This document shows positions 1 through 64,000 of a stretch of 64,000 bases of DNA, in pieces. The notes beneath the pieces were generated by a model. The model searched no databases. It worked only from the letters and a program-made list of their open reading frames with translations, and was not told the DNA's origin. Source of the stretch: Prochlorococcus marinus str. MIT 0918 (GTDB lineage Bacteria; Cyanobacteriota; Cyanobacteriia; PCC-6307; Cyanobiaceae); the NCBI RefSeq assembly GCF_027359415.1, contig NZ_CP114780.1:1386764-1450763 (forward strand), in the 5' to 3' direction. How positions within the stretch are numbered: the first letter of the stretch is position 1; every line of letters begins with the position of its first letter. The position numbers were made by a program, and so were the translations under genes.

Positions 1-35
1 CCGCCAACAAGTGCTAAATAAAATAAAATTCCCAT
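1..35 (-). CDS. Start of a small hydrophobic protein, cut by the left edge
   Basis: Reading leftward from an ATG at 35-33, eleven codons give MGILFYLALVG before the window ends. The stretch is entirely hydrophobic and looks like the beginning of a membrane segment. Small one-span subunits of photosynthetic complexes (PetL of cytochrome b6f, for example) can begin like this, but eleven residues cannot identify the family. No clear Shine-Dalgarno sequence precedes it. The frame could also be chance. Confidence 0.35.
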   Translation of the reverse strand, partial: MGILFYLALVG

Positions 36-105
36 TTTTGAAAATCTTTTCTAAATATTAGAACAGATTCAGGATTTTTTTCTTAATTTCTATTGTTTTA
101 CGACT

Positions 106-495
106 TTAGTCTTGAATATAAGGTTTTCCATTGATTAGACAGTCTTCGGCTTTTTGTAATTCTCTGCCAAGATATAGAGCATGGTCAAGTTTACTGATAG
201 TTAAAGGCGGATTTTCTTCAGTGATTTTTATTCCCAGCTCTTTTGCACTTTTTCCTTTAAAGATTTTGGTTGGAGTTCTTTTACTGATACCTGTGCATTT
301 AATTGGTTCTCCTGTGATGGGATCAGTTGCGATTCCATTCTCATTAATATCGTTACTAAAGTGTTCAACTATTAATTCACTGGATTCTGAATTTAATTTA
401 ATAATAAAATATCCTTTAGGATCTAATTGAATAAAACGTTGAGAATAGTTCTCATCAATATCATTGATAACTTGGGCCTGATTCTTTTGGACCAT
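106..495 (-). CDS. DUF4346 domain protein
   Basis: A 129-residue soluble protein with no signal peptide or membrane segment. Residues about 29-71 carry the pattern YFIIKLN...VEHF...GIATDPITGEPIKCTGIS, which I associate with DUF4346, a domain common in cyanobacteria and also found next to pterin-binding or methyltransferase domains in other prokaryotes. The biochemical role is unknown. It reads leftward and is separated from the next gene by a 180-nt AT-rich spacer, so it probably has its own promoter. The family assignment rests on recall of the motif; that the gene is real is more certain. Confidence 0.7.
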   Translation of the reverse strand: MVQKNQAQVINDIDENYSQRFIQLDPKGYFIIKLNSESSELIVEHFSNDINENGIATDPITGEPIKCTGISKRTPTKIFKGKSAKELGIKITEENPPLTISKLDHALYLGRELQKAEDCLINGKPYIQD

Positions 496-525
496 AGCCT
501 TATTGATTCATTGGTATTATAAATT

Positions 526-552
526 AAATTAAAAATAAATAATTTTTAATTT
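526..552. repeat. AT-only 11-bp inverted repeat
   Basis: AAATTAAAAAT at 526-536 is perfectly complemented at 542-552 around a 5-nt loop. It lies between two leftward genes, 31 nt upstream of the DUF4346 start. It could end transcription of the 676-888 gene, but a stem of A-T pairs only is weak and there is no clear T tract after it. Confidence 0.35.
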
Positions 553-675
553 GCTTAAAGAAACAATTCCTAAAGTATTATTTAGTTCATTATTGGAAAT
601 TTCATATTGAGTTTGTTTTGGTCAACTATCATTTTTCTTTATTTCGAACTTATTGATTAATCATTTAGAATCAGT

Positions 676-888
676 TTAATGGGAAATTAAATTTTTGAGA
701 AATACTAACAAGAGTAAGTTGATGACAATAAATGAAATATAAACAAGTCTTGGCCTTTTTAATCCTTTTGGAGCAGTTAATTCAATACCAAATAGTTTAA
801 ATATGGTTTGTTGATCGTCATTATCATAAGCTAAAATTCCTTTATTGAACTCTTCTTTACTTTCTTTTGTGGGATTATTTTCATTCAT
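676..888 (-). CDS. Small single-span membrane protein, unknown function
   Basis: A 70-residue protein with a charged, Asn/Asp/Glu-rich first half and one strongly hydrophobic segment at about residues 49-66, so probably a bitopic membrane protein with a soluble N-terminus. It lacks the ExxNGRxAM motif of high-light-inducible proteins, so I do not call it Hli. It lies 41 nt downstream of the FemAB-like gene on the same strand and could be the last gene of that operon. No family recognised. Confidence 0.55.
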   Translation of the reverse strand: MNENNPTKESKEEFNKGILAYDNDDQQTIFKLFGIELTAPKGLKRPRLVYISFIVINLLLLVFLKNLISH

Positions 889-929
889 AAAATTTTAGAT
901 TTATATATAAAAATCTTAATTGGATTTTT

Positions 930-2090
930 TTATTCTTTAAAAGGAACTTCATTATTTGATGCATTAATTTCCTCAGTCATTAAATAATTAGCTTTGGGAA
1001 GCCATTCTCCTATAATTTTTTCCATATTTGTATCATACCAACGGTGAAGGCTTAAGCGAGGGGTTGCTAAAAAGCCTCGTCTGCGTTTTTGAGTCCCACC
1101 TGCTCCGGGATCAAAATTTTTTATGTTATTTTGAATTGCCCATGAGATTGGAGAGTAGTAACAGAGTTCGAAGTGAAGATTTTTTATATTTTCTTTACTT
1201 CCCCAATATCTACCCCATAATTTTGTCTTATTTGTAATGCAGAGAGACATTGCAATAGGATTTTTAGGGTTATTACGATGAGCATTAAATAATACTATTT
1301 GTTCTTTTATATTATTTCCTAATAATTGATGAAAGAATTCCTTTGTAAGATATTTGCTTCCCCATGGACCCCACTTAGAACAATGTTGCTCATAGAAATT
1401 ATACATTAAACCTATCATTTCTAAATCAATCTCTTTACCATTTAAACTATCAACAGTAATACCATTATTTTTTATTGATTTCCGCTCTTTATTTATATTT
1501 CGCCTTTGATTAGAATTAAACTTCTCTAGGTATTCTTGAAAATTTTTTTCCCTATGTGAAGTCCATAAACTTTGCTTATTTATCCATTTTAAATAATTAT
1601 GACCTTCTAAATATTGTGCCCATTTTTTATCAACATATAGGAAATTACAACTTAAAATTTTATTTTTTATAGCAAATTTGTCAATTAAACTTAGTATTTT
1701 TTCTGTTATTAATTTATGGTCTTTATTATTCGCAATAAAAAATTTGTATCCTTCTACTGGGCTAAAAGGGCTCATTCCTATTAGTTTTGGATAATATTCT
1801 AGACCTAATTTCAATGCAAGATTTCCAAAAGATTGATCAAAAATAAATTCACCAAAGCTATGATTTTTTAAATATAAAGGTGCGAAGGCGATAAGTTTAT
1901 TGTCTTCCCATAGAGATAGATGTAGAGGTTGCCATCCATATTCATTTGATACACTTTTTGACTCTTCAAGGCAATTTAACCAATTCCATTTAAAGAAAGG
2001 GATCACTTCATCAGTTAAAACACTTTCCAATGCTTTTTTGGGGATTTCTTTAATAGATTTGTGCCAGCAGGCAGATATATGTGATGTCAA
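930..2090 (-). CDS. FemAB-like acyltransferase (COG3146/DUF482, GNAT fold)
   Basis: The 386-residue length fits the DUF482/COG3146 family, GNAT-fold proteins related to the FemAB peptidoglycan aminoacyltransferases. Family-like stretches include NSNQRRNINKERKSI near residue 192 and LWGRYWGS...FELCYY...FDPGAGGTQKRRRGF at about 295-340, the conserved core ending in the GxQKxxRGF motif. The substrate is unknown; transfer of an acyl or aminoacyl group to an amine is inferred from the fold. The start ATG overlaps the stop of the upstream RibD_C gene by 4 nt, so the two are translationally coupled. Confidence 0.8.
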   Translation of the reverse strand: MTSHISACWHKSIKEIPKKALESVLTDEVIPFFKWNWLNCLEESKSVSNEYGWQPLHLSLWEDNKLIAFAPLYLKNHSFGEFIFDQSFGNLALKLGLEYYPKLIGMSPFSPVEGYKFFIANNKDHKLITEKILSLIDKFAIKNKILSCNFLYVDKKWAQYLEGHNYLKWINKQSLWTSHREKNFQEYLEKFNSNQRRNINKERKSIKNNGITVDSLNGKEIDLEMIGLMYNFYEQHCSKWGPWGSKYLTKEFFHQLLGNNIKEQIVLFNAHRNNPKNPIAMSLCITNKTKLWGRYWGSKENIKNLHFELCYYSPISWAIQNNIKNFDPGAGGTQKRRRGFLATPRLSLHRWYDTNMEKIIGEWLPKANYLMTEEINASNNEVPFKE

Positions 2091-2761
2091 GTTCGATTTC
2101 TTAAATATATAACCATAATTTCATTTTCCCCTAAATTTTCTATTTCTTTGATTGTCCATCCTTTAGCTTCAGTTATTTCACTTGGAAGATTCTTGATGTT
2201 TGATGGTATCCAAGTATATTGCCCACCAAGTATTTTTGGAGTCAGAGTAAATTGTAATTCATCAATTTGATCTTCTAATAGTAATGAACTTATTAGTTTC
2301 GAACCTCCGAGAAGTAGAAGCTTTGTATAACCTTTTTTCTTGATTTCTTTCAGAGTTTCTTCCCATGTGGGTTGCATACAAAAATTGTGAATAAAGTCAT
2401 TTTCTATAAAATAGTCTGACTTTAAATTTGGATTTATTAGACCCCTTTCTATAGGTTGTTGAAAAAATTCCCATGTATTTGGAAACGAAGTTTGCCTACT
2501 TACTATTAGAGATAATGGTTGTTTTGTTTGACCATTTGCTTGGCGTTTATTAATTAATTTTTCATTATGAATTAGACATGTATTTTTATGAGCTTTCAGT
2601 GTTCCACTTCCCATTAAAGTAGCATCACACCATGCTAAGGCTTTCTCAAGAGCTTTTCTGTCTCCAGTTCCTCCTAAATTGCTTTTGCCTCCTTTGAACT
2701 CTGCGAGACGGCCGTCTAAACTAATTGCTATTACTAGACGAACCCAAGGCTTTGTAGTCAA
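2087..2761 (-). CDS. RibD C-terminal (DHFR-like) reductase domain protein
   Basis: A 224-residue stand-alone RibD_C domain: VRLVIAISLDGRLA at the N-terminus (NADPH-site strand and helix), GGTGDRKALEKALAWCDATLMGSGTL, and the C-terminal LLLGGSKLISSLL...DELQFTLTPKILGG. The family reduces 5-amino-6-ribosylaminouracil phosphate in riboflavin synthesis and is structurally related to dihydrofolate reductase. There is no deaminase half here, so it supplies only the reductase step or acts on another pterin-like substrate. It starts with TTG, 9 nt after the PTPS gene. Its place beside a pterin gene makes a pteridine or folate role possible, but that is inference. Confidence 0.8.
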   Translation of the reverse strand: MTTKPWVRLVIAISLDGRLAEFKGGKSNLGGTGDRKALEKALAWCDATLMGSGTLKAHKNTCLIHNEKLINKRQANGQTKQPLSLIVSRQTSFPNTWEFFQQPIERGLINPNLKSDYFIENDFIHNFCMQPTWEETLKEIKKKGYTKLLLLGGSKLISSLLLEDQIDELQFTLTPKILGGQYTWIPSNIKNLPSEITEAKGWTIKEIENLGENEIMVIYLRNRT

Positions 2762-2770
2762 TATTATGAA

Positions 2771-3676
2771 TTAGCTTTTAATTTGTATATTATTTAATTC
2801 ATTATTTTCTGCATATACCTCTGCAGCATTATTAGGACTTTCTTGTAAACGGACTTTATGTAGATTGGCTCCTATCTTTTGAATTGGCTGGTTTAACTTG
2901 TCTGCTATATGAAGAGCAATATTCTCTGCAGTTGGAACACAGCTTTGAAAGTGTGGGATGTCTTTATTAAGAAAAGTATGATCAAATGGCTCTATAATTA
3001 AATCTTCTACTAATTGTTGAAGTGAGGCAAGATTGCAAATCATTCCTGTCCTAGGGTTGATATTTCCTCTGACAGTGATATCTACATGATAGTTATGTCC
3101 ATGTCCATTGATCCGTGCACATTTCCCATATATTTTTTCATTTTCTTCTAAGGAAAGCTCTTCTCTAGCTAATCGATGAGCAGCGGCAAAGTGTTTTCTA
3201 ATAGTTAGAAATGCTTCCATCTGGTTCCCAAAATAGTCTGCCCATAGACTTGGTTGTTCATAAAGTCTTAGAGACTTTAAAGGTAAATGCTGTTTTAATC
3301 TTTTCCATATTACTCTTATTAATGCTTCTGTTGTTGGTAGACAGCCTATTGATTGTGATATATCAAATTCTGGCCATGCTTGGTTTAAGGAACGAAAGTT
3401 TAATTGATTTGTTATTTCTTCTTTAATTGCATGTTTTACATCAGAAAGGTTTAGAACCATTCCATCATTATTCAGTTGTCCTTCCATCGAAACGATTAGT
3501 TCATAATTATGCCCATGACCAGGAGCTAAGGCACACTCACCAAAACATTTTGAATTATCATCATCTGATAACTCTGGGAGCCAATATCTGTGACTAGAAC
3601 TAAATATTGCCCGACGGGTGATAACACAGTTTCTCCCTAGGCCATGTTGGTTTCTAGATGTGACCTGATTCTCCAT
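2771..3676 (-). CDS. Tandem-domain 6-pyruvoyl-tetrahydropterin synthase/QueD family protein
   Basis: 301 residues, twice the usual PTPS/QueD length of 120-150. Two full domains can be read. Domain 1 has FSSSHRYW, CALAPGHGHNYELIV, PTTEALI and LYEQP. Domain 2 has FAAAHRLA, CARINGHGHNYHVDI, PTAENIA and LQESP. Each keeps a zinc-binding His set (one His plus HGH), a Cys with C-x5-HGH spacing as in pyruvoyl-tetrahydropterin synthases rather than the C-x3-HGH of QueD, and the late Glu. Both active sites therefore look intact. Such enzymes act on 7,8-dihydroneopterin triphosphate. It is first in a leftward operon with the RibD_C and FemAB-like genes. Whether the product feeds pterin cofactors or queuosine is undecided. 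Confidence 0.85.
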   Translation of the reverse strand: MENQVTSRNQHGLGRNCVITRRAIFSSSHRYWLPELSDDDNSKCFGECALAPGHGHNYELIVSMEGQLNNDGMVLNLSDVKHAIKEEITNQLNFRSLNQAWPEFDISQSIGCLPTTEALIRVIWKRLKQHLPLKSLRLYEQPSLWADYFGNQMEAFLTIRKHFAAAHRLAREELSLEENEKIYGKCARINGHGHNYHVDITVRGNINPRTGMICNLASLQQLVEDLIIEPFDHTFLNKDIPHFQSCVPTAENIALHIADKLNQPIQKIGANLHKVRLQESPNNAAEVYAENNELNNIQIKS

Positions 3677-3729
3677 TTAATTTTCACATCGTTTCATCAT
3701 TTTAATGATTTCTATGCTTTCCTGTTGTT

Positions 3730-4287
3730 ATGACTAATTTATCGAGATCAAAATCTTTAACTAAATTATTAGGTGGTCGAAATTTATACCTTGTTGGAAT
3801 GATGGGTTCAGGGAAGAGTAGTACAGGGCCTTATTTAGCTAAGTTAATGCAATATGGTTTTGTTGATCAAGATGATTTGATTGAACAAGTGGCTAAAAAA
3901 TCTATTGCTCAAATTTTTGGAGAAGAAGGTGAAAGTAATTTTCGAGATATTGAAACTCAAGTACTTAAAGAAATTGGTAAGAGACATTCTTTAGTTATAT
4001 CAACTGGGGGAGGTGTAGTCCTTCGCTCTGAAAACTGGGGGATATTGCACCAAGGAATAGTTATTTGGATTAATACCAGTCGAGAAAAATTACTTAAAAG
4101 ATTGGAATTCGATCAAACTAATCGACCTCTTTTGAAAACACATGATATTGATTTAATACTCAAAGAACGTCATCGTTTTTATGCTGAATCTGATTTGCAG
4201 ATATTTGTTGAAGATGAAAGCCCTGAAGAAGTCGCTTTTCAAATTTTTAATAAGCTACCAAATATCATTAATAATCAGGACGACTAG
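3730..4287 (+). CDS. aroK: Shikimate kinase
   Basis: Phosphorylates shikimate to shikimate-3-phosphate in the chorismate (aromatic amino acid) pathway. The 185 residues carry the Walker A loop GMMGSGKSSTG at about 23-33, the Asp motif DQDDLIE (about 47-53), the shikimate-binding FRDIET and the STGGGVVLR loop, all typical of AroK. The lid contains RPLL. It is divergent from the PTPS gene across about 50 nt and overlaps the convergent CRR7 gene by 20 nt at its 3' end. Confidence 0.95.
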   Translation: MTNLSRSKSLTKLLGGRNLYLVGMMGSGKSSTGPYLAKLMQYGFVDQDDLIEQVAKKSIAQIFGEEGESNFRDIETQVLKEIGKRHSLVISTGGGVVLRSENWGILHQGIVIWINTSREKLLKRLEFDQTNRPLLKTHDIDLILKERHRFYAESDLQIFVEDESPEEVAFQIFNKLPNIINNQDD

Positions 4288-4531
4288 TTCTTACTGCATA
4301 CCATTCAACAGTAAAACCTGGGTTTATTTCTAAATTACATGCAGTATCTAATAATCTTTTAGCAGCTTCTTTTTTAGATGATTTATTTTGTAAATCTTTA
4401 GGCATAAATTCTAATTTGTTTAACCATTTCTCTAACCATATTAGTGTTTCGTCAGCAGTGAGGAATTGCTCATTTTTACTAGGTTCCAAGACAACATAAT
4501 TTTCGCAATCTCGGATAATTGGATCAGACAT
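4268..4531 (-). CDS. Chlororespiratory reduction 7 (CRR7) family protein
   Basis: An 87-residue soluble protein matching the CRR7 family (PF12095): YVVLEP near the N-terminus, then FLTADETLIWLEKWL, and AAKRLLDTACNLEINPGFTVEWYAVR at the end. In plants CRR7 helps accumulation of the chloroplast NDH complex; cyanobacterial homologues are presumed to serve NDH-1. Its role beside the many ndh genes of this window is inference. It reads leftward, 13 nt downstream of the GST-like gene, and overlaps aroK tail to tail by 20 nt. Confidence 0.82.
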   Translation of the reverse strand: MSDPIIRDCENYVVLEPSKNEQFLTADETLIWLEKWLNKLEFMPKDLQNKSSKKEAAKRLLDTACNLEINPGFTVEWYAVRTSRPDY

Positions 4532-4544
4532 TGTGTGAGTTAGG

Positions 4545-5285
4545 TTACAGGTTTGCTGGATCGGTTTCTAAAAGTTTTTTTTCAAGTTGATCTCTCCAAT
4601 TAAATAATGATTCCAATTCCGGATTGTCAGTGAAGCCAGGACAACCTTTGTGGCACAGTTTTGTGCCAGAAGATATTGGGAATCGAAGTAAGGACAATTG
4701 TGCTGCGACTGCTATATCGGCAATGCTTAATGTATTACCAACTAACCATTCATTAGAAGAAACTGAGATTGATAATTTTTTCAAACTTGTCATCAATGCA
4801 TTGCTTTTCTCTTGAGATATTAAATTGGTGAAATTGTTCATGAATTTATACGGTAAATTCTTTATTAATCCATTAAAGGACTGTGGGAAATATTCTGGGA
4901 AGAGAGCTGCTCTTAGAGAGCTGTCTATGGAAGTAGCTTTAATTAACTCCAGTCGAGCAGAATCTGCAAATGTAGTATCTGCCCAATCTTCAATAATTTG
5001 AACTATGGATGCTTCTTGAGGGTCTTCAGGAAACAACGGAGATTCTTTTGTAATATTTTCCAGATATTGAATAATTGCACTGGAGTCTGCTATGACGTTT
5101 TCTCCATCTTTAAGAATCGGTACTTGCCTTTGTCCAGATAGTTTGAATACGTCAATTTGTCCTAACCCTGGTGTGATTTCAACAGTTCTGTAACTGATTT
5201 TTTTTGCCGCTAAGCCTAAACGAACTTTTAAACAAAATGGGGAATGTTGAAATTGATAGAGTTCCAACATAAATTTTTCGGCCAA
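4545..5285 (-). CDS. Glutathione S-transferase family protein
   Basis: 246 residues with a thioredoxin-like N-terminal domain (LYQFQHSPFCLKVRLGLAAK, then RQVPILKDGENVIADSSAIIQYLE, which contains the VP turn and the Glu/Asp-Ser glutathione-binding pair) followed by an all-helical C-terminal domain ending near ADIAVAAQLSLLRFP. SPFC resembles the active-site CxxC region of Cys-type or omega-like GSTs with a single Cys. It probably acts in glutathione-dependent detoxification or reduction in the cytoplasm; the substrate cannot be told. The likely true start is at residue 5 or 6 (MLELYQF). Confidence 0.85.
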   Translation of the reverse strand: MAEKFMLELYQFQHSPFCLKVRLGLAAKKISYRTVEITPGLGQIDVFKLSGQRQVPILKDGENVIADSSAIIQYLENITKESPLFPEDPQEASIVQIIEDWADTTFADSARLELIKATSIDSSLRAALFPEYFPQSFNGLIKNLPYKFMNNFTNLISQEKSNALMTSLKKLSISVSSNEWLVGNTLSIADIAVAAQLSLLRFPISSGTKLCHKGCPGFTDNPELESLFNWRDQLEKKLLETDPANL

Positions 5286-5328
5286 AGAAGCTCAGAGTAG
5301 CTATTAAGGGTATTAAAGGACCATACAA

Positions 5329-5535
5329 ATGGGCGAGTTTTTTTCTAATGTTTCTAGATATCCTAAATATCTCATAACAATCATCCTTGGTGTTTTTGCT
5401 TCTTTTCTTGATCCATTAATTCGTAGAAGTAAGAATCCTATTACTGCAATATCTCTTGTAGGAGCATTCATAAGTGGATTTTTCACACTATTTTTTGTTG
5501 TGAGAGGAATGGTTTTTCCTTCATCGTTGCTTTAA
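5329..5535 (+). CDS. DUF751 (Ycf33-like) small membrane protein
   Basis: 68 residues with two hydrophobic segments (about 13-31 and 41-62). The N-terminal [13 protein letters not shown] and the central [10 protein letters not shown] are typical of the cyanobacterial and plastid Ycf33/DUF751 family, whose function is not established. It lies 2 nt before rbfA and reads with it, so it is the first gene of a DUF751-rbfA-nagZ-hemD series. It is divergent from the GST-like gene across 43 nt, which must contain both promoters. Confidence 0.82.
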
Positions 5536-5537
5536 TC

Positions 5538-5936
5538 ATGGCTCAAAGTCGACGTGTTGAAAAAGTATCTGCACTTATTCGAAAAGAAATGAGTGAGCTA
5601 CTGCTTAATGGTATTAGAGACCAAAGAGTACAAACAGGAATGATAACTATTACAGATGTTGAGGTTTCAAATGATCTTCAATATTGCAAAATTTTTGTAA
5701 GTATTTTTGGCAATCAAATTGATAAAGAGAAAATTTTTGCTCATTTGGAAGCATCACAAACGTTTCTCAAAGGAGAGTTGGGTAGAAGATTGCAAATGAG
5801 GCGAGCACCTGAAGTTGTGTTTAAGCTAGATAAAGGAATGGAAAAAGGTACTTCAGTACTAAACCTTTTAGATAAATTAGACGCAGAAAGAAAAAGCAAA
5901 AATATGAATTCTGTATCATCAGAAGATTTACTTTGA
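5538..5936 (+). CDS. rbfA: Ribosome-binding factor A
   Basis: Binds the 30S subunit and assists 16S rRNA 5'-end maturation and cold adaptation. The 132 residues hold the single KH-like domain: [21 protein letters not shown], then [23 protein letters not shown] and [29 protein letters not shown]. It is slightly longer than the E. coli protein because of a charged tail. The stop TGA overlaps the TTG start of nagZ by 3 nt (TTGA), which indicates translational coupling. Confidence 0.95.
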
Positions 5937-7573
5937 CAATAAAAACAGATCTGAGACAAAAAGTGGCTGAGCTATTAGTGGTTCGGGCGAGTGGTTATGC
6001 ATACGATTCTCAACGCAAATATCCTCAATTTGAGTTATCTAATCAAAGTTTAAAACAACTTTTAGGAGAAGGTGTGGGAGGAGTAATCTTGTATGGAGGC
6101 AGTGTGAATGAATTAAAGGAAAGAACCAATATACTTAGAAGTTGGTCGAAGTACCCAATCCTCTTATGTGCTGATGTAGAAGAAGGGGTTGGGCAGCGTT
6201 TTGAAGGAGGATCTTGGCTCCCGCCTCCAATGTCCTTGGGTCTTAGGTATTCGCAAAAGCCTAAAGAATCACTTGTGTTGGCTGAAGAATATGGGAAATG
6301 TATTGGCAATCAAGCTAGACGATGCGGTTTGAATTGGGTTTTGGCACCGGTTTGTGATGTAAATAGTAATCCATTGAATCCCGTTATAAATATGAGAGCC
6401 TGGGGTTCAGAACCCGAGGCTGTGGCAGCATTGACTAGTGCATTTCATAAAGGCTTGGTTGGGGAAGGTGTTCTTAGTTGTGCTAAGCATTTCCCAGGAC
6501 ATGGAGAAACTAGAGTTGATTCACATATGGATTTGCCAATCATTGAGAATGATATTTCTAGGCTTAATGATTTAGAGCTTATCCCTTTCCAAGCTTTGAT
6601 TAACCATGGCGTCAATAGTGTGATGACGGCTCATATTCTTTTTAAAAATATTGATTCCTCTTATCCTGCTACTTTTTCTAAAAAGTTTTTACTAAATTTG
6701 CTTAGAAAAAAAATGGGGTTTGATGGAATTATTGTTACTGATGCTTTAGTGATGAAAGCCATTACTAAAAGATATGGATGTGCTGAGGCTGCAGTAATGG
6801 CCTTTGAGGCTGGTGCAGATTTAATTCTTATGCCTGAAGACCCTATGATTGCAATTAATGCAATAGTCGATTCATTAATCAGTGGAAGAATTTCTATAAA
6901 TAGATTAGAGACATCTTTGTATCGAAGAAGACGAGAAATCTCTAAGTTGCAGAAAACTCTTTCAAAATTGATTTGTAGACAAAGTTCTTTTCAAAGTAAA
7001 GAATTCGAAGATACAAATCATTTAGACTTAGCAGATAAGATGATTGATATGTCTATAGAAATTAAACATTACTCTTATATCGATAGTTCTCACAATCAAA
7101 TTAATTTAGTAAGAGTAGATAGTTTATCTTCAACTCCAATTCTTACTATTTCATCTCCTGCATTAATTATCCCGAAGCGATTGGGCTGCAAAAATATTAT
7201 TTATCATCCTGATGGTGTTAACCCTTGGCAGGCAAAACCTCAAGAGCCATTGGCTATCGAACGTTTAGGTAGAGGTCGAATCTTATTGCAATTCTTTGTC
7301 CGCGGTAACCCTTTTATAGGTAATCAGGAAGACCTTTCTCTTTGGATTGCAGCTGTTAAGCAACTACAAAAGAATCACCTTTTATCTGGCTTAGTTGTAT
7401 ATGGGAGCTTTTATTTTTGGAAAGAATTACTTGAGATTTTAGATTCTTCTGTGCCTGCAGCGTATACTTCTGGCCAAATGCCTAAGGCACAGGAAAAACT
7501 TTTGCAATCTTTTTTGCAAACTAAGAAAGAGATTGTTAATACAAACAATACGTTTATAGATTTTACTAATTAA
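5933..7573 (+). CDS. nagZ: Beta-N-acetylhexosaminidase-like glycoside hydrolase family 3
   Basis: The catalytic (beta/alpha)8 domain (about residues 1-340) has the NagZ signature [18 protein letters not shown], with the His/Asp dyad, and the nucleophile region [12 protein letters not shown]. NagZ removes GlcNAc from anhydromuropeptides in peptidoglycan recycling. A C-terminal extension of about 200 residues ([17 protein letters not shown] and so on) goes beyond the single-domain E. coli NagZ. TTG start overlapping rbfA. Together with nagA at 55.5 kb it suggests reuse of wall amino sugar. Family is certain; NagZ rather than another GH3 specificity is likely. Confidence 0.85.
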
Positions 7574-7608
7574 ATGAAATTACTATTTCATTGTTTCATT
7601 AAAAGCTT

Positions 7609-8415
7609 ATGAATACTGAGTCGGATCTACCTTTAACTGGGAAGACAATAGTTATTACAAGATCACAAGATCAACAAGCTGAAGCCCGTACTCTTTTTGA
7701 GGAAAAGGGAGCAAGAGTATTAGATCTACCCGCTCTTATTATTGGCCCTCCAGATAATTGGGGATTTTTGGATAATGCTTTATTTGAGTTGACAGACTTT
7801 CATTGGATTATTTTTTCTAGTAGCAATGGAATTACCGCTGTTGAGAAACGATTGCAATTATTAGGAAAATCTCTTGCAAATAGACCAAGGAATTTGAAAA
7901 TTGCTTGTGTTGGAAGAAAAACTGCTAAGAAGTTAGAATCGCTTAACCTATCGCCTGATTTTGTACCACCAGAATTTGTAGCTGAAAGCTTGATAGAACA
8001 TTTCCCTGTTTCAGGGCTTGGATTAAAAATATTGATTCCTAGAGTTCAAAGTGGAGGAAGAACTCTGCTAGCAAAAGCCTTTGCTGAAGCAGGTTCTAAT
8101 GTAGTTGAAGTGCCTGCATATGAATCAAAGTGTCCTTTAAATATCCCTAAAGGGACTGTTTTAGCATTGCAAAATGGTGAAGTTCATGGAATTGTCTTTA
8201 CTAGCGCTAAAACAGCAGCTCACACATCTCAATTAATGAATAACTCTTTTGGGGAAAATTGGTTAGATATATTATCAGGAGTTAAAATTATCTCTATAGG
8301 ACCTCAGACTAGTATTGGATGTAAAAAATATTTTTATAGAATTGATCAAGAGGCTCAAGAATATAATCTTGAAGGTTTAGTATTAGCTGCGGTGCAATCT
8401 ATGAAAAATAAATAA
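7609..8415 (+). CDS. hemD: Uroporphyrinogen-III synthase
   Basis: Closes and inverts ring D of hydroxymethylbilane to give uroporphyrinogen III, the branch point to haem, chlorophyll and cobalamin. The 268 residues show the two-domain HemD layout: TIVITRSQDQQAEARTLFEEKGA at the start, FSSSNGITAV, the linker region IACVGRKTAKKLE, then ILIPRVQSGGRTLLAKAFAEAG and IVFTSAKTAAH. HemD sequences are poorly conserved, but this pattern is typical. It is the last gene of the DUF751-rbfA-nagZ-hemD series, convergent with the SRPBCC gene across 11 nt. Confidence 0.93.
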   Translation: MNTESDLPLTGKTIVITRSQDQQAEARTLFEEKGARVLDLPALIIGPPDNWGFLDNALFELTDFHWIIFSSSNGITAVEKRLQLLGKSLANRPRNLKIACVGRKTAKKLESLNLSPDFVPPEFVAESLIEHFPVSGLGLKILIPRVQSGGRTLLAKAFAEAGSNVVEVPAYESKCPLNIPKGTVLALQNGEVHGIVFTSAKTAAHTSQLMNNSFGENWLDILSGVKIISIGPQTSIGCKKYFYRIDQEAQEYNLEGLVLAAVQSMKNK

Positions 8416-8426
8416 CCTAGCTCGAT

Positions 8427-8888
8427 TTAATTTTTTCCACGACCACTTTCTACTAAACTTTTAAAATTGTCTAGATTATTTTGTAATTCATTAGTTACTA
8501 ATTTACCAAGCATATCTTCCTTCATAAATCTTGCTATAGCTTTAGGTAATTCATAAGAAATAATCAATTTTATACTAGTATTGTCATCTTTTTCTTCATA
8601 GAATCTCACAGAACCTTTAGTAGGTAAACCACCGACTGAAGCCCATTCTAATTTTTGTTTGTCGACTCTCGTATTAATTTTAGCTTTCCATTTAAAACGG
8701 AATCCATTGGCAGCTAATGTCCATTCTGTTAAATCTGGAAGGGTTTTTGTTTCGTCGTCAATTGTTTTGACTGATTCAATCCACGTCATCCACAATGGCA
8801 TTGCATCTAAATCACTCCATACTCTCCATACCTGATCCACAGGTGCTTTGATTTCACTAAAGACAGTATGTTCAAGCCATTGACCCAT
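8427..8888 (-). CDS. SRPBCC (START/polyketide-cyclase-like) ligand-binding protein
   Basis: A 153-residue single-domain protein: HTVFSEIKAPVDQVWRVWSDLDAMPLWMTWIESV at the start, a beta-rich middle and the long C-terminal helix (residues about 125-150), the helix-grip fold of the SRPBCC superfamily, which binds hydrophobic ligands. No catalytic residues are evident. It starts 6 nt after crtQ and must be co-transcribed with it. As far as I recall, the Synechocystis zds gene (slr0940) has a similar neighbour (slr0941). Binding or channelling of carotenoid intermediates is an attractive inference, not shown by sequence. Confidence 0.85.
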   Translation of the reverse strand: MGQWLEHTVFSEIKAPVDQVWRVWSDLDAMPLWMTWIESVKTIDDETKTLPDLTEWTLAANGFRFKWKAKINTRVDKQKLEWASVGGLPTKGSVRFYEEKDDNTSIKLIISYELPKAIARFMKEDMLGKLVTNELQNNLDNFKSLVESGRGKN

Positions 8889-8894
8889 GTCGAT

Positions 8895-10355
8895 TTAAGA
8901 AACAGAAGAATTTTTTTGTAATTTGCTTGGTTCACCAAGAATTGCTGAAGCTGCTAAATGCCCACTCATTGTTGCACCTTCCATAGAGTCTATATAATCT
9001 TGTCGCGTATAACTACCTGCTAAGAAGAAGTTGATTATTGATGTTTTTTGCTTTGGTCTAAATTCCTCCATTCCAGGTGATTCTCGATATAGAGATTCAG
9101 TTAGTTTTACTACATTACTCCATACTAATTTGAGATTTTTTGATGATGGGAAAAGTTCTCTAACTTGAGAATCAGCATGAGCAACTATTTCTGTTGAGGA
9201 CTTTGGTATCCATGGATCACCAGGCGTAAGAACACATTGCAAAAGAGAACCAAGGTCTTCTTTGAAATAATCTTCTGGACTTGTCAGAGCTAGGTCAGCA
9301 AAGCAACTGAAGTCTGCATCAGCTGTATATAAAAGATTGTCTAGACCAAGAGGGTGCTTGAGATTGGTTTGAGATGATTGTTTGTTTAGCTCGGTAACCC
9401 ATCCGTTATATCGTAATTGAACAGTTGCAACTGGTACTGCTTGTAATTTTTCAATTGATGCAAATTCTGAAAAAACATGCCATTGCTTTGGAATGATTTT
9501 TTTAATACCAGGTACATCGCAAGCTGCAAGATAGTTATCAGCTGTAATTATCTTGTCTCCGTCAGGAGTATTCAGCAGTATTTCTGTAACTTTAGGGTTG
9601 TCAAGATTGTCAAAATGGATTTCTTTGACTCTATGTCGCAAATGAAGTTTTCCTCCTCGTTGTTCGATGTAATTTAGAATTGGTTTAGTTAGCCATTTAT
9701 GTGGAGATCCTTTTAGAAGATTTAATTTAGATGCCTTAGTTTTTGTTGCAAACATTAAAAAAATTGTAAGCATACATCTGGCTGAGATTGTTTCACAATC
9801 AATAAAACCTAATGCATAAGCAATTGGATTCCACATTCTTTTTATGCTATTCAGACTTCCACCATGATTTATAAACCATTCTTGAAAGCTTATAGAATCA
9901 AGTTCTCTTATGGTTTTCATGGCACTTTTGTAATCAATTAGACCTTGAACAATTGGACTTGTTCCTAATGCAAGAGCATTCCTTAACTTATCAATCCAAT
10001 TGAGTTGTGGAGTAGTAAAGAATGCTTTAAGGCCATTAAATGGTGCTCCAAGAGGAAATCTAAAATCTAGAGATTTGAGTTCTCCTCCTTTGTTAACAAA
10101 TAAATGTGTATGTTCTTTTGGTAATAAGTTTTCTTTTGCACCTACTTTGTCCATGAGAGCAAAGAGATTGGCATAGTTAAAGAAAAAGACATGCAGCCCC
10201 ATTTCTATATGATTCCCATCTTTATCTTCCCAGCTACCTACTTTTCCTCCTAAGAAAGGCCTAGCTTCAAAAAGATCAACTTGGTGTCCAGCGTCCACAA
10301 GGTCTACTGCTGCTGAAAGACCTGCAAGTCCAGCGCCAATTATTGCAACTTTCAT
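8895..10355 (-). CDS. crtQ: 9,9'-di-cis-zeta-carotene desaturase
   Basis: FAD-dependent enzyme that converts zeta-carotene through neurosporene to lycopene at the thylakoid or plasma membrane. 486 residues. The N-terminal dinucleotide fold is [19 protein letters not shown] with [12 protein letters not shown], followed by [16 protein letters not shown] and [14 protein letters not shown]. The C-terminal FAD motif is [19 protein letters not shown]. The sequence tells it from CrtP at 33 kb, which has [12 protein letters not shown] and [18 protein letters not shown]. First gene of a pair with the SRPBCC gene; divergent from the Fe-S carrier gene across 110 nt. Confidence 0.95.
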
Positions 10356-10379
10356 CGCTTTATTGGAAAGAGCTTTTTA

Positions 10380-10407
10380 ACAACATGAACAATAAACGAA
10401 ATGTTGT
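10380..10407. promoter_or_regulatory. Interrupted dyad in the crtQ / Fe-S carrier divergent promoter region
   Basis: ACAACAT (10380-10386) is repeated inverted as ATGTTGT (10401-10407) around a 14-nt spacer, within the 110-nt region between the divergent crtQ and A-type carrier genes. It could be an operator, but a 7-bp dyad of this kind may also arise by chance. No matching regulator motif is recognised. Confidence 0.25.
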
Positions 10408-10465
10408 AGAAGACAAAATTGAATGTTTATTAATAAAGTGACATTAAGGTATAGCTAAAAATCAA

Positions 10466-10861
10466 ATGAGTAGTTCTCCATTGCAAAATACAGCCCCCCA
10501 CTCTGCTCAAGATGGCAAAGGAATATTAATTACGGAATCTGCTATGGAACAATTGGCGAGACTTTGTAAGGATAAAGGTTCTGGCCAGTTGCTTCGTGTA
10601 GGAGTTCGTTCTGGTGGTTGTAGTGGTATGAGCTATACAATGGACTTTATTCAGGCTGATGATATTGATAAAAGTGATAAGGTTTATGAATACAGAACAA
10701 TTGACGGTTCAGGTTTTAAAGTTGTTTGTGACCCTAAAAGCTTGTTATATATTTATGGTATGCAATTAGATTTTAGTAATGAATTAATAGGAGGAGGTTT
10801 TAACTTTACGAATCCCAATGCTACTCAAACTTGTGGATGCGGTAGTTCTTTTGCGGTTTAA
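10466..10861 (+). CDS. A-type iron-sulfur carrier (IscA/SufA/ErpA family)
   Basis: A 131-residue HesB-like protein that carries or inserts Fe-S clusters. The three conserved cysteines are present: C52 in RSGGCSGMSY and C123/C125 in TCGCGSSF. The first 20 residues are a low-complexity Ser/Gln-rich lead absent from short family members. An abundant PSI and NDH-1 complement makes cluster delivery important. Followed by a TPR gene 38 nt downstream. Which of the cyanobacterial A-type proteins (SufA-like or IscA-like) it is cannot be settled from sequence alone. Confidence 0.92.
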   Translation: MSSSPLQNTAPHSAQDGKGILITESAMEQLARLCKDKGSGQLLRVGVRSGGCSGMSYTMDFIQADDIDKSDKVYEYRTIDGSGFKVVCDPKSLLYIYGMQLDFSNELIGGGFNFTNPNATQTCGCGSSFAV

Positions 10862-10899
10862 AGACTTAGAAAAGCTGAATTAAATTATTTTTTTATTTT

Positions 10900-11319
10900 A
10901 TGGATTCCAGTCAAGATAGTCTTTTTGAACAAGCCATGTCCAGGTATCAATCTGGTGTACATGCAAGTGAGTTAATAAAAGACTTTGAAATTATTACTGA
11001 TTCATCTCCTAATCATTCAGCAGGCTGGACTTGTTTGGCTTGGTTGCAATTACTATGTAATCACAATCAAGATGCTTTGAAGTCTGCTCGCATTGCAGTT
11101 AAATTAAATGCTCAAGATCCTCAATCAAGGATTAATTTAACTCTTGCTCTTCTCGCAACAGGCTCTAAGGGAGTAAGGGAACATATTGAATTTGTAAAAA
11201 GAGCAATGCTAATAGTTCCAGAGCTTGAAAAAGAATTGAAATTGTCTATTGAAGATGGATTACATCGTAATCCTGATTGGAGTGGGTTGAAAAAAATTCA
11301 ACTATGGTTGGGCCTTTGA
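10900..11319 (+). CDS. TPR-like helical repeat protein
   Basis: A 139-residue, mostly helical protein. Residues about 20-90 form two TPR-like units: NHSAGWTCLAWLQLLCNHNQDALKSARIAVKLNAQDPQSRINLTLALLATG has the W/A/G/Y-A-P spacing of tetratricopeptide repeats. No signal peptide. It sits immediately before the LpxB-like gene (TTG start 2 nt after this ORF), which implies one transcript and coupled translation. A scaffolding role is typical of TPR proteins; the partner is unknown. Confidence 0.75.
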   Translation: MDSSQDSLFEQAMSRYQSGVHASELIKDFEIITDSSPNHSAGWTCLAWLQLLCNHNQDALKSARIAVKLNAQDPQSRINLTLALLATGSKGVREHIEFVKRAMLIVPELEKELKLSIEDGLHRNPDWSGLKKIQLWLGL

Positions 11320-11320
11320 T

Positions 11321-12529
11321 TTGGCCAACTTACTTCTCATAAGCAATGGTCATGGAGAAGACTTATCTGGTGCATTGATAGGGTTAAAGTTGAAACAGCA
11401 AGGACACAAGATTGATGCATTTCCTTTGGTTGGTAAAGGGAATGCCTATGAGAAAAGAGGTATCACTATTCATGGCTTAAGAAAGGAATTTAGTACAGGA
11501 GGGCTTGGCTATACAAGCCTCATTGGTCGATTTACTGAGTTGTTTCAGGGACAATTATTTTATCTTGCCTGGAGTTATTTGAGATTATTAACTATTTCAA
11601 GGCATTATGATTGCTTAGTTGTTGTTGGTGATGTAGTTCCTGTTTTTGTTGCATGGCTGAGCCATGTACCCTCCGCTGTTTATCTAGTTGCTTATTCTAG
11701 TCATTATGAGGGCAAATTAAGATTGCCATGGCCTGCAGCACAGTGTTTGAGAAGTAAAAGGTTCCTCAGGATTTTTAGTCGTGATAAATTAACTTCCGAA
11801 GATTTAAGTAGACAATTAAATAGACCAGTTGTTTTTTGTGGTAATCCTTTCATGGATGCGGTGTTATCCCCTAAAGAACAATTGCCTAAGAAAACTTTTC
11901 GTTTGGGTTTATTGCCAGGTAGTCGCAGACCTGAATTGGAAACTAATTTGCTAATGATTCTTAAAGTATTGGATTGTTTGCCGGAATCAATATTAGTGAA
12001 TCCAACTATTAGCTTTGATATGGCTTTAGTAGATACGCTTGAAAACCATGAATTAATTGCATTAACAGCACGGCATGGGTGGCATGTAATTAATAAGGAC
12101 AATCAATTACACTCAATAACCTTAAATAAAGGTTTGTGCTGCCTAACAGTCTATCGCGATTCTTTTGTGGAACTTTTGCAAAGTAGTGATGCATTGCTTT
12201 CAATGGCTGGAACTGCAGCTGAACAAGCCGTTGGTCTTGCCAAACCAGTCATTCAATTACCTGGTTTAGGTCCACAATTCACTCCCGCTTTTGCGGAGGC
12301 GCAGAGACGGCTGCTTGGTGAAACTGTCTTCTGTGTAGAAACAAATAAAGCTCATGAAAGAGACATTTTTATCGAAACAGCTACTTTAATCATGATGATT
12401 TTTTCTAAATTAAATGAAAATGATCATCTGAAAATGCTATGCCATAAGCAGGGTCTAGCTAGGCTTGGGCAAAAAGGAGGAACGCAACTTATAGCAGATT
12501 CTATTAGTAGTCTTTTGCCGGGAAATTAA
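11321..12529 (+). CDS. LpxB-like protein (lipid-A-disaccharide synthase-related, TIGR03492 type)
   Basis: A 402-residue GT-B-fold protein: LLISNGHGEDLSGALIGLKLKQQGH at the N-terminus, VVGDVVPVFVAWLSHVPSAVYLVAYSS, RLGLLPGSRRPE in the middle and MAGTAAEQAVGLAKPVIQLPG near the C-terminus, the nucleotide-sugar site of LpxB and MurG-type enzymes. The cyanobacterial group (TIGR03492, as I recall it) is distinct from true LpxB and its product is unproven. TTG start. The true role may be a glycolipid glycosyltransferase; that is inference. Confidence 0.82.
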   Translation: MANLLLISNGHGEDLSGALIGLKLKQQGHKIDAFPLVGKGNAYEKRGITIHGLRKEFSTGGLGYTSLIGRFTELFQGQLFYLAWSYLRLLTISRHYDCLVVVGDVVPVFVAWLSHVPSAVYLVAYSSHYEGKLRLPWPAAQCLRSKRFLRIFSRDKLTSEDLSRQLNRPVVFCGNPFMDAVLSPKEQLPKKTFRLGLLPGSRRPELETNLLMILKVLDCLPESILVNPTISFDMALVDTLENHELIALTARHGWHVINKDNQLHSITLNKGLCCLTVYRDSFVELLQSSDALLSMAGTAAEQAVGLAKPVIQLPGLGPQFTPAFAEAQRRLLGETVFCVETNKAHERDIFIETATLIMMIFSKLNENDHLKMLCHKQGLARLGQKGGTQLIADSISSLLPGN

Positions 12530-12540
12530 ACTATGAAAAT

Positions 12541-13485
12541 TTATGATGTTTTTGAGGATGTAGTGATATTTAATAAAGCATCGGAGAGATTTCGATATTG
12601 AAATTGAAACCCTTTTTTTTGTAGGCGAATAGGGAGAACTTTTTGCCCTTCAAGAACGACTTTAGCCCCGTCACCTAATAGTAATTTTAATAGATATCCT
12701 GGGACAGGTAATAAATTTGGCCGATTAAGGGTTTTGCCCAAAGTCTTTGAGAATTCAGACATGGTAACAGGGTTGGGACTAACTCCATTAAAGATGCCTT
12801 CCCAGTCTTTTTTTGTAAGCGCAGTCTCAATGATTTTACAATAGTCACTTCTATGTATCCAACTCATCCATTGCAGTCCATTGCCAATAGGTCCTCCAAA
12901 GCCTGCGCGAAAAACAGGGAGCATCTTACCTAAAGCTCCTCCATCTTTTTCTAGAACTATCCCTGTCCGAATAATAGTTAATCGTGTTTTTTTAGGTTTC
13001 ATGCTGGCAATTTTTTCCCATTCAAAACATAGATCAGCTAAAAAGTCTTTACCCTGCAAACTTTCTTCTGTATAAATGCTCTCTCTACTTGTTCCATAAA
13101 AACCTATTGCGGATCCATTGATTAAAACTTTTAAAGATGTTTTTAGTTCTTTAATTGTTTGGATTAACAATTCAGTTGTTTTTAATCGACTATGTATAAT
13201 TTTTTCACAATGATTTTTGCTCCACCTTTTTTCTGCGATAGGTTCGCCTACTAAATTAATGACCCCTTCAGCATTTTTAAGAGCTGTTTGGAGTTCTGTT
13301 TGTTGCCAACTTAAAGAAGTCGTGAGATCAGCTTGTATGTAGTTAATTCCATCATTATTGTGGACTGGATTGACTTTATTTTTTTTCTTTCGACTAACTA
13401 TTGATAGTTGATGACCGGAATGGAGTAATTTTGGGACTAATCCTGACCCAATAAAACCTGTACAACCAAGAAGAAGTAAACGCAT
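12541..13485 (-). CDS. TIGR01777-family NAD(P)-dependent epimerase (YfcH/SDR39U1 type)
   Basis: A 314-residue extended SDR. The Rossmann motif GCTGFIGSGLVPKLL lies at residues 7-21, followed by GVINLVGEPIAEKRWSKNHC, LINGSAIGFYGTS (the SDR YxxxK region is replaced as is usual in this family), TIIRTGIVLEKDGGALGKMLP and the C-terminal DUF1731 stretch RPNLLPVPGYLLKLLLGD...VLEGQKVLP. The function of the family is unproven; a link to cell division has been proposed in some cyanobacteria and plastids (SulA-like). Convergent with the LpxB-like gene. Confidence 0.9.
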   Translation of the reverse strand: MRLLLLGCTGFIGSGLVPKLLHSGHQLSIVSRKKKNKVNPVHNNDGINYIQADLTTSLSWQQTELQTALKNAEGVINLVGEPIAEKRWSKNHCEKIIHSRLKTTELLIQTIKELKTSLKVLINGSAIGFYGTSRESIYTEESLQGKDFLADLCFEWEKIASMKPKKTRLTIIRTGIVLEKDGGALGKMLPVFRAGFGGPIGNGLQWMSWIHRSDYCKIIETALTKKDWEGIFNGVSPNPVTMSEFSKTLGKTLNRPNLLPVPGYLLKLLLGDGAKVVLEGQKVLPIRLQKKGFQFQYRNLSDALLNITTSSKTS

Positions 13486-13569
13486 AACAACTCATTCCAT
13501 ATTAATAGGTTTAAGATTTAAAATTAATGCTAGAAATTAAATACTGCTTACTCTAGAACCAATTTTTTT

Positions 13570-13824
13570 TTGATGACTGAAAATCCTTCTACTGATAACA
13601 CACCAAAACTTTTTCGTAAGGGTACTTTAGTACGAGTCAATCGTTTGGCGTATCAAAATAGTATTGAGTCAATGGCAAGTGATGATATAAGTCCGGAATA
13701 TATATTTGAGGGGCCAGGGGAATTATTAAGTATTAAAGGCGATTATGGTCAAGTACGCTGGCGAAGACCAGTCCCTGATGTTTGGTTAAGGATTGATCAA
13801 TTAGAACCCTGGACAAAATCTTAA
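13570..13824 (+). CDS. ndhO: NDH-1 subunit O
   Basis: An 84-residue cyanobacterial/plastid-specific soluble subunit of the NDH-1 complex (photosynthetic ferredoxin:plastoquinone oxidoreductase), bound at the stromal or cytoplasmic arm. Diagnostic stretches are FRKGTLVRVNRLAY, YIFEGPGELLSIKGDYGQVRWR and PVPDVWLRIDQLEPW, covering nearly the full family length. It is divergent from the epimerase gene over about 84 nt, so has its own promoter, and convergent with the J-domain gene 4 nt away. Confidence 0.95.
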   Translation: MMTENPSTDNTPKLFRKGTLVRVNRLAYQNSIESMASDDISPEYIFEGPGELLSIKGDYGQVRWRRPVPDVWLRIDQLEPWTKS

Positions 13825-13828
13825 TTAT

Positions 13829-14461
13829 TTAATTTAAACAATCTTGGTTCAGTGCTAAAAGCTGTTTTTTCGCTTTACGAAGCATTTCATGGCCATCATG
13901 CAGATAAGTTTCTACGTAACCTGATGTATATCGCTCTAGCTCGATAAGACCATCTTCTATTTCAGAAAAACATTGATAGAGGGTAAGACTAAAAGTTCTT
14001 GCTGCAAGAGGTGTTGAAATTGATTGATAAATTTCTTTGATTCTTTTAATTTTTCCTTGGCTGTTTGATATGTACTGACAGAAGTTTGCCATCAGGACAT
14101 CGTCATATGGGTCAGCCGAAAGTTTTTTTAATTGTTTTGGAAAAGCATTGATAATTTCATTCATTAATTTGTCTATTGGTTTATAGACATCTTTCAACCA
14201 TATCGAGATTTCGATATCTTGTTGAGAACTTTCTTTGTAATGTGCTTTGACTTTGACTTTTTCAATATTTAGAGTAGCCTTTTCCTTTTGAATATTCTTT
14301 TCTTTTAATAATTTCCAAGCTGCATTTATCTTAATGATTGTTTTTTGATCTCCTCCAGTATCTGGGTGATATTTTTTGACCAGAGCTCTATATACAGATT
14401 TTATCTGTGGAAAAGGTGTAGTTGGAGTTACTCCAAGAATTGTGTAAGGATCATCTTTCAT
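13829..14461 (-). CDS. J-domain (DnaJ-like) protein
   Basis: 210 residues with an N-terminal J domain (about 1-60): DPYTILGVTPTTPFPQIKSVYRALVKKYHPDTGG, with the HPD tripeptide needed to stimulate DnaK ATPase. There is no Gly/Phe-rich linker, zinc finger or C-terminal substrate domain of canonical DnaJ; the last 140 residues are helical and of no recognised family. It is therefore a specialised co-chaperone with an unknown client. Lies 26 nt downstream of cysK on the same strand. Confidence 0.85.
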   Translation of the reverse strand: MKDDPYTILGVTPTTPFPQIKSVYRALVKKYHPDTGGDQKTIIKINAAWKLLKEKNIQKEKATLNIEKVKVKAHYKESSQQDIEISIWLKDVYKPIDKLMNEIINAFPKQLKKLSADPYDDVLMANFCQYISNSQGKIKRIKEIYQSISTPLAARTFSLTLYQCFSEIEDGLIELERYTSGYVETYLHDGHEMLRKAKKQLLALNQDCLN

Positions 14462-14487
14462 AAATGATTAATATTTTCAAATTATTT

Positions 14488-15456
14488 TTATATGCAACTG
14501 TCTCTTTTTGGATGCAACGAGGAAAGATTGTTGAACATAGCTGTGGATAAATATCTTTCTCCAAAACTAGGCAACACAACTACTAAACGTTTCTTTTCCA
14601 TTGTGGGTCGTTTACCTATTTTTAAGGCAGCAGATACAGCTGCTCCACTACTAATACCACTTAGTAGTCCTTCTTCTCTGGCGAGTTGTCTACCTATTTC
14701 CATTGCCTCTTGATCAGCAACTTCTATTATTTCATCGATTAATGAAGTTTCTAGAACCTTTGGAATAAACCCTGCACCTATTCCTTGAATGCTATGTGCA
14801 CCAGCTTTTTTCCCTGAAAGGACAGCACTTGATGATGGTTCTATTGCAGCGACTAGTAATTCAGGATTTTTACTTTTTAGAACTCGTGCACATCCAGTGA
14901 TTGTTCCACCAGTACCTACTCCTGCTATGAAGGCATCAATTTTGCCTTCACAATCTGACCATATTTCCTCTGCTGTGGTTTTTTCATGAATTTTTGGATT
15001 AGCAGGATTATCAAATTGTTGTAGAAGATATGCATTTGGTATGGAATTAACTAATTCTTTAGCCAGATCAATTGCACCCTGAATGCCATCTTCCCCTGGC
15101 GTGAGTTGAAGCTCAGCTCCATAGGCACGAAGCATTGCTCTTCTTTCTGTACTCATGGTTTCAGGCATTGTGAGTATTAATCGATACCCTTTTGCAGCTG
15201 CAACCATTGCTAGAGCAATTCCAGTATTCCCGCTTGTTGGTTCTATTAAAACTGTTTTGCCAGGTCTGATAGTTCCTTGCTCTTCAGCTTCTACAACCAT
15301 TGCACCAGCAATACGATCTTTTACAGATGCAGTTGGGTTAAAGCTTTCTAATTTTGCGAATATCTCTGCTTTACATCCATAAGCCTTTGGAAGACGGTTG
15401 AGTTTTACCATTGGGGTCTTCCCCACTAAATTTGTTATGTCAGATGCAATTGGCAT
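14488..15456 (-). CDS. cysK: Cysteine synthase A (O-acetylserine sulfhydrylase)
   Basis: PLP enzyme making cysteine from O-acetylserine and sulfide. 322 residues. The PLP lysine lies in [11 protein letters not shown] (about residue 47), the substrate loop is [12 protein letters not shown], the phosphate-binding loop is [10 protein letters not shown], and [14 protein letters not shown] follows. The C-terminal tail is short. The family also contains cystathionine beta-synthase-like forms, but the length and motifs fit CysK. It shares the cysteine theme with cysC at 54 kb and the cysteine desulfurase at 58 kb. Confidence 0.95.
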
Positions 15457-15593
15457 TATTTTTTTGATGGGTTGACTTAATTAGGACATGCAAAGTGAAT
15501 TGATTTATATCTTATTTTCACTTATGGCAAAAAATCAATAAAATCAATGAGTTTGAGAATTTACTTGTGTATTCAATTGAACTAGCTCTGAAA

Positions 15594-15830
15594 ATGAGTC
15601 CAATTCCATTATCGGTTCAACGTAAGGAATTAAGAGATGCAAGCGCTCTTTACAATTCTATTAAGCAATCATTACAAACTGGAGTTCCTAAAGTCTTAGA
15701 GATTGATTGTGAAAAATTGAAAGATAAGAAGATAGCTATTTTACTTAGTGAGGTTTTAGCAGTTCAGATTTATGAAAAGACTGCTGGGATAGGTGGAAAT
15801 AGAAGACCAGGCTTTTCTTTAGATCAATAA
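15594..15830 (+). CDS. Conserved small hypothetical protein
   Basis: A 78-residue soluble protein with the sequence pattern [22 protein letters not shown] and [22 protein letters not shown], which I have the impression is widespread in cyanobacteria, but I know no function. A GTG at 15567 in frame would add nine residues; I prefer the ATG because the conserved-looking part starts at MSPIPL. It ends 4 nt before the ABC ATPase gene, so both are probably co-transcribed. Confidence 0.6.
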
Positions 15831-15834
15831 AAGA

Positions 15835-16533
15835 ATGGGAGATCAATCGAAAAACATTTTGTACGGCAAAAAAGATTTACCTAAATTAAGGCTTCAAAGC
15901 ATTTCTTTTTCTTGGCCTAATGGTGTTGAGGCCTTAGTTGATTGCAGCTTTTCTGTCCCAAGCCCTGGGTTATGGATGATTGTTGGGGGTAATGGAAGTG
16001 GTAAAAGTACATTGTTTCGTTTAATTAGTGGGTTAATTAAAGCTCAATCTGGTGAATTTTATTGTGAGTTGAAGTCAGCTTTAATGTTGCAAAACCCAGA
16101 CCATCAATTGCTTTTACCAAGCTGTTCAAGTGATTTGTTGTTAAGTATTTCCGAAGGTTTAAATCATATTCAAAGAAATGAACAGATCACTAAAGCTCTT
16201 AAACAGGTTGATCTTGAGGGAATGGCAGAGAGGCCAATTCATACTTTAAGTGGAGGTCAAAAGCAACGCCTTGCAATAGCTGGAGCTTTAGCCAGTCAGG
16301 CAGAATTATTGTTGCTCGATGAGCCTACTGCTCTATTGGATCCAGTCAGTCAAAGTTCTATTTTGAAAATAGTTAATAGAATTTCTAGAAAATCTAATAA
16401 AAAACCAATTACTGCATTATGGATAACTCATCGTTTGGAAGAGCTTACATATTGTGATGGTGCTGCAATTATGCAAAAAGGTCGCATTGGACAATGGTTT
16501 TCAGGGGATGAACTAATTAAGAGATTAAAGTGA
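15835..16533 (+). CDS. ABC transporter ATP-binding protein (CbiO/ECF type)
   Basis: A 232-residue nucleotide-binding domain: Walker A GGNGSGKSTLFRL (about 51-63), a Q-loop in LMLQNPDHQLLLPS with the PxxQ pattern of CbiO/EcfA ATPases, signature LSGGQKQRLAIAGAL, Walker B LLLLDEPTALLDP and a switch His in LWITHRLEEL. These suggest an energy-coupling-factor or cobalt-type importer ATPase. No permease or substrate-binding gene lies nearby, so partner and substrate are unknown. Possibly co-transcribed with the small upstream gene. Confidence 0.88.
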   Translation: MGDQSKNILYGKKDLPKLRLQSISFSWPNGVEALVDCSFSVPSPGLWMIVGGNGSGKSTLFRLISGLIKAQSGEFYCELKSALMLQNPDHQLLLPSCSSDLLLSISEGLNHIQRNEQITKALKQVDLEGMAERPIHTLSGGQKQRLAIAGALASQAELLLLDEPTALLDPVSQSSILKIVNRISRKSNKKPITALWITHRLEELTYCDGAAIMQKGRIGQWFSGDELIKRLK

Positions 16534-16576
16534 CTTGCGGTATGAGGGTAATCAAGGTTAGGTTCTTTAGGTGCTT

Positions 16577-16648
16577 TCCTCGGTAGCTCAGCGGTAGAGC
16601 GATCGGCTGTTAACCGATTGGTCGCAGGTTCGAATCCCGCCCGGGGAG
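16577..16648 (+). tRNA. tRNA-Asn (GUU)
   Basis: The 72-nt cloverleaf: acceptor TCCTCGG pairs with CCGGGGA (one G-T wobble), D arm GCTC...GAGC, anticodon arm ATCGG-CTGTTAA-CCGAT with anticodon GTT, variable TGGTC, T loop TTCGAAT, discriminator G. CCA is not encoded. In the T stem GCAGG/CCCGC the middle pair would be A-C, a mismatch. It lies downstream of the ABC ATPase gene and upstream of rpaA on the same strand. Confidence 0.95.
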
Positions 16649-17175
16649 TTTTTACTCTGTCAAAAGACCTCTTAAGTGATACGGGGGTATTCTTGGGAAA
16701 TATTTTTATTCAAATCGACCTAGCTATTAAGCTATTGATTGTTTAGATCATTACATTTCTGTTTGCATAGGGCTAGAACAATAATTTTTCTTTAGAGATA
16801 AAAAAGAGTTTTTATGCAATCTCTTTTGCATATGCACTTCAAAATTTCGAATGTACGATTCAAAAATCTTTTTTAAATTTCTAATATTCCTTGAAAAATC
16901 ATGAACATGTTGGGAGAAAAATATATTTCCTTTTTAAAACATCTAGCAAAAATCACCCAATATTTGATTCGAAATTGGAAGAAATTATAAAGCTTAGGTT
17001 GTTTATTTAGGCCCTTTTGAATTCAAAACCCTTTCATTGCAATGTCTTCAAGTAGGAATGCATCTTTTTGAGGGCTTTCCCAATTCTGCATTAAATCGGA
17101 AATCTTGAGAGAATCGTACAAAATCTGAATCATTAGTAATTTTATGACTAAGGATTCGTATTCGAGACTGATCTA
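16649..17175. other. 527-nt gap upstream of rpaA with three short dyads and no gene
   Basis: No credible ORF is present. The region is very AT-rich and holds a 7-bp inverted repeat TATGCAA/TTGCATA at 16813-16832, a nearby AAAAGAG/CTCTTTT dyad, and a 14-bp palindrome TTTTGAATTCAAAA at 17015-17028. TTGATT at 16964-16969 and TATAAA at 16986-16991 are 16 nt apart and could be a promoter, which would give rpaA a leader of about 180 nt. A small RNA gene is possible; I do not recognise one. Confidence 0.5.
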
Positions 17176-17955
17176 ATGAAGCCTTGCATTTTGCTAATTG
17201 AAGATGACAAGGACATGCGTGAATTAGTTGCAGGTCATTTAGAACACACTGGTTTTGATGTGCAACGTGCCGAAGATGGGATTAAGGGACAAGCTTTAGC
17301 TCTTCAATATCAGCCTGATTTAATTCTTCTAGATTTAATGTTGCCAAATGTAGATGGGTTGACTCTCTGTCAACGTTTAAGGAGAGATGAACGAACAGCA
17401 TCAATACCTATTCTTATGATTACAGCTTTAGGTGCGACAAAAGATAAGGTCACAGGGTTTAATTCAGGTGCAGATGATTATTTGACTAAACCATTTGACC
17501 TTGAGGAGCTTCATGTAAGGATTAAAGCCTTACTTAGACGAATAGATCGAGCACCTTTGGGTAGTAGCAGTCATCCTGAAATTCTTAGTTATGGTCCTTT
17601 AACCTTAGTTCCGGAGCGATTCGAAGCCATTTGGTTTGATAACCCAGTTCGATTAACCCACCTAGAATTTGAACTATTACATTGTCTGCTTCAAAGGCAT
17701 GGTCAAACTGTCCCTCCGTCTTTAATTCTTAAGGAAGTTTGGGGTTATGAGCCAGATGATGATATTGAAACCATTAGAGTACATGTTCGTCATTTAAGAA
17801 CAAAGTTAGAACCTGATCCACGGAAGCCTATTTTCATTAAGACTGTATATGGTGCAGGTTATTGTTTAGAATTGCCTAAGCAGTTGGATCAGATCAATCA
17901 ATTGAGAGGTTTAATACTAACAAAGATTAATAAGACTCAAACAAACAATAATTGA
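17176..17955 (+). CDS. rpaA: OmpR-type response regulator RpaA
   Basis: 259 residues: receiver domain (about 1-120) with acidic pocket E9/D10/D11, phosphoacceptor D53 in [11 protein letters not shown] and K105 in DYLTKPFD, then an OmpR winged helix with [47 protein letters not shown] and [12 protein letters not shown]. The [11 protein letters not shown] stretch marks RpaA rather than RpaB. In Synechococcus elongatus RpaA, phosphorylated by SasA, is the main output of the KaiABC clock. Prochlorococcus lacks kaiA, so the timing behaves differently, but RpaA is kept. A 36-residue Asn/Thr-rich tail follows the fold. Confidence 0.95.
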
Positions 17956-17972
17956 TTAGTTTAATCAATTAT
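17948..17972. terminator. Possible bidirectional terminator between rpaA and holB
   Basis: ATAATTGATTA (17948-17958) and TAATCAATTAT (17962-17972) form a perfect 11-bp stem with a 3-nt loop exactly between the convergent ends of rpaA (stop inside the left arm) and holB. It is A/T-rich and lacks a strong T tract on either side, so efficiency is doubtful. Confidence 0.45.
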
Positions 17973-18927
17973 CAATGATATCAATTAAGGCTATTTCCCA
18001 TGCGATTTTTTGGTTGATAGATGATCTTAGATGAGTTTTTAGTTGCTCTAATCTTTTTATTTTATTTATATCTAATTGTTTCCTCCAGTAGAAATGTTGC
18101 ATCCAATCAATCAGCCAAATTTGTTGTTCAGAATTCAGTTCATCAGTGATATTCTTTGCAAGCATTAATGCTTTTAGTTGTTCTTTAGGAAGATCAACAC
18201 TTTTTGATAATATTTCTTTAGGTATGTTTTTAATTAGATTGATGTTTTTGATTAATAGCTCAGGCGAGCCTTGAGAAAGAGCAATTATTTCTTCTTGTAT
18301 GCTCTTGGAATCAAAGTCTAATTTTTCACTGTACTCATCTAAGGTATTCTTTAATATTTCAGAACTAAATGGCTTGAAGGCAATTCTTTGACACCTTGAC
18401 TTTATAGTATTTATTAGTTTATCAGGCATTGAAGAGATTAATATAAAAATAGCATTAGTTGGCTCTTCGATGGTTTTTAAAAGTGCATTAGAAGCAGATT
18501 CATTTAGTAGGTGTACATCCTCTAATAAAACCATACTGATAGTTGATTCTATAGGTTTTTTTGTTGAGAACTTTTTTATTTCTTGGATCTGATCTAACCG
18601 TATTTGAGGGGAAAGATGGCTCGATAAATTTTCGCTTTTAGCAATGGATTGTGTAATAATTTTCCCTTGGTATAAGTATGTAGGCTCTATAACTAAGAGA
18701 TCTGGATGTTGCATATTCTCTAATTGCCGCCTTGTCTTAATAGAGTTCTCTTCTTTATTAATAATTCCTTCAAAAAATCTCATAGCAATTTCTTTTTGCC
18801 CTACTCCTTTTGGTCCTGAAAATAGATAAGTAGGTGCTATATGATTTACTTTTAAAGAAGCAAGTAATATATTAGTTGCCAATGGTTGATGAGGAAAATC
18901 TTCGAATAAACTATAATTGTTAGACAT
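17965..18927 (-). CDS. holB: DNA polymerase III delta' subunit
   Basis: A 320-residue AAA+ clamp-loader subunit: PLATNILLASLKVNHIAPTYLFSGPKGVGQKEIAMRFFEG holds a P-loop in which the usual GKT/S is altered to QKE, as expected for a delta' that does not hydrolyse ATP. VLLEDVHLLNESASNALLKTIEEP follows and SRCQRIAFKP gives the SRC motif. No zinc-binding Cys cluster is evident, unlike in E. coli. Third gene of the leftward series copper ATPase-tmk-holB, 8 nt after tmk; the tmk-holB pairing is common in bacteria. Confidence 0.9.
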   Translation of the reverse strand: MSNNYSLFEDFPHQPLATNILLASLKVNHIAPTYLFSGPKGVGQKEIAMRFFEGIINKEENSIKTRRQLENMQHPDLLVIEPTYLYQGKIITQSIAKSENLSSHLSPQIRLDQIQEIKKFSTKKPIESTISMVLLEDVHLLNESASNALLKTIEEPTNAIFILISSMPDKLINTIKSRCQRIAFKPFSSEILKNTLDEYSEKLDFDSKSIQEEIIALSQGSPELLIKNINLIKNIPKEILSKSVDLPKEQLKALMLAKNITDELNSEQQIWLIDWMQHFYWRKQLDINKIKRLEQLKTHLRSSINQKIAWEIALIDIIDN

Positions 18928-18935
18928 TAAAAATT

Positions 18936-19574
18936 TTATTTCTTATTTTCCAAAGCTTTGATAATAACTTGTTCAATATTTTTGCTAACAATTTCTTGAC
19001 TTATATTGGAGGGAATAGTTATCCAATTATTTTCTTTTGCAATAGAAGTAAAACCTTGTCTAACACGATTTAGAAAATCTTCACCTTCTGACTCTATTCT
19101 GTCTTCAGCTTGATTCTTTCTTCTTTTCATACTCTCTGCAATTGAAATATCTAAGAAAAGAGTTATATCTGCTTTGATTCCGTTTGTAGCAATTTTTTCT
19201 AATTGCTGAATCAAAAGTTTATCTAAGCCTCTTCCAAAACCTTGGTAAGCCATAGTTGAGCTGCTAAATCTGTCACTAATAACCCAATCTCCTTTTTTAA
19301 TTGCTGGAAGAATAATTTGGTTAATATGTTGTGATCTATCTGCAGCATATAATAATAATTCTGTTAGTGGATCTGGCGACGCTTCTTGTGTTTTTCTAAG
19401 TAGTAATTTTCTTAAGGATTGCCCTAATATTGTTCCTCCTGGCTCTCTAGTTTCAATTAATTTCTTTCCTCTTGGAATTAATCCACTAGTTGGAAGCCAT
19501 TTTATAAGATGTTTCATTTGTGTAGTCTTACCGCATCCATCTATTCCTTCAAGAACAATGAATAATCCCTTCAT
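18936..19574 (-). CDS. tmk: Thymidylate kinase
   Basis: Phosphorylates dTMP to dTDP. 212 residues with P-loop LEGIDGCGKTTQMKHL at about 8-23, the dTMP-site motif TREPGGT, the DRFSSSTMAYQGFGRGLD stretch, and a lid region with Arg residues (KRRKNQAEDRIE). All conserved catalytic residues seem present. The start ATG overlaps the TGA of the upstream copper ATPase by 4 nt, so translation is coupled although the functions are unrelated. Confidence 0.96.
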   Translation of the reverse strand: MKGLFIVLEGIDGCGKTTQMKHLIKWLPTSGLIPRGKKLIETREPGGTILGQSLRKLLLRKTQEASPDPLTELLLYAADRSQHINQIILPAIKKGDWVISDRFSSSTMAYQGFGRGLDKLLIQQLEKIATNGIKADITLFLDISIAESMKRRKNQAEDRIESEGEDFLNRVRQGFTSIAKENNWITIPSNISQEIVSKNIEQVIIKALENKK

Positions 19575-21895
19575 AATGTCCTAAGAGATAATGCATTTAT
19601 TACGACAGTCATTGAACTTATAGCCATTAATAATGCTGCAAGTGGTGGAGATAAAAGAATCCCATATTTCGGCAATAGAATTCCAGCTGCAATTGGCAGA
19701 GCAATGATGTTATAGCCAAATGCCCAAAAGAGATTTTGCTTTATTTTTTGCATGGTTTTTTTAGCTAAGACGAATACTTCTGGCAAGCTTTCAAGACGAT
19801 CACCTAGTAAAACAAGATCAGCTGTATCTTGTGCAATTTGCGTACCTGTTCCAATTGCAATTCCTATATCTGCACTAGCAAGAGCAGGTGCATCATTAAT
19901 TCCATCACCTACCATTGCTATTGGACCAAATTTTCGATGATGTTCTAATTTATACAGTTTTTCTTCTGGTAATAATTCCCAGTCTAAAAGATTCTCTTCA
20001 AAACCTAATTCATTTCCTACTTTAATAACAGAACTTTTTCTATCTCCACTCATTAATATTAACTTATACCCTTTATTTCTTAATTGATTAAGTGATGTAT
20101 TTGCATCAATCCGTAATTTATCATCAATAATAATTAGACCTAAAAGTTCATTATCTCTTGAAATTGCAACCATAGAATTATCTTTGTATTTTGAATTATT
20201 TAATTTCTTCCTAATTTCATTGTCAAACTTTGTTAATTCTGTGAGCACCCAATCTATTTTTCCTAGCTTAATGATTCCTTTCATCTCTTCTATCTCTCCA
20301 GTGATTCCTTTGCCAGGAAAATCTTTTGAATTGACAGTATTTAATAGTTTTAAATTATTATTCTGAGCAGCTTCTAAAATTGCGTAAGCTATTGGATGCC
20401 TACTATTGTTTTCTAAACTGGCTGCTATTTGTATTAATTCAGTTTCACTTTTAGTTGATAAACATTCTAGTACTTTTGGTCGACCTAAAGTTAATGTACC
20501 GGTTTTGTCAAATATAATTTGTTTAATTCCAGCAGCTTTTTCAATCACATCTCCACCTTTAAACAACCATCCTTTTTGAGCTGCTTTCCCCGTAGCCACA
20601 GTTATTACAGTTGGAGTAGCTAATCCAAGTGCACAAGGACATGCAATAACCAATACAGCAATAGAAAGTTGGATTGCAAGACCTATTGGAGTTTGAGCTT
20701 CTCCTCCAAGTGAAGAATGTAAAATATGTTGATGGCTATTAATGAGACCTTGCCCTGATGAATTTAAAACTTCAGGCCAGATAAATGAACCAGCTTTCCA
20801 CCAGAAAATAAATGTAGCTATTGATAGCCCTACTACCCCATAACAAAATTTCCCTGCTACTTCATCTGCAATTCTTTGAATAGGTGCTCTTCTTGCTTGA
20901 GCTTGTTCCACTAAATTAATAATTCTTGCCAAAGTTGTTTCTGCTCCTATTTGCTTAACTTCTGCTATGAGGGTTCCATTGAGATTTAATGTACCTGCTT
21001 TTATTTCATTACCTGGTTCTATCTCAATAGGTAAGGGTTCACCAGTAAGACTTGAACTATCAACAGCTGAATTCCCTTCGATAACAATTCCATCAATTGG
21101 GATACGGTCTCCAGCTAATAATTGAATTTTTTCTCCAACTTTTAAGGCTCCTACTCTTACTTCACGAATTTGAGTTTTATTGATGTAAAGCCTTGCTATC
21201 TCAGGTTGTAATTCGGCCAATTCTTTTAAGGCTTTACCAGTTCGAAATCTTGCTCGCTCTTCTAAAAATCTACCTAGTAATACAAATCCTAAAAGCATTA
21301 CAGGCTCATTAAAAAAACAAGGCCATCCAAACTCAGTCCATATAAGTGAACTCAGACTTGTTAAATATGCACTCATTACTCCTATGCCAACCAGAGAATC
21401 CATGTTGGGAGTTAGATGAGAGGCTGCTTTCCATCCGCTTTTGAGAATTGCTAATCCAGGTCCAAATAATGCAAATGTTGCAAGAGCAGCATGAAAAGGT
21501 AATGTTCCGATAACTGGTATTGGTAGTTTTCCTCCTTCAGATAAATGGCCAAGAACTGATAGAAGCAGCAAAATCAATGCGACCATTAATTGCTTCCATT
21601 GTTTCCAAAGTTCTTGTTTTTGATTTATTTCAATACGTTGTTGGAATGCATTTTTAATTCTTGTTTTTGCAGGGAAGCCTCTATTCCCAAGTTCTAAAAG
21701 GATTTCTGCAATATTTGTGTTTTCATTTTCAAGCTCTATTAATGCAGTTCTTTCTACTAAGTTGACACTTGCATTCTGAACATTTTTATGATTCAGAAGA
21801 GTTTTTTCTACTGTTTTGACGCATCCACCACATTTCATTCCCTCAACGTCTATTAAAACGGAGTTTTTTGCATTGAGTTTAGTTTTAGTACTCAA
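19571..21895 (-). CDS. Copper-translocating P1B-type ATPase
   Basis: 774 residues in the normal order: one N-terminal heavy-metal-associated domain with GMKCGGC (C22 and C25), membrane helices, actuator TGEP, metal-binding CPCALGLATP in helix 6, phosphorylation motif DKTGTLTLG, then HP (SRHPIAYA) and hinge VGDGINDAPALASADIG. CPC marks Cu(I)/Ag(I) specificity. Cyanobacteria use such pumps (CtaA/PacS) to feed plastocyanin and cytochrome oxidase; which of the two this is cannot be decided. TTG start; an in-frame alternative is not obvious. Confidence 0.93.
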   Translation of the reverse strand: MSTKTKLNAKNSVLIDVEGMKCGGCVKTVEKTLLNHKNVQNASVNLVERTALIELENENTNIAEILLELGNRGFPAKTRIKNAFQQRIEINQKQELWKQWKQLMVALILLLLSVLGHLSEGGKLPIPVIGTLPFHAALATFALFGPGLAILKSGWKAASHLTPNMDSLVGIGVMSAYLTSLSSLIWTEFGWPCFFNEPVMLLGFVLLGRFLEERARFRTGKALKELAELQPEIARLYINKTQIREVRVGALKVGEKIQLLAGDRIPIDGIVIEGNSAVDSSSLTGEPLPIEIEPGNEIKAGTLNLNGTLIAEVKQIGAETTLARIINLVEQAQARRAPIQRIADEVAGKFCYGVVGLSIATFIFWWKAGSFIWPEVLNSSGQGLINSHQHILHSSLGGEAQTPIGLAIQLSIAVLVIACPCALGLATPTVITVATGKAAQKGWLFKGGDVIEKAAGIKQIIFDKTGTLTLGRPKVLECLSTKSETELIQIAASLENNSRHPIAYAILEAAQNNNLKLLNTVNSKDFPGKGITGEIEEMKGIIKLGKIDWVLTELTKFDNEIRKKLNNSKYKDNSMVAISRDNELLGLIIIDDKLRIDANTSLNQLRNKGYKLILMSGDRKSSVIKVGNELGFEENLLDWELLPEEKLYKLEHHRKFGPIAMVGDGINDAPALASADIGIAIGTGTQIAQDTADLVLLGDRLESLPEVFVLAKKTMQKIKQNLFWAFGYNIIALPIAAGILLPKYGILLSPPLAALLMAISSMTVVINALSLRTL

Positions 21896-22044
21896 GGAGA
21901 AATGTGCTTTTTTATACCCTAAGACTAAGACGAAGTAATATTCTCTTCAAAATTTTCTTTGCTTTTAAAAACAATTAAGTTGTTTAAGCATAAAGTCAAT
22001 AATAAGGTCAGGATGGTAACAATTAAGTGTTTACAGTAAGTACC

Positions 22045-22566
22045 GTGCCTAGTAGCAATAACAAAGACAATTTCTTGGATAAGGCTTTTACAGTAATAGC
22101 TGAAGGCATTGTCAAGGTGATGCCAATTGCAGCAAAAGAGAAACAGGCCTACATCTATTACAGAGAGGGATTTGCAGCACAGAACAATGGAGATTATTCT
22201 GAAGCATTAGAAAATTATGAAGAGAGTCTAAAGCTCGAAGAAAATGCGATAGATAGAGGTGAAACACTAAAAAATATGGCAATTATTTATATGAGTAATG
22301 GAGATGAGGAGCGAGCCATAGAAACCTATAAGAAAGCCTTAGAAGAAAATCCTAAGCAGCCCTCTTGCCTTAAGAATATGGGATTAATTTATGAAAAAAG
22401 AGGACGGACTTGCCAGCAAGAAGGGAGGCAGGATGAGAGTGATATTTGGTTTGATAAAGCAGCAGAAGTATGGGTGAAAGCAGTTAGGCTTTATCCAGGG
22501 GGATATCTGGATATAGAAAATTGGCTTAAGACAACTGGTAGAAGTAAAATAGATGTGTATTTATGA
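22045..22566 (+). CDS. ycf3: Photosystem I assembly protein Ycf3
   Basis: A TPR protein that chaperones PSI assembly at the thylakoid. Starting at GTG 22045 gives 173 residues, close to the usual Ycf3 length; the earlier GTG at 22027 would add six residues without family support. [20 protein letters not shown] and [31 protein letters not shown] show the N-terminus and first TPR, followed by two more repeats and [21 protein letters not shown] at the end. Divergent from the copper ATPase and convergent with radA across 15 nt. Confidence 0.95.
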
Positions 22567-22581
22567 TTTTTGCTTTCTAAG

Positions 22582-23961
22582 TTAGTCTGATAAACATATT
22601 TCTATGGCTTGATTGATATTTGAGACTTCTTTAACATTAATTTTGTTGTAAATTGCTATCTCAGATTTTTGATTAATATTTTTTGGAATAATTGCAGTTT
22701 TAAATCCTAGCCTTTCTGCTTCACGAAGTCTTAATTGTATTTGCCCAACTGATCGTATTTGCCCTCCAAGGCCTATTTCTCCAATAATGACTGTTCCCTT
22801 TGGAACCATCTTTTTCTTGTAACTAGAAATTATCGCAGTTGCAATTCCTAAATCAGCTGCAGGCTCTTCAACTTCTAGACCTCCAGCAACAGCTAAATAG
22901 CAATCGAAACGAAATAATGAAAGATTCATATGTTTTTCAATAACGGCTAAAATTTGATGAAGTCTATTGCTTTCAATCCCTGTTGCTGTCCTACGAGGAG
23001 AAGGGTAACTGCTTTTATTTATTAGAGCTTGCACATCTATAGCAATGGGTCTAGTTCCTTCGCAGGCAACTATTGTCGCTACACCAGATGCATTTTCTGA
23101 ACTTAAAAATAGCTTACTTGGATTAGATACTTCATTCAGTCCGTTTCCTTGCATTTCGAATACACCAAGTTCATTGGTTGCCCCAAATCTATTTTTAATC
23201 GTTCTAAGAATCCTATGGCTTGCAAATCGATCTCCTTCAAAGGTTAAAACTGCATCAACAAGATGTTCCAGGACTTTTGGTCCGGCTAATATCCCGTCTT
23301 TTGTAACGTGACCAACAAGAATCAGGGCAATATTTTGGGATTTCGCTAGACGCTGTAGTGCTGCTGAGCATTCACGAACTTGAGTTACTGAACCTGGAGT
23401 GCCACCTAGAGTTTTTTCATGCAATGCTTGAATACTGTCAATTATTGCTACAGAAGGTTTAAAGCTTTCAATTTCTTCAAGTATTAATTCAAGATCGGTT
23501 TCTGCTAATAGGTGAAGTTTAGATTCTTTTTTTTCAAGTCGATTCCACCGAAGTTGCACTTGATTACTTGATTCTTCTGCTGTGATGTAAAGAATAGATT
23601 TGTAAAGAGCCATTTCAGTTGCACTTTGTAACAGCAGGGTGCTTTTCCCTATGCCTGGATCTCCTCCAATTAGTACTAAAGAACCTGGAACGATCCCTCC
23701 ACCAAGTACACGATCGAGTTCTTTGTACCCGGTACTTATTCTTTCAATAGGTTGATTTTTTAAAGTAGAAATTGGTTGAGAACGATTTTCTTCCAGTACT
23801 TTTGAACGATGTCCATTCTTTCGTCTCGCCTTAAAGTCTAGTGGTGAAATCACCTCTTCAACTATTGAATTCCATTCACCGCAGCTGGTGCATCGACCAA
23901 AGAATTGTTTCGTTTCTGCGCCACAGTTTTGGCAGATATAAATAGTGCTAGTTCGTGTCAC
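22582..23961 (-). CDS. radA: DNA repair protein RadA (Sms)
   Basis: 459 residues: N-terminal four-cysteine zinc finger (CQNCGAETKQFFGRCTSCGEW), RecA-like ATPase with Walker A GGDPGIGKSTLLLQ (about 99-112), the RadA-specific KNRFGATNELGVFEM, and a C-terminal Lon-protease-like domain (YLAVAGGLEVEEPAADLGIA, VIIGEIGLGGQIRSV). RadA is a helicase-like factor that promotes branch migration in recombination. GTG start. It faces rpaB across about 108 nt, which contains both promoters. Confidence 0.96.
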   Translation of the reverse strand: MTRTSTIYICQNCGAETKQFFGRCTSCGEWNSIVEEVISPLDFKARRKNGHRSKVLEENRSQPISTLKNQPIERISTGYKELDRVLGGGIVPGSLVLIGGDPGIGKSTLLLQSATEMALYKSILYITAEESSNQVQLRWNRLEKKESKLHLLAETDLELILEEIESFKPSVAIIDSIQALHEKTLGGTPGSVTQVRECSAALQRLAKSQNIALILVGHVTKDGILAGPKVLEHLVDAVLTFEGDRFASHRILRTIKNRFGATNELGVFEMQGNGLNEVSNPSKLFLSSENASGVATIVACEGTRPIAIDVQALINKSSYPSPRRTATGIESNRLHQILAVIEKHMNLSLFRFDCYLAVAGGLEVEEPAADLGIATAIISSYKKKMVPKGTVIIGEIGLGGQIRSVGQIQLRLREAERLGFKTAIIPKNINQKSEIAIYNKINVKEVSNINQAIEICLSD

Positions 23962-24069
23962 GCGCTTGTCTAAAGAAAGTTTTTTGTAGTTGAATGAAGT
24001 AGTTTTTTAGATGATTTTAAAAGGTTTGTCTAAGATCGACTTTATTCAGCGGGCTAAGCCAAAGAAAAA

Positions 24070-24819
24070 ATGACGGCAGCCACCAGTCAATCTAAGGAAA
24101 TTATTCTCGTGGCTGATGATGAAGCGAGTATCAGGAGAATCCTGGAAACTCGTTTATCAATGATCGGCTATCAAGTCATCACAGCTTGTAATGGGAATGA
24201 AGCCATCCAGCAATTTCACAATTGTGAACCTGATTTGGTTGTGCTAGATGTAATGATGCCAAAGTTAGATGGCTATGGCGTTATTCAAGAATTGCGTAAG
24301 GAATCTGATGTTCCGATTGTAATGCTTACTGCCTTGGGAGATGTTGCAGATAGGATTACAGGACTTGAATTAGGAGCGGATGATTATGTAGTAAAGCCAT
24401 TTAGCCCTAAGGAATTGGAAGCACGCATTCGTTGTGTTTTAAGACGTGTAGAAAAAGAGCAAATTGCAGGTTTACCTAATTCAGGTGTCATTCAGGTTGC
24501 TTCATTCCGAATTGATACCAATAGACGCAAGGTTTATCGAGGAGATGAACGTATCCGTTTGACTGGAATGGAATTCAGCTTGTTAGAGCTTCTTGTGAGC
24601 CGCTCTGGGGAGCCTTTTAGCCGAGGTGAAATCCTGAAAGAAGTTTGGGGATATACCCCAGAAAGGCATGTGGATACAAGGGTGGTGGATGTTCATATTT
24701 CTCGATTACGTTCTAAATTAGAAGATGATCCTGCAAACCCTGAATTAATCCTTACTGCTCGAGGTACAGGTTATTTGTTCCAACGGATTGTAGATCCTTT
24801 GTCTTCAGAACATATTTAA
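24070..24819 (+). CDS. rpaB: OmpR-type response regulator RpaB (Ycf27)
   Basis: 249 residues with receiver (D60 in LDVMMPKLDG, K109 in DYVVKPFSPKEL) and OmpR winged helix ([54 protein letters not shown]). VDTRVVDVHISRLRSKL and the C-terminal ARGTGYLFQRI match RpaB/Ycf27, an essential regulator which under NblS (Hik33) control binds HLR1 sites of high-light and photosystem genes. Only 5 nt separate its stop from plsX, so rpaB probably leads a long transcript into fatty-acid genes. Confidence 0.95.
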   Translation: MTAATSQSKEIILVADDEASIRRILETRLSMIGYQVITACNGNEAIQQFHNCEPDLVVLDVMMPKLDGYGVIQELRKESDVPIVMLTALGDVADRITGLELGADDYVVKPFSPKELEARIRCVLRRVEKEQIAGLPNSGVIQVASFRIDTNRRKVYRGDERIRLTGMEFSLLELLVSRSGEPFSRGEILKEVWGYTPERHVDTRVVDVHISRLRSKLEDDPANPELILTARGTGYLFQRIVDPLSSEHI

Positions 24820-24824
24820 AATCA

Positions 24825-26159
24825 GTGGAAAATGAGTTTCGCCCTAAAAGTAGTAGACCTAAAGCTATAAGAAGGTTAGTAATTTGGTATAGGAGGAATT
24901 CCGCTGTTACTACTCTTGTTGATACGGCGGCTAATTCGGCTTCGGCAGCAGGAAATGTTGCTGGATCAGTTGTTTCCAGTGCTGGATCAGTTGTTTCCAG
25001 TGCTGGATCAGTTGTTTCCAGTGCTGGATCAATGGCAAGAAGCACTTTGCAGCCTTTAGTTTTTGATCCTTTAAGAAGACTTCAAGGAGGAATAAATGAT
25101 TTAGATAAGACTGTTCAACCAAATTCTGAAAGACTATGGATAGCTGTTGATGGAATGGGTGGTGATTATGCTCCAGGGAGCATATTAGATGGATGCCTTC
25201 AAGCGATAGATCGTCTTCCTTTGCGAATAAAATTTGTAGGTGAATCTGAGAAGATTTTCCAGTCAGCTAAAGAACTTGGTCTGACTGATGTATTAAATGA
25301 GTGTCTTGCCGAAGGAAGGATAGAGCTAATTCCAAGTGGCCCTTCTGTAGGAATGGACGAAGAAGCCACAGTTGTGAGACGTAAACGTGATGCAAGTATC
25401 AATCTTGCTATGGATTTAGTTAAGAATGGTGAAGCAATGGCTGTTTACTCTGCAGGCAATTCAGGGGCAATGATGGCTTCTGCCATTTTCAGACTTGGCA
25501 GATTAACTGGCATAGATAGACCAGCAATAGGCGCTTTATTTCCAACTAAGGATCCAAGTCAACCCGTTTTAGTTTTAGATGTAGGAGCAAATATGGATTG
25601 CAAACCTACTTACTTGCATCAATTTGCCTTGCTAGGAAATATTTATTCTCGAGATGTTTTGCAAGTAAATCATCCAAGAATAGGTTTGTTGAATATTGGA
25701 GAGGAAGAATGTAAAGGAAATGATCTTTCACTGCGTGCATATGAATTATTAAGTCACGAAGAACGTTTGAAATTTAAGGGGAATTGTGAGGGGAGAGACG
25801 TGTTGTCAGGTGAATTTGATGTTGTTGTATGTGATGGATTTACTGGCAATGTTTTACTTAAATTTCTTGAATCAGTAGGAAGTGTTTTACTTGATGTCTT
25901 ACGAGCAGAATTGCCAAGGGGTCGACGTGGCAAAGTTGGCTCTGCTTTTCTTAGAAGTAATCTCAAAAGAATTAAAAAACGCTTGGATCATGCTGAACAT
26001 GGCGGAGCACTTTTGTTAGGAGTTAATGGAATTTGTGTCATTGGTCATGGGAGTAGCAAGGCTTTATCAGTTGTCAGTGCTTTAAGAATTGCTCATTCTG
26101 CTGCAAACCATGGTGTTATGGATGATTTGGTAGAACTTCAAAAACCAATAGCGCATTAA
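24825..26159 (+). CDS. plsX: Phosphate acyltransferase PlsX with an N-terminal extension
   Basis: Converts acyl-ACP to acyl-phosphate, starting phospholipid and glycolipid synthesis. The PlsX core starts at about residue 103 (RLWIAVDGMGGDYAPGSILDG) and includes EATVVRRKRDASI, VYSAGNSGAMMASAI, VLDVGANMDC and GFTGNVLLKFLESVG. The first 100 residues are extra: a basic RRLVIWYRRN stretch, then Ala/Ser/Gly/Val-rich sequence with three copies of GSVVSSA. GTG start 5 nt after rpaB. The ATG at 25032 would remove the repeats but leave a 33-residue lead. Followed by fabH, fabD and plsC in the same direction. Confidence 0.93.
   Translation: MENEFRPKSSRPKAIRRLVIWYRRNSAVTTLVDTAANSASAAGNVAGSVVSSAGSVVSSAGSVVSSAGSMARSTLQPLVFDPLRRLQGGINDLDKTVQPNSERLWIAVDGMGGDYAPGSILDGCLQAIDRLPLRIKFVGESEKIFQSAKELGLTDVLNECLAEGRIELIPSGPSVGMDEEATVVRRKRDASINLAMDLVKNGEAMAVYSAGNSGAMMASAIFRLGRLTGIDRPAIGALFPTKDPSQPVLVLDVGANMDCKPTYLHQFALLGNIYSRDVLQVNHPRIGLLNIGEEECKGNDLSLRAYELLSHEERLKFKGNCEGRDVLSGEFDVVVCDGFTGNVLLKFLESVGSVLLDVLRAELPRGRRGKVGSAFLRSNLKRIKKRLDHAEHGGALLLGVNGICVIGHGSSKALSVVSALRIAHSAANHGVMDDLVELQKPIAH
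24960..25031 (+). repeat. Three exact 21-bp tandem repeats plus a partial fourth inside plsX
   Basis: GCTGGATCAGTTGTTTCCAG followed by T occurs at 24960-24980, 24981-25001 and 25002-25022 with no mismatch; the first nine bases appear again at 25023-25031. The 21-nt unit keeps the frame and encodes a seven-residue Gly-Ser-Val-Val-Ser-Ser-Ala unit. Exact identity, including third positions, points to recent duplication. Confidence 0.97.
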
Positions 26160-26219
26160 CGATTTGAATCGAATTGTTTTAATCTGTTTATGTTCGAATT
26201 TAGTTAAAAACTTTCTTCT

Positions 26220-27239
26220 TTGACTGTTAATACAACAACTAACTTCGGAGTGTCTGTAATAGGCAGTGGTTGCTCCTCTCCAGCTCAGAAAATCACTAAT
26301 GAGCAACTTGCATCACGAGTTGATACTAATGATGAGTGGATTAAAACTAGAACTGGTATTCGAGAAAGGAGAATAATTGGTCCAAATGAATCACTATCAG
26401 ATTTGTGCTTTAAAGCCGGAGTATCTGCTTTAGAAATGGCGAGATGGGCACCAGAAACCCTTGATATGGTTTTGGTTGCGACATCCACTCCAGATGATTT
26501 ATTTGGAATGGCTCCACAGGTTCAATCCAAATTGGGTGCCTGCAATGCATTTGCTTTTGATTTGACAGCTGCATGTAGCGGCTTTTTGTTTGCGTTTGTT
26601 ACAGCAACTCAGTTTGTTAGAAGTGGATCCATTAAACGAGCACTCATTATTGGAGCAGATCAATTAAGTGCATGGATGGATTGGGATGATCGAAGAAGCT
26701 GCGTCCTATTTGGCGACGGCGCAGGTGCAATTGCTATTGAAGCCTCTCCAGTAAATCAAGATGCTGTTATTGGATTCAAATTGAAGTCAGATGGAAGCAG
26801 GGGTGATTGTTTGAATTTGCCTCAAACGAGAGATTTTGATCCTTTAGTTAGTTCATATCAAAATCAAAAGGGAGGCTTTTCTAATATTGAAATGAATGGT
26901 CAGGAAGTTTATAAATTTGCAGTTAGAGAGGTGCCATCTCTGCTTCAAGATTTATTACTCAAATGTGAAATAGATCCTGAATCTTTGGATTGGTTGCTTT
27001 TGCATCAAGCAAATCAAAGGATTTTGAATGCTGTAGCAGATCGTTTTTCAATTCCTCATACAAAAGTTTTGAGCAATCTTGCAATATATGGAAATACTTC
27101 TGCAGCTACTATCCCAATTATGCTTGATGAAGCTGTTAGAGATGGCAGGGTAAAACCTGGACATCTAATCGCGACTAGTGGTTTTGGTGCTGGATTAAGT
27201 TGGGGAGCTGCTTTGTTTAGATGGAATGGTCCGTCTTAA
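26220..27239 (+). CDS. fabH: 3-oxoacyl-ACP synthase III (FabH)
   Basis: Condenses acetyl-CoA with malonyl-ACP to start fatty-acid synthesis. 339 residues with the thiolase fold. The catalytic Cys is in DLTAACSGFLFAF (about residue 122), His in LLHQANQRI and Asn in YGNTSAATIP. The substrate-path residues DEWIKTRTGIRERR are present and the C-terminus is GFGAGLSWGAALFRW. TTG start 60 nt after plsX. The plsX-fabH-fabD order is the usual bacterial fab cluster. Confidence 0.96.
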   Translation: MTVNTTTNFGVSVIGSGCSSPAQKITNEQLASRVDTNDEWIKTRTGIRERRIIGPNESLSDLCFKAGVSALEMARWAPETLDMVLVATSTPDDLFGMAPQVQSKLGACNAFAFDLTAACSGFLFAFVTATQFVRSGSIKRALIIGADQLSAWMDWDDRRSCVLFGDGAGAIAIEASPVNQDAVIGFKLKSDGSRGDCLNLPQTRDFDPLVSSYQNQKGGFSNIEMNGQEVYKFAVREVPSLLQDLLLKCEIDPESLDWLLLHQANQRILNAVADRFSIPHTKVLSNLAIYGNTSAATIPIMLDEAVRDGRVKPGHLIATSGFGAGLSWGAALFRWNGPS

Positions 27240-27267
27240 ACTGCCCTTGATCTTATAAAAAACAGTT

Positions 27268-28164
27268 ATGACAATTGCCTGGGCTTTTCCTGGACAAGGT
27301 TCACAGAAGGTTGGAATGGCTGACGAAGTACTTTCGCTTGAAGGTGCATTAAAAAGATTTGAATTGGCATCTGAAATTTTGGGTAGAGATTTGTTAGCAA
27401 TTTGTAGAGGAGAAAAAAGTAACCATGATGAGGTTGGTGATTTAGATGACACTAGAAATACCCAACCAGCTTTGTTTTTAGTAGAGTCACTATTGATAGA
27501 TGATCTAAAAAAACAAGGTCGAGAACCTAATTTTGTTGCTGGACATAGTCTTGGAGAGTTAGTCGCTCTTTATGCCTCTGAAGTTTTTGATTTAGAGACA
27601 GCATTGCGTTTGCTTAAAAGTAGATCTGAATTGATGGCTGCTGCAGGAGGAGGAGCAATGACTGCCTTAATCGGTTTTGATAGAAGACAGCTCGAAGATC
27701 TCATTGCATTAACAGAAGGAGTTGTAATAGCTAATGACAACAGTAAGGAACAAGTTGTTTTATCTGGTCAAGCTCAGTCAATTGAATTAATTGTGACCCA
27801 ATTAAAATGCAAGCGTGTTATTCCTTTAAAAGTTTCAGGGGCTTTTCATTCTCCATTTATGATTAAATCTTCAGAATCCTTTGCTTTGGAATTGGATAAG
27901 ATTGTTTTTAATGACGGTGTTTTTCCTGTTTTAAGCAATGTGGATCCAACACCTACAAAAGATGGAAAAATATTAAAAGAAAAGCTCAAGAAACAGATGA
28001 TTACTGGAGTTAGATGGCGAGAAACTATGGAGGTTATGCAAAAAGAAGGTGTCACAACATTTGTGGAAGTAGGACCAGGAAAAGTTTTAAGTGGCCTTGT
28101 TAAGCGATCGATTACAGGAATTTCTCTTAGTCAACTATCATCTGCAAATGATTTAGGACATTAA
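27268..28164 (+). CDS. fabD: Malonyl-CoA:ACP transacylase
   Basis: Loads malonyl onto ACP. 298 residues with AWAFPGQGSQKVGMADE at the N-terminus, nucleophile Ser in VAGHSLGELVALYAS (about residue 93), TQPALFLVE, the His in SGAFHSPFM (about residue 193) and VEVGPGKVLSGLVKR. All active-site elements are intact. Located 28 nt after fabH and 2 nt before the plsC TTG start, so a single transcript with its neighbours is very likely. Confidence 0.97.
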   Translation: MTIAWAFPGQGSQKVGMADEVLSLEGALKRFELASEILGRDLLAICRGEKSNHDEVGDLDDTRNTQPALFLVESLLIDDLKKQGREPNFVAGHSLGELVALYASEVFDLETALRLLKSRSELMAAAGGGAMTALIGFDRRQLEDLIALTEGVVIANDNSKEQVVLSGQAQSIELIVTQLKCKRVIPLKVSGAFHSPFMIKSSESFALELDKIVFNDGVFPVLSNVDPTPTKDGKILKEKLKKQMITGVRWRETMEVMQKEGVTTFVEVGPGKVLSGLVKRSITGISLSQLSSANDLGH

Positions 28165-28166
28165 GA

Positions 28167-28805
28167 TTGAATTTAGACCCTCCAAAGCCTAGTTTTGCTT
28201 ATCTAGTTGTTAGTTATTGTTTTGTTTTTCCTATTTTTAGGCTTTTGTTTCGAGGGCGCATTACGGGGACGAATAATGTGCCGAAAAATGGCTCGTTAGT
28301 TGTAGTGGCAAATCATGGGTCTCATTTAGATCCTCCTTTTTTAGGACATGCTTTGGGACGTCCGGTTGCATTTATGGCCAAGGCAGAATTATTTAAGATC
28401 CCTTTGCTTGCAGCTATTATTAGAGCATGTGGGGCGTATCCAGTAAATAGAGGTGCTAGTGATAGACATGCTATTAGAGTTGCATCTTCAAAATTGAATC
28501 AAGGATGGGCTACAGGATTGTTTTTAGATGGCACTCGTCAGAAGAATGGCAGGGTAAATAACCCTATGGCAGGAGCAGCATTGCTGGCTGCAAGAACTGA
28601 GTCGAATTTGTTGCCAGTTGCAATTATCAATAGTCACAAAGCGCTTAGAAAGGGATTTTTGTTTCCACGATTTTTACCAATTCATTTAAGAGTTGGTGAG
28701 GTAATACCACCTCCTATTAGTAGAAGAAAACCTGATTTAGAAGAAGTAACTGAAAAATTAAAATCATCAATTAATTTTATGATTGATCAAGGGCTTATAG
28801 ATTAA
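28167..28805 (+). CDS. plsC: 1-acyl-sn-glycerol-3-phosphate acyltransferase
   Basis: Adds the second acyl chain to lysophosphatidate. 212 residues with a hydrophobic N-terminal region (about 9-27) and the acyltransferase motifs: NHGSHLDPPFLG (HX4D, block I), VNRGASDRHA (block II), FLDGTRQKNG (block III, in which the usual EGTR is DGTR) and LLPVAII (block IV). The E-to-D change is conservative. TTG start right behind fabD, thus ending the rpaB-plsX-fabH-fabD-plsC series. Confidence 0.92.
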   Translation: MNLDPPKPSFAYLVVSYCFVFPIFRLLFRGRITGTNNVPKNGSLVVVANHGSHLDPPFLGHALGRPVAFMAKAELFKIPLLAAIIRACGAYPVNRGASDRHAIRVASSKLNQGWATGLFLDGTRQKNGRVNNPMAGAALLAARTESNLLPVAIINSHKALRKGFLFPRFLPIHLRVGEVIPPPISRRKPDLEEVTEKLKSSINFMIDQGLID

Positions 28806-28815
28806 AAAACTTAAA

Positions 28816-29403
28816 TTAATTATTTATAAACTTACCATTACTTATTTTAGGAAATAGATATTTTAAATCTTTTCCTGTTATAACCCAAGCGACTGAGCGC
28901 AGTATATCAATATTCCCTTTTCTTTTATCTTCCTTTTGACAATATGAACCGCATGGGATAGCTAAAGTTGTTAACATTATTCCTTTACTCCCTGCAATAA
29001 TTTGACTTGCTACTCTTGATTGATTTCTATTATCTTCACTTATAATGTATAGTAGATGCTTTACTCCCTCTAGATGGAGTTTATCAATAATAGATGTGAA
29101 ATTGCTTAGCGTATCATTTGAACTATAATCTATTCTTAAAAGATCACTTTTAACATCCTCATTCTCCCTAAGCCAATTGGAGTATTCTGGATTACGACTG
29201 CTGCTAATAAGTACTGGTAAGTTTATTGCTTTAGCAACTTTTAGACCAGCTATTTCCCTATCTATATCACCTCCAATTACTAATATTAATTGAGGAGAAT
29301 GATAATTTAACCTTGACTTAAAAAAGGTAATTGAGGGCTTGATTATTATTATCCATGTTATACAAGCTGATATTCCGATTGTTATATAGCGGAATATTTT
29401 CAT
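28816..29403 (-). CDS. YdcF-type DUF218 protein
   Basis: 195 residues. An N-terminal hydrophobic segment (about 6-22) serves as membrane anchor or signal, followed by a DUF218 domain with QLILVIGGDIDREIAGLKVAKAINLPVLISS, SNDTLSNFTSIID and HLLYIISEDNRNQSRV. Members include ElyC and SanA, linked to envelope lipid-carrier metabolism; here the role is unknown. The start overlaps the tsaB stop by 4 nt (ATGA), placing it last in ycf34-tsaB-ydcF. Confidence 0.82.
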   Translation of the reverse strand: MKIFRYITIGISACITWIIIIKPSITFFKSRLNYHSPQLILVIGGDIDREIAGLKVAKAINLPVLISSSRNPEYSNWLRENEDVKSDLLRIDYSSNDTLSNFTSIIDKLHLEGVKHLLYIISEDNRNQSRVASQIIAGSKGIMLTTLAIPCGSYCQKEDKRKGNIDILRSVAWVITGKDLKYLFPKISNGKFINN

Positions 29404-30077
29404 CGAATATTATCGATGGGAGAAGTGGGGTAAATAGGAAGAACATTTTGCCACTTGCTTACTCTTTTATTGTTATAAGCATTCAAGCTTATGTTCAATA
29501 GAGTAATAATATCTATAGCTATATCTTCTGAAGCAGATATAGCTGGTTTTGGATTTAATTTGCTAGATAAAAGAGAAGGAGATATGAGTTCAATAAATTG
29601 ATCATTTTTAGATTTTTCTTCGCTTTTTGATGGTTGATATTTGCCACCTATTATTCCTCTGTGCTTTAGGGGCTGTGTAATCCAAAATGACTTATCTTTG
29701 TTTCTTAGGTTTAAAGACTTGTAAAGTCGAGGTGCCATTAGCGCAAAGCTACTGATACCGTCAAGAGAACAATCTAATTGTTGAGCAAGAGTTCTAGCCA
29801 TAATCACTGTTAACCTTGTTCCAGTAAACCCTCCCGGACCAATAGCAACAGCTAGACGAATAATTTGTTTCCATAAATCACGTGGTAAGAGTTCTTCGAT
29901 ACAATTAAATAAATGATTGGATAGATTTCGCCCAGTTTCAAAAGTAGTACTTTTATATATTGCCTTTGAATTTATTAACTCTATTAAACCTATGGCACAA
30001 TTCTCAGTAGAACTATGTAAAGCCAATATGAACTTTGCATTTGGATTCACTATTGCTTTTGGCTCCCTGAGATTCAT
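29400..30077 (-). CDS. tsaB: tRNA threonylcarbamoyladenosine synthesis protein TsaB
   Basis: A 225-residue ASKHA-fold protein that partners TsaD and TsaE to make t6A at position 37 of ANN-decoding tRNAs. FILALHSSTENCAIGLI at the start, LFNCIEELLPRDLWKQIIRLAVAIGPGGFTGTRLTVIMARTLAQQL, and the SSFALMAP loop are typical. The C-terminal half is divergent, as in other picocyanobacteria. Its start directly follows the ycf34 stop (TAAATG). The tRNA-Asn in this window is a likely substrate. Confidence 0.92.
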   Translation of the reverse strand: MNLREPKAIVNPNAKFILALHSSTENCAIGLIELINSKAIYKSTTFETGRNLSNHLFNCIEELLPRDLWKQIIRLAVAIGPGGFTGTRLTVIMARTLAQQLDCSLDGISSFALMAPRLYKSLNLRNKDKSFWITQPLKHRGIIGGKYQPSKSEEKSKNDQFIELISPSLLSSKLNPKPAISASEDIAIDIITLLNISLNAYNNKRVSKWQNVLPIYPTSPIDNIR

Positions 30078-30329
30078 TTAGGTTGGTATTTTTTCATTAG
30101 GACGAAGTCTTAACCATTTACCAGTATCCAGGTAGAAACTTTTACAGGCTTGAACATCCCATTCAATTTCTGCTCTTCCTTTTTCTATCTCTAATAAACT
30201 TATATGGATAATAGGATCTTTAGGCTCAAAATCAGGATGAGGATTTAAATGCTTTACTCCGTGCTGTCTTTCTACGGAGTGATAAGCCTTGCATCGATCT
30301 ACCCATCGACAGTTAACACATATGCACAT
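30078..30329 (-). CDS. ycf34: Ycf34 family iron-sulfur protein
   Basis: 83 residues from ATG 30329; the sequence AGGTG lies about 7 nt before it, and a GTG at 30338 is the alternative. The N-terminus MCICVNCRWVDRC gives a cluster of four Cys (C2, C4, C7, C13 approx.), then YHSVERQHGVKHL and the C-terminal WDVQACKSFYLDTGKWLRLRP. Ycf34 of Synechocystis is reported to bind an Fe-S cluster and to influence photosynthetic gene expression. It is divergent from cca over about 50 nt. Confidence 0.92.
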   Translation of the reverse strand: MCICVNCRWVDRCKAYHSVERQHGVKHLNPHPDFEPKDPIIHISLLEIEKGRAEIEWDVQACKSFYLDTGKWLRLRPNEKIPT

Positions 30330-30378
30330 TCCTTTCACCTCTTACTCTGACTCTATTCTGAATACTAATCGTTCATAT

Positions 30379-31569
30379 ATGGCAAAAGAGATTTTAAAAA
30401 GATTAAATTCAGATAATTGGCCTTTAAAATTAAATGATTTTCCTATAGGAACATGTTTAGTAGGTGGTGCAATTAGAGATGCATTATTCAAAAAAGAATC
30501 AATTATTTCAGACTTTGATTTTGTAGTACCTATTGGTGCAATTCATTTGTGCAAGACTTTATCTAACAAATATGGAGGTACTACTGTTGTTCTTGATGAT
30601 CAAAGGGATATAGCAAGATATATTTATAATGATTGGAAAATAGATGTAGCTAGTCAGATTGGTAATGATTTACGCGAAGATTTAATTAGACGAGACTATA
30701 CAATTAATGCAATAGCTTTAAAACTTCTTCCTGAACCTGAAATTTTTGATCCCGTAAATGGTATTCGTGATTTAAAACATAAAAGACTTGTAGCAATTGA
30801 CGAGAAGAATTTCATTAATGATCCGTTGAGGATTCTCAGAGGATTTCGATTAATTTCTGAATTGAATTTAGAGTTGGATTCTCAAACAAAAGTTTATTTG
30901 AGAAAGAATGCAAAATTATTGATTGGGATTCCTTCAGAAAGAATAAAAGTAGAGATAGAAAAATTAATCAATGCTTTTTGGGCAGATGATGCGATACCAA
31001 TTATGAATGAAATTCATTTGCTCGAACCCTGGAAAGAAAATTTCATTCAGTATCAATTTGGGCCTTTATCTTTAAAAAATGTTTCTTCTTTCACAGATGA
31101 AGAATTAGAGATTGCTTTGCCTTTAATACGTTTAACGAATTTGCTCAGTAAAAAAGGATTAAGTGATTTGGGGTTCAGTCGTAAAACAATGCGAGCTTGT
31201 AATCGGCTGAGATTTTGGCAAGAAAAAAATGATGGTTATGCTTTTCGAGGATTAAATGAATTGGACCGTCTTAAGTTACATATTGAGATGGAAAACCATT
31301 TGCCTGCATTGATTTTGACCCTTTCTCAGGATGATCAAAAGATATGGTTAAAACGTTGGCGAGATTTTAAAGATCCTCTTTTTCATCCATATTCTTTATT
31401 AGATGGAAACTCTTTAAAAACATTTCTTAAGGCTCCTGAAGGACCTTGGATAGGAGATCTAATTCATTATCTTTGTAAGGAAAGAGCCTTTGGAAGATTG
31501 CATAATTCCGAAGAAGCTTATAAATTGGCTCTTTACTGGTGGGAACATAACAAACCTTTTTGTGATTAA
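30379..31569 (+). CDS. cca: CCA tRNA nucleotidyltransferase / poly(A) polymerase family
   Basis: 396 residues from ATG 30379. The nucleotidyltransferase head contains GTCLVGGAIRDALF and the carboxylates SDFDFVV, followed by DLREDLIRRDYTINAIA, FDPVNGIRDL, and NDPLRILRGFRL. Class II CCA enzymes and bacterial poly(A) polymerases share this layout. With a tRNA-Asn lacking encoded CCA in the window, a CCA-adding role is needed somewhere. In-frame starts at TTG 30289 and ATG 30322 would overlap ycf34, so I reject them. Confidence 0.9.
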   Translation: MAKEILKRLNSDNWPLKLNDFPIGTCLVGGAIRDALFKKESIISDFDFVVPIGAIHLCKTLSNKYGGTTVVLDDQRDIARYIYNDWKIDVASQIGNDLREDLIRRDYTINAIALKLLPEPEIFDPVNGIRDLKHKRLVAIDEKNFINDPLRILRGFRLISELNLELDSQTKVYLRKNAKLLIGIPSERIKVEIEKLINAFWADDAIPIMNEIHLLEPWKENFIQYQFGPLSLKNVSSFTDEELEIALPLIRLTNLLSKKGLSDLGFSRKTMRACNRLRFWQEKNDGYAFRGLNELDRLKLHIEMENHLPALILTLSQDDQKIWLKRWRDFKDPLFHPYSLLDGNSLKTFLKAPEGPWIGDLIHYLCKERAFGRLHNSEEAYKLALYWWEHNKPFCD

Positions 31570-31631
31570 CTACACACAAAGGAAGTCAGTTTTCTCCCTG
31601 ATAAGGTCCTTTCCCTTAGCCCTTCTGTTCT

Positions 31632-32066
31632 ATGAGTGTTCGTCTTTACATCGGTAATTTGCCGCAGAATTTAAAAATCAAGGAGTTAGACCAACTCTTT
31701 TCAACTATTGGTAAGGGGATTCGCTTTAAAGCGGTTTTGGACAGGGATACTAAGGCATGCCGAGGATTCGGCTTTGCCAATATTAGTGATGAAAAGTTAG
31801 CGAATGAAGTAATTGAAAAGTTAAATGGACATGAATTTAATGGAAATAGTTTGAGAGTTGAACGATCAGAACGCAAAGAATCTAATTCAGGTTCAGGGAG
31901 ACGCAATGGCAACTCTGGAGGTAACAAAGGGAAGGCTGCTAATCGTAAAGATGTTAAGAAAGTTGTTCATAGTGATGCTCCTAGTAAAGAAGCTCCTGAT
32001 CCAAGATGGGCTGGTGAACTTTCTAAATTAAAGGAATTATTGGCTAATCAAAAAACACCTGTTTAG
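31632..32066 (+). CDS. RRM-type RNA-binding protein (cyanobacterial Rbp)
   Basis: 144 residues: one RNA recognition motif at about 1-80, with RNP2 LYIGNL (about 5-10) and RNP1 CRGFGFANI, then a Gly/Ser/Asn/Lys-rich flexible tail including SGSGRRNGNSGGNKG and a basic stretch. Cyanobacterial Rbp proteins of this type are single RRM plus Gly-rich tail; several are cold-induced and some help to localise photosystem mRNAs. The target RNAs here are unknown. It lies 62 nt behind cca. Confidence 0.93.
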   Translation: MSVRLYIGNLPQNLKIKELDQLFSTIGKGIRFKAVLDRDTKACRGFGFANISDEKLANEVIEKLNGHEFNGNSLRVERSERKESNSGSGRRNGNSGGNKGKAANRKDVKKVVHSDAPSKEAPDPRWAGELSKLKELLANQKTPV

Positions 32067-32082
32067 GAGCAATTCAATATAT

Positions 32083-32994
32083 TTATTTAGCTTGTGCAAT
32101 TAAATAACTAATAGGAAGTTCAATTATTTTCATGAATTGATTTACATAGGCTCGGTTATTAAAAACATCGTAGTCAAGCCTTTCTATTGAATTAAGAATG
32201 CCTCTATAGAGTCTTAAAGATGTCCATACTGGCCATCGAGCATCAGCAGACAGCCATCTAACACCTTCTTCAGAAATTTCAAACCATTCTCTAGCTCTCT
32301 GCAATTGAAATGCCATGAGCTGTTTCCATTGAGTATTGATTTTCCCTTGCATTAAATCGTCTTCAGAATATCCAAATTTCTTTAAATCTTCTTGTGGAAG
32401 ATATATTCTCCCTCGTGCGCGGTCTTCTCCAACATCTCTGAGTATGTTTGTGAGTTGGTTTGCGATTCCTAGAGCAACTGCTGCTTTTGAAGGATCAGGG
32501 CTTTTACTCCAAGGTGCATTTGTATATGCAGGGTCAATTCCCATAACCTTTTGAGTCATTAACCCTACAGTCCCAGCAACTCTGTAGCAGTAAAGTTCCA
32601 GTTCTTGAAAAGTTGCGTATCTTGTTTTATTCAAATCCATTCTTTGGCCTTCAATCATGTCTAGATAAGGTTCTATAGATTGAGGAAAGTTTTGGAATGT
32701 ATCAGCCATAACATGATCTAGATCATCTTTTAGATTTCCTTTGAATATTTCCCGAGTTTTTAATTCCCATTGATCAAGTCTCTCTGCTAATTCTTCATTA
32801 GATTTTTGTTGAGCTTCTGCACTATCCATTAATTCATCTGTTCTTCTGCACCAAACATAGATTGCCCAAATTGCCTTTCGTTTTATAGGTGGTAGAAGTA
32901 ATGTCCCCAAATAAAAGGTTTTAGCCCACTTTGCGGTTTCTTTCCTACATATTTCATAGGCATTATTTAGATTTCCTAAGTTTTTGGTATTCAT
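32083..32994 (-). CDS. crtB: Phytoene synthase
   Basis: Joins two geranylgeranyl-PP molecules to 15-cis-phytoene, the first carotenoid step. 303 residues of the squalene/phytoene synthase fold. The two Asp-rich motifs are present: WCRRTDELMD (about 49-58) and NILRDVGEDRARGRIYLP (about 187-204), plus the YCYRVAGTVG signature. It follows crtP after 31 nt on the same strand, the usual cyanobacterial crtP-crtB (pds-psy) operon, and converges with the RRM gene across 16 nt. Confidence 0.97.
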   Translation of the reverse strand: MNTKNLGNLNNAYEICRKETAKWAKTFYLGTLLLPPIKRKAIWAIYVWCRRTDELMDSAEAQQKSNEELAERLDQWELKTREIFKGNLKDDLDHVMADTFQNFPQSIEPYLDMIEGQRMDLNKTRYATFQELELYCYRVAGTVGLMTQKVMGIDPAYTNAPWSKSPDPSKAAVALGIANQLTNILRDVGEDRARGRIYLPQEDLKKFGYSEDDLMQGKINTQWKQLMAFQLQRAREWFEISEEGVRWLSADARWPVWTSLRLYRGILNSIERLDYDVFNNRAYVNQFMKIIELPISYLIAQAK

Positions 32995-33025
32995 TAAAAC
33001 AGATTATAAGAATGTAATTTTTTGA

Positions 33026-34459
<1,434 letters not shown>

Positions 34460-34546
34460 TTAAGTGCAACTCTAATTAGAAAAGGGGTCTAAAATTTCTT
34501 TATATTTAATTATTTATTTTCAATTCCATTTTTCTTGGTGTTTTTT

Positions 34547-34894
34547 ATGACAGAACCCCTTCTAAAATGCACTACTAGGCATGTCAGAATTTTTACAGCT
34601 ATATCTAATGGCAATAATTTGATCGAGGATAATGATCATCTAACTCTTGATCTAGACCCTGATAATGAATTTATTTGGGAAAAGCAGTCAATAGAGAAAA
34701 TTCAGACAAGATTTCTAGAATTAGTTGATGCTGAATCAGGTAATGATTTGAGTGATTACACTCTTAGAAAGATTGGTTCAGAGCTTGAGGCTCTTATTAG
34801 AAAGATGCTTCAAGCTGGGTTGTTAACTTACAATCCCGATTGTCGAGTTTTAAATTATTCCATGGGTCTTCCTAGAACCCCAGATTTATTGTGA
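34547..34894 (+). CDS. ndhM: NDH-1 subunit M
   Basis: 115 residues from ATG 34547, the usual NdhM length; the TTG at 34535 adds only [63 protein letters not shown] and [22 protein letters not shown] are characteristic of this cyanobacterial/plastid-specific hydrophilic-arm subunit of NDH-1. The stop overlaps the GTG of the DUF3172 gene by 4 nt (GTGA). Confidence 0.95.
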
Positions 34895-35508
34895 CTCGAC
34901 CACCCTATAGGCGCTCCAGGTCTGGATCTTCAGGCTCTAGAAGATATCCTTCTTCTTTAGGTGCTAGTAGGAATCCTATAGAAAATTCATATAGAGCTGG
35001 GCCAAAGAGCGATGGCGTAGGTGTGAATATGAATAGCGGGACAATTGCTGTTCTTGCAGGAGTTTTGGTTTTAGGGGTTGGTATTGGCAGTGCTATTACA
35101 AGTACTACGCAAGGTGGAGATGGAAATATTGCTAGTCAACAACAGTTAGATATGGCTGTACCTGACCCTGAGTTTTGTAGGCAATGGGGAGCGAGTGCCT
35201 TTGTGATTGATATTGAAATGTATACGACTTTAAACCCATCTACAAGTTTTGTTACTCAACCAGCTTTGCAACCAGGGTGTGTAATTCGAAGAGAGAATTG
35301 GTCTCTTCTTCAGAAGCAAGGAGCAATTACGAATGAGGATGTTAGAGAGTGTAAGCAACGCATGAATACTTTTGCTTATATAGGATCTATTAGGGATAAT
35401 CCAATTGTGAGATGCGTTTACCAGGCAGATGTTAATGATAATAAATTTATTATTAAAGGGGTTGAAGATGAAGGGATTCGAGTTAATCAAGAAGCCATTC
35501 AATTTTAG
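34891..35508 (+). CDS. DUF3172 membrane-anchored protein
   Basis: 205 residues. The first 45 are basic and Ser/Arg/Gly-rich ([20 protein letters not shown]), a hydrophobic segment [19 protein letters not shown] follows at 51-69, then a C-terminal soluble domain with [31 protein letters not shown] and [18 protein letters not shown]; three Cys residues lie in it. This fits DUF3172, common in cyanobacteria, of unknown function. The 4-nt overlap with ndhM implies coupled translation, so a link to NDH-1 is possible but unproven. Confidence 0.83.
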
Positions 35509-35527
35509 AATAATTTTTATATTTAAT

Positions 35528-36472
35528 TTATTGATTTCTTATAGGACTATCTGGGCTAGCAAAGATTGGTAAAATTTCTTTAGTGAATGCTTTTGCTGCT
35601 CTAGATGTATACCTTCCTGGATTGCTAATGAGTTTTAGTTCTCTTTTAACTTCAAGATCTGCGATAATTGGCTTATGCACTGAGCCCGCTAAAAGTTCTC
35701 TTTCTATAGAAACTACTGGTAAAAATGCTGCTCCTAAACCTGATTGCACTGCATTCTTTATAGCTTCTAGAGAATTTAATTCCATTTCTATACGAAGACG
35801 TTGAATATCTAGGCCAGAATCTTTAAGTAATTGATCAACTACTTTTCTAGTTGTTGATTGGGCATCAAGGGTTACGAACCCTAAACGATATAAATCATCT
35901 TTAGTCAGCTCTTTTAATCTAGATAAAGGATGTTTTTGGGAAAGAACCAACGCTACTTCGTCAGTGGAATATGGAATGATTTGCAAAGATTCATTTAATT
36001 CATTGGGTAGTTCTCCGCCTATGATCGCAAGATCAATTTGTCCATTAGCCACACTCCATCCAGTCCTTCGGGTGCTGTGTACTTGTAACTGTACTGATAC
36101 ATCAGGAAACTTTTGTCGAAAAAGGCCAATCATTCTAGGCATTAAATATGTTCCTGTTGTTTGACTGGCTCCAATAATGAGAGAGCCTCCTTTTAAGTTG
36201 TGTAGATCTTCTATTGCACCACAAGCTTCATCGCATTGACTCAGAATTCTTTCACAGTATTTGAGTAAAAGTTTGCCTGCTTCTGTGAGTTGTGCTTTTC
36301 GGCCACCTCTATCGAAGATTGTAATTTCTAATTGTTTTTCCAAATTTTGAATTTGGAGACTTACAGCAGGTTGAGTGACATAAAGACTTTCTGCAGCTTT
36401 TTTGAAGCTGCCCTCATTGACAATTGCCTTGAGGATGCGGAGTTGATCTAGAGTGAAAGGCAGTTCGGCCAT
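35528..36472 (-). CDS. rbcR: LysR-type regulator, RbcR (Ycf30) type
   Basis: 314 residues from ATG 36472 ([17 protein letters not shown]); a start at 36499 would add nine residues and is less like the family. The HTH lies at about 10-65 ([28 protein letters not shown], then [14 protein letters not shown]), and the effector domain begins [24 protein letters not shown]. Such LysR proteins (RbcR/CmpR/NdhR group) control carbon-fixation and inorganic carbon uptake or ndhF genes in cyanobacteria and red algal plastids. It is divergent from the Z-ISO/ndhF/ndhD series, 96 nt away. Confidence 0.88.
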
Positions 36473-36568
36473 AGCGGCTGCCAAAAGGGCAGCAAACATA
36501 CAAACTTATAAGAGGGAACTCTAAGTCCCTCTGAAACTAAAAATTGTTCGAGAAAACTTCTGCCACAA

Positions 36569-37306
36569 ATGTTTCCAGAAGATACGCATCAAAGTAGCTT
36601 TGTAATGCTTTTATTATTGCTTATTTTTGCAGTAATTCATAGTGGTGGTGCTGCTTTAAGAATTAGGGCAGAAGCTATAGTTGGACCAAGAATTTGGAGA
36701 TTGCTTTTTGCTAGTGTAAGTATTCCGCTAGCAGTTTTATTGATTTTATATTTTTTAGCTCATCGTTACGATGGGCTTCGACTATGGAATTTTCAAGGGG
36801 TTCCTGGAATGATTCCGTTCGTTTGGATTGCTACAGCGATTAGCTTTTTATTTTTATATCCTGCAACATATAATCTTTTAGAAATTCCTGCTATAGCCAA
36901 ACCTCAAGTTAGGCTTTATGCCCAAGGAATTATTAGAATTAGCAGACATCCTCAAGCAATAGGACAAGTCATATGGTGTATTGCTCATGGTTTGTGGCTA
37001 GGCAGTAGTTTTATGGTTGTAACGTCGGTGGGTTTAATTGCTCATCATATTTTTGCGATTTGGCATGGTGATAAAAGATTAAGAGCTAGATTTGGGGAAG
37101 AATTTGAGGAAATCAAAAGAAATACATCAATTATCCCTTTTCTTGCTGTTATTGATGGCCGACAAAAGTTGCAATGGAAAGAATTTTTGAGGCCTTCTCA
37201 ATTCGGCATATTAGTTGCAGTAACAGTCTTTTGGTGGTCTCATCGTTTTATTCCTGTTGGCACAGAATTGTTTTTATCTTCGAAGTTACAAGAAGTGCTC
37301 GCTTGA
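36569..37306 (+). CDS. NnrU-family membrane protein, candidate 15-cis-zeta-carotene isomerase (Z-ISO)
   Basis: 245 residues with about six hydrophobic segments. Histidines that could ligate haem lie at membrane positions: H24 (FAVIHSGGAALRIRAE), H127 (RISRHPQAIGQ), H140 and H159/160, with WHGDKRLRARFGEEFEEI near the end. Plant Z-ISO and Synechocystis Slr1599 belong to this NnrU-like family and isomerise the 15-cis bond of tri-cis-zeta-carotene, between CrtP and CrtQ. All three neighbours of that step are in this window. Function by homology only; a denitrification NnrU role is unlikely here. Confidence 0.78.
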   Translation: MFPEDTHQSSFVMLLLLLIFAVIHSGGAALRIRAEAIVGPRIWRLLFASVSIPLAVLLILYFLAHRYDGLRLWNFQGVPGMIPFVWIATAISFLFLYPATYNLLEIPAIAKPQVRLYAQGIIRISRHPQAIGQVIWCIAHGLWLGSSFMVVTSVGLIAHHIFAIWHGDKRLRARFGEEFEEIKRNTSIIPFLAVIDGRQKLQWKEFLRPSQFGILVAVTVFWWSHRFIPVGTELFLSSKLQEVLA

Positions 37307-37340
37307 AATGCCTACACTCACAAGGATATGAAAAAAGAGC

Positions 37341-39350
37341 ATGCCATCAGCAGCTGAAATTGCTTGGTTAATTCCATTACTCCCTCTTTTTGGTGCTCTT
37401 TTGACCGGATTGGGGTTAATTAGCTTTAACAGTTCTATTAATCGCTTAAAAAAACCAGTCGCAATAGGTTTGCTTTCTTGTGTAGGTGCTTCTGCGATTG
37501 TGAGTTACGCAGTTCTTTTTGAACAAATTTCAGGAGCCCAACCTGTTGAGCATCTCTTTGTTTGGGCTAGCGCTGGTGACTTTACTTTGCCAATGGGTTA
37601 TGTGGTGGATCCTTTAGGCGCAGTAATGCTTGCTTTGGTTACCACTATTGCTCTTTTGGTGATGGTTTATTCCCACGGATACATGGCTCATGACAAAGGC
37701 TATGTCAGGTTTTTTACTTATTTAGCGTTGTTTAGCAGTTCTATGCTTGGTCTTATTATTAGCCCAAATTTGTTGGAGATATATGTTTTTTGGGAATTAG
37801 TAGGAATGTGTTCTTATTTGTTAGTTGGGTTTTGGTATGACAGAGAAGGAGCAGCTCATGCAGCTCAAAAAGCTTTTGTTGTAAATAGAGTTGGTGACTT
37901 TGGACTTTTATTGGGAATACTGGGTCTCTTCTGGGCTACTGGAAGCTTTGATTTTAATGGGATTGCAGTTGGCCTTTCTGAAGCTATTGAAGGTGGTTCT
38001 GTTCCTCTGTGGGCTGCTTTACTAATTTGTTTTTTGGTTTTTTTAGGTCCTATGGCGAAATCTGCCCAATTCCCATTGCATGTGTGGTTGCCAGATGCGA
38101 TGGAGGGACCAACACCTATATCTGCTTTAATTCATGCGGCAACAATGGTAGCCGCTGGCGTATTTCTAGTGGCAAGACTAGAACCTTTATATAGCCAATT
38201 CCCTCTTATAAATCTTTTAATTGCTGTTATTGGAACCATAACATGTTTTTTAGGGGCATCTATCGCCTTGACTCAGATGGATCTTAAAAAAGGTTTGGCT
38301 TATAGCACTGTTTCTCAATTGGGTTACATGATGCTTGCTATGGGCTGTGGAGCTCCTATTGCTGGGATGTTCCATTTAGTCACTCATGCCTTTTTCAAGG
38401 CAATGCTTTTTTTAGGTTCGGGTTCTGTCATTCATGCCATGGAAGAAGTTGTTGGTCATGAACCAGTTCTTGCTCAAGATATGAGACTCATGGGTGGCTT
38501 GCGTCAAAAAATGCCAATTACTGCAATTACATTTTTAATTGGTTGTATTGCTATTAGCGGTATACCTCCTTTGGCAGGCTTTTGGAGTAAAGATGAAATA
38601 CTGGGCCAAGCTTTTCATTCTTTCCCAATTCTTTGGCTTGCTGGATTTTTGACTGCGGGAATGACTGCTTTTTATATGTTTAGATTGTATTTCCTTACAT
38701 TTGAAGGAACTTTTAGGGGGAACAATGAGGATTTGCAAAATCAGTTATTAGAGTTCGCTAGTAAAGAAAAAGATGATGATGATGCTCATAGTCATCTTTC
38801 AGGAGTTATTCATGAATCAACTTGGCCAATGACAATACCCTTAATAGTTTTAGCTATTCCATCAGTTTTAATTGGCTTTTTAGGTATTCCATGGAGTAGC
38901 GCTTTTGCCAAATTATTAGATTCAGAAGAGGCTATAGAAATGGCAACAAATTTTAGCTGGGGAGATTTCTTGCCATTGGCTTTGGCTTCAGTCACTATTT
39001 CAATTTCCGGTATTTTATTAGCATATTTTTCTTATTATTTAAAACGTATAGACCTTTCCATTATTTTTGCAAAGAGATTTTCATTAGTGAATAGCTTCCT
39101 CTCAAATAAATGGTATCTAGATGATATAAATGAAAAAATATTTGTCCGAGGCAGTAGAAAGCTTGCTCGTGAGGTATTAGAAGTGGATGCAAAGGTTGTC
39201 GATGGTGTTGTTAATTTAACTGGTTTATTGACATTAGGTAGTGGAGAGGGATTGAAATATTTTGAGACGGGTAGAGCTCAATTTTATGCACTGATAGTTT
39301 TCGGCGGAGTAATTGCTTTAGTAGCTCTTTTTGGAGTTTTAGGGAATTAA
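37341..39350 (+). CDS. ndhF: NDH-1 subunit 5 (NdhF)
   Basis: 669 residues of the NuoL/antiporter-like proton-pumping family with about 15-16 membrane segments. Family stretches are EIYVFWELVGMCSYLLVGFW, QKAFVVNRVGDFGLLLGILG, FPLHVWLPDAMEGPTPISALIHAATMVAAGVFLVARL and THAFFKAMLFLGSGSVIHA. The C-terminal part contains the long lateral helix. The length and NdhD pairing fit NdhF1 (respiration and cyclic flow) rather than the CO2-uptake NdhF3/F4, which are longer or lie with cup genes. No cup gene is present. Follows the Z-ISO gene by 34 nt. Confidence 0.96.
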   Translation: MPSAAEIAWLIPLLPLFGALLTGLGLISFNSSINRLKKPVAIGLLSCVGASAIVSYAVLFEQISGAQPVEHLFVWASAGDFTLPMGYVVDPLGAVMLALVTTIALLVMVYSHGYMAHDKGYVRFFTYLALFSSSMLGLIISPNLLEIYVFWELVGMCSYLLVGFWYDREGAAHAAQKAFVVNRVGDFGLLLGILGLFWATGSFDFNGIAVGLSEAIEGGSVPLWAALLICFLVFLGPMAKSAQFPLHVWLPDAMEGPTPISALIHAATMVAAGVFLVARLEPLYSQFPLINLLIAVIGTITCFLGASIALTQMDLKKGLAYSTVSQLGYMMLAMGCGAPIAGMFHLVTHAFFKAMLFLGSGSVIHAMEEVVGHEPVLAQDMRLMGGLRQKMPITAITFLIGCIAISGIPPLAGFWSKDEILGQAFHSFPILWLAGFLTAGMTAFYMFRLYFLTFEGTFRGNNEDLQNQLLEFASKEKDDDDAHSHLSGVIHESTWPMTIPLIVLAIPSVLIGFLGIPWSSAFAKLLDSEEAIEMATNFSWGDFLPLALASVTISISGILLAYFSYYLKRIDLSIIFAKRFSLVNSFLSNKWYLDDINEKIFVRGSRKLAREVLEVDAKVVDGVVNLTGLLTLGSGEGLKYFETGRAQFYALIVFGGVIALVALFGVLGN

Positions 39351-39408
39351 GTTTATTTATATAATTTTATTTGTGTGTGTCATCCCCTATCGATTGGATG
39401 CCAGAGCT

Positions 39409-39439
39409 GTAAGTATTTCTACACTCCAAAAAGAGGAGT
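39409..39439 (+). promoter_or_regulatory. NtcA-like palindrome and small hairpin upstream of ndhD
   Basis: GTA-N8-TAC occurs at 39409-39422, the bare NtcA core; TATTA about 22 nt further on could serve as -10. Immediately after, ACTCC (39423-39427) can pair with GGAGT (39435-39439), which would hide the purine-rich GAGGAG at 39433-39438. The two signals are seen in the sequence; regulation is inference and a 6-bp core is expected by chance several times in 64 kb. Confidence 0.25.
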
Positions 39440-39499
39440 AAAACTTATTAAGTGTTTGATTGCGTGCCAGTTTCAATTTGGGCAACTATCTCTGGACAA

Positions 39500-41131
39500 A
39501 TGCCAGAACCAATTGTGGCAGATTTTCCTTGGCTAAGCCTTTGTATTCTTTTTCCTATAGCAGGTTCCTTGTTAGTCCCTTTTATTCCAGATGAAGGGGA
39601 GGGGAAACAAGTTAGATGGTATGCCCTAGCGATTGCTTTAATTACTTTTTTAATTTCGATTGGGGCTTATTTAAAAGGGTATGACCCATCCATTGAAGGA
39701 TTGCAGCTTTCAGAAAGGGTGTCTTGGTTGCCAGAATTAGGACTTGCTTGGGCTGTCGGTGCTGATGGCCTATCAATGCCTCTTATTCTTCTCACTAGTT
39801 TTATAACTGCTTTGGCTGTCCTTGCAGCTTGGCCAGTAAGTTTTAAGCCAAAATTATTTTTCTTTTTGATTTTGGCTATGGATGGAGGCCAGATTGCAGT
39901 TTTTGCAGTTCAAGATATGCTTCTTTTCTTTTTAGCGTGGGAATTAGAGCTATTACCAGTTTATTTATTGTTGGCCATTTGGGGAGGTAAAAAAAGACAA
40001 TATGCGGCTACTAAATTCATCATTTATACGGCAGGAAGTTCTTTATTTATTCTTATTGCAGGATTAGCAATGGGATTTTTTGGAGGGGGTTCGCCTAATT
40101 TTGAATTTACTCATTTAGCTAATCAAAATTTTGGAACAGGATTCCAATTATTATGTTATGCCGGCTTACTTATAGCTTTTGGAGTCAAACTTCCAATAGT
40201 ACCTTTGCATACTTGGTTGCCAGATGCCCATGGTGAGGCAACTGCTCCAGTCCATATGCTTCTGGCAGGAATTTTATTAAAAATGGGTGGCTATGCACTT
40301 TTAAGATTTAATGCTCAATTGTTGCCAGATGCCCACGCGCAATTTGCACCATTATTAATAGTTCTTGGAGTAGTAAATATTATTTATGCTGCATTGACTT
40401 CATTTGCTCAACGTAATTTGAAGAGGAAGATAGCGTATAGCTCAATAAGCCATATGGGTTTTGTATTAATAGGCATAGGCAGTTTTAGTTCTTTAGGAAC
40501 TAGTGGCGCGATGCTTCAAATGATTAGTCATGGATTGATAGGGGCTAGCCTTTTCTTTTTAGTAGGTGCAACTTATGACCGCACTCATACACTTCAACTG
40601 AATGAGATGGGAGGTGTAGGTCAGAAAATGAGAATTATGTTTGCACTTTGGACTGTTTGCTCGTTAGCTTCGCTGGCTTTGCCAGGGATGAGTGGCTTTG
40701 TTTCAGAACTAATGGTCTTTGCTGGATTTGTAACAGATGATGTTTATACTTTGCCATTTAGAATTGTAATAGCTTCTCTTGCAGCAGTAGGTGTAATTCT
40801 TACACCAATATATTTACTTTCTATGCTTAGAGAAATCTTTTTTGGTAAGGAAAATGTAGAGCTTATAACTAAAAGGGAACTTGTAGATGCAGAACCTAGA
40901 GAAATTTATATTATTGCTAGTCTGCTTGTTCCTATTATTGGGATTGGCTTATATCCGAGAATAATGACAGAGACTTATTCTATGTCTATAGATGGATTAG
41001 TTGGAAGAGATATTCTTGCTATTGAAAGAATGACATCTGACTCTAATAAAATTCTTGGTAATAAAAAACTTCTATTACCTTCTCAATCAACTCCTAAGTT
41101 GAATATCTATACTTCTAATCGTAATTTATAA
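39500..41131 (+). CDS. ndhD: NDH-1 subunit 4 (NdhD)
   Basis: 543 residues from ATG 39500 ([20 protein letters not shown]), close to homologue length. A GTG at 39452 in frame has a better-placed purine-rich tract, so the start is uncertain. About 14 membrane helices; [25 protein letters not shown] contains the conserved Glu, [42 protein letters not shown] the Lys/His channel, and [16 protein letters not shown]. The NuoM-like pump partner of NdhF. The C-terminal tail is hydrophilic. Confidence 0.95.
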
Positions 41132-41172
41132 TTTAAGACTTTTCATTTAAAAAATATTTATCAACTAATTAT

Positions 41173-41199
41173 AAGGACTCTTCTTTTAAGAGTTTTTCT
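41173..41199 (+). terminator. Rho-independent terminator-like hairpin after ndhD
   Basis: ACTCTT (41177-41182) pairs with AAGAGT (41188-41193) over a 5-nt T-rich loop; two G-T and two A-T pairs extend it outward. The descending side runs into TTTTTCTATTG. It lies about 40 nt after the ndhD stop and about 100 nt before scpA, so it probably ends the ndhF-ndhD transcript. Confidence 0.6.
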
Positions 41200-41298
41200 A
41201 TTGGGAAGTAGTTTTTAGAAAATTAAGTATTTACTTTGTATTCTTCTATGGCATTAAGCCAATAGTCTCGTTAACTTTTCTGCAGAGGGATTTAAATC

Positions 41299-42177
41299 TT
41301 GCCTGCTGAAGGTTTACAAACTAGTTCGAGTTCTGGAGCAAGACTTGCTATACGCCTTTTGCAAGATGCTGCTGAAAATGGTGATATTGATCCTTGGGAT
41401 ATTGATGTTATTCCTGTGATAGATGGTTTTTTGGATCAATTGCGATTAAGAATAGAATTGCCTCGAAAAGCATTATCAGTATCTGGCGGATCTTTTGAAA
41501 GAGATTTAGCTGAAAGTAGTGAGGCTTTTTTGGCAGCTTCTGTTTTGGTAAGTTTAAAGTCGCAGGTTTTGGAGTCAGATACTTTTCCTGTTGAAGATTT
41601 GGAAGAAAACTTCGACTTATCTTTTGCGGAACAAGGTTTGCTTGATCCTAGGCTGGATTTACCTCGCAACCCTGAGAGGCATCTATATAGGCGCCCAGTA
41701 GCTCCACCCCCACTCAAGAGAGCGGTCTCTCTTGGAGAGCTTATAGAGCAGCTTGAGTCTATTGCGGAGACCATTGAGGCGGATGAGCTTCAAAGTAGAA
41801 GAAAAAGAAGAAGCAAGCGATTTAGCGATAAGCAAATTATTGAACAAGTGACTGCTCTTGCTCATAGAGAAAAATTACCTGAGACAACAGCTGCTTTGGG
41901 AATATTTCTTGGGAATTGGGAGCAAGCTCTTCATTGGATAGATTTTGATTTATGTGTAAAGAGTTGGGCTGATAAGGCATCTTCAGATTTAGATAGTGAT
42001 CGAGTTGGAGTTTTTTGGGCTTTGCTTTTTTTATCTTCACAAGGCAAAATTGAGCTGAAACAGGAAGGTTCTTTATATGCTCCTTTGAGATTGCGAAGAA
42101 TTCTTGAGCCTGGAATGATTGCTCAATTACCTTTAAATAATATTGACGTGACAGCTACTTCTCCGGCTGCAGCCTAA
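41299..42177 (+). CDS. scpA: Segregation and condensation protein ScpA
   Basis: 292-residue kleisin subunit of the bacterial SMC-ScpAB condensin. It starts with TTG; RLAIRLLQDAAENGDIDPWDIDVIPVIDGFLDQL is the conserved N-terminal SMC-neck-binding region, FLAASVLVSLKSQVLES follows, and the C-terminal winged helix contains RVGVFWALLFLSSQGKIELKQEGSLYAPL. The middle is charged and Arg/Lys-rich (SRRKRRSKRFS). Isolated from scpB and smc here. It reads rightward into the nucleotidyltransferase gene after 58 nt. Confidence 0.92.
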   Translation: MPAEGLQTSSSSGARLAIRLLQDAAENGDIDPWDIDVIPVIDGFLDQLRLRIELPRKALSVSGGSFERDLAESSEAFLAASVLVSLKSQVLESDTFPVEDLEENFDLSFAEQGLLDPRLDLPRNPERHLYRRPVAPPPLKRAVSLGELIEQLESIAETIEADELQSRRKRRSKRFSDKQIIEQVTALAHREKLPETTAALGIFLGNWEQALHWIDFDLCVKSWADKASSDLDSDRVGVFWALLFLSSQGKIELKQEGSLYAPLRLRRILEPGMIAQLPLNNIDVTATSPAAA

Positions 42178-42235
42178 GAGGTGGTATATATATCATTCTA
42201 ATTTGGCCTAATTTATAGGGAGGCCTTGAACGCCT

Positions 42236-43414
42236 ATGAAGGCGATGATACTTGCGGCAGGGAAGGGCACGCGTGTCCAGCCAATCACTCATGTGATTCC
42301 CAAGCCCATGATTCCAATTCTTCAAAAACCAGTTATGGAGTTCTTATTAGAACTTCTTAAAGAACATGGTTTTACAGAGGTAATGGTTAATGTTTCTCAT
42401 CTTGCTGAAGAAATTGAGAATTATTTTCGGGATGGACAAAGATTTGGAGTAGAGATTGCATATAGTTTTGAAGGGAGAATACAAGATGGTGAATTGATAG
42501 GAGATGCTCTGGGATCAGCAGGAGGATTGAAAAAGATCCAAGATTTTCAAAAGTTTTTTGATGATACTTTTGTGGTTTTATGTGGCGATGCATTAATAGA
42601 TTTAGATCTTTCTAAAGCTGTTAAATCTCATAAAGAGAATGGAGCATTAGCCACTTTGATTACAAAAAATGTCCCTAAAGATCAAGTAAGTAGTTACGGT
42701 GTTGTAGTTAGTGATGATCAAAATAGAGTTAAAGCATTCCAAGAAAAACCTACTATTGATTTAGCTTTAAGTAATAATATTAATACAGGTATATATTTAT
42801 TTGAGCCTGAGATCTTTGATTATATACCTTCAAATCAACCATATGATATTGGAGCAGATCTTTTCCCTAAGTTAGTTGAGATTGGAGCTCCATTTTATGC
42901 ATTATCTATGGATTTTGAGTGGGTTGATATAGGAAAAGTTCCTGACTATTGGAAGGCAATTCGTAGTGTCCTCTTGGGTGAAGTACGGCAAGTTGAAGTG
43001 CCAGGCAAAGAGATTCGGCCAGGTATTTTTGCTGGTTTAAATGTTGCAGCTAACTGGGATAAAATTAATGTGAAAGGACCTGTATATGTAGGAGGAATGA
43101 CTAGGATTGAAGATGGAACAACTATTATTGGACCTTCCATGATTGGACCAAGTTGTTGTATTTGCGAAGGATCAACAATTGATAATTCAATTATTTTCGA
43201 TTATTCAAGGATAGGACCAGGGGTTCAACTTGTTGAGAAATTAGTTTTCGGACGATATTGTGTGGATAAAAATGGTGATCACTTTGATTTACAAGAAGCA
43301 GCTCTTGATTGGTTGATCACTGATGCACGTAGACAAGATTTAGGTGAACCATCTCCTCAACAAAAAGCGATGGCAGAGCTGTTGGGTACAGATCTAATTA
43401 GTACAGGAAGTTAA
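42236..43414 (+). CDS. NDP-sugar synthase (mannose-1-phosphate guanylyltransferase-like)
   Basis: 392 residues: N-terminal nucleotidyltransferase Rossmann-like domain with MKAMILAAGKGTRVQPITHVIPKPMIPI (the GxGTRxxPLT-like signature), ALGSAGGLKKI and DTFVVLCGDALIDLDLS, GIYLFEP and DIGKVPDYWKA, then a left-handed beta-helix C-terminus with repeated hexapeptides (GGMTRIEDGTTIIGPSMIGPSC). It uses sugar-1-phosphate and an NTP; the nucleotide and sugar (GDP-mannose, or dTDP/UDP-glucose) cannot be fixed from sequence. A similar single gene is widespread in cyanobacteria. Confidence 0.88.
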   Translation: MKAMILAAGKGTRVQPITHVIPKPMIPILQKPVMEFLLELLKEHGFTEVMVNVSHLAEEIENYFRDGQRFGVEIAYSFEGRIQDGELIGDALGSAGGLKKIQDFQKFFDDTFVVLCGDALIDLDLSKAVKSHKENGALATLITKNVPKDQVSSYGVVVSDDQNRVKAFQEKPTIDLALSNNINTGIYLFEPEIFDYIPSNQPYDIGADLFPKLVEIGAPFYALSMDFEWVDIGKVPDYWKAIRSVLLGEVRQVEVPGKEIRPGIFAGLNVAANWDKINVKGPVYVGGMTRIEDGTTIIGPSMIGPSCCICEGSTIDNSIIFDYSRIGPGVQLVEKLVFGRYCVDKNGDHFDLQEAALDWLITDARRQDLGEPSPQQKAMAELLGTDLISTGS

Positions 43415-44325
43415 ATATTTGCCTCTTCAATTATTGATAAAATGCTTCTTTCAGCTTTGATAGCCATTATATGAACACCTTTTGCTATTCCCACAAAGCT
43501 TTTTACTTGTTCAGCTGCAATTAATATTCCTTCTAAAGCAGGGTTTGTTGAATTTTCCAGTCTGTGAATTATTTCGTTTGGTATGCATGCACCTGGAACT
43601 ACTTTATTTATAAATTGAGCGTTTTTCGCAGATTTTAATAAGAAAACTCCTGCAAGAACAGGCAATTCAAGAGGCTCAGCCACTTCTCGGCAAAAATTCT
43701 CTAATACGTTTGGACTCATAACCATCTGTGATTGGATAAAGCGAGCCCCTGCATTTTTCTTTCTTTCCAATCTTTTTCTAAGACTTCCAAAATTTTTGCA
43801 ATTTGGATCTGCAGCTGTTCCTGGATATAAATTTGTTGCCCCATCTTTTAACAAACCTGATGTTGGATCTTGACCAAGATTGAATGCAGAAATTTGTTTT
43901 AGCAGTTGAACTGATTCGTAGTCATGAACTGGTCTTGCATTTGGTTGGTCGCCTACTCGAACAGGATCACCGGTTAGACATAATACATTCTTAATTCCAA
44001 GTGCATTGGCGCCAAGGATTTCAGCTTGTAATGCAATTCGATTTTTATCGCGACATGCTATTTGTAAAACAGGTTCAAGCTTTGATTCTAAAAGTAATTT
44101 GCATACAGCTAGACTGCTCATTCTCATAATTGCTCGACTTCCATCAGTAACATTTATTGCATCTACTTTCCCTGCAAGAAGTTTTGCCGTATCAATTGTT
44201 TGAGAAGCATTCCCTCCCCTGGGGGGCATGACTTCAGCAGTAATCGTAATACCAGGCGATTTTAGTGATTTTTGTAAGTTGGATTCCAATTTCTTTTTTA
44301 TTAGAAAATTACTATTACTTATCAA
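43411..44325 (-). CDS. metF: Methylenetetrahydrofolate reductase
   Basis: Reduces 5,10-methylene-THF to 5-methyl-THF for methionine synthesis. 304 residues of the FAD-binding (beta/alpha)8 MetF fold: ITAEVMPPRGGNASQTIDTAKLL, AINVTDGSRAIMRMSSLAVCKLL, PVLQIACRDKNRIALQAEILGANALGIKNVLCLTGDPVR, GARFIQSQMVMSP and LPVLAGVFLLKSA. The cyanobacterial form differs from E. coli in small details but keeps the substrate Glu near the N-terminus (AEVMPP). Leftward; its 3' end overlaps the NDP-sugar synthase 3' end by 4 nt. Confidence 0.92.
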   Translation of the reverse strand: MISNSNFLIKKKLESNLQKSLKSPGITITAEVMPPRGGNASQTIDTAKLLAGKVDAINVTDGSRAIMRMSSLAVCKLLLESKLEPVLQIACRDKNRIALQAEILGANALGIKNVLCLTGDPVRVGDQPNARPVHDYESVQLLKQISAFNLGQDPTSGLLKDGATNLYPGTAADPNCKNFGSLRKRLERKKNAGARFIQSQMVMSPNVLENFCREVAEPLELPVLAGVFLLKSAKNAQFINKVVPGACIPNEIIHRLENSTNPALEGILIAAEQVKSFVGIAKGVHIMAIKAERSILSIIEEANI

Positions 44326-44357
44326 TGACCCTAGCTTGCGTAATATGAATTAGATAA

Positions 44358-44660
44358 GTGGATATGGAGGGCATGTTTTCAGGAGAATTCTCCAAATCGG
44401 TTCAAATGTCCCTTTCGGCAAGGGAGATGGAGATTATTGAACTTGTGGCGGATGGTTTAACAAACCAAGAAATAGCTCAAAGATTAACTATCAGTAAACG
44501 AACTGTAGATAATCATGTGAGCAATATGTTTACGAAAACAGGTTCTAAAAACAGAGTCGCGCTTTTGAATTGGGCTATGGACCACGGCAAAATCTGTCGA
44601 GATGGCTTTAATTGCTGTTCTTTGCCTGACGACGAAGACCCTTCTTTGAACGATAGTTGA
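44358..44660 (+). CDS. LuxR-type HTH regulator, PedR-like
   Basis: 100 residues with no receiver domain; a single LuxR/NarL HTH occupies residues about 17-80: SLSAREMEIIELVADGLTNQEIAQRLTISKRTVDNHVSNMFTKTGSKNRVALLNWAMDHG, then DGFNCCSLPDDED with a Cys pair. The stand-alone design and CC-containing tail resemble Synechocystis PedR (Ssl0564), a regulator switched by photosynthetic electron flow through thioredoxin-linked redox. GTG start 32 nt from the divergent metF; in-frame ATGs at 44364 and 44373 are possible. The name PedR is by similarity. Confidence 0.8.
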   Translation: MDMEGMFSGEFSKSVQMSLSAREMEIIELVADGLTNQEIAQRLTISKRTVDNHVSNMFTKTGSKNRVALLNWAMDHGKICRDGFNCCSLPDDEDPSLNDS

Positions 44661-44802
44661 TCTCTAAAGGATTAAACCCTGGCAAGTCAAGCAATGAATA
44701 TTCATCTGCAGCGATTTCCAGTAGCTCTGCATAATCTATACAAGCCTCACGATCAGAGCATGTAAAACGGAGTATTCCGTCTATGTCATATAAGCCATAC
44801 AA
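44608..44802 (-). CDS. Conserved small hypothetical protein overlapping the PedR-like gene
   Basis: 64 residues, TTG start, pattern MYGLYDIDGILRFTCSDREACIDYAELLEI with two Cys; the tail is basic (YRSKKGLRRQAKNSN). I know such short proteins from marine picocyanobacteria but no function. Its 3' end overlaps the convergent PedR-like gene by 53 nt. The upstream 96 nt contain the CYTH-gene hairpin. It could be a shadow ORF, although the sequence is not of low complexity. Confidence 0.6.
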   Translation of the reverse strand: MYGLYDIDGILRFTCSDREACIDYAELLEIAADEYSLLDLPGFNPLEINYRSKKGLRRQAKNSN

Positions 44803-44860
44803 GGCGAGAGCTCCTTTGACAATGATCAGCGCATTAATAAAGGGGAATAAGCGAGATCGG

Positions 44861-44897
44861 GAATATAAAGAGAATCTAAAGGATCTTCTTTATATTC
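44861..44897 (-). terminator. Hairpin behind the CYTH gene
   Basis: GAATATAAAGA (44861-44871) pairs perfectly with TCTTTATATTC (44887-44897) around a 15-nt loop. It lies immediately after the 3' end (44899) of the leftward CYTH gene, so it may end the gltA/ndhAIGE/nadK/CYTH series. There is no run of T after the stem, so it might equally protect the mRNA end. Confidence 0.4.
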
Positions 44898-44898
44898 T

Positions 44899-45399
44899 CT
44901 ACATAATGTGTAGATTTTGTTTTTCTTCTTGAGACCAATCAGATATTGGAGATTGAGCAAGACTGGCATTGCTCAGGCTTTTGATACCTGTAATTTCCTT
45001 TATGCACCAATTTGGCTTTTTTATCAGATCTTGTTCAGTAGCTAATTCAATTTCTGCAATGATTAGAGGGTGATTATTGCCTTGAAAACAGTCCACCACC
45101 CATTCTTTTGAAAGGTAGTTGATGATATACCTTCTTTTAATGATTTTTTTTGAGACAAGTTTCCATATTGATTCAGCTTCTTCTATAGGAATTTGATATT
45201 CAAATTCATAATTCGTTAGTTTCCCTATTAATGCTTTTAGTGTTAGTAGAGCTTTTTTGTTATTAGTGATACGGATTCTCGTAATCCATTCATCAAAATT
45301 GGTTGATAAATAACCTTGTTTTATCTCTTCAAAGCTATTTATAGATTTTTTCCAGTTTTGACCTTTAACAATGAAACGTCGTTCAATTTCTTTGCCCAT
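44899..45399 (-). CDS. CYTH-domain (triphosphate tunnel metalloenzyme) protein
   Basis: 166 residues of the CYTH fold: MGKEIERRFIVKG gives the ExER signature for divalent metals and triphosphate, followed by KQGYLSTN, WITRIRITNNKKALLTLKA, NYEFEYQIP and the C-terminal AEIELATEQDLIKKPNWCIKEITG. Bacterial members hydrolyse inorganic triphosphate or act as adenylate cyclase; the short size fits triphosphatase. It lies 5 nt after nadK on the same strand. Confidence 0.88.
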   Translation of the reverse strand: MGKEIERRFIVKGQNWKKSINSFEEIKQGYLSTNFDEWITRIRITNNKKALLTLKALIGKLTNYEFEYQIPIEEAESIWKLVSKKIIKRRYIINYLSKEWVVDCFQGNNHPLIIAEIELATEQDLIKKPNWCIKEITGIKSLSNASLAQSPISDWSQEEKQNLHIM

Positions 45400-45404
45400 T
45401 GTAA

Positions 45405-46322
45405 TTAATCAACTTTGGAACTATTAGCTAGGCTGCCAGCCCAATGTAGTTTTTGCGTTAGTGTCATGTAATAAGAAGGTTTTTCTTTTAAAACAAGCAT
45501 TTGAGCATCAGTACGTGCTTTTTGAATAAAACATCTGTCTTTTGAAGTAAGGACAGCATTACCAACTCCGTCTTGCCAAATTTTTACTTTTTGACTTTTA
45601 CCTTCTAATGGTTTGATAACTAATTGTGATTGGGATGGGATAACTATTGGCCTGCTTGAGAGACTCATTGGGCAAATTGGACTAATTATGATGGCATCTA
45701 TTTCAGGATGAAGGATAGGTCCGCCTGTCGCTATTGCATAAGCTGTTGAGCCAGTTGGAGTAGCTAATATCAAACCGTCTCCTCTATAAATATCTACTGC
45801 TTCACCATCAACTTCAATTTCCAGAGAACAAGTTGGAGAGATTTCATCACGATAAGAACGGAAATAAATATCATTTAATGCCCAAAAGAGATTTCTGGAT
45901 TGGGTTTGATTATTCTCTTTATAATTAAATTCTAAATATGCTTCGAGCATCATTCTATGTTCAATTTTAAATTGATTTAATTGAATTTTTTCCCATAAAG
46001 ACTTATCTCTTAATAGCTTCCAATCATGAGTTAAAAAACCAAGATTTCCACCAACATTAAAACTTAAAATAGGGACATTATGCATTGAAAGATGTCTTGC
46101 AGCGCCAAGTATTGTTCCATCTCCTCCTAATACTAAGGCTAAATCGGGTATTAATTCTTTATTGGAAGAGTTTAGAATTGGGAAAGATTTGTTTTCTGAG
46201 CAACTTTCTAAAATAATTACTTTTATTCCTTGCGATTTAAGTATTTTTGAACAATAATCTGCTTCTGTTGCTGCATGTTTATTTTTTGATTTATATATTA
46301 ACCATATTAAATCTAATTTCAT
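45405..46322 (-). CDS. nadK: NAD+ kinase
   Basis: Phosphorylates NAD to NADP using ATP or polyphosphate. 305 residues with LALVLGGDGTILGAARHL (GGDGT motif at about 65-69), PILSFNVGGNLGFLTHDW, and DGLILATPTGSTAYAIATGGPILHPEIDAIIISPICPMSLSSRPIVIP. A neighbour of a triphosphatase-like gene and, 12 nt away, ndhE; NADP supply is relevant to photosynthetic electron transport. Cyanobacteria often carry two NadK forms; this is one of them. Confidence 0.95.
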   Translation of the reverse strand: MKLDLIWLIYKSKNKHAATEADYCSKILKSQGIKVIILESCSENKSFPILNSSNKELIPDLALVLGGDGTILGAARHLSMHNVPILSFNVGGNLGFLTHDWKLLRDKSLWEKIQLNQFKIEHRMMLEAYLEFNYKENNQTQSRNLFWALNDIYFRSYRDEISPTCSLEIEVDGEAVDIYRGDGLILATPTGSTAYAIATGGPILHPEIDAIIISPICPMSLSSRPIVIPSQSQLVIKPLEGKSQKVKIWQDGVGNAVLTSKDRCFIQKARTDAQMLVLKEKPSYYMTLTQKLHWAGSLANSSKVD

Positions 46323-46334
46323 ATTTTTAATTTA

Positions 46335-46661
46335 TTACCATTTTAGTAAGTTAAAACTTTCCATATCCACTGTAGTTCTATTTCTATATAAAGAAAGTAA
46401 AATTGCAAGACCTACAGCTGCTTCAGCTGCGGCTACAGTGATTACAAAAACAGTAAAGACCTGACCTCTAATTAGATCACCATCTATATAAGAAGAGAAT
46501 GCCATCATATTTATATTTACTGCATTTAACATTAATTCTATGCTCATTAATACTCGAACTGCATTTCTACTATTAATGAGCCCCCAAACACCTATACAGA
46601 ATAATATTGAAGCAACTAATAAATAAGCTTCGAGAGGTATCGGTGCTTCAGAGTTAATCAT
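46335..46661 (-). CDS. ndhE: NDH-1 subunit 4L (NdhE)
   Basis: 108 residues with three membrane helices (about 10-28, 37-60, 69-95), NuoK-like. The conserved Glu is in VRVLMSIELMLNAVNINMMAFS, a second in VTVAAAEAAVGLAILLSLYR. Adjacent membrane subunits are ndhG (upstream) and ndhA/I. The start is 38 nt after ndhG, across the large inverted repeat. The next gene downstream is nadK. Confidence 0.96.
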   Translation of the reverse strand: MINSEAPIPLEAYLLVASILFCIGVWGLINSRNAVRVLMSIELMLNAVNINMMAFSSYIDGDLIRGQVFTVFVITVAAAEAAVGLAILLSLYRNRTTVDMESFNLLKW

Positions 46662-46685
46662 CAGTTGATTTGATTAAGTTTAAAC

Positions 46686-46729
46686 ATAGCTCTTATTGAT
46701 CAATCTTCTGATTGATCAATAAGAGCTAT
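46686..46729 (-). repeat. Perfect 20-bp inverted repeat at the 3' end of ndhG
   Basis: The 20 bases 46686-46705 (ATAGCTCTTATTGATCAATC) are exactly complemented by 46710-46729, with a 4-nt loop TTCT. In the transcript the ascending arm encodes the last codons of NdhG, ending ALIDQSED, and the stop codon (46702-46700) lies in the descending arm. No T tract follows on the minus strand, and ndhE lies only 25 nt further on. It could be a processing or stabilising stem in the ndhAIGE mRNA. Confidence 0.95.
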
Positions 46730-47299
46730 ATTATTAGAATTATCAATTAAATTTTGTTGTTGAATGTTTATTTGAGCTTTGTCGATAAAGATATCTCTAC
46801 GAGCCAGTACAATTGCACCTATCATAGCCATTAACAAAAGTACTGATGCGAGTTCAAATGGTAGGAGATAATCAGTAAATAAATGTTCACCTATCCTTTC
46901 AGTTGCTTCTTCACCGATTGCTTTAGGGCCAGGTAAAGACCATTTAGTTGTGATGTCTACACGAAATAATAATAAAAGAAGTCCACCACAAACAATACCT
47001 GAAAAAAACTTTCTTATTTTTAACCCTTTGATTGGTTTAAGTTCTTCGCGCTTATTGACTAACATGATTGCAAAAAGAATGAGAACATTTACTGCACCTA
47101 CATAAACTAATACCTGAGCTGCAGCAACAAAACTTGCATTTAATAAAAGATATAACCCTGCTACTGACATAAACACACCACCCAAAAGGAAGGCTGAGTA
47201 AACAATATTATTTATTAATACAACTCCCAGACTTCCACCAATAATTATAATTGTAAGAATTAAAAAGCAAATTTGTTGCGTACTACTAACTATATTCAT
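46700..47299 (-). CDS. ndhG: NDH-1 subunit 6 (NdhG)
   Basis: 199 residues, five membrane helices, NuoJ-like: IVYSAFLLGGVFMSVAGLYLLLNASFVAAAQVLVYVGAVNVLILFAIMLVNKREE is the conserved core. The C-terminal 40 residues are hydrophilic (RRDIFIDKAQINIQQQ...). Starts 2 nt after ndhI. The end of the coding region lies in a strong stem-loop. Confidence 0.96.
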   Translation of the reverse strand: MNIVSSTQQICFLILTIIIIGGSLGVVLINNIVYSAFLLGGVFMSVAGLYLLLNASFVAAAQVLVYVGAVNVLILFAIMLVNKREELKPIKGLKIRKFFSGIVCGGLLLLLFRVDITTKWSLPGPKAIGEEATERIGEHLFTDYLLPFELASVLLLMAMIGAIVLARRDIFIDKAQINIQQQNLIDNSNNIALIDQSED

Positions 47300-47301
47300 T
47301 A

Positions 47302-47943
47302 TTACTCTTCCTCTATTTTGGATTGATTCATTTCCACGTTTTTGTTATCACTAACGTCTTCCTTGTTAATTAAGTTCAATACTTCTTCTGGTAATTTACC
47401 TGCTCGAGCTGCGTTGGGAGTTAATTCATGAGGATCCATTATTCCTTTAGGTAGATAAGCAAGTTCTTTTAAAGGGATTACAGATGGATCAGTAGTAACG
47501 TTCGTCGGGAGTCTGCCTAGAGCTACATTATCAAAATTAAGACTATGGCGATCAAAAGCTGCTAATTCATACTCCTCTGTCATTGATAAACAATTAGTAG
47601 GGCAGTATTCAACACAGTTTCCGCAAAATATACATACTCCAAAGTCAATTGAATAATTACGAAGTTCTTTCTTTTTAGTCTCTTTATTCATTACCCAGTC
47701 AACAACTGGAAGATTGATTGGACAGACTCTTACACATACTTCACATGCAATGCATTTATCAAACTCATAATGAATTCTTCCTCTATATCTTTCTGAAGGA
47801 ATTAATTTTTCATATGGATACTGAACAGTAATGGGACGCCTGCGCATATGGTCAAAAGTTACTGCTAGACCTTGCAAGAGGTATTTACCAGCGCTGACTG
47901 CATTTTGACTATAATCTGCTACTTTTTGAAAAAAGCTAGTCAT
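47302..47943 (-). CDS. ndhI: NDH-1 subunit I, two [4Fe-4S] clusters
   Basis: 213 residues of the ferredoxin-like electron-transfer subunit: the two cluster motifs [16 protein letters not shown] and [17 protein letters not shown] lie at about residues 63-121. [10 protein letters not shown] precedes them. The C-terminal extension beyond the clusters is charged ([17 protein letters not shown]). In NDH-1 it takes electrons from ferredoxin. Lies 123 nt after ndhA and 2 nt before ndhG. Confidence 0.97.
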
Positions 47944-48066
47944 GTGAATGCAATTACTTATTTAGATAACCCAATACTTTGATATTACAGGGATTTCTAA
48001 AGAAATAAGTGCCTTTACTTTTAAAATTGTATTTTGTTTTCAATTGCTAATTCGAAGGTTTCTTTT

Positions 48067-49185
48067 TTATCCTCCAAATGCAATAGGAAATGCCAACTTA
48101 AGAGCTGCAGTGAAGAGTAAATTTACAAGAGCAATAGGAAGCAAGAATTTCCAACCTAGATCAAGTAATTGATCTATACGTACTCTTGGTGTAGTCCATC
48201 TAAGTAAAATTGCTAAGAAAACTAAAAGAAAAGTTTTGAAGACGGTCATTACTATTCCTATAGAAGCTGTAATGATTTGCACAACCGGTGCATTTGCTGT
48301 TTCACCCAGAATGTTAGTTAACCATTCAATTGGAATAGGAAAGCCCCATCCACCTAGATATAAAATTGATACTAATAAAGAAGATAAAACCAGATTTATA
48401 TAACTTCCTAGATAAAAAAGAGCAAATTTCATGCCAGCATATTCAGTCTGATATCCTGCTACTAATTCTTCTTCTGCTTCTGGAAGATCAAATGGCAGTC
48501 TTTCACATTCTGCAAGTGCACATATCCAAAAAATCAAAAAGCCAATTGGTTGCCTCCATATATTCCAACTAAAAAAACCAACAGTATTTTGTTGATTAAC
48601 AATATCTATAGTGCTGAGAGAGTTGCTCATCATTACAATTGCTAAAACAGCTAGTGCAAGAGGTATTTCATAACTAATTGATTGTGCGGCTGCTCTTAAA
48701 CCGCCTAATAAAGAATATTTATTATTTGATGCGTAGCCACTCATTAATAAACCAATAGGTTGAATACTACTTAATGCAATCCATAAGAAGATTCCAATTC
48801 CAACATTACTAATTAGTAAATTTTGACCAAAAGGGATAATTAACCAAGAAAGTATTACTGGTACTAAAACTAAAACAGGGCCAACAGTAAATAGTAAATT
48901 ATCAGCTTTTGCAGGGATTATGTCTTCTTTAACAAGGAGCTTCAATCCATCTGCCATCGGCTGCAAAATACCGAGAGCACCGGCATATTCGGGTCCAATC
49001 CGTTGTTGAGCAGCTGCAGAAATTTTTCTTTCGAGCCAGACTGTAACTAGTACTCCAATTAAAGCAACAGATAGCACTAATAACATTGGGAGTGGCAACC
49101 AAAGAATATGAGAAATCTCTGGAGGAACACCTATCCCTTGCAAGAGGTTATTGAAGCTCAATTCAATGTCTAAGCCTGTATTCAA
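48067..49185 (-). CDS. ndhA: NDH-1 subunit 1 (NdhA)
   Basis: 372 residues, eight membrane helices, NuoH-like quinone-chamber subunit. Conserved loops are [109 protein letters not shown] and [23 protein letters not shown]. First of ndhA-I-G-E, 70 nt behind the gltA TAA, so it may have its own promoter or read from gltA. Confidence 0.97.
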
Positions 49186-49255
49186 GGGAGAATAAAAATC
49201 TCTCTTAAGAGTAGTGAAAAATCTTACTAATTACTGTGTATCAAATTTACTCGTA

Positions 49256-50392
49256 TTAGTTATTAGCTCTCTCTTCTAATGCTTTCCATGTTCGATTTTT
49301 TTCACCTGTATATATCTGCGTAGGTCGAAAAATACGATTAGCACTAAGTTGTTCCCTCCAATGCGCGAGCCATCCAGCAACTCTTGAAATAGCAAAAATA
49401 GGGGTAAAAAGATCTCTTGGGATGCCTAGTTTTCTATAAACCAGTCCTGAATAAAAGTCAACATTTGGATATATACCACGAGGCCCTAACAAAGGTCCTG
49501 CATTTTGTTCTACTGCTTTTGCTACTTCATACATTTCATCTTTACCAAATCTAGCAAAAAGATCTTCTGCAAATTCTTGTAAAAGTGATGCTCTAGGGTC
49601 TTTTACTTTATATTCTCTATGCCCAAACCCCATGATTTTGCTTTTTTGTGCAATTGCATTATTTAAATAGTTATTTGCCTTATCAGGAGTGCCAATAGTT
49701 TCGAGCATTGCTATAACATCTTCGTTTGCACCACCATGCAATGGCCCTGCAAGTGTTCCTACTGCTGAAGCGATAACAGCATATGGGTCAGTCAAAGTAC
49801 TTGCTGTTACGCGAGCACTAAATGTGCTCGCATTAAGGCTATGTTCTGCATGAAGTATTAAGCATCTATCAAGTACTCTTGCTGCTAATGGGTCTGGTTC
49901 GCGCTCGGTGAGCATATAAAGGAAATTTGCAGAATATGGTAGGTCGTCTCTAGGTTGTATTGGATCTTGTCCTTTCCTAATTAATTGGAAAGCAGCCACC
50001 ATTGTTGGGATTTTGGCTATTAACCTGACTACCGCATCGTAAATATATTCGGGATTATCAATAGCTCTTCTTGAATAAAATAAACCTAAAGATGCAGCAC
50101 TTGATTGCAATGCATCCATAGGGTGACCAGTTGCTGGGAAACATTTCATCATGTCCCTAACTCGGAAACTTAATCTCCGATGCATTTGTACAGCATTTTC
50201 AAAATCTCTCAGTTCTTGAGAGCTTGGGAGATTTCCCCATATAAGAAGATATGCAGTTTCTAAAAAACTGCTTTTTGAAGCTAATTCTGCAATTGGATAA
50301 CCTCTATATCTAAGCTCACCTTTAATACCATCGATATCACAGATAGATGATTGAGTGACGGGAACTCCTTCCAGGCCAGGTTTCAAAACCAT
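49256..50392 (-). CDS. gltA: Citrate synthase
   Basis: Forms citrate from oxaloacetate and acetyl-CoA; in cyanobacteria this feeds 2-oxoglutarate and nitrogen assimilation. 378 residues from ATG 50392 (MVLKPGLEGVPVTQS); a TTG at 50434 adds 14 residues and cannot be excluded. Active-site His in LILHAEHSLNASTF and GFGHREYKVKDPRA, GGANEDVIAMLE, and the C-terminal RPTQIYTG are present. Reads in the same direction as ndhAIGE. Confidence 0.95.
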   Translation of the reverse strand: MVLKPGLEGVPVTQSSICDIDGIKGELRYRGYPIAELASKSSFLETAYLLIWGNLPSSQELRDFENAVQMHRRLSFRVRDMMKCFPATGHPMDALQSSAASLGLFYSRRAIDNPEYIYDAVVRLIAKIPTMVAAFQLIRKGQDPIQPRDDLPYSANFLYMLTEREPDPLAARVLDRCLILHAEHSLNASTFSARVTASTLTDPYAVIASAVGTLAGPLHGGANEDVIAMLETIGTPDKANNYLNNAIAQKSKIMGFGHREYKVKDPRASLLQEFAEDLFARFGKDEMYEVAKAVEQNAGPLLGPRGIYPNVDFYSGLVYRKLGIPRDLFTPIFAISRVAGWLAHWREQLSANRIFRPTQIYTGEKNRTWKALEERANN

Positions 50393-50504
50393 GGTTTTGG
50401 AATCTTGTTGATTTTCTATTGCTTTATGCTCCAACTTTTAACGGAAAAATATTTCTAACCTATTTTACTTAATGAAGTGATTCGTTCGTTTCTTTAGAGA
50501 GGCT

Positions 50505-52106
50505 TTAATTAAGAGATGCTTGGGCTTGAAAGTTTAGCAGGGTTTCTTGATTATCATCATATGTTCCTAGGGCTAGGCTCAACCTCTGAATATGTGAGTC
50601 AGTAGATTTTGTTGAGATTGCCTTTAAAAGTTGCCATGGCTTCCAATTCTTAAGTACTTTTTTAGTTGTACTTTGATCTAAATAGATTTGGTGAGTTAAT
50701 AAGTTGCTATGATTTTGGATTTCAGGGAATGTATTTATTATAGGGTTGTCTTTTTTGAATGTTAGTTTATTCTCAAAGTTTGATATCTCATTGCTCCATT
50801 TAATCTTGTTAGGCGCTTTCTCCACAATTAAACTTACTTTTGGATTGATTTTATAAATATCATTTATTTCTTCTAGAGCAATAGTATACCAAACTTCTAA
50901 TTCATGATTATCTGTAAGAATCTTTTTCATCTCATAATTATTTTTCTTTAGTATTTCTTCTATATTTGATATATCCAAATCTGGAGTTGATTCTATGATC
51001 CAGCTATCCTCTTGACTTATATATATTAACGGCTCTGTACTTGATTCAAATATTGCTTTTTTTATATTAGAATCCTTAGTTGATAATGAGTTGTTAACAA
51101 CTGGACCTAACCATTGACTATAGATATTAGCTTTCGAGGATTGCAGTATTTCTTTTGGCTCGCTAATAATCGCAATAGTTTTAGAAGAAATTGGTATGTT
51201 TTTGATCATTTCTATAGCTTGATTGCTTTGATTGGAAACCCCAATGAAGGGCTGTTTAAAATTGAAAATACTATTAAGAGATATGTCTTTGCCTTTGGTT
51301 CTTATGGACCCCACAAAACTATTGTTTGCAAGCTTAGTAGTAATTTCTTTAGGAGTTTTAAATAATAATTCCAAGGCCTTAGGAGAGGCAGTTATCAATG
51401 CCATTCCATCCTCTAATGTACTTATTAATTCTTTTAATTCTTTGTCATGCAGTTGATTTAAACTGGTATCTTTTGATGTGCTTATTGCCTCAATTATTAT
51501 TTCTTTATTTGATGAAATAAGTAGTTGATCATCTTCTAATAATACCATTGATATTTCATTGTCTTCTGAATCAGAATTGGGCCTGACAGCGGAAAATATT
51601 TCTTGATCTTTATAGTTTATTTTTTTTACATCCCCTCCAGTATTTGTTTGATTTCTCAAGAACCTATCTATGAAATCTTTAGTATTTTGTTCATTTATAG
51701 ATTGGGTAATTAATAGCCATTCTTTATGATCTGAACTTTCCTTTGCATTGAAAACTGAAAAACTAAGATCAGAACCAATCCAACTTGATAAGTCATTTTT
51801 GAAATCTAAACCTATTAGACTAAATAAACCATCCCTTAATTCATTGATATTGTTGATTGCAATACTCTTCTTATCTTTATTTGTTAATGGTTCAATATAG
51901 TTATCAATTTTATTCAGATTAATTTTAAAATGAATTGTTAGATAAGAATTTTTAGGAACAAATTTTGCAGCTTCAGGTAATGTAATGCTTTGTTGAAATA
52001 AATCTGAAGGTTGTTGATTGTTTAAAGTGACACGTGTTCCAAGTAGAATTGAAAGTATGAAGATTATAGTGACAAGTAAGCTTATAAAGATAGTTTGTAT
52101 CTTCAT
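50505..52106 (-). CDS. DUF3352 membrane-anchored protein
   Basis: 533 residues with an N-terminal hydrophobic segment at about 5-24 (signal anchor), then a large soluble region rich in Asn, Ser, Lys and Ile with EAAKFVPKNSYLTIHF, GSDLSFSVFNA, WLLITQS and RLSLALGTYDDNQETLLNFQAQ at the end. It looks like DUF3352, a cyanobacterial family of unknown function, probably outside the cytoplasm or in the thylakoid lumen. Divergent from the rhodanese gene over 73 nt. Confidence 0.78.
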   Translation of the reverse strand: MKIQTIFISLLVTIIFILSILLGTRVTLNNQQPSDLFQQSITLPEAAKFVPKNSYLTIHFKINLNKIDNYIEPLTNKDKKSIAINNINELRDGLFSLIGLDFKNDLSSWIGSDLSFSVFNAKESSDHKEWLLITQSINEQNTKDFIDRFLRNQTNTGGDVKKINYKDQEIFSAVRPNSDSEDNEISMVLLEDDQLLISSNKEIIIEAISTSKDTSLNQLHDKELKELISTLEDGMALITASPKALELLFKTPKEITTKLANNSFVGSIRTKGKDISLNSIFNFKQPFIGVSNQSNQAIEMIKNIPISSKTIAIISEPKEILQSSKANIYSQWLGPVVNNSLSTKDSNIKKAIFESSTEPLIYISQEDSWIIESTPDLDISNIEEILKKNNYEMKKILTDNHELEVWYTIALEEINDIYKINPKVSLIVEKAPNKIKWSNEISNFENKLTFKKDNPIINTFPEIQNHSNLLTHQIYLDQSTTKKVLKNWKPWQLLKAISTKSTDSHIQRLSLALGTYDDNQETLLNFQAQASLN

Positions 52107-52179
52107 TTCTAGGTAACTACTTGTTTAAGGTATCTTCTTTATAAGTGCTGAATTTTCTTTTAGTGTTTTAAATAACGAA

Positions 52180-52533
52180 ATGAATCAAAAGACGCCTCAA
52201 AATTTAACTCCTCGCCAACTAGAAAAATGGCTTCAAGATAAAGACAAACAGCCCCTTTTAGTAGATGTCCGCGAACAAGCAGAGTTAGACATTGCGGCGT
52301 TCCCTTCCCCAATAGTTCATCTACCTTTAAGTCAGGCTTCGGTTTGGACCACAAGTTTAAAAAGTAATTTATCGTTCAAAAAACCAATCGTTGCTTTATG
52401 TCATTCAGGTATACGCAGCTGGAATTTTGCTCTTTGGTTAATAGAACAGGATGATCGCTATAACGTTTGGAATTTGGAGGGAGGCATAGATGCTTGGAGC
52501 ATGCAAATAGATGATTCAGTCCCTCGTTATTAA
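52180..52533 (+). CDS. Single-domain rhodanese-like sulfurtransferase
   Basis: 117 residues: LLVDVREQAELDIAAFP (the DVRE motif at about 30-33), HLPLSQASVW, and the active-site Cys in IVALCHSGIRSWNFALWL (about residue 72), followed by VWNLEGGIDAW. Rhodaneses move sulfane sulfur or act in redox signalling. Nothing in the neighbourhood gives a partner. Rightward; convergent with trpB across 13 nt. Confidence 0.9.
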   Translation: MNQKTPQNLTPRQLEKWLQDKDKQPLLVDVREQAELDIAAFPSPIVHLPLSQASVWTTSLKSNLSFKKPIVALCHSGIRSWNFALWLIEQDDRYNVWNLEGGIDAWSMQIDDSVPRY

Positions 52534-52546
52534 AGGAAAGTTTTTA

Positions 52547-53794
52547 TCAATTCATTCCTGTTGACTCCAGGTGCTTGGCTACTGTATTGACATCTTTATC
52601 ACCACGACCGGAACAATTAATAACAATTTCTGTATTAGATGAAAGTAATGGACATAGTTTCTCTAAATATGCAAATGCATGTGCGGTTTCCAAAGCCGGA
52701 ATAATACCTTCTTTTTGACTTACCAGTTGTAGTGCATTTAGTGCTTCTAGATCAGTTACAGCTACATATTCTGCTCTACCTATTTCTTTTAAGTAGCTGT
52801 GTTCAGGCCCTACCCCTGGGTAGTCCAGTCCAGCACTAATAGAATGAGCTTCTTGAACTTGCCCATTGTCATCTTGCAGAAGAAGGCTCATTGCGCCATG
52901 CAGTACACCTACACGCCCTTCGGTAATAGTTGCAGCATGTCTATTAGTATTGACGCCATCACCAGCAGCTTCAACTCCTATCATTCTTACTGATTGATCT
53001 TCAACAAATGTATGAAATAAGCCCATTGCATTAGAACCACCTCCGACGCAAGCGAGCAATATGTCTGGTGATCTACCAAATGCTTGTTTACATTGACTTT
53101 TAGTCTCTTCCCCAATAACTGCGTGAAAATCTCTTACCAGCATTGGATAAGGATGAGGACCTGCTACAGAACCTAGTATGTAGTGTGTTGACTCTACATT
53201 GGTAACCCAGTCGCGGATAGCCTCGCTGGTAGCATCTTTGAGTGTTGCTGTACCTGCAGTAACAGGTTTTACTTTTGCACCCAGTAATTTCATTCGAAAG
53301 ACATTAAGAGCCTGTCTTTTCATATCTTCTTCCCCCATATAAATTACACATTCGAGACCAAAACGAGCGCATACGGTTGCTGTGGCTACTCCATGTTGTC
53401 CAGCTCCAGTTTCTGCAATTATTCTTTTTTTCCCCATCCTTAAAGCTAGTAGAGCTTGACCTAGAGCGTTGTTTATTTTGTGTGCTCCTGTGTGATTTAA
53501 ATCTTCTCTTTTCAACCAAATCCTTGGTCCGGTTTTGTCTTTTTGATAATGCTCCGTTAGCCTTTTGGCTTCATATAAAGGCGTTTCTCTTCCAACATAG
53601 TTTTTTAATAAATGGGATAATTCATCTGTAAATGTTTTGTCTTTCCATGCTTCTGTAACTGCTTTTTCTAATTCAAAGAGAGCTGGAATAAGAGTTTCAG
53701 GAACATACTGCCCACCATATTGACCAAATCTTCCAAGATGTGATGGGCGTGCACTTATTGCAAGATCTGCATCTTGTGGTTTGGTCCTTGTCAC
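52547..53794 (-). CDS. trpB: Tryptophan synthase beta chain
   Basis: PLP enzyme forming tryptophan from indole and serine. 415 residues with [55 protein letters not shown] (PLP Lys about 109), [28 protein letters not shown] and [12 protein letters not shown] standard TrpB1 form. GTG start. Not with trpA here, as is common in cyanobacteria. Divergent from the SUI1 gene over 48 nt. Confidence 0.97.
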
Positions 53795-53842
53795 TTGAAC
53801 AAATTAATAAGATATTTACATAGATTAGTGAATTACATAAAA

Positions 53843-54166
53843 ATGCCTAAAACAAATTGGAGAGAATTTGAAAACGTTGCAGCAAAAGTCAATTCAGACA
53901 TTCCTGAAAATCCCGAAACTAAAGCTGATATGTCAGTCAGAGTCCAAAAAACAAGAGTAGGCAAGGGTGGGAAAACGGTAACATTGATTAATGGCCTGAA
54001 TTTAAATGAATCTAACTTAAGAAAACTTTTAAAAAAATTTAAAACAAAATGTGGCACTGGAGGGACAGTGAAAGAAGGAAGTATTGAACTGCAGGGGGAT
54101 CAAGTCGTAATGGTTTTAGAACTTTTACTCAAAGAAGGATATCTCCCAAAACGATCAGGAGGATAA
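53843..54166 (+). CDS. SUI1/YciH-type translation initiation factor
   Basis: 107 residues from ATG 53843 (MPKTNWREFENVAAKV); the upstream ATG 53774 in frame would overlap trpB. A charged N-terminal arm is followed by the SUI1 (eIF1-like) domain: VRVQKTRVGKGGKTVTLINGLNL, LRKLLKKFKTKCGTGGTVKEGSIELQGDQVVMVLELL, YLPKRSGG. Bacterial members bind the 30S subunit and influence start fidelity. It has no tight neighbour on the same strand. Confidence 0.93.
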   Translation: MPKTNWREFENVAAKVNSDIPENPETKADMSVRVQKTRVGKGGKTVTLINGLNLNESNLRKLLKKFKTKCGTGGTVKEGSIELQGDQVVMVLELLLKEGYLPKRSGG

Positions 54167-54232
54167 ATTGCTTAAATTGAAGCCTGCCGCATGTCAAAAT
54201 TGGTTGGGAGACTTTTAATTTTCTTTTGCTAA

Positions 54233-54838
54233 ATGGATACAAAATCTACAAATATCGTTTGGCATCAAGCTTCGATTGATAGAGATTCAATTGCTCAAAA
54301 ACAAGGACATAGAAGTGCCATATTATGGTTTACAGGTTTATCAGGTTCAGGTAAAAGTACATTGGCAAATGCAGTGAATACTGCTTTGTTTCAAAAGGGT
54401 TTACGAACTTATGTACTTGATGGAGATAACATTAGGCATGGCTTATGTAAGGATCTTGGCTTTTCAGATTCTGATAGAGAAGAAAATATTCGTCGGATTA
54501 GTGAAGTAGCAAAACTCTTTCTTGATGCAGGTGTAATTGTATTAACTGCATTTGTGTCCCCTTTTCGTTGCGATAGAAATAAGGCTAGGCAATTGGTTCA
54601 AAAGAATGATTTTATAGAAATTTATTGTGCAGCTGATTTAGCTGTTTGTGAAACCCGTGATACTAAAGGGTTGTATGCAAAGGCAAGAGCAGGCAAAATA
54701 CCTGATTTTACTGGTATTTCTAGTCCATATGAAGAGCCAAAAAATCCAGAATTGAAAATAGATACTGGGTTGAAAAACTTAGATGAATGTGTAGATGATG
54801 TAATTCAAAAAATGATGGAATTAAAAATATTTACTTAG
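54233..54838 (+). CDS. cysC: Adenylylsulfate (APS) kinase
   Basis: Phosphorylates APS to PAPS in sulfate activation. 201 residues with P-loop WFTGLSGSGKSTLANAV (about 33-48), LDGDNIRHGLCKDLGFSDSDREENIRRISEVAKLF, VLTAFVSPFRCDRN, and KGLYAKARAGKIPDFTGISSPYEEP. All CysC motifs are intact. Linked by pathway to cysK at 14.5 kb. It is alone between SUI1 and purE. Confidence 0.95.
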   Translation: MDTKSTNIVWHQASIDRDSIAQKQGHRSAILWFTGLSGSGKSTLANAVNTALFQKGLRTYVLDGDNIRHGLCKDLGFSDSDREENIRRISEVAKLFLDAGVIVLTAFVSPFRCDRNKARQLVQKNDFIEIYCAADLAVCETRDTKGLYAKARAGKIPDFTGISSPYEEPKNPELKIDTGLKNLDECVDDVIQKMMELKIFT

Positions 54839-54851
54839 AAGGATAATTTAT

Positions 54852-55415
54852 TTAAAGTTCCATTTGTTCTAAATAGCTTTTAGTACCTATGGTCCTGAGT
54901 TTTTCATCTTTCTCTAGAACTTGGCTGTAAAGTCTTTTTTTATATTGTGACAATTGCAATTTAAGCCTTGAATCTGAGATAGCTAATATCTGTATTGCTA
55001 GTAATCCAGCATTGTGACCACCATTAATTGCAACAGTTGCAACTGGAACCCCACTAGGCATTTGAACAATTGAATATAAGGAATCAATACCTTGTAAAGA
55101 TTTACTTTTTATTGGTACACCAATGACTGGAAGGTTGGTAAGTGATGCAATCATTCCTGGTAAATGTGCAGCGCCACCAGCTCCCGCAATAATAATTTTT
55201 ATTCCTTTATTTTCTGCTTCTTTAGCATAATCAAACATCCTATGAGGAGTTCTATGAGCTGAAAGCACACGAACCTCTACTTTTTGGTTAAATTCCTCTA
55301 AAACTTTAATGGCAGCTTCTAGAACAGGTAAATCAGAGTCACTACCCATGACTACAGCTACTAAGACTTTTTGTTCAGCATTTGCTGAAGGCACTGTTTT
55401 TAATGCGTGTTTCAT
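54852..55415 (-). CDS. purE: N5-carboxyaminoimidazole ribonucleotide mutase
   Basis: Purine biosynthesis enzyme that rearranges N5-CAIR to CAIR. 187 residues: [22 protein letters not shown] (GSxSD motif), [47 protein letters not shown] and [23 protein letters not shown] short N-terminal extension (about 17 residues) precedes the core. Divergent from nagA over 58 nt. Confidence 0.96.
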
Positions 55416-55473
55416 TATTAATAATGACGAGATCTTTTAAACCTTGCATTAACCAATAAACGAATCTATTCAT

Positions 55474-56631
55474 ATGCGTAATCTGATTAATATTCAAATT
55501 CCTAGCTCATCACCTAATTGCGATGTAAAAAATTTGTGGTGGATTTCCATTGATGACGATGGAAAGATTCTTTCAATTGCTCCTATGTCAACTGCTTCTG
55601 ATATTAATGTGCATGAAGACTGGGATGGAGATTGGATTAGTCCTAGAGGTATTGATTTACAAATAAACGGAGGTTTAGGCTTAGCTTTTAATGAGATTGA
55701 CTCTAACCATTTACCTAAACTAATTGAGCTTCTAGACTACCTTTGGGCCGATGGGGTAGAGGCTATTTGTCCAACGTTGGTGAGTTGTAGTGTTTCAGCG
55801 TTGCGGAATGCTTTAGAGGTTTTTCGACTTGCGAGAGAGCAAACTGCTAACAATAGATGCAAGCTTTTAGGTGCACACCTTGAAGGACCTTTTTTGTCTA
55901 AGTTCTATAGAGGAGCTCATCAAACAAAATATATTTGTTTACCAAGCTTAGAAGAATTGGATCAAAGAATCAGCGGTTTTGAGGCTGATATTTCATTGGT
56001 AACTATTGCTCCAGAGCTCCCAGGGGCTTCTGATGTGATTAGGAAGTTACAGAATTTAGGAATATTGGTTTCTTTAGGTCATTCAGGAGCTGATTCCAAA
56101 ATTAGCAGTCTTTCTTTTGATTTAGGTATTAGCATGCTAACTCATACTTTCAATGCAATGCCTGGGTTGCATCATCGAGATCCTGGACCTATTGCAGAGG
56201 CTTTAAATCATGGCCAGATTGCTTTAGGTTTAATAGCTGATGGATTTCATGTTCATCCTCATCTTGCAGTCATTCTCAAGCAGTTAGCTTCTGATCAGAT
56301 CTATTTAGTTAGTGATGCATTAGCACCTTATGGTTTAGAAGAAAAACAATTTATATGGGACAAACGTTTATTAAATATTGAAAAGGGTATTTGTCGCTTA
56401 GAGAATGGAACATTGGCAGGGACCACTATTTCTTTGTTGGAAGGATGTAAAAGACTTGCGAAATGGACTGGAGATCCTTCTGCTGCTATTTGGTATGCAA
56501 CAGTATCGCCTAGACTGGTTTTACAAAAAAACAAACAAATTAAAGATTGTTTTATAGGAAAACCTTTAGAAACATTACTTAGATGGCATTCTGATAAACA
56601 GTCAAGTTTACTGAAGTGGACTCCCGCTTAG
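55474..56631 (+). CDS. nagA: N-acetylglucosamine-6-phosphate deacetylase
   Basis: 385 residues of the amidohydrolase fold: ISPRGIDLQINGGLGLAFNE, the metal-site motif LLGAHLEGPFLSKFYRGAH, VTIAPELPG, VSLGHSGADSK, MLTHTFNAMPGLHHRDPGPIAEA, VSDALAPYGL and LAGTTISLLEGCKRLA. Removes acetyl from GlcNAc-6-P. With nagZ at 6 kb it suggests wall-amino-sugar reuse. No nagB is seen nearby. Rightward, 31 nt before chlM. Confidence 0.93.
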   Translation: MRNLINIQIPSSSPNCDVKNLWWISIDDDGKILSIAPMSTASDINVHEDWDGDWISPRGIDLQINGGLGLAFNEIDSNHLPKLIELLDYLWADGVEAICPTLVSCSVSALRNALEVFRLAREQTANNRCKLLGAHLEGPFLSKFYRGAHQTKYICLPSLEELDQRISGFEADISLVTIAPELPGASDVIRKLQNLGILVSLGHSGADSKISSLSFDLGISMLTHTFNAMPGLHHRDPGPIAEALNHGQIALGLIADGFHVHPHLAVILKQLASDQIYLVSDALAPYGLEEKQFIWDKRLLNIEKGICRLENGTLAGTTISLLEGCKRLAKWTGDPSAAIWYATVSPRLVLQKNKQIKDCFIGKPLETLLRWHSDKQSSLLKWTPA

Positions 56632-56662
56632 TATTATCTTTCTTGTTAAATGTTCGATTCTC

Positions 56663-57376
56663 ATGGTTGAAGAAGGATTGCAACAACTGAAGCAGTCAGA
56701 AAAGGCTGAGGTAGTTACTTATTTCAACGGGACTGGTTTTGAACGTTGGAATCGAATTTATAGCAATAGTGAAGAAGTGAATAAGGTTCAACGTAATATT
56801 CGAATAGGGCATCAAAAAACTGTGGATGATGTTCTTTCTTGGATTAAAGAGACAGGAGGGATTAATGAAACAAGTTTTTGTGACGCAGGTTGTGGAGTTG
56901 GTAGTCTTTGTTTACCACTAGTCGCTTTGGGCGCAGGTTCGATTGCTGCTAGTGATATTTCCGAAGCAATGGTTTTAGAGACGAAGCGGCGAGCTGAGTC
57001 ACAGGGATTGGATATGAGAAGAATGACTTTTAATACTTCTGATCTTGAGAGTTTGACTGGATCATTTCATACAGTTATTTGCTTAGATGTATTTATTCAT
57101 TACCCTCAAAAAGCGGCTGAAGAAATGGTTCGACATTTATGTAATTTAAGTGAAAAAAGATTGATTGTTAGCTTTGCTCCTTATACCCCTTTATTAGCTT
57201 TATTGAAAAAAATTGGCCAATTTTTCCCTGGTCCAAGTAAGACTACACGTGCTTATATTTTGAGGGAAAAAGGTATTGTTAATGCTGCTTTGCAATCTGG
57301 TTTTAAGCTAAAACGAAGAAAATTGAATCAAGCACCTTTTTATTTCTCTCAATTAATTGAATTTTGTAGAGATTAG
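56663..57376 (+). CDS. chlM: Magnesium-protoporphyrin IX methyltransferase
   Basis: 237-residue SAM-dependent methyltransferase that esterifies Mg-protoporphyrin IX on the way to chlorophyll. Residues: VVTYFNGTGFERWNRIYSNSEEVNKVQRNIRIGHQKTVDDVLSWI, SAM motif FCDAGCGVGSLCLPLVALGA, then AASDISEAMVLETKRRA and ICLDVFIHYPQKAAEEMV. The conserved FNGTGFERW start is diagnostic. Follows nagA and converges with the Rre1 gene. Confidence 0.96.
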   Translation: MVEEGLQQLKQSEKAEVVTYFNGTGFERWNRIYSNSEEVNKVQRNIRIGHQKTVDDVLSWIKETGGINETSFCDAGCGVGSLCLPLVALGAGSIAASDISEAMVLETKRRAESQGLDMRRMTFNTSDLESLTGSFHTVICLDVFIHYPQKAAEEMVRHLCNLSEKRLIVSFAPYTPLLALLKKIGQFFPGPSKTTRAYILREKGIVNAALQSGFKLKRRKLNQAPFYFSQLIEFCRD

Positions 57377-57392
57377 TTTGGTGAGAGTTTTT

Positions 57393-58121
57393 TTAAGTGA
57401 CAAGGTGGTTTTCAAGTGCATATCTAACGAGTTCAGTTCTGCTTGAGGTTCCAGTCTTAATAAACAAGCGACTTACATACTTTTCTACATTGCGGATGGA
57501 AGTTTCTAGTTGTCTTGCTATTTCTTTATTCATTAATCCCTCTGCTACTAGTTGCAGAACACTAGCCTCACGAGGGGTAAAGCTAGGAATAACAATGTCT
57601 TTCCTTGTTGCATTTGTATCACTTTGAGTAAGCATTGATTTTATTTCTGTAATCTGCTTAGCCATTTGCCCAACATCTGTATCTGCGAATCGAGCTGCTT
57701 CTGCAAGTAACCTTTCTTGCCTTTTGACAACATTCTTAACTCTTGCAACTAATTCATCTGGGTCAAATGGTTTGGGTATGTAGTCATCCACCCCTGCTTG
57801 ATAACCCTGAGTACGGTCTATGGTCATTCCTTTCGCAGTTAAAAAAATAACTGGGGTCCCTCCAAGCCTTTCATCCTCTCGTATTTTCTTGAGTAGTTCG
57901 TAGCCATCGCACCTAGGCATCATTACATCAGTAATGACTACATCTGGAAGTATTTGTTGAGCTTTTTGAAGTCCATCTTCACCATCTACGGCTGTTGATA
58001 CATCAAAACCTTCATCGTTTAGATAAGCCTGGACAGCATTCCTAATGCCTGGCTCATCGTCAACTAATAAAACCCGAGCTTTTGGCTGATCTTCTAGAGT
58101 TGATTGTTGTTGATCACTCAT
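57393..58121 (-). CDS. NarL/LuxR-type response regulator Rre1 (Ycf29)
   Basis: 242 residues: receiver with D65 in VVITDVMMPRCDG and K in DDYIPKPFDPDEL, a coiled linker (about 130-170) and a LuxR HTH at the C-terminus, FTPREASVLQLVAEGLMNKEIARQLETSIRNVEKYVSRLFIKTGTSSRTELVRYALENH. The receiver stretch FLTAKGMTIDRTQGYQAGVDDYIPKPF matches Rre1/Ycf29, which with sensor kinases Hik2 and Hik34 controls stress and redox genes in cyanobacteria. Divergent from the desulfurase gene. Confidence 0.88.
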   Translation of the reverse strand: MSDQQQSTLEDQPKARVLLVDDEPGIRNAVQAYLNDEGFDVSTAVDGEDGLQKAQQILPDVVITDVMMPRCDGYELLKKIREDERLGGTPVIFLTAKGMTIDRTQGYQAGVDDYIPKPFDPDELVARVKNVVKRQERLLAEAARFADTDVGQMAKQITEIKSMLTQSDTNATRKDIVIPSFTPREASVLQLVAEGLMNKEIARQLETSIRNVEKYVSRLFIKTGTSSRTELVRYALENHLVT

Positions 58122-58205
58122 GAAATTGAATATTACGGTGGTAAAAAGTTTTAATCAATATCTTTAAGGATATTGCTCTTTTGATGACTTTCACGAAATT
58201 GGTTC

Positions 58206-59354
58206 ATGAAGACATCTCCACTGGCTTTTGATTATCAATCCACAACACCTTGCTCCCCAAGGGTTGTAGAAGCTATGAATCCTTTTTGGAATGAGTTTTG
58301 GGGTAACCCATCTAATCGCCAAAATAGTTTAGGCCTTAATGCTTCAGCATCAATAAGCATTGCGCGAGAACAATTGGCCTCTTTTTTTAAAATTTCTCCA
58401 GAAAGGTTGATTTTTACCAGTGGTGCTACAGAAGCTAATAATTTGGCATTGCTTGGCCATGCCAGAGCTCAATTATATGAAAAGGGACGTCCTGGGCATG
58501 TCATAACACTTTCAACTGAACATCACTCTGTTCTTGAGCCATTGAGACAACTGAAGAAAGAAGGATTTCGTGTCACCGAATTAATACCTGATCTAAATGG
58601 AATTATTTCACTAGAGACTTTAATTGACGCTTTTGAGGATGATACATTTTTAGTAAGTATTATGGCTGCTAATAATGAAATAGGCGTCTTGCAACCTATT
58701 GAAGAAATTGCTTCTTTATGTAAAATACGTGGAGTAATATTTCATAGTGATTATACTCAATGCTTTGGTAATTTACCTATTGAGATTGACAAATTAGGAG
58801 TTGATTTATTAAGTATTAGTGGTCATAAAATATATGGTCCAAAAGGTATTGGTTTATTAATTATGTGTAATAACTGCCCATTACAACCTTTGCAATGGGG
58901 TGGAGATCAAGAACATGGTTTAAGGGCTGGAACAGTACCAGTTCCTTTAGTAATAGGTCTTGCTAAAGCAGCTGAAATAGCTATAGAAGAGATGGATATG
59001 AATGTTCAAAACTTGAGATTTCTTCGTGATCAATTATGGAAAGGTTTGAATCTACAAATCCCTGACTTAGTAATAAATGGTTCTTTGGATAAGCGATTAC
59101 CCAATAATTTGAATTTCACTGTTTTGGGAGTTCAAGGTAGTCGCTTGCATAAAAAGCTAAGGTTGGTTCTTACTTGTAGCAGTGGATCTGCGTGTAGCAA
59201 CGGATATCCTTCTCATGTGTTGATGTCACTTGGGAGAACAATTAAAGAAGCTGAGGCTTCACTCCGACTTAGCTTAGGACGAGAAACAACTTTGAATGAG
59301 GTTGAATTAGCTGTAGAAGCTATTTCGAAAGTAGTAAAGGATTTAAGAACTTAG
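58206..59354 (+). CDS. Cysteine desulfurase (NifS/IscS-like)
   Basis: 382-residue class V aminotransferase fold: LAFDYQSTTPCSPRVVEAM, FTSGATEANNLALLGHA, ITLSTEHHSVLEP, PLP Lys in LLSISGHKIYGPKGIGLL (about 207-224), the GGDQEHGLRAGT loop, and the catalytic-Cys loop LTCSSGSACSNGYPS. The serine/glycine-rich Cys loop resembles group I desulfurases. It supplies persulfide sulfur for Fe-S clusters and thiolation. Convergent with rsmH over 8 nt. Confidence 0.92.
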   Translation: MKTSPLAFDYQSTTPCSPRVVEAMNPFWNEFWGNPSNRQNSLGLNASASISIAREQLASFFKISPERLIFTSGATEANNLALLGHARAQLYEKGRPGHVITLSTEHHSVLEPLRQLKKEGFRVTELIPDLNGIISLETLIDAFEDDTFLVSIMAANNEIGVLQPIEEIASLCKIRGVIFHSDYTQCFGNLPIEIDKLGVDLLSISGHKIYGPKGIGLLIMCNNCPLQPLQWGGDQEHGLRAGTVPVPLVIGLAKAAEIAIEEMDMNVQNLRFLRDQLWKGLNLQIPDLVINGSLDKRLPNNLNFTVLGVQGSRLHKKLRLVLTCSSGSACSNGYPSHVLMSLGRTIKEAEASLRLSLGRETTLNEVELAVEAISKVVKDLRT

Positions 59355-59362
59355 TTAAGAGT

Positions 59363-60268
59363 CTATTTTTTGATAGCGATTCGAAATTTTGCACTTCTAC
59401 TTCTAGGATTAATGTTTTTTTCATTTTCACTTGCAATAATTGGCTTCTTAGTGAGGCGTCTAAGTCGATCATCTTTTGTAAAGGAGTGTTTAACCAATCT
59501 ATCTTCAAGAGAATGAAAGCTAATCACACCAAAGATTCCACCAGGTAAAAGCCAATTTGGAGCTGTTTTTAAAAGTTTCTCAAGAGCTTCTATTTCATTA
59601 TTAATGGCAATGCGTAGTGCTTGAAAAGTTTTTGTTGCTGGATGAATGCGACCATACCTTAATTTATTTGGATAACATCCTCCTATGGCATATGCAAGTT
59701 CAGTAGTGCCTTCATAAGGACCTTTCATTAAAAGGTCATTTTTGATTTTTCTTGCTATTCGTCTAGAAAACTTTTCTTCTCCGTATTTATAAATCAGATC
59801 AGCAAGAGATTTTTCATCTAATTGTTCTATTAGTTCTTTTGCTGTCATGCCTTTGCTTGGATTCATTCGCATGTCAATTGGTCCATTAAAACGAAAGCTG
59901 AAGCCTCTATTGGCATGATCGATTTGAGGACTGCTTACGCCTAAATCAGCAAAAACACAAGCAACTTTTTCTTGGGGAATAAAATCAGCAAAATTAGATG
60001 AAATAAGTTTTACTCTGGATTCAAAGGAAAGAAGTCGTTTGGATGCTGTTTCAATGGCATTTGGATCTTGATCTAAGCCAATAATGTTAAAACTTGGAAA
60101 ACTTTTAAGTACTAAGGCAGCATGCTCCCCAGCTCCAATAGTTGCATCAACCATCATGCCTTTTTCCAGTAATACATTGGGGAGTTTGCTAATTGCTTCC
60201 AATAATTCTTTAGCCAAAACAGGTGTGTGTTTGAAATTGGATGTGACAACCTTTGATTCTTCTTTCAT
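59363..60268 (-). CDS. rsmH: 16S rRNA m4C1402 methyltransferase RsmH
   Basis: 301 residues: [33 protein letters not shown] (SAM motif), [49 protein letters not shown], and [14 protein letters not shown] near the C-terminus. All blocks of the MraW/RsmH family are intact. The start is 45 nt from the divergent ndhH. Confidence 0.96.
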
Positions 60269-60313
60269 AACAACTACCTAATATCTAAAGTATCCCTTTA
60301 TGTGTTTGGCACC

Positions 60314-61498
60314 ATGTCGCAGCTTGAAACGCGAACGGAGCCAATGGTGGTTAATTTTGGCCCCCATCATCCTTCGATGCACGGTGTTTTGCGTTTAGTA
60401 GTCACACTTGATGGAGAGGATGTAATTGATTGTGAGCCAGTCATTGGTTATCTACATCGTGGCATGGAGAAAATTGCTGAAAATAGAACAAATGTAATGT
60501 ATGTGCCTTATGTAAGTCGAATGGATTATGCGGCTGGGATGTTTTATGAAGCAATTGTGGTAAATGCACCAGAACGCTTGGCAAATATATCTATTCCAAA
60601 GCGAGCTAGCTACATTCGAGTATTAATGTTGGAATTAAATAGAATCGCAAATCACCTGCTTTGGTTAGGACCGTTTTTGGCAGATGTGGGAGCCCAAACA
60701 CCATTTTTCTATATTTTTAGAGAGCGAGAAATGATTTATGACCTTTGGGAAGCTGCAACCGGTCAAAGATTAATTAATAATAATTATTTTCGCATTGGTG
60801 GTGTTGCTGCTGATTTGCCATGGGGCTGGCTTGAAAAATGCCAAGATTTCTGCAATTGGTTTGGTCCAAAGATTGATGAATATGAAAAACTAATTACTAA
60901 TAATCCAATTTTTAGACGTCGTATTGAAGGTTTAGGTGCGATATCGAAAGATCAAGCACTGAATTGGAGTTTGTCCGGACCAATGTTGCGTGCATCTGGA
61001 GTGGCTTGGGATTTAAGAAAAGTTGATCATTATGAGTGTTATGACGATTTTGATTGGGCAATTGCTTGTGAAAAAGAAGGTGATTGTTATGCCCGCTATC
61101 GAGTCAGAATTGAGGAAATGCGTGAATCGTTAAAAATTTTACGACAAGCTTGTGAAATGATTCCTGGAGGCCCTACAGAAAATCTTGAGGCTTCACGAAT
61201 GAAAGAAGGAAAAACTAGTCCTTTTGCAGGTTTTGATTATCAATATGTTGCTAAAAAAGTTGCTCCAACATTCAAAATTCCTCAAGGTGAACTTTATACG
61301 CGTTTAGAATCAGGTAAAGGGGAAATAGGTGTCTTTATTCAAGGAAATAATGATGTCACTCCATGGCGATTTAAAATACGTGCTGCTGATCTAAATAATT
61401 TGCAAATCCTTCCTCATATTTTGAAGGGTGCAAAAGTGGCTGACATTATGGCAATTCTTGGCTCAATAGACGTAATTATGGGTTCTGTTGACCGCTGA
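60314..61498 (+). CDS. ndhH: NDH-1 subunit H (49-kDa-type)
   Basis: 394 residues from ATG 60314, the normal length; the GTG at 60302 adds only four residues. [87 protein letters not shown] and [24 protein letters not shown] are hallmarks. It lines the quinone site in the hydrophilic arm. Alone here among NDH genes; followed by the thioesterase gene after 5 nt. Confidence 0.97.
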
Positions 61499-61503
61499 TT
61501 ATT

Positions 61504-61971
61504 GTGAAATCTATTAAGAGGGAAGATTTTTTGCATTTACAGCGTACTGTTCGGTTTGGTGATACTGATGCTGCAGGGGTAATTCATTTTCACCATTTAC
61601 TTAGATGGTGTCATGAAGCTTGGGAAGAAAGTCTTGAGAACTATGGGCTTCAAGCAGTTGAGATATTTCCATCCTCTAAAGATTTAGCAGTAGACTTATC
61701 GATTGCATTGCCAATTGTTCATTGTGAAGCGGATTTTTTTTCTCCCATTCGCATTAGTGAAAAATTGGCTATTGAGCTTTGTCCAGTCAGATTAGACATT
61801 AGTAGTTTTGAAGTTCAATACAAGTTCCAATCAGATCGGTCCAATGTTGCAGTTGCTTTAATAAGACATCGGTCGATCAATCCAGATACACGTTCTTTGT
61901 GTGAGTTGCCAAATAAGATTCATCTCTGGTTAGAATCAGCTGCTGTTAACCACGGTATTAGTTCTCTTTAG
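61504..61971 (+). CDS. 1,4-dihydroxy-2-naphthoyl-CoA thioesterase (hotdog fold)
   Basis: 155 residues of the 4HBT-type hotdog fold. VRFGDTDAAGVIHFHHLLRWCHEAWEESL carries the catalytic Asp (D20 or D22) and the helix; HCEADFFSPIRISEKLAIEL follows. In cyanobacteria the homologous gene (slr0204 type) hydrolyses DHNA-CoA in phylloquinone synthesis. Convergent 14-nt overlap with menE supports this reading. GTG start directly behind ndhH. Confidence 0.88.
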   Translation: MKSIKREDFLHLQRTVRFGDTDAAGVIHFHHLLRWCHEAWEESLENYGLQAVEIFPSSKDLAVDLSIALPIVHCEADFFSPIRISEKLAIELCPVRLDISSFEVQYKFQSDRSNVAVALIRHRSINPDTRSLCELPNKIHLWLESAAVNHGISSL

Positions 61972-63193
61972 CCTTGACCCAGGCTTGCCATTTTTGAAGT
62001 TCCCATTTGCCTAATTTATTTCTTGATAATTCTGGGCAATTGAACCAATTCATTGGTTTTTCATAAGGTAACCAATCATTAGTAATATTTTTCAATTTTG
62101 ATAAAAATGGTTGATGGCTAATGTTGATTGTTTCTGCATTGAATCTTACAAGTGCAACTATTCGTTCTCCCCACTCCATATTTTTTATAGGTAGAAGCAA
62201 TAAGGAATCTATTGGAATGCTTTTTTTTTGAGCAGCTTCTAGAAGCTTGATTTGTAATTGTTCTGGGAAAACAATTTCCCCACCAGAATTTATAGCTGTA
62301 TCTCTTCTTCCAAGAATTTTGAGTTGTTGCATTTGATTATCAATAACTAATTCTGCAGCATCTCCTGATTCCCACCATCCATTGTTACTTGCAATCGATT
62401 TGAGCTCGCCATTTTCTGTTAAAAATTTAGCTATCCTCTTTGTTCGAATTTGTAGTGCATTATTAATTCCAATTCGCAATTGAATATCATTTAAAGGTAT
62501 GCCTAAAAGATTATTTCCAGATAAGAAATGCTCTGGATTTTGAGAGGTAATCATAGCTGCTGTCTCAGTTGTGCCATAACAAGGTGCTAAACGAATATTT
62601 AGGATTCTGGCTTGTTTGGCTATGTGCTGTGAAATAGCTGATCCTCCCACCCAAATTACGGAGAATAATTGTAACCAACGAATTCCAGAAGGATGCTGAA
62701 TGAGACGAGTGAGTTGAGTTGGTACTAAAGATGTAATTAGTGGACTTTTGTTCTGATCAATTAAACTAAGTGATTGGGCCTCTAGTTCATAAGGGTTATT
62801 CATTATTGCAGGCTTTATAGATATATATTTTGCACCCCAGCATCGACTTCTCCACCAAGGTAGTAGTCCACTTACATGGCACATGGGCAGCCCATTTACT
62901 ATTTGACAATTTTTTGGGTCTAACGAAATAGATTGCAACCATTGACCAGTTGCTAATGCTGATTGATCTAGATGTCTATAAGGATGTAGACATAATTGAT
63001 ATCTTCCACTAGTTCCCCCCCCTTGAATAATTATCCCTGGTTCATGAGGTAATAAGTTTTCTTTAAGAATGCTTTGTTGTTTATTACCCGAGCGCAATTC
63101 GACCCAACAGCCTTTGTCAATTGCTTGAGCAAGTTCCTTGATATATTCTTCAGGATCTTCCCCTGTCCAGCTTATAGATTTTAGCTGGTTCAT
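61958..63193 (-). CDS. menE: o-Succinylbenzoate-CoA ligase
   Basis: 411 residues from ATG 63193 (MNQLKSISWTG), which overlaps the menC TGA as ATGA; a GTG at 63205 is the alternative. An adenylate-forming enzyme: the P-loop-like IIQGGGTSGRYQLC, LVPTQLTRLIQ, VIWVGGSAIS, CYGTTETAAMI (A5 motif), NGWWESGDAAELV and ILGRRDTAINSGGEIVFPEQL (A7/A8 motifs), and the late Lys region RNKLGKWE. Activates OSB to OSB-CoA for phylloquinone. Confidence 0.9.
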   Translation of the reverse strand: MNQLKSISWTGEDPEEYIKELAQAIDKGCWVELRSGNKQQSILKENLLPHEPGIIIQGGGTSGRYQLCLHPYRHLDQSALATGQWLQSISLDPKNCQIVNGLPMCHVSGLLPWWRSRCWGAKYISIKPAIMNNPYELEAQSLSLIDQNKSPLITSLVPTQLTRLIQHPSGIRWLQLFSVIWVGGSAISQHIAKQARILNIRLAPCYGTTETAAMITSQNPEHFLSGNNLLGIPLNDIQLRIGINNALQIRTKRIAKFLTENGELKSIASNNGWWESGDAAELVIDNQMQQLKILGRRDTAINSGGEIVFPEQLQIKLLEAAQKKSIPIDSLLLLPIKNMEWGERIVALVRFNAETINISHQPFLSKLKNITNDWLPYEKPMNWFNCPELSRNKLGKWELQKWQAWVKAKEN

Positions 63194-64000
63194 GCAGCAT
63201 CCCACACTAATTGTGGGTTATAGGAAAAAAGTGGTCCATTGGGACACCAGCCTGGAGCCAACCCAGGCTGGGTAGGAGTAGCTCCTTTTTGCTGCAATGC
63301 TGCGAAATGTTCTACCCAACGTCGACCAATTCCAGTTTCAAAACATGTACTGATTGTTTTATAACTATTTTTTGTACTTAGCTCGGCAAGCAAATCTCTT
63401 GGATCCCCTTCTAATAGTGGCCGTCTTACTTGCCAATTCTTCCAAGTTTTTCTTAATGAAGGGTAGAGTATTAGTGATTCATCTAGAGCAACAGGTATTT
63501 GATTTGCTAATTCTTGTAACCCTTCAATATCATTAAAAGGAAGAGGTTGTTCTAGCCATTCAAGTTTAGGCTCATTATGTAATAGATCTGCCCAGTCTTT
63601 AGCTTGCTTGCGATTCCAGGAACCATTTGCATCTATCCTTAACAGTGAATTTTTAGGTATTCGAAAAAGTATTTGCTTTACTAAATTAATGTTGAAGTTA
63701 TTAGAAGAATTAGTGACTTTCCATTTATAAGTAAGACTTTTTTGTAACAGTTGATTTTTTTCTAGAAATGAATCGAGTGTGCTTAATATTAGCGATTTAT
63801 CAGTAGGCAATAATAATGCAGATGAAGAGACCTTTAGCCAATTTTGTTTGGATTCGCTACCGATTAAACCATCTATTTCTGCTAAAGCAGCTCCAATGGC
63901 AAATCCAAGAGAGCCTGGCCATGTTTTTATTTTTTTTTCTAAGGCTTCGCGAGAAGTTGTAGTACTTAGATTATTTATTATTCTTGCGCATATTTGTAGT
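63190..64000 (-). CDS. menC: o-Succinylbenzoate synthase, 5' part beyond the window
   Basis: The frame is open from its stop at 63190 to the right edge (270 codons), so the gene is cut; the start lies beyond 64000. Enolase-superfamily motifs: WPGSLGFAIGAALAEID (residues upstream), RIDANGSWNRKQAKDWAD, EWLEQPLPFNDIEGLQELA, IPVALDESLI and ISTCFETGIGRRWVEHFAALQ, with the DAN, EQP and DES metal ligands. Dehydrates SHCHC to OSB. Translationally coupled to menE by ATGA. Confidence 0.93.
   Translation of the reverse strand, partial: LQICARIINNLSTTTSREALEKKIKTWPGSLGFAIGAALAEIDGLIGSESKQNWLKVSSSALLLPTDKSLILSTLDSFLEKNQLLQKSLTYKWKVTNSSNNFNINLVKQILFRIPKNSLLRIDANGSWNRKQAKDWADLLHNEPKLEWLEQPLPFNDIEGLQELANQIPVALDESLILYPSLRKTWKNWQVRRPLLEGDPRDLLAELSTKNSYKTISTCFETGIGRRWVEHFAALQQKGATPTQPGLAPGWCPNGPLFSYNPQLVWDAA

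Follow-up and report, generated by a model that had tools for sequence, protein, structure and literature searches.

The PlsX protein encoded in the window, i.e., the whole stretch of 64,000 nucleotides analysed here (positions 1,386,764-1,450,763 of a one-contig genome of 1,789,313 bases), carries an N-terminal lead whose length differs between relatives mostly in amounts that keep its two conserved ends, or caps, in one rotational register. PlsX makes acyl-phosphate, at the start of membrane phospholipid synthesis, and picocyanobacteria of this kind are among the most abundant phototrophs on Earth. Because lengths differ almost only by register-keeping amounts, a long uncharged helix lying on a membrane is probable. 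The reading that we favour, at somewhat better than even confidence, is that the lead is one continuous, weakly hydrophobic and nearly uncharged amphipathic helix between the two caps, predicted to hold or to sense the membrane.

The plsX gene (24825..26159, forward strand) is an open frame of 444 amino acids with a GTG start, assigned to the long form of the enzyme by NF010419 (859.8 bits, cut-off 729). Its catalytic region (residues 103-444, 25131..26156, forward strand) is delimited by Pfam, NCBIfam and alignment to solved chains, and matches TIGR00182 (358.3 bits, cut-off 243.4) and PF02504 (340.4 bits, cut-off 29.1). A first, sequence-only reading of this DNA had placed the start of the core near residue 103, which agrees with the Pfam FA_synthesis domain beginning at residue 106 and with solved PlsX chains aligning from residues 103-106; the lead is thus about 102 residues long. 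NF010419 spans residues 2-441, and since residues 1-104 alone match it at E 8e-38, the lead is part of a long PlsX form that was already modelled. This long form is known as a sequence model (NF010419 / PRK13845, putative PlsX, long form) that covers the lead; its description is silent on helix, phase and lead function, and the helix-phased length design is not described there.

The segments of the lead, all on the forward strand, follow one another as an N-terminal cap, a helix segment, a C-terminal cap and a linker. The N-terminal cap AIRRLVIWYRRN (residues 14-25, 24864..24899) is basic and aromatic and nearly invariant. The amphipathic helix segment (residues 26-74, 24900..25046) sets an Ala/Val face against a Ser/Asn/Thr/Gly face and varies in length between species. 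It is closed by the C-terminal cap LQPLVFDPLRRLQ (residues 75-87, 25047..25085), which follows the pattern LxPLVFDPLRRLQ, and a variable linker (residues 88-102, 25086..25130), in which length changes are mostly of 1-2 residues, connects it to the core and serves as an internal control. Over 300 of 586 eligible pairs, which are non-independent, pN/pS is 0.013 in the N cap, 0.099 in the repeat segment, 0.019 in the C cap, 0.419 in the linker and 0.073 in the core. Both caps are therefore more constrained than the enzyme itself, and these substitution ratios argue that the lead is translated and selected as protein.

The helix segment contains an exact 21-bp tandem array of AGSVVSS units (24959..25031, forward strand; period 21, 3.5 copies, 100% matches), delimited by Tandem Repeats Finder and by direct reading, whose score of 146 is the highest of the 24 Tandem Repeats Finder rows for the 64-kb window. 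Direct reading recovers the three exact 21-nt units reported earlier at 24960-25022, the fourth being exact for 9 nt and then divergent. The accompanying suggestion that the number of units might vary finds its counterpart between species: the window has an anchor distance (WY motif to the L of LxP) of 55 residues and the relatives fetched from its genus have 48, 41 or 37, their leads being 7, 14 or 18 residues shorter between fixed ends. Exact DNA tandems, with matches running over at least 0.9 of the period and at least 15 nt, occur in 25 of 184 leads, with a period of 12 in 17, 21 in seven and 33 in one, and the longest of them is that of the window gene. Because the relatives within the genus are shorter and exact tandems are present in few leads, the array appears to be a recent, local case of general helix growth, and is most likely the recent product of repeat slippage adding heptads to the helix. 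The longest lead (anchor distance 99; L010:3001-4440 and L158) has three copies of the 11-residue unit NVAESVVSSAG, which puts a Glu on an otherwise nearly uncharged helix.

Both anchors are present in 174 of the 201 distinct PlsX proteins (nine have the motif without the end pattern and 18 are without the motif), and the WY-to-LxP distance takes 19 values among them: 30, 34, 37, 41, 45, 48, 49, 52, 55, 56, 59, 62, 63, 66, 70, 77, 81, 85 and 99. A common period of 3.63 residues describes them best (R 0.81, the period being fitted on these same lengths); 3.6 gives 0.786, and 3.667, the 11/3 period of the lipid-binding 3-11 helices of synuclein, perilipin and apolipoprotein, gives a score close to it, 0.762. 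All 19 distinct lengths lie within 0.8 residue of the 3.63-residue ladder, a tolerance that permits 44% of lengths and at whose edge 49 and 62 stand (0.76). No random length set among 5000 reaches an R of 0.81, and neither does any of 5000 sets built by summing 4s and 7s; strings of 4s and 7s drawn at random reach it in 0 to 0.12% of cases, depending on the mix. The end anchor was moved after the data had been seen, from DPL (170 sequences) to PLRRLQ (175) and then to LxP (174), since a single clade lacks one residue between LxP and DPL; under the DPL anchor, six of 170 sequences (lengths 42 and 53) fall off the ladder for this reason. A set of 57 loci fetched afterwards left 29 leads once 28 duplicating known ones were dropped, and all 29 fall on the ladder at 0.8 residue; they come from relatives and take only five lengths, all seen before, so that a binomial value for them is an overstatement.

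The same regularity is found when length changes are placed on a tree. Parsimony on one tree of the catalytic part, with one resolution rule, gives 61 changes in lead length, of 4 (16 changes), 7 (15), 11 (7), 3 (5) and other residue numbers (18), and 19 changes in linker length, of 1 (13), 2 (4), 4 and 5 residues. At a tolerance of 0.7 residue, 59 of the 61 lead changes are whole-turn changes versus one of the 19 in the adjacent linker (Fisher 1e-14), the two exceptions in the lead being changes of 1 and 8 residues. Of 78 disjoint close pairs, 32 differ in lead length, all of them turn-compatibly at 0.8 residue (a single difference, of 8 residues, fits at this tolerance only), and eight differ in linker length, two of them turn-compatibly. 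It had been proposed that the seven-residue repeat corresponds to two helical turns; at 3.63 residues per turn, a heptad makes 1.93 turns, close to two without being exactly so, and units of 4, 7 and 11 residues are all used. In the window, each heptad shifts the Ala by some 25 degrees (9, -15, -41) and the 4-residue step that follows returns it to -4, so that heptads and tetrads act together like a vernier about 3.63.

The residues themselves repeat with a matching period. Of 148 distinct helix segments, 143 have the peak of their hydrophobic periodicity at 95-105 degrees and the other five at 80-85 degrees; for the window lead it is at 101 degrees (shuffle p 0.0002). Counted by face across the 174 proteins, the inner, non-polar third is made of Ala (52%), Val (28%) and Leu (7%), and the outer third of Ser (40%), Asn (16%), Thr (16%), Gly (12%), Asp (5%) and Glu (2%), with Ala at 5% and Val at 1% in this polar third. 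The 148 segments hold one Pro in 7,260 residues and have a median charged fraction of 0.033; the median hydrophobic moment is 0.25, the median H 0.31, and the helix ranges from about 25 to 94 residues in the proteins measured. The earlier idea of an amphipathic helix is thus borne out by the residue periodicity together with the helix-phased length changes. AlphaFold2 gives the lead a pLDDT below 50 in a mediocre model of the full protein (mean 60), and the lead alone is modelled, at low confidence (mean pLDDT 57), as largely helical, with predicted helices at PlsX residues 13-48, 61-71 and 83-87 and a break inside the repeats. Both models were set aside for placing the lead, as being too unsure. 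Also discarded were two weak composition matches (E 0.8-0.9) from a search of solved structures with the lead alone, and the Pfam matches that the lead gave (to a bacterial collagen middle region and two other models, E 0.003-0.7), which fall under the curated cut-offs and reflect composition. A search for a second such helix in the genome of the window, made with the window lead as single query and blind to a helix of other sequence, returned only plsX itself.

The lead is a family-specific trait. In a phylum sample of 386 genomes, the NF010419 cut-off is passed by 59 of 59 genomes of the window's family and by none of the 327 others, of which 320 match the profile below the cut-off. When the family is sampled more densely, 133 of 151 genomes in one set and 274 of 330 in another lie above it. 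The other 18 in the sample of 151 are seven genomes of deep lineages, seven of the genus g142, two with partial matches and two without a match; in the sample of 330, 24 are without a match, and rows below the cut-off are known only among the matches listed. Among the 80 of 267 confirmed stretches that were used, the named relatives of the window PlsX are Prochlorococcus and Synechococcus records, with a few under family names. In one assembly that is 77% complete, a plsX match (G504:C15:11714-13015) holds one in-frame TAA, either a sequencing error or a broken gene.

Homologues without a conserved lead had been put forward as the finding that would speak against a functional lead. They do exist outside the family, where 13 loci (L159-L171) are without it and have nothing more than short, unrelated stretches ahead of the catalytic motif; inside the family, the WY motif is absent from five of 188 sequences and present without repeats in seven. 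These seven deep-lineage loci (L139-L145) have the cap R(R/K)LVIWY(R/H)R, and the end cap can be recognized in five, each with a distance of 19 residues, on the ladder and three turns under the shortest repeat-bearing lead. The five g142 loci (L146-L150) have a strongly basic lead, e.g., ARRRAIRRIRRIRRLSRQSR, without WY motif or repeats, possibly a degenerate or independently altered one.

How the lead relates to membrane association has to be judged against what other PlsX proteins do. Bacillus PlsX docks on the membrane by a peptide at the tip of its stem (PMC6702220), and Synechocystis PlsX is reported to be in the thylakoid membrane (PMC6878006). The Synechocystis protein is presumably lead-less, since none of the genomes outside the family reached the cut-off of the long form; that of Synechococcus elongatus likewise has a PlsX that matches NF010419 below the cut-off. 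It had been proposed that the lead sets PlsX, a peripheral enzyme, on the membrane: this would suit its amphipathic character, yet as a general cause of the peripheral state of PlsX the lead is unlikely, given the Synechocystis and Bacillus proteins. With all 13 outside proteins lead-less and Synechocystis PlsX reported at the membrane, the lead would not be the origin of binding but would make it stronger, redirect it or regulate it.

In the window, alignment to solved PlsX chains places the stem tip at ELPRGRRGKVGSA (residues 362-374, 25908..25946, forward strand; Arg367). The Bacillus subtilis tip peptide (253-261) is an amphipathic helix that places PlsX on the membrane (PMC6702220); it differs from the lead in being nine residues within the core fold rather than an N-terminal extension, and the window segment aligned to it is basic. 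At the position following ELPxG, Arg367 in the window, all 188 family sequences carry Arg, those of deep lineages and of g142 among them; of the 13 loci outside the family, five have Trp, five Leu and one each Met, Ile and Thr, a bulky hydrophobic residue in 12 of them. From this alignment, the lineage that acquired the lead apparently also exchanged the bulky tip residue for Arg, which weakly suggests that the membrane anchor was handed from the stem tip to the lead. The handover may be coincidence, as the exchange at the tip is a single event shared by one lineage; the Arg is found also in the deep members and in g142, both without repeats, and the stem tips are alike overall.

Altogether, these findings lead to a model in which the lead would fold on contact with the membrane and lie flat on it, the Ala/Val stripe turned inward. 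Two caps that have to point the same way on a flat surface leave length free but fix phase, which would give the observed length pattern. The caps could add stronger anchoring, and the two leads of a PlsX dimer could add avidity. The lead might in this way keep PlsX at the membranes where acyl-phosphate is handed on, or sense their packing.

Several membrane helices offer comparisons. The 11-mer helix of Plin4 (and of Plin1-3) is likewise long, repetitive and amphipathic, with few charges and almost no bulky aromatics, and its hydrophobic moment is 0.257 (PMC5889406) versus the median of 0.25 for the PlsX lead. However, 15% of its residues are charged (PMC5889406), against a median of 3.3% in the lead, and Plin4 is a eukaryotic lipid-droplet coat built of strict 33-mer repeats without insertions, whereas the lead mixes units of 4, 7 and 11 residues. 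For its stability, the Plin4 helix relies on its polar residues (PMC8064757). The ALPS motif of GMAP-210 has a polar face of small, uncharged residues, notably Ser, Thr and Gly, as does the lead, but also one bulky hydrophobic residue per turn, a rule from which the lead, with mostly Ala and Val, departs (PMC6164224). The likenesses to Plin4, alpha-synuclein and ALPS would be ones of chemistry and not of kinship.

Some observations weigh against a membrane helix. Its moment is weak, and a 66-residue piece of Plin4 with a similar moment is cytosolic (PMC5889406). The AlphaFold2 values given above, with the break inside the repeats, offer it little help. The presumed lead-less PlsX of Synechocystis is already reported in a membrane fraction (PMC6878006). 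Lastly, it is Ala and not a bulky residue that centres the non-polar face, which suits packing between helices as well.

This last point is the basis of the main rival, itself rather unlikely, in which the Ala stripes of the two leads of a dimer, or of one lead and a membrane partner (PlsY, PlsC), would pair as a zipper; phase would then matter and length could vary if the partners co-vary. The dominance of small residues in the inner third, where Ala alone makes up just over half, would suit such pairing, as would the dimeric state of PlsX in the Bacillus crystal structure (PMC6702220). Against it, the period of 3.5 residues expected of a canonical two-stranded, left-handed coiled coil scores R 0.41 versus 0.81 at 3.63, although hendecad pairing remains compatible.

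Returning to the membrane helix, a more specific version of it can be drawn from another enzyme of lipid synthesis. In CTP:phosphocholine cytidylyltransferase alpha (CCT), a helix that is C-terminal to the catalytic part senses lipid composition. By analogy, the PlsX lead might be a sensor of membrane state in early phospholipid synthesis of picocyanobacteria, which would fold only on a loosely packed, galactolipid-rich membrane and set the activity or location of PlsX, its strength being tuned between lineages by whole turns; we hold this to be a speculative possibility, of low probability. The cytidylyltransferase shares with PlsX a long amphipathic helix, of the 11-mer type, on a lipid-synthesis enzyme, and differs in being an unrelated enzyme whose helix is 49% charged (PMC5889406).

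An unfolded, low-complexity spacer grown by neutral repeat slippage, in which steps of 4, 7 and 11 residues would be unit sizes and nothing else, is improbable. The exact 12-, 21- or 33-bp tandems in 25 of the 184 leads and the pLDDT below 50 in the full model are what such a spacer would show. However, the ladder is not produced by random sums of 4 and 7, the polar third is nearly free of Ala and Val, the pN/pS of the repeats lies far under that of the linker, and the linker, for its part, changes length off whole turns.

A targeting or export signal, with a twin-arginine-like start and an Ala/Val/Ser stretch taking PlsX to the membrane or the lumen, is very improbable. The start of AIRRLVIWYRRN, with RR followed by hydrophobic and aromatic residues, has what we take to be a resemblance to the twin-arginine motif. 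Yet the stretch is amphipathic and weakly hydrophobic and can be as short as 25 or as long as 94 residues, the cap that follows it is under stronger constraint than the enzyme, and acyl-ACP, the substrate of PlsX, is cytoplasmic. Least credible of all is a nucleic-acid regulatory repeat near the rpaB-plsX junction in place of a protein feature. The array does begin 140 nt past the rpaB stop, but 159 of 184 leads are without an exact DNA tandem by the rule given above while the protein pattern persists, and pN/pS is low throughout the lead.

Titles and abstract openings of open-licence papers on cyanobacterial or Prochlorococcus PlsX, on PlsX and membrane and on N-terminal extension gave no account of the lead among the matches listed, and a literature search on indels with helical periodicity gave nothing pertinent among those listed; the excerpts of PMC6131169 and PMC5217662 concern matters other than the PlsX lead. 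The lead could show how these cells tie lipid synthesis to the membrane. With 19 lengths of one helix, all near phase, it amounts to a natural experiment, and the ladder makes the weight of length, moment or phase in a weak amphipathic helix directly testable.

Around plsX, NCBIfam profiles give the gene order ycf3, radA (reverse), rpaB, plsX, fabH and fabD, and a frame at 28167-28805, named acyltransferase-like by reading, is without an NCBIfam match at E 1e-30. The response regulator gene rpaB (24070..24819, forward strand; NF045944, 381.7 bits, cut-off 330) lies directly upstream of plsX, and the 5-nt gap noted before is as described, from the rpaB stop at 24819 to the GTG at 24825. Within about 1.4 kb of upstream DNA per locus, rpaB precedes plsX in 181 of the 184 loci that bear the motif and in all 20 family loci checked again (L139-L158). 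Outside the family it does so in one of 13 loci, L159, whose PlsX is lead-less and yet has rpaB directly upstream. Since rpaB is also found upstream of a lead-less plsX, the adjacency may predate the lead. The sequence-only reading saw in this arrangement a sign of light-linked control of lipid synthesis; adjacency is all that was found, and its presence in 181 of 184 loci says nothing on light. In Synechococcus elongatus, plsX is reported to be up in high light, in an excerpt that contains no rpaB link (PMC6091082). The nearest candidate plsX start lies from -26 to +19 nt of the rpaB stop in the 181 loci and is TTG in 95, ATG in 47 and GTG in 39; the commonest position is a 20-nt overlap with rpaB (84 loci), followed by an abutting start (35). 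On the opposite strand, a 97-amino-acid antisense frame (24752-25045) spans the 21-bp array.
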